This document shows, piece after piece, positions 1-6,585 of a stretch of 6,585 nt of DNA (positions are counted from its first letter, which is position 1; each line of letters opens with the position of its first letter). The notes beneath the pieces are model-generated. The model was given only the letters and a program-made list of their open reading frames with translations, ran no database searches and was not told the origin of the DNA. The stretch spans positions 1-6,585 of the forward strand of contig USFU01000095.1 of NCBI GenBank assembly GCA_900554135.1, in the 5' to 3' direction. This DNA is from an uncultured Collinsella sp. GTDB taxonomy: Bacteria > Actinomycetota > Coriobacteriia > Coriobacteriales > Coriobacteriaceae. The translations under genes and the position numbers were made by a program.

Positions 1-681
1 GTTCCCTTTTCGCACAAAGACGAGGCCAAGGCCCTGGGCGCCAAGTGGGACCGGGCCAAGAAGATCTGGTACGTGCCAGATGGCGTCAACCCCGAGCCCT
101 TTGCCGCGTGGCTGCCCGGCGTGGATCGCTCCGACCTCAGCGCGCCCTACATCTACCTGGTGCTGGGCAAGCGCGAATGCTGGAAGTGCCACGAGCAGAC
201 GACGGTCGCGGCCTTTGGCATTCCGTATCGGGCGGCCGAGGATTCGGACAGCTTGGCCGCGCCCAGCGATGCGCCCGCCACGGACGACGCAAGGCGCGTC
301 GCGATCGACACCTCCCACGCCAACGCCGTGGCCATCGTCCCCGCGCTGGGCTGCGTGCCGGCCGAAATCCGCGACTACCTGCACCAGCGCTGCGGCTACA
401 AGCCCGTAACGTCGCGCACCACCAAGACCGCATCGCTCGCCAGCACGTGTACCGGTTGCGGTGCGCTGCAAGGCAGCCATTACCTATTCGAGGAGCCCAC
501 GTCGCCGTTTGCACTCACGGCCATCAACAAACTGCCCGCGCTGGAGTTCGTGCGCGTGGAAGTCGCCGGCGTCTATGGCATCCCCGCCACCCAAGGCGAC
601 TATGATCAGGCGCTCTTCACCTGGGCACGCGACCACCATACTCAGTTCCACAAGAGCCTGTTCGAGGGGATTTACCTGTAG
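1..681 (+). CDS. DUF5710 domain protein with split zinc-binding cysteines (5' end outside window)
   Basis: The reading frame is open from the first base to TAG at 679-681, giving 226 codons; the start lies upstream. Residues 1-40 match the DUF5710 pattern: V-P-F, then KDEAKALGAKWD, a basic stretch, WYVP and a closing F-A-A-W-L. That domain usually begins within about ten residues of the N-terminus, so little is probably missing. DUF5710 occurs alone and attached to primases and plasmid or phage proteins; its biochemical role is not established. The rest is not a family I recognise. It carries CWKC at residues 60-63 and CTGC at 150-153, a pair of CxxC knuckles about 85 residues apart that could form one split zinc ribbon (inference). 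There is no signal peptide or membrane segment in the visible part, so it is probably cytoplasmic. It lies 118 bp upstream of the ATPase gene on the same strand, with the palindrome array between them. Very GC-rich third positions make other frames look open here; they are shadows. Confidence 0.8.
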   Translation, partial: VPFSHKDEAKALGAKWDRAKKIWYVPDGVNPEPFAAWLPGVDRSDLSAPYIYLVLGKRECWKCHEQTTVAAFGIPYRAAEDSDSLAAPSDAPATDDARRVAIDTSHANAVAIVPALGCVPAEIRDYLHQRCGYKPVTSRTTKTASLASTCTGCGALQGSHYLFEEPTSPFALTAINKLPALEFVRVEVAGVYGIPATQGDYDQALFTWARDHHTQFHKSLFEGIYL

Positions 682-688
682 GACAAAA

Positions 689-770
689 CTCGAAAATCGA
701 GTCCAGATTTCCTCGAAAATCGAGTATGATTATCCTCGAAAATCGAGTGTGAAAATCCTCGAAAATCGAG
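689..770 (+). repeat. Array of four identical 13-bp palindromes at a 23-bp period
   Basis: CTCGAAAATCGAG occurs at 689-701, 712-724, 735-747 and 758-770. All four copies are identical and in the same orientation. Each is an inverted repeat, CTCGA/TCGAG around AAA. Start-to-start distance is 23 bp every time, so every linker is 10 bp. Linkers differ but keep T at their first base, and the three internal ones end in TC. The array starts 7 bp after the stop codon of the upstream gene and ends 29 bp before the ATG of the ATPase. A -10-like TATGAT lies in the second linker (725-730), with no convincing -35 hexamer. The layout suggests a multi-site operator for a dimeric DNA-binding protein; if transcribed, it could form four small hairpins. 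The linkers are far too short for CRISPR spacers. The repeat is certain from the sequence; its function is inference. Confidence 0.95.
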
Positions 771-799
771 TATGCGCAGGTAGTGAGGTTTATCAAATC

Positions 800-2098
800 A
801 TGATTTCTTATGGTTCGGAACAGCCCAAATCCTACCGTCCTCGCCTTTTGGACGAACGACTGCAAACCCTGCTCCAGATTTTTGGAGCGGTCGAGATTCG
901 GGGCACAAAGTGGTGCGGCAAATCATGGACCGCGCTCGCATTCGGTGAGAGCGTCGTTCATCTTGACGATCCAAACGTAAAATCGCTGGTCGAAGCCGAT
1001 CCTTCGCTCGCTCTTCAGGGCGATAAGCCGCATGTCATCGATGAGTGGCAGGAGACCCCCGCAACATGGGATGCTACACGCCGCGCCGTAGATGCATCCG
1101 GCGGCGAGAAGGGCCTCTTTATCCTCACCGGGTCGTCAACGCCGGCAAAAGACTCTGTCACTCACAGCGGCGCCGGTCGCATAGTTCGTCTCGACATGAG
1201 CACCATGACGCTTTGGGAACGAGGGCTTTCAACGGGATCCGTTTCGCTGCAAAACCTATTCGAAGGATCATTCGAACCTTCGGCCTATAAAGGCTCGCTC
1301 CCCATGCTGGCCGACGCAATTTGCTGCGGAGGATGGCCGGCACTTGTCGGGGCGAGCCCTCAGATGGCCGCAGAGGTCGTCAACCAGTATCTCGATGCCA
1401 TGTACGAAGTTAGCGTTCCGCAAAAAGGAGGCGTGGGGTCTACAGCACGACACATTGTGTCCTCGCTTGCACGCAACGTTGCGACCTCTGCCACGCTTAA
1501 CACCATCGCTGCAGACGCCTCGTTAGGTGACAGCGACGCCCAGCCGGCAACTTCGACCGTGGCGTTTTACCTCGACATGCTGGAGAGCATGTATGCGCTC
1601 GTCAATCTGCCCGGTTGGGATGCACCCGTCCGCGCAAAGTCCCGCTTGCGCACCAAGCCAAAGCGCTATTTTGCGGATCCCTCCATTCCCGCAGCCGCGC
1701 TTGGAATGAATCCCGAAAGGCTCCTTGCGGACGGCCAAACTTTTGGCCTGCTCTTTGAGTCTCTGTGCATTCACGATCTGAGTGTCTACACCTCATGCCT
1801 GCCCGGCTCGCATCCGGGATCGCTCCACTACTACGGCGACTCCGACGGACTTGAGGTTGATGCCATCATCGAGTTGAACGATGGCCGCTGGGCAGCGATA
1901 GAAATCAAGCTCGGCGAATCCAAAGTTAGCGACGGAATCCGCAACATCGAGCGCCTGCGCCGCAAGGTCGCCCTGAACCCTGCCGCGCGCAACCCCCAGC
2001 CGGAGTTCTGCGCCGTCATCACCGCGACCTCGCCCTTCTGCCGCTACGACGCCGAGCACGACATCTACGTGTTCCCCATTGGAGCGTTGCGGGCGTAG
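800..2098 (+). CDS. AAA+ ATPase with DUF4143 C-terminal domain (COG1373-like)
   Basis: The protein is 432 aa and probably cytoplasmic. The N-terminal AAA (AAA_14-type) domain shows Walker A GTKWCGKS at 35-42, Walker B VIDEWQE at 79-85 with both acidic residues, a sensor-like LFILTGSS at 106-113, and the SGAGRIVRLDM stretch at 123-133 typical of this family. The C-terminal half is DUF4143-like: RYFADPSI at 289-296, LLFESL at 317-322, then EVD (352-354) and EIK (368-370), which fit a PD-(D/E)xK nuclease-like fold. Length is normal for the family. ATPase activity is expected; nuclease activity and the biological role are not established for this family. The ATG at 800 is the only Met in frame after the upstream gene stops, and GAGG at 785-788 precedes it by 11 nt. 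The frame stays open upstream to 461, but only by overlapping the DUF5710 gene. The gene is monocistronic as far as can be seen, and the zinc-ribbon gene converges on it. Confidence 0.9.
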   Translation: MISYGSEQPKSYRPRLLDERLQTLLQIFGAVEIRGTKWCGKSWTALAFGESVVHLDDPNVKSLVEADPSLALQGDKPHVIDEWQETPATWDATRRAVDASGGEKGLFILTGSSTPAKDSVTHSGAGRIVRLDMSTMTLWERGLSTGSVSLQNLFEGSFEPSAYKGSLPMLADAICCGGWPALVGASPQMAAEVVNQYLDAMYEVSVPQKGGVGSTARHIVSSLARNVATSATLNTIAADASLGDSDAQPATSTVAFYLDMLESMYALVNLPGWDAPVRAKSRLRTKPKRYFADPSIPAAALGMNPERLLADGQTFGLLFESLCIHDLSVYTSCLPGSHPGSLHYYGDSDGLEVDAIIELNDGRWAAIEIKLGESKVSDGIRNIERLRRKVALNPAARNPQPEFCAVITATSPFCRYDAEHDIYVFPIGALRA

Positions 2099-2152
2099 GG
2101 CGATCCATTCTGAGGCACCGGATTTGTTCGACCGGCAATTCGGTCAACGAAG

Positions 2153-2434
2153 TTACAGCTCCGTATCGTCATAGGTAATGGCACATCCGCAGGTTGGACA
2201 TTGCTGAGGATAGACTGGAAGACGCAGGCCTGTTCGAGCCCGTAGGTCAGCGGCGTGTTTGTCACGAGTGTCGATGAAGCTGATGTCTAGGCATGGGAGG
2301 TCTGCGCCACAATCCGGACACGGTAGACAGATGTGACTGCAGCTGACTTCGACCGTTGGGAACAGATTCCTATTCATCAGAGCTCGCGGTAGGTTTCCGT
2401 ACACGCCTCGCACGATGTCACTTCGCCATCCCAT
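2153..2434 (-). CDS. Small cysteine-rich zinc-ribbon protein, hypothetical
   Basis: The protein is 93 aa, from the ATG at 2434. I do not recognise the family. It has eight cysteines, including two clear knuckles, CPDC at 39-42 and CPTC at 79-82, the usual pattern of one zinc ribbon; C32, C36, C48 and C84 are additional. The central segment is charged and there is no signal peptide or membrane segment. An in-frame GTG at 2449 would add five residues, but GGGGAG (2438-2443) lies just before the ATG while nothing resembling a Shine-Dalgarno site precedes the GTG, so the ATG is preferred. The gene lies 118 bp downstream of the HNH gene on the same strand, with a long hairpin between them, and I see no convincing promoter of its own, so cotranscription with the HNH gene is possible. 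It ends 54 bp from the end of the convergent ATPase gene. A role as a nucleic-acid-binding or partner protein of the nuclease is speculation. Confidence 0.65.
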   Translation of the reverse strand: MGWRSDIVRGVYGNLPRALMNRNLFPTVEVSCSHICLPCPDCGADLPCLDISFIDTRDKHAADLRARTGLRLPVYPQQCPTCGCAITYDDTEL

Positions 2435-2492
2435 GGTCTCCCCTTTCACGTTTTAGCTGTTGAGGAGAGGATGGCAGGATCGTGCAGCTCCC

Positions 2493-2549
2493 GATGCGAC
2501 GCGGCGCGATCCGATCAATCGACATGATTGGGTTGCACCGCGCCGCATC
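2493..2549. repeat. 57-nt imperfect palindrome (long hairpin) between HNH and zinc-ribbon genes
   Basis: GATGCG at 2493-2498 pairs with CGCATC at 2544-2549. Moving inward there is a one-base mismatch, CGCGG with CCGCG, another mismatch, GC with GC, a small internal loop, CC with GG, a three-base bulge, and CAATC with GATTG around a 5-nt loop. It begins 4 bp after the HNH stop codon. On the minus strand it is not followed by a T-run, so a standard intrinsic terminator is doubtful; an mRNA 3'-end stabiliser or a REP-like element is possible. Confidence 0.55.
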
Positions 2550-2552
2550 TGA

Positions 2553-3635
2553 CTAATACGGGGCAACGGCTTCCGCCCGACGTCGCGATTCCGAGAAATC
2601 GAACTCGGCGCGATGAGCCTCGAGGAATCGAGCGTTGGGGCGCAGATGACGCTCATCCGGCTCCCGCAACACCGACCCGGCAAACGTCGCATAGTCCGTA
2701 TACTGCAGAAGGTACGACCCGCAAAGCTGATAGTCGCCGCGCACCAACTCAAACGAAATCAGATGGGCATCGAAGAGCGAGTGCAGATCGCGGCGTAGCA
2801 GGATTCCGTTGCTGACAACCTGCGATTTGGGACCCGAGTAGTTCTCGATATGCGCGGCTTCGAGCGCTTCGTTGACGTTGCAGCCCGAGACGGCGCATCG
2901 ACCAGTGTAGGCCTCAAAGAGTTCAGTGCGAAAACGCTGCTGGCCAATTCGCTCGCGACGCAGCGCATAACGGACCTTTTCATCATCGCTCGCCGGAGTG
3001 CCAGAAAACTCCGCCGCGACCGGAGCGTCCTTCATGTAGCTCATATCGGGGAAGAAACGAGCGTCTGGTCCACCTTTATGGACGGGGCCATGCAGTACAA
3101 ACCAGCTGTTCTCAGGTTCGTAGCGCTCGACGAATGCGAGGCCCAGCACCTTGTAGCCAGCACTCGTTGCAAAGAACACACCAACGGGAACGCCGCACTC
3201 CATGCAGTTGATCATCTTTTGGTTGTAGTCCTGGTCGCGCCAGTTTTCGACTGAAGCACTTTGCGACGAGTACTTGAGCACCCACGTACCATCCTCAAGA
3301 TAGAGCGGCGGGACATCGGGGTAAGCGCCGCGCTTGGAATTGTGCACGGAGAGCGCAAAGGTCTTCTCGCGCGGATGTTTAACGCGCCCGCGACCAGGCC
3401 AAAAGATGCCCGAATCGCGCGACACCGGAAAGAGTTCGGAATCAATCGTCAGACGAAAAGGATATTGAGGGCTGTCGGCACTCGTGCGATGCGGAAGCTT
3501 ATCCCACAGGCCGCCACGCTGCTCCTCGCGCAAGAACCACTCCCAGGCCTGAACATATTCGAACGGCACAAAGCTGCAAGCGCGGTCGAAACTCGGCCGA
3601 GCAATCAGTGGAACACTAGAAGCGATGCCGTCCAT
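2553..3635 (-). CDS. HNH endonuclease, candidate McrA-like modification-dependent nuclease
   Basis: The protein is 360 aa. The C-terminal third is an HNH domain of the HNH_2 type: CAVSGC at 247-252, LEAAHIENY at 259-266 with the catalytic-type His262, SNGILLRRDLH at 275-285 (Asn276, His285), then LFDAHLI at 287-293. All expected HNH residues are present, so the nuclease should be active. The middle region, with DGTW at 115-118, GVPVGV at 148-153, YKVLGLAFVE at 161-170 and WFVLHG at 178-183, resembles the SRA/PUA-like modules found before HNH domains in ScoMcrA-type type IV restriction enzymes. That would mean cleavage of modified foreign DNA; it is inference from pattern, not a firm match. 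The ATG at 3635 is chosen because GGAGGT (3641-3646) sits 5 nt upstream; an in-frame upstream extension of ten residues lacks such a site. The zinc-ribbon gene follows on the same strand. No methyltransferase is in view, which fits a type IV enzyme. Confidence 0.85.
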   Translation of the reverse strand: MDGIASSVPLIARPSFDRACSFVPFEYVQAWEWFLREEQRGGLWDKLPHRTSADSPQYPFRLTIDSELFPVSRDSGIFWPGRGRVKHPREKTFALSVHNSKRGAYPDVPPLYLEDGTWVLKYSSQSASVENWRDQDYNQKMINCMECGVPVGVFFATSAGYKVLGLAFVERYEPENSWFVLHGPVHKGGPDARFFPDMSYMKDAPVAAEFSGTPASDDEKVRYALRRERIGQQRFRTELFEAYTGRCAVSGCNVNEALEAAHIENYSGPKSQVVSNGILLRRDLHSLFDAHLISFELVRGDYQLCGSYLLQYTDYATFAGSVLREPDERHLRPNARFLEAHRAEFDFSESRRRAEAVAPY

Positions 3636-3665
3636 AAGGAACCTCCAGAAAGAACAGTTCCTCAC

Positions 3666-3693
3666 ATTATCGCCGACGCAGTGATGCCGCCAA
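3666..3693 (-). promoter_or_regulatory. Candidate sigma-70-type promoter of the HNH gene
   Basis: On the minus strand TTGGCG (3688-3693) and GATAAT (3666-3671) are separated by 16 bp, matching the consensus boxes at 4/6 and 5/6. It lies just after the upstream terminator and about 30 bp before the HNH start codon. The small space between terminator and gene makes a promoter here likely, but the -35 match is weak. Confidence 0.35.
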
Positions 3694-3696
3694 ACG

Positions 3697-3729
3697 AAAA
3701 AGGGCCCACTTCCTTCGAAGTGGGCCCTT
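3697..3729 (-). terminator. Intrinsic terminator after the SipW-type operon
   Basis: A perfect 13-bp stem (3700-3712 with 3717-3729) closes a 4-nt loop. Read on the minus strand it is followed by five T residues (3701-3697, two of them overlapping the stem base). It lies 28 bp beyond the stop codon of the distal SipW-type gene and separates that operon from the HNH gene. Confidence 0.9.
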
Positions 3730-3757
3730 GGGCAAGATCGATTAATCTAACTCAGTG

Positions 3758-4702
3758 TTACTTGGAGTCAGGAATGATGCCGACCAAGCTGACGGTGACG
3801 TCGAAGGTCGGGCTTCCTTCGCCAACGTCGAGGCCAGACATATTCTGGCAATCGTTGTCGGTGCCTTCCATCCAGATGACGACTTTAAAGTTAGTGCCAT
3901 CGTAGCCAACGTGAGCGAGCATCTGAGCATCACCCGTCGGCTTTACGTAGGAGTCGCCACTTCCGGTTGCTCCCCAGTTTTTGCCATTCTGATCAACCAT
4001 GTTGGCACCGCACACATGGGCATAAGACGGCGCCATTGTCACCGAAAGGTTGCCAGAATTCACGCAGCTCCAGCCCTCGGTAGCGGAGACATCATTTCCC
4101 TTACCAGTCGGAGGAACAGGAGCATAGACAACCTTAAGCTCATCGTCGATTAGCAGACCAACGCGAAGGCTGCCTTTAATCTTGTTGAACCAGTCTCGCG
4201 AAGCGCCTTCCGATGCGGTTACAACAACGGGACCGTTCGAGCTGCTGTTGTCGAGATAGACGTCAGCTTCACCAGTCTGATTAATCGTATAGAGCGTATA
4301 TTCCGCCATGGTATAGGCGTAATAAGTCTCAGTATCTCCCTCGAGCGTATAGGAGCCCTCAAGCTGCTTGGAGATTGTTGCCTTCTGATAGCCACTTACA
4401 TTTGTACCGTTCCACGATTTTGGAACATACCAGTTAAGGGCATCGTTCGTTGAAGACGGGCTAATTTCATGACCACGACTTGCGGCGGTCGTTTGGTGAT
4501 CACTACCGTCATGAATGGCATCTTTACCGGGCGCAATCTGGAGAACCATTCCGTTTGCCTGAGCGCTAACAGTGCTCGTAGTACCATCGACCTTTGTGTT
4601 TGAAACGAACCAGGCATATGTTGCAGAACCAAGCGCAACCGCCGCCATAACGACAGACAAGGCTGCGACTGCAAGCTGTTTTTTCATCTGCTTAACGCTC
4701 AA
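3758..4702 (-). CDS. Secreted protein with SipW-dependent-type signal peptide (TasA/CalY-like), TTG start
   Basis: The protein is 314 aa. The N-terminus has Lys residues, a hydrophobic core at about 10-26, then GSATYAWFVSN at 25-35, the hallmark of SipW-dependent signal peptides in TasA/CalY biofilm-fibre proteins and related exported proteins. Cleavage near Ala30 is expected. The mature part is Ser/Thr/Gly/Asn-rich and probably beta-rich, ending with IWMEGTDNDC at 276-285 and a final beta-like strand, a C-terminal motif I associate with this protein type in gut Actinomycetota and Firmicutes. The likely role is an extracellular matrix or surface component; this is family inference. The TTG at 4702 is the chosen start: GAGGAGG (4710-4716) sits 7 nt before it, whereas the first ATG (4687) is 22 nt away. 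With this start the signal core lines up without gaps with the neighbouring paralog. It is the distal gene of the pair, behind an internal terminator. No SipW-like peptidase is in the window. Confidence 0.85.
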   Translation of the reverse strand: MSVKQMKKQLAVAALSVVMAAVALGSATYAWFVSNTKVDGTTSTVSAQANGMVLQIAPGKDAIHDGSDHQTTAASRGHEISPSSTNDALNWYVPKSWNGTNVSGYQKATISKQLEGSYTLEGDTETYYAYTMAEYTLYTINQTGEADVYLDNSSSNGPVVVTASEGASRDWFNKIKGSLRVGLLIDDELKVVYAPVPPTGKGNDVSATEGWSCVNSGNLSVTMAPSYAHVCGANMVDQNGKNWGATGSGDSYVKPTGDAQMLAHVGYDGTNFKVVIWMEGTDNDCQNMSGLDVGEGSPTFDVTVSLVGIIPDSK

Positions 4703-4709
4703 CGGAAAT

Positions 4710-4716
4710 CCTCCTC
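4710..4716 (-). promoter_or_regulatory. Strong ribosome binding site that decides the TTG start
   Basis: GAGGAGG on the minus strand lies 7 nt before TTG at 4702-4700. It is only 8 bp past the T-run of the internal terminator, so translation signals begin almost directly after the hairpin. Confidence 0.8.
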
Positions 4717-4723
4717 TCTAAAG

Positions 4724-4754
4724 AAAAAGGCGGGGGACACCTCTCCCCCGCCTT
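4724..4754 (-). terminator. Intrinsic terminator between the two SipW-type genes
   Basis: An 11-bp GC-rich stem (4727-4737 with 4744-4754) closes a 6-nt loop; read on the minus strand it ends in TTTTT then CTTT (4728-4720). It sits 18 bp after the stop of the proximal gene and 21 bp before the start of the distal gene. That leaves almost no room for a separate promoter, so the distal gene probably depends on read-through or on a promoter inside the proximal gene. Confidence 0.88.
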
Positions 4755-4772
4755 GTTTAGCTGCTTATCCCG

Positions 4773-5549
4773 CTAGTTCTTATCGGTCTGAGTAGAGGTA
4801 GCAGTGAAGACAACGTTAATGCGCTTGGAAGCCGTCTTCAGGTTCTCAAGATTGTTCGTAAAGACCTGAGCATCGTCACCATCGTAGAAGACATACATTT
4901 CAACGGTTGTCTCATCCTCGCCAATCTTATCGGCAAGCTTATGCGTGGTGTCAGAAGAGGAGACAATGCCGTCCTTATTGCAAAGCACCCAGTTCTTCCC
5001 GCTCATGACCAGCACGCGAAGCGCAGAATCAAATTTATCATTATCGCCTGTGGCACCCGTAATTTTGGCCGAATCAACTACAAGATTGGTGAGCTCAGCG
5101 CCCTTTGAGCCAACATAAAAGGTGTTCTTTACGGCATACTTTCCAGTAACCGCGGCGGCAGGCGTGCCGGCAGCGTCGGCGCCCTGAGCAGGAACAAGCT
5201 TGACGGTATTGTCGACCTTCAAGCCATCAGTCGCACTGGTACCGAATGCCGTATAGAAGTTAGCCAGCATATCGTACGGAGTCGTGTCGGCGCCATTTGC
5301 CCAATGAGCCGGATAAAGCGGCGTGTTCGCAACAGAAGAATCATCCGTGCGAAGATCCTTAGACTGTTCATTCTCATCACGGATATACATGAACGCAGAG
5401 TTCGACTGAGCAGAAATCTTACTGGTCGTTGCGTCGACCTTGTTGTTGCTCACAAACCATGCGAAGGTGGCGGAGCCGAGGGCTACGGCTGCCACGAGGA
5501 CCATGGCGATGGCGGCGCCCATCTGCTTTTTTAATGCCTTGGTATCCAT
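4773..5549 (-). CDS. Secreted protein with SipW-dependent-type signal peptide (TasA/CalY-like), proximal paralog
   Basis: The protein is 258 aa. Residues 6-35 hold a Lys-Lys pair, a hydrophobic core and GSATFAWFVSN at 25-35, followed by NKVDATTSKISAQ at 36-48; the downstream paralog has the same block at the same positions. This is a SipW-dependent-type signal peptide, with cleavage expected near Ala30. The mature domain is rich in Asp, Thr, Ala and Asn, with predicted beta strands such as NTFYVGSKGAELTNLVV (142-158) and VEMYVFYDGDD (216-226). The last has the position of the paralog's WMEGTD motif but lacks its Cys. The likely role is a cell-surface or biofilm-matrix protein (family inference). 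The ATG at 5549 follows AAAGGGG with a 5-nt gap; the frame is open 56 codons further, but that extension would put the signal peptide deep inside the protein. It is first in the operon, with a long 5' region and a terminator directly after it. Confidence 0.85.
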   Translation of the reverse strand: MDTKALKKQMGAAIAMVLVAAVALGSATFAWFVSNNKVDATTSKISAQSNSAFMYIRDENEQSKDLRTDDSSVANTPLYPAHWANGADTTPYDMLANFYTAFGTSATDGLKVDNTVKLVPAQGADAAGTPAAAVTGKYAVKNTFYVGSKGAELTNLVVDSAKITGATGDNDKFDSALRVLVMSGKNWVLCNKDGIVSSSDTTHKLADKIGEDETTVEMYVFYDGDDAQVFTNNLENLKTASKRINVVFTATSTQTDKN

Positions 5550-5928
5550 GCGGACCCCTTTCTTTCCCCATTCATCCCAGATGACCCTCGAGAAGCCCGG
5601 AAGGGGAGCCCGCGCTTTCGTGTTGGATGCTGCTTGCCCATCCTTTAGACATGGAATTGAGGATACCATAATTCTTACGATTTCCTTATGAGTTTTCGGC
5701 GGCTTAGAGTGCGACATATTCGCGTGGCTACCTTGGGTTATGCGACTTTGTTCGAACGATTTTGACGCACATCATCGAGAGGTCGATAAGTCCGTCTTAA
5801 GCAATAGCTCAAAGGACACGCCGGAGGCACCTCCGAGCACAAGCCTCCCGCCTCTCCCCCACTCGCTATACTGGTGTAGCACGTGTAATTTCTGCCTGCC
5901 TACGCGGGATGTTTGTTGGGAGGATTCC
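5550..5928. other. 379-bp divergent intergenic region
   Basis: This separates the leftward SipW-type genes from the rightward gene at 5929. I find no credible gene in it: the open frames lack start signals or are continuations of neighbouring frames. It should hold the promoters of both units. For the rightward gene there is a candidate at 5762-5790 and an isolated TATACT (5867-5872). For the leftward operon I see no good -35/-10 pair; TATGGT and TATCCT lie within 5659-5669 without a matching -35. A small GGAG/CTCC inverted repeat sits at 5823-5834. Confidence 0.6.
5762..5790 (+). promoter_or_regulatory. Candidate promoter for the 5929 gene
   Basis: TTGACG (5762-5767, 5/6 match) and GATAAG (5785-5790, 4/6 match) are separated by 17 bp, the ideal spacing. 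Transcription from here would leave a leader of roughly 130 nt. The weak -10 box and the alternative TATACT at 5867-5872 keep confidence low. Confidence 0.4.
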
Positions 5929-6441
5929 ATGGCTGCTGCCACTCAACCCAAGGGAAGCGTTTCGTCCGGCTCCATCAAACCGGTGACGCGCAAGGCCGTT
6001 CGTTGTCAGCGCGAAGTCGCCTGGCTGGTCACGCAAGCGGCCGGTAAGCTCGTCGCCACCACCGACGACGTCAACGCGCCCACGCCCAGCTTTGTACTGG
6101 CGGCGGCATTGTCGTACACCCGTGAGCAAGAGCAGGCCGCTCAGGACCGTGGCGCCGCGATTGACTACGAGGCCATCATGGGCCCCGACCTTGCGAGCTT
6201 TTGTGCGGCTGCGGGGCTGCCCGCGGCACCAAACGCGCTTTCGGACGCGGGTTACATGTTCACGCTCTCGGGCGCGGACCTCATCCGCGACCTCTACGCC
6301 TACTGCGGCGACCTGGGCGAGCACACGGAAAACGCGGCGCAGGTCAAACCTGGCTATGCGATCAAGCTCGCGCTGCGGTTGTTCCTGCTGGACGACGCCG
6401 CTGGCAACGGCGCTACCTCCGCAGGCAACGCCTCCGCATAA
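5929..6441 (+). CDS. Hypothetical protein, 170 aa
   Basis: I do not recognise this family. The ATG at 5929 follows GGGAGG (5918-5923) with a 5-nt gap, which fixes the start although the frame is open back to 5740. The N-terminal 20 residues are Ser/Thr/Ala-rich with several Lys, probably disordered. Residues 22-70 and 115-155 look helical. Two Cys are near the middle and later part (C92, C126), one in the N-terminal part (C26), with no CxxC pair. There is no signal peptide or membrane segment; the hydrophobic runs (about 54-62 and 144-154) are short and interrupted, so it is probably cytoplasmic. The C-terminal tail is Ala/Gly/Asn/Ser-rich and low in complexity. The gene stands alone between the divergent region and a strong terminator. 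Its high GC and codon style match the flanks of the window rather than the SipW-type genes. Confidence 0.75.
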   Translation: MAAATQPKGSVSSGSIKPVTRKAVRCQREVAWLVTQAAGKLVATTDDVNAPTPSFVLAAALSYTREQEQAAQDRGAAIDYEAIMGPDLASFCAAAGLPAAPNALSDAGYMFTLSGADLIRDLYAYCGDLGEHTENAAQVKPGYAIKLALRLFLLDDAAGNGATSAGNASA

Positions 6442-6442
6442 C

Positions 6443-6482
6443 AAAAGCGCCGGGCCGGAAAATCGATTCCGGCCCGGCGCTT
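6443..6482. terminator. Strong, probably bidirectional terminator between convergent genes
   Basis: A perfect 16-bp stem (6445-6460 with 6467-6482) closes a 6-nt loop. On the plus strand it is followed by the T-rich TTGTTCGTTCT stretch (overlapping the stem end), on the minus strand by TTTT (6446-6443). It lies just after the 5929-6441 gene and just beyond the stop of the leftward gene ending at 6490, serving both. Confidence 0.9.
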
Positions 6483-6489
6483 GTTCGTT

Positions 6490-6585
6490 CTACTTGTCCC
6501 CGTCCCCTGCGGGCGAGTTCTTTTGGTTGCGACGGTTACTCCAGGTCACGTTGTGTTCCTTGTAGTAATCGGGTGCCTCGTTGCC
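6490..6585 (-). CDS. C-terminal tail of an unidentified gene (5' part outside window)
   Basis: On the minus strand the frame is open from the window edge to TAG (6492-6490), giving 31 residues that include YYKEHNVTWSNRRNQK followed by a Gly/Asp/Lys tail. The shared terminator lies directly after the stop codon, which supports a real gene end. The sequence is too short to identify; the basic, polar composition suggests a hydrophilic tail. Confidence 0.6.
   Translation of the reverse strand, partial: GNEAPDYYKEHNVTWSNRRNQKNSPAGDGDK

Follow-up and report, generated by a model that had tools for sequence, protein, structure and literature searches.

Direct repeats read by regulators near their target promoters have been described in two systems that resemble the locus presented here. 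In the parts of PMC10936776 consulted, the target promoters of SARP regulators carry direct repeats close to the -10 element, with 11 or 22 bp between them. In those of PMC12255303, RptR, a separate regulator of 9 kDa with a single 6-bp palindrome, acts on three direct repeats in its own promoter by cooperative autorepression within a restriction-modification island. A third point of reference is PDC-S01, a PADLOC phage-defence candidate without known mechanism, which the consulted text of PMC12988326 ranks fourth in frequency among the defences of all prokaryotes, noting that most PDC candidates still await validation. The portions available of the literature on the abundance and history of PDC-S01 mention no array. 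Among the literature matches listed, a set of partial texts with most subscription papers outside its scope, there was no earlier report of arrays upstream of such ATPases, and DUF4143 appears in one of the texts searched, as an annotation, with no mechanism found for DUF4143 proteins.

The array described here lies in the window, the whole stretch of 6,585 nucleotides of Collinsella DNA that was analysed, between a DUF5710 gene and the gene of a DUF4143 ATPase (Table 1).

The array in the window

Positions 689-770 hold four exact copies of CTCGAAAATCGAG with a period of 23 bp, precisely where an earlier note on this DNA had placed four identical 13-bp repeats with 10-bp linkers; the linkers (TCCAGATTTC, TATGATTATC and TGTGAAAATC, 10 bp apiece) are all different. 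Each unit is an inverted and a direct repeat at once, because 5-bp arms surround a central AAA. When up to three mismatches were allowed, CTCGAAAATCGAG matched the window 12 times against 2.35 expected, a count that takes both strands and thus scores each array copy twice, and none of 200 shuffles reached 12. In the three closest Collinsella genomes examined (G001-G003), the exact sequence was confined to the array locus (4, 2 and 3 copies); these genomes contained no second CTCGAAAATCGAG array, and their matches with one mismatch were scattered singles. Trans targets elsewhere in the genome were rejected on these grounds. A scan of contigs from one genome per species (84,980 species) for two copies 5-35 bp apart returned seven stretches, three of them the Collinsella array locus and four unrelated. 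At the orthologous place, copy number was 4 in the window, 4 in L039, 5 in L040 (two of them one-mismatch copies) and 2 in L043.

Table 1. Features of the window in and around the array, with positions counted from its first nucleotide.
Feature	Position	Strand	Basis or remark
DUF5710 gene, 5' end cut, left neighbour	1..681	+	occurs with or without array and ATPase
Array unit 1, CTCGAAAATCGAG	689..701	+	exact copy
Array unit 2, CTCGAAAATCGAG	712..724	+	exact copy
TATGAT, -10-like, in linker 2	725..730	+	read from sequence; weak, no good -35
Array unit 3, CTCGAAAATCGAG	735..747	+	exact copy
Array unit 4, CTCGAAAATCGAG	758..770	+	exact copy; ATG 29 bp downstream
GAGG, possible ribosome-binding site	785..788	+	read from sequence
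AAA_14 + DUF4143 ATPase gene, 432 aa, PDC-S01 match	800..2098	+	Pfam, PADLOC models
AAA/STAND-like ATPase domain, residues about 1-145	800..1234	+	K41, D81, E82
Predicted winged helix-turn-helix (wHTH), residues 187-292	1358..1675	+	
Helix 251-263, predicted recognition helix	1550..1588	+	top array-covarying residue window, full set
Basic wing, residues 271-287	1610..1660	+	top covarying residue windows (non-redundant set) in and beside wing
PD-(D/E)XK-like nuclease domain, residues 312-432	1733..2095	+	E320, D354, E368, K370

Recurrence upstream of related ATPases

Relatives were drawn from 396 Coriobacteriia genomes, in which 90 of 150 DUF4143 ATPase places were used (the 30 best and 60 more), giving 91 upstream regions with that of the window. 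Nearly all of the 30 best homologues had a 23-bp periodic upstream array, with sequences differing from the window's. In a scan of periods from 16 to 40 bp, the best three-copy period was 23 in 76 of the 91 regions and 22 in 11. A second detector, set to a range of 21-25 bp, found direct repeats before the gene in 86 of the 91; in four other spacing ranges it found them in 2, 2, 0 and 1, and shuffled controls (one per region) in the 21-25 bp range were positive once in 91. Two or three units were still visible in the five regions below threshold (L067, L072, L083, L087 and L129). The arrays have 2-7 copies per region, and their 252 spacings measured 23 bp in 205 cases, 22 bp in 40 and other values in seven. 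Among 249 control regions, taken upstream of other genes in the Collinsella loci, five reached the threshold; one of these belongs to the L040 ATPase, and the other four were at the bare minimum score of 13. Note that these counts include L147, whose chain from the second detector is probably an artefact, given the 23-bp array that the period scan shows there, as well as L135 and L141, with arrays 172 and 150 bp away from the start.

The link between array and ATPase gene that the earlier note had proposed is borne out by the contrast between ATPase and control regions, and spacing and orientation are conserved. Of the outcomes that the note had named as adverse, neither random scatter nor loss of spacing was observed; copy number did prove variable. 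What the note had missed is that the period is common to most close relatives examined and the core sequence is private to each, and because of this privacy hardly anything is recovered when CTCGAAAATCGAG by itself is the query.

Comparable arrays stand upstream of relatives in Bacteroidota, Bacillota, Acidobacteriota and one viral contig; most other DUF4143 clades are without them. A set of DUF4143 genes from Bacillota, Acidobacteriota, plasmid and phage records provided 64 testable loci out of 70 (L200-L203 gave no match, L193 and L238 were unusable; L179 and L181 are one gene). All eight members with the P-loop GxKW[CT]GK (two on Collinsella plasmids, two on Bacteroides plasmids, three from Bacillota and one from a phage-like record) scored at least 15. 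Seven of them beat all of their own 20 shuffles, L180 not rising above its own, and L192 scored 16.5 in another spacing range against 22.5. Because only 9 of 56 genes with other P-loop types reached 13, the remaining 47 staying below threshold, the array is characteristic of one large clade and sporadic outside it. Clear arrays among these other types are those of Acidobacteriota (L217, L226 and L227) and of a Lentilactobacillus plasmid (L244); L220, also one of the nine, has a short-period repeat with an equal score in another range, and the Thermus plasmid gene L245 has no array.

A window-type profile recovered ten places in 9 of 398 Bacillota genomes, eight scoring at least 13. Three of the ten (L251, L254 and L257) repeat L191, L192 and L180, and five of the seven new places scored at least 13, with L255 at 11 and no array at L256. 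A shuffle of L257 (18.5) scored above the locus itself, and L258 and L259 are irregular and rich in A and T. Viral contigs yielded no relative with the window protein as query and one (L248) with a Bacteroides query, its four units lying immediately 5' of a TTGATT/TATACT pair. In named plasmid records from different hosts, the array precedes the ATPase in five of seven (L240, L241, L242, L244 and L246) amid differing neighbours; a sixth (L243) is borderline, and the seventh is the array-less Thermus L245. Proteins 91-94% identical to the Bacillota relative L191 (P0241-P0360) carry Finegoldia, Peptoniphilus, Levyella, Urinicoccus and Megasphaera names, a spread of names across genera that suggests recent horizontal transfer of L191-like proteins.

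Anatomy of the repeat unit

Forty-two arrays were aligned on CTC[GT], a choice that forces agreement at positions 0-3. Likeness at the four central A/T positions is 0.78-0.88, and the centre alternates between AAAA and TTTT in some arrays (L133, L153, L163 and L079). Right-half positions 9-12, which played no part in the selection of the alignment, have a within-array agreement of 0.65-0.84 and 0.07-0.22 bits across arrays. The bipartite site carries a private code. Array similarity declines from a median of 0.92 at protein identities of at least 90% to 0.27 at 40-50%. Arrays of paralogues in the same genome (19 pairs, 15 genomes) had a median similarity of 0.33 against 0.31 for matched between-genome pairs; being no more different than these, they led us to reject selection for difference between paralogues.

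The earlier note had treated palindromy as the defining feature, a view that does not survive comparison: perfect arms of at least 5 occur in 8 of 87 array consensuses (9%), three of them from the window's locus, against 4.6% of shuffled consensuses. The palindrome as functional unit was rejected, as palindromes are little above chance.

The downstream protein and its covariation with the array

The window ATPase matches AAA_14 (PF13173; 36.6 bits, gathering cut-off 27) and DUF4143 (PF13635; 101.1 bits, gathering cut-off 28.1), and at E 0.001 Pfam gives these two families only, with SARP/MalT-type DNA-binding and sensor domains absent. Its succession of ATPase, helical and winged-helix parts is the arrangement of a STAND-like P-loop NTPase. 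The C-terminal domain, with elements in the order H312-332, E342-346, E352-358, E364-370, H373-392 and E403-408, has an alpha-beta-beta-beta-alpha-beta core with the candidate catalytic D and ExK expected of a PD-(D/E)XK-like nuclease. The four candidate nuclease residues (Table 1) are present in 94 of 94 proteins, in which the Walker residues are invariant. The archaeal STAND-like ATPases 2qen and 2fna are 14-16% identical, and we know of no array upstream of either. A database protein of 672 aa (P0001), 98% identical to the window ATPase, joins DUF5710, AAA_14 and DUF4143 in a single chain, which is due either to a frameshift artefact or to genuine fusion across the array.

PADLOC model PDLC04790 (PDC-S01) matches the window protein with E 6e-55 and 184.7 bits, and four other array-bearing members with 203-213 bits. 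Since seven of ten other DUF4143 proteins score 308-565 bits on this model (three are best on another PDC-S01 model), the window protein is a divergent PDC-S01 member. The array as the mark of one PADLOC subgroup was rejected: PDLC04790 is the best model for 8 of 8 array-bearing proteins and also for 4 of 7 array-less ones.

Array similarity is best tracked by the predicted wHTH recognition helix and wing, beyond global identity. Helix 3 and the wing had been fixed as expected elements before the covariation test; the range 243-283 was chosen after the first run. The test excluded L132 (frame not read) and four loci with arrays scoring under 12 (L072, L083, L087 and L129). Among the 94 proteins, the partial correlation with array similarity, global identity being removed, peaked at residue window 250-258, and the range 243-283 held 15 of the top 20 residue windows and 41 of the 424 overall. 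Mean covariation was near zero in the ATPase and nuclease parts and 0.06-0.08 in the first wHTH helices. When the set was reduced to 75 proteins with identities below 85%, the 41-window block that ranked best started at 245, the block at 243 coming fourth of 384, and the single best residue window moved from helix 3 to the wing, inside the same block. None of 500 label permutations of this smaller set reached the maximum or the regional difference. The effect is modest (partial r about 0.2) and the permutations ignore phylogeny, both of which count against the reading that we favour below. A test of the right half only placed S252 first without significance (55 of 300 permutations), and the single-residue recognition code was rejected. 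In single-position tests of left-half position 3, columns outside the wHTH lead, apparently following clades.

Promoter context and the DUF5710 locus

A strict promoter scan of the window passed no promoter on the + strand. Between array start and gene, 63 of 87 arrays have -10-like hexamers, 24 of them past the last unit, 24 overlapping that unit or just 5' of it, and 15 earlier; their density per 100 bp is 0.89, compared with 0.47 for the reverse strand. To judge from these placements, the array would lie on or beside the promoter as an operator acting at the DNA level. The other 24 arrays have no good -10 before the gene, which weighs against that reading.

The DUF5710 neighbour was found in 22 of 43 genomes of the genus. 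Array and ATPase occur together at two of its loci (L039 and L040), as in the window, and 19 of the 22 are without array and without adjacent ATPase. At L043, two array units occur without an adjacent ATPase, in place of which there are a MutH-like endonuclease and a C5 cytosine methylase, identified by a Pfam run on L003 (the same locus). In the loci examined, no ATPase was observed at this place without an array, and the left insertion edge, judged by eye, coincides with the first array unit within a few bases. The DUF5710-adjacent spot is a place where restriction-type genes turn over. It extends from 681 to 5929 in the window, between the DUF5710 gene and the MAAATQPKG gene, and from 1150 to 4064 in L003, its alternative contents being ATPase and array, an HNH_2 gene, or the MutH-like endonuclease and C5 cytosine methylase. 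L041 (whose contig ends 1.2 kb downstream) and L056 have DNA resembling L003 where the stretch begins.

Other genes of the spot may be recorded here. The HNH_2 gene of the window (2553-3665, - strand) has a sub-threshold likeness to a phosphorothioate-DNA restriction endonuclease (NF045808, 35.6 bits, cut-off 180). The adjacent proteins of 3758-4702 and 4773-5567 (both - strand) have near-alike N-terminal hydrophobic segments, VALGSATYAWFVSN and VALGSATFAWFVSN, and match no Pfam family above cut-off; the N-terminus of the latter is weakly archaeal-flagellin-like.

Discussion

We consider it probable that the array is a cis-acting set of private sites at which the ATPase of the next gene downstream binds, cooperatively and most likely for autorepression. 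Self-regulation by the ATPase, one of several possibilities raised by the earlier note, thus stands as the best reading, and we infer it from the linkage of array and gene and from the covariation of helix 3 and wing. One unit would be bipartite, with a left and a right half on either side of an A/T-rich centre of 4 bp, and would serve the winged helix of one protomer, the recognition helix reading the half-sites and the basic wing the A/T centre. A pitch of 23 bp corresponds to two turns plus about 69 degrees and could set 2-7 protomers abreast in a single orientation, on or beside the promoter. Nucleotide-dependent assembly on the array would then be coupled to expression of the ATPase gene, and autorepression, the most likely sign, would keep a potentially toxic ATPase-nuclease at a low level. 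Binding, cooperativity and regulation are here predictions from sequence, as are nuclease activity and a role in defence. Autoregulation by cooperative self-binding is the simplest function, because no second array was found in the three genomes searched; the two units without ATPase at L043 count against it, as do the strict scan without a + strand promoter in the window, the 47 genes of other P-loop types below threshold, L256, L180 and the likeness of paralogue pairs to matched pairs.

In our estimate it is unlikely that the array is no operator but the DNA on which the ATPase-nuclease itself acts, either as an end for recombination or transposition or as a target to be cleaved. Tn7 ends carry arrayed transposase sites, an AAA ATPase with a PD-(D/E)XK-like nuclease does adjoin a 22-23 bp array here, and most DUF5710 loci lack both array and adjacent ATPase, one retaining two units only. 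However, the array is located in the promoter region and has no matching far-side array within 0.5-1.5 kb, the 87 loci giving 4 extra matches against 2.0 expected. Paired Tn7-like transposon ends were not found in that range beyond chance except at L139, where two of the four extra matches, units 23 bp apart, lie ~1361 and ~1384 bp after the ATPase start, unique among the 87 loci. Small separate repressors on direct-repeat operators control defence islands, RptR being an example in the parts of PMC12255303 consulted, so that a host regulator could use the array to control the ATPase. We regard this as quite improbable, since a single factor hardly fits a different core before each paralogue of one genome, the array covaries with the ATPase's own wHTH, and it precedes the ATPase on most of the plasmid records of different hosts with differing neighbours.

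The chain of RNA hairpins in the leader that the earlier note had envisaged, or a terminator or attenuator, draws on the ability of each window unit to form a 5-bp stem with a 3-nt loop and on the folding z of the window (-3.8). Most other arrays are non-palindromic, however, and the 87 arrays show no folding excess (median z -0.28, with 16 below -2); moreover, the array is upstream of promoter-like sequence in several members and a scan of the window found no terminator. RNA hairpins were rejected, and we hold this explanation highly improbable. Least credible of all is a slippage-prone tandem duplication without function: copy number does differ among alleles, but cores are kept while linkers differ, the 23-bp period recurs across phyla with unrelated sequences, and arrays are rare in the control upstream regions.

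A further interpretation, put forward tentatively and with more doubt than belief, makes the array a private self-tag. The array-bound ATPase-nuclease oligomer would be restrained, and loss of the array or displacement from it (e.g., by invading DNA or blocked replication) would free active nuclease, forming a one-gene switch or addiction-like module. Each lineage would have evolved its own array-wHTH pair, and the principle would be common to a large candidate defence family.

Returning to private sites for the ATPase, the arrays supply, for a large subgroup of a common candidate anti-phage protein, a predicted DNA ligand specific to each member, which makes DNA binding, specificity swaps and regulation testable together. 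Furthermore, a winged-helix recognition code could be learned from the natural protein-DNA pairs that arrays and proteins provide.

By analogy, and in the parts of the literature consulted, the nearest mechanistic relatives of the array-ATPase pair appear to be the STAND/SARP regulators and RptR. With the STAND regulators (AfsR, other SARPs and MalT) it would share a nucleotide-switch ATPase coupled to DNA reading, a coupling that is predicted here. It differs from them in its Pfam content of AAA_14 and DUF4143 only, in the nuclease-like domain that follows the wHTH, and in sites that precede the protein's own gene and vary from paralogue to paralogue. Compared with RptR, the candidate effector is here itself the putative DNA binder, and the sites are private.
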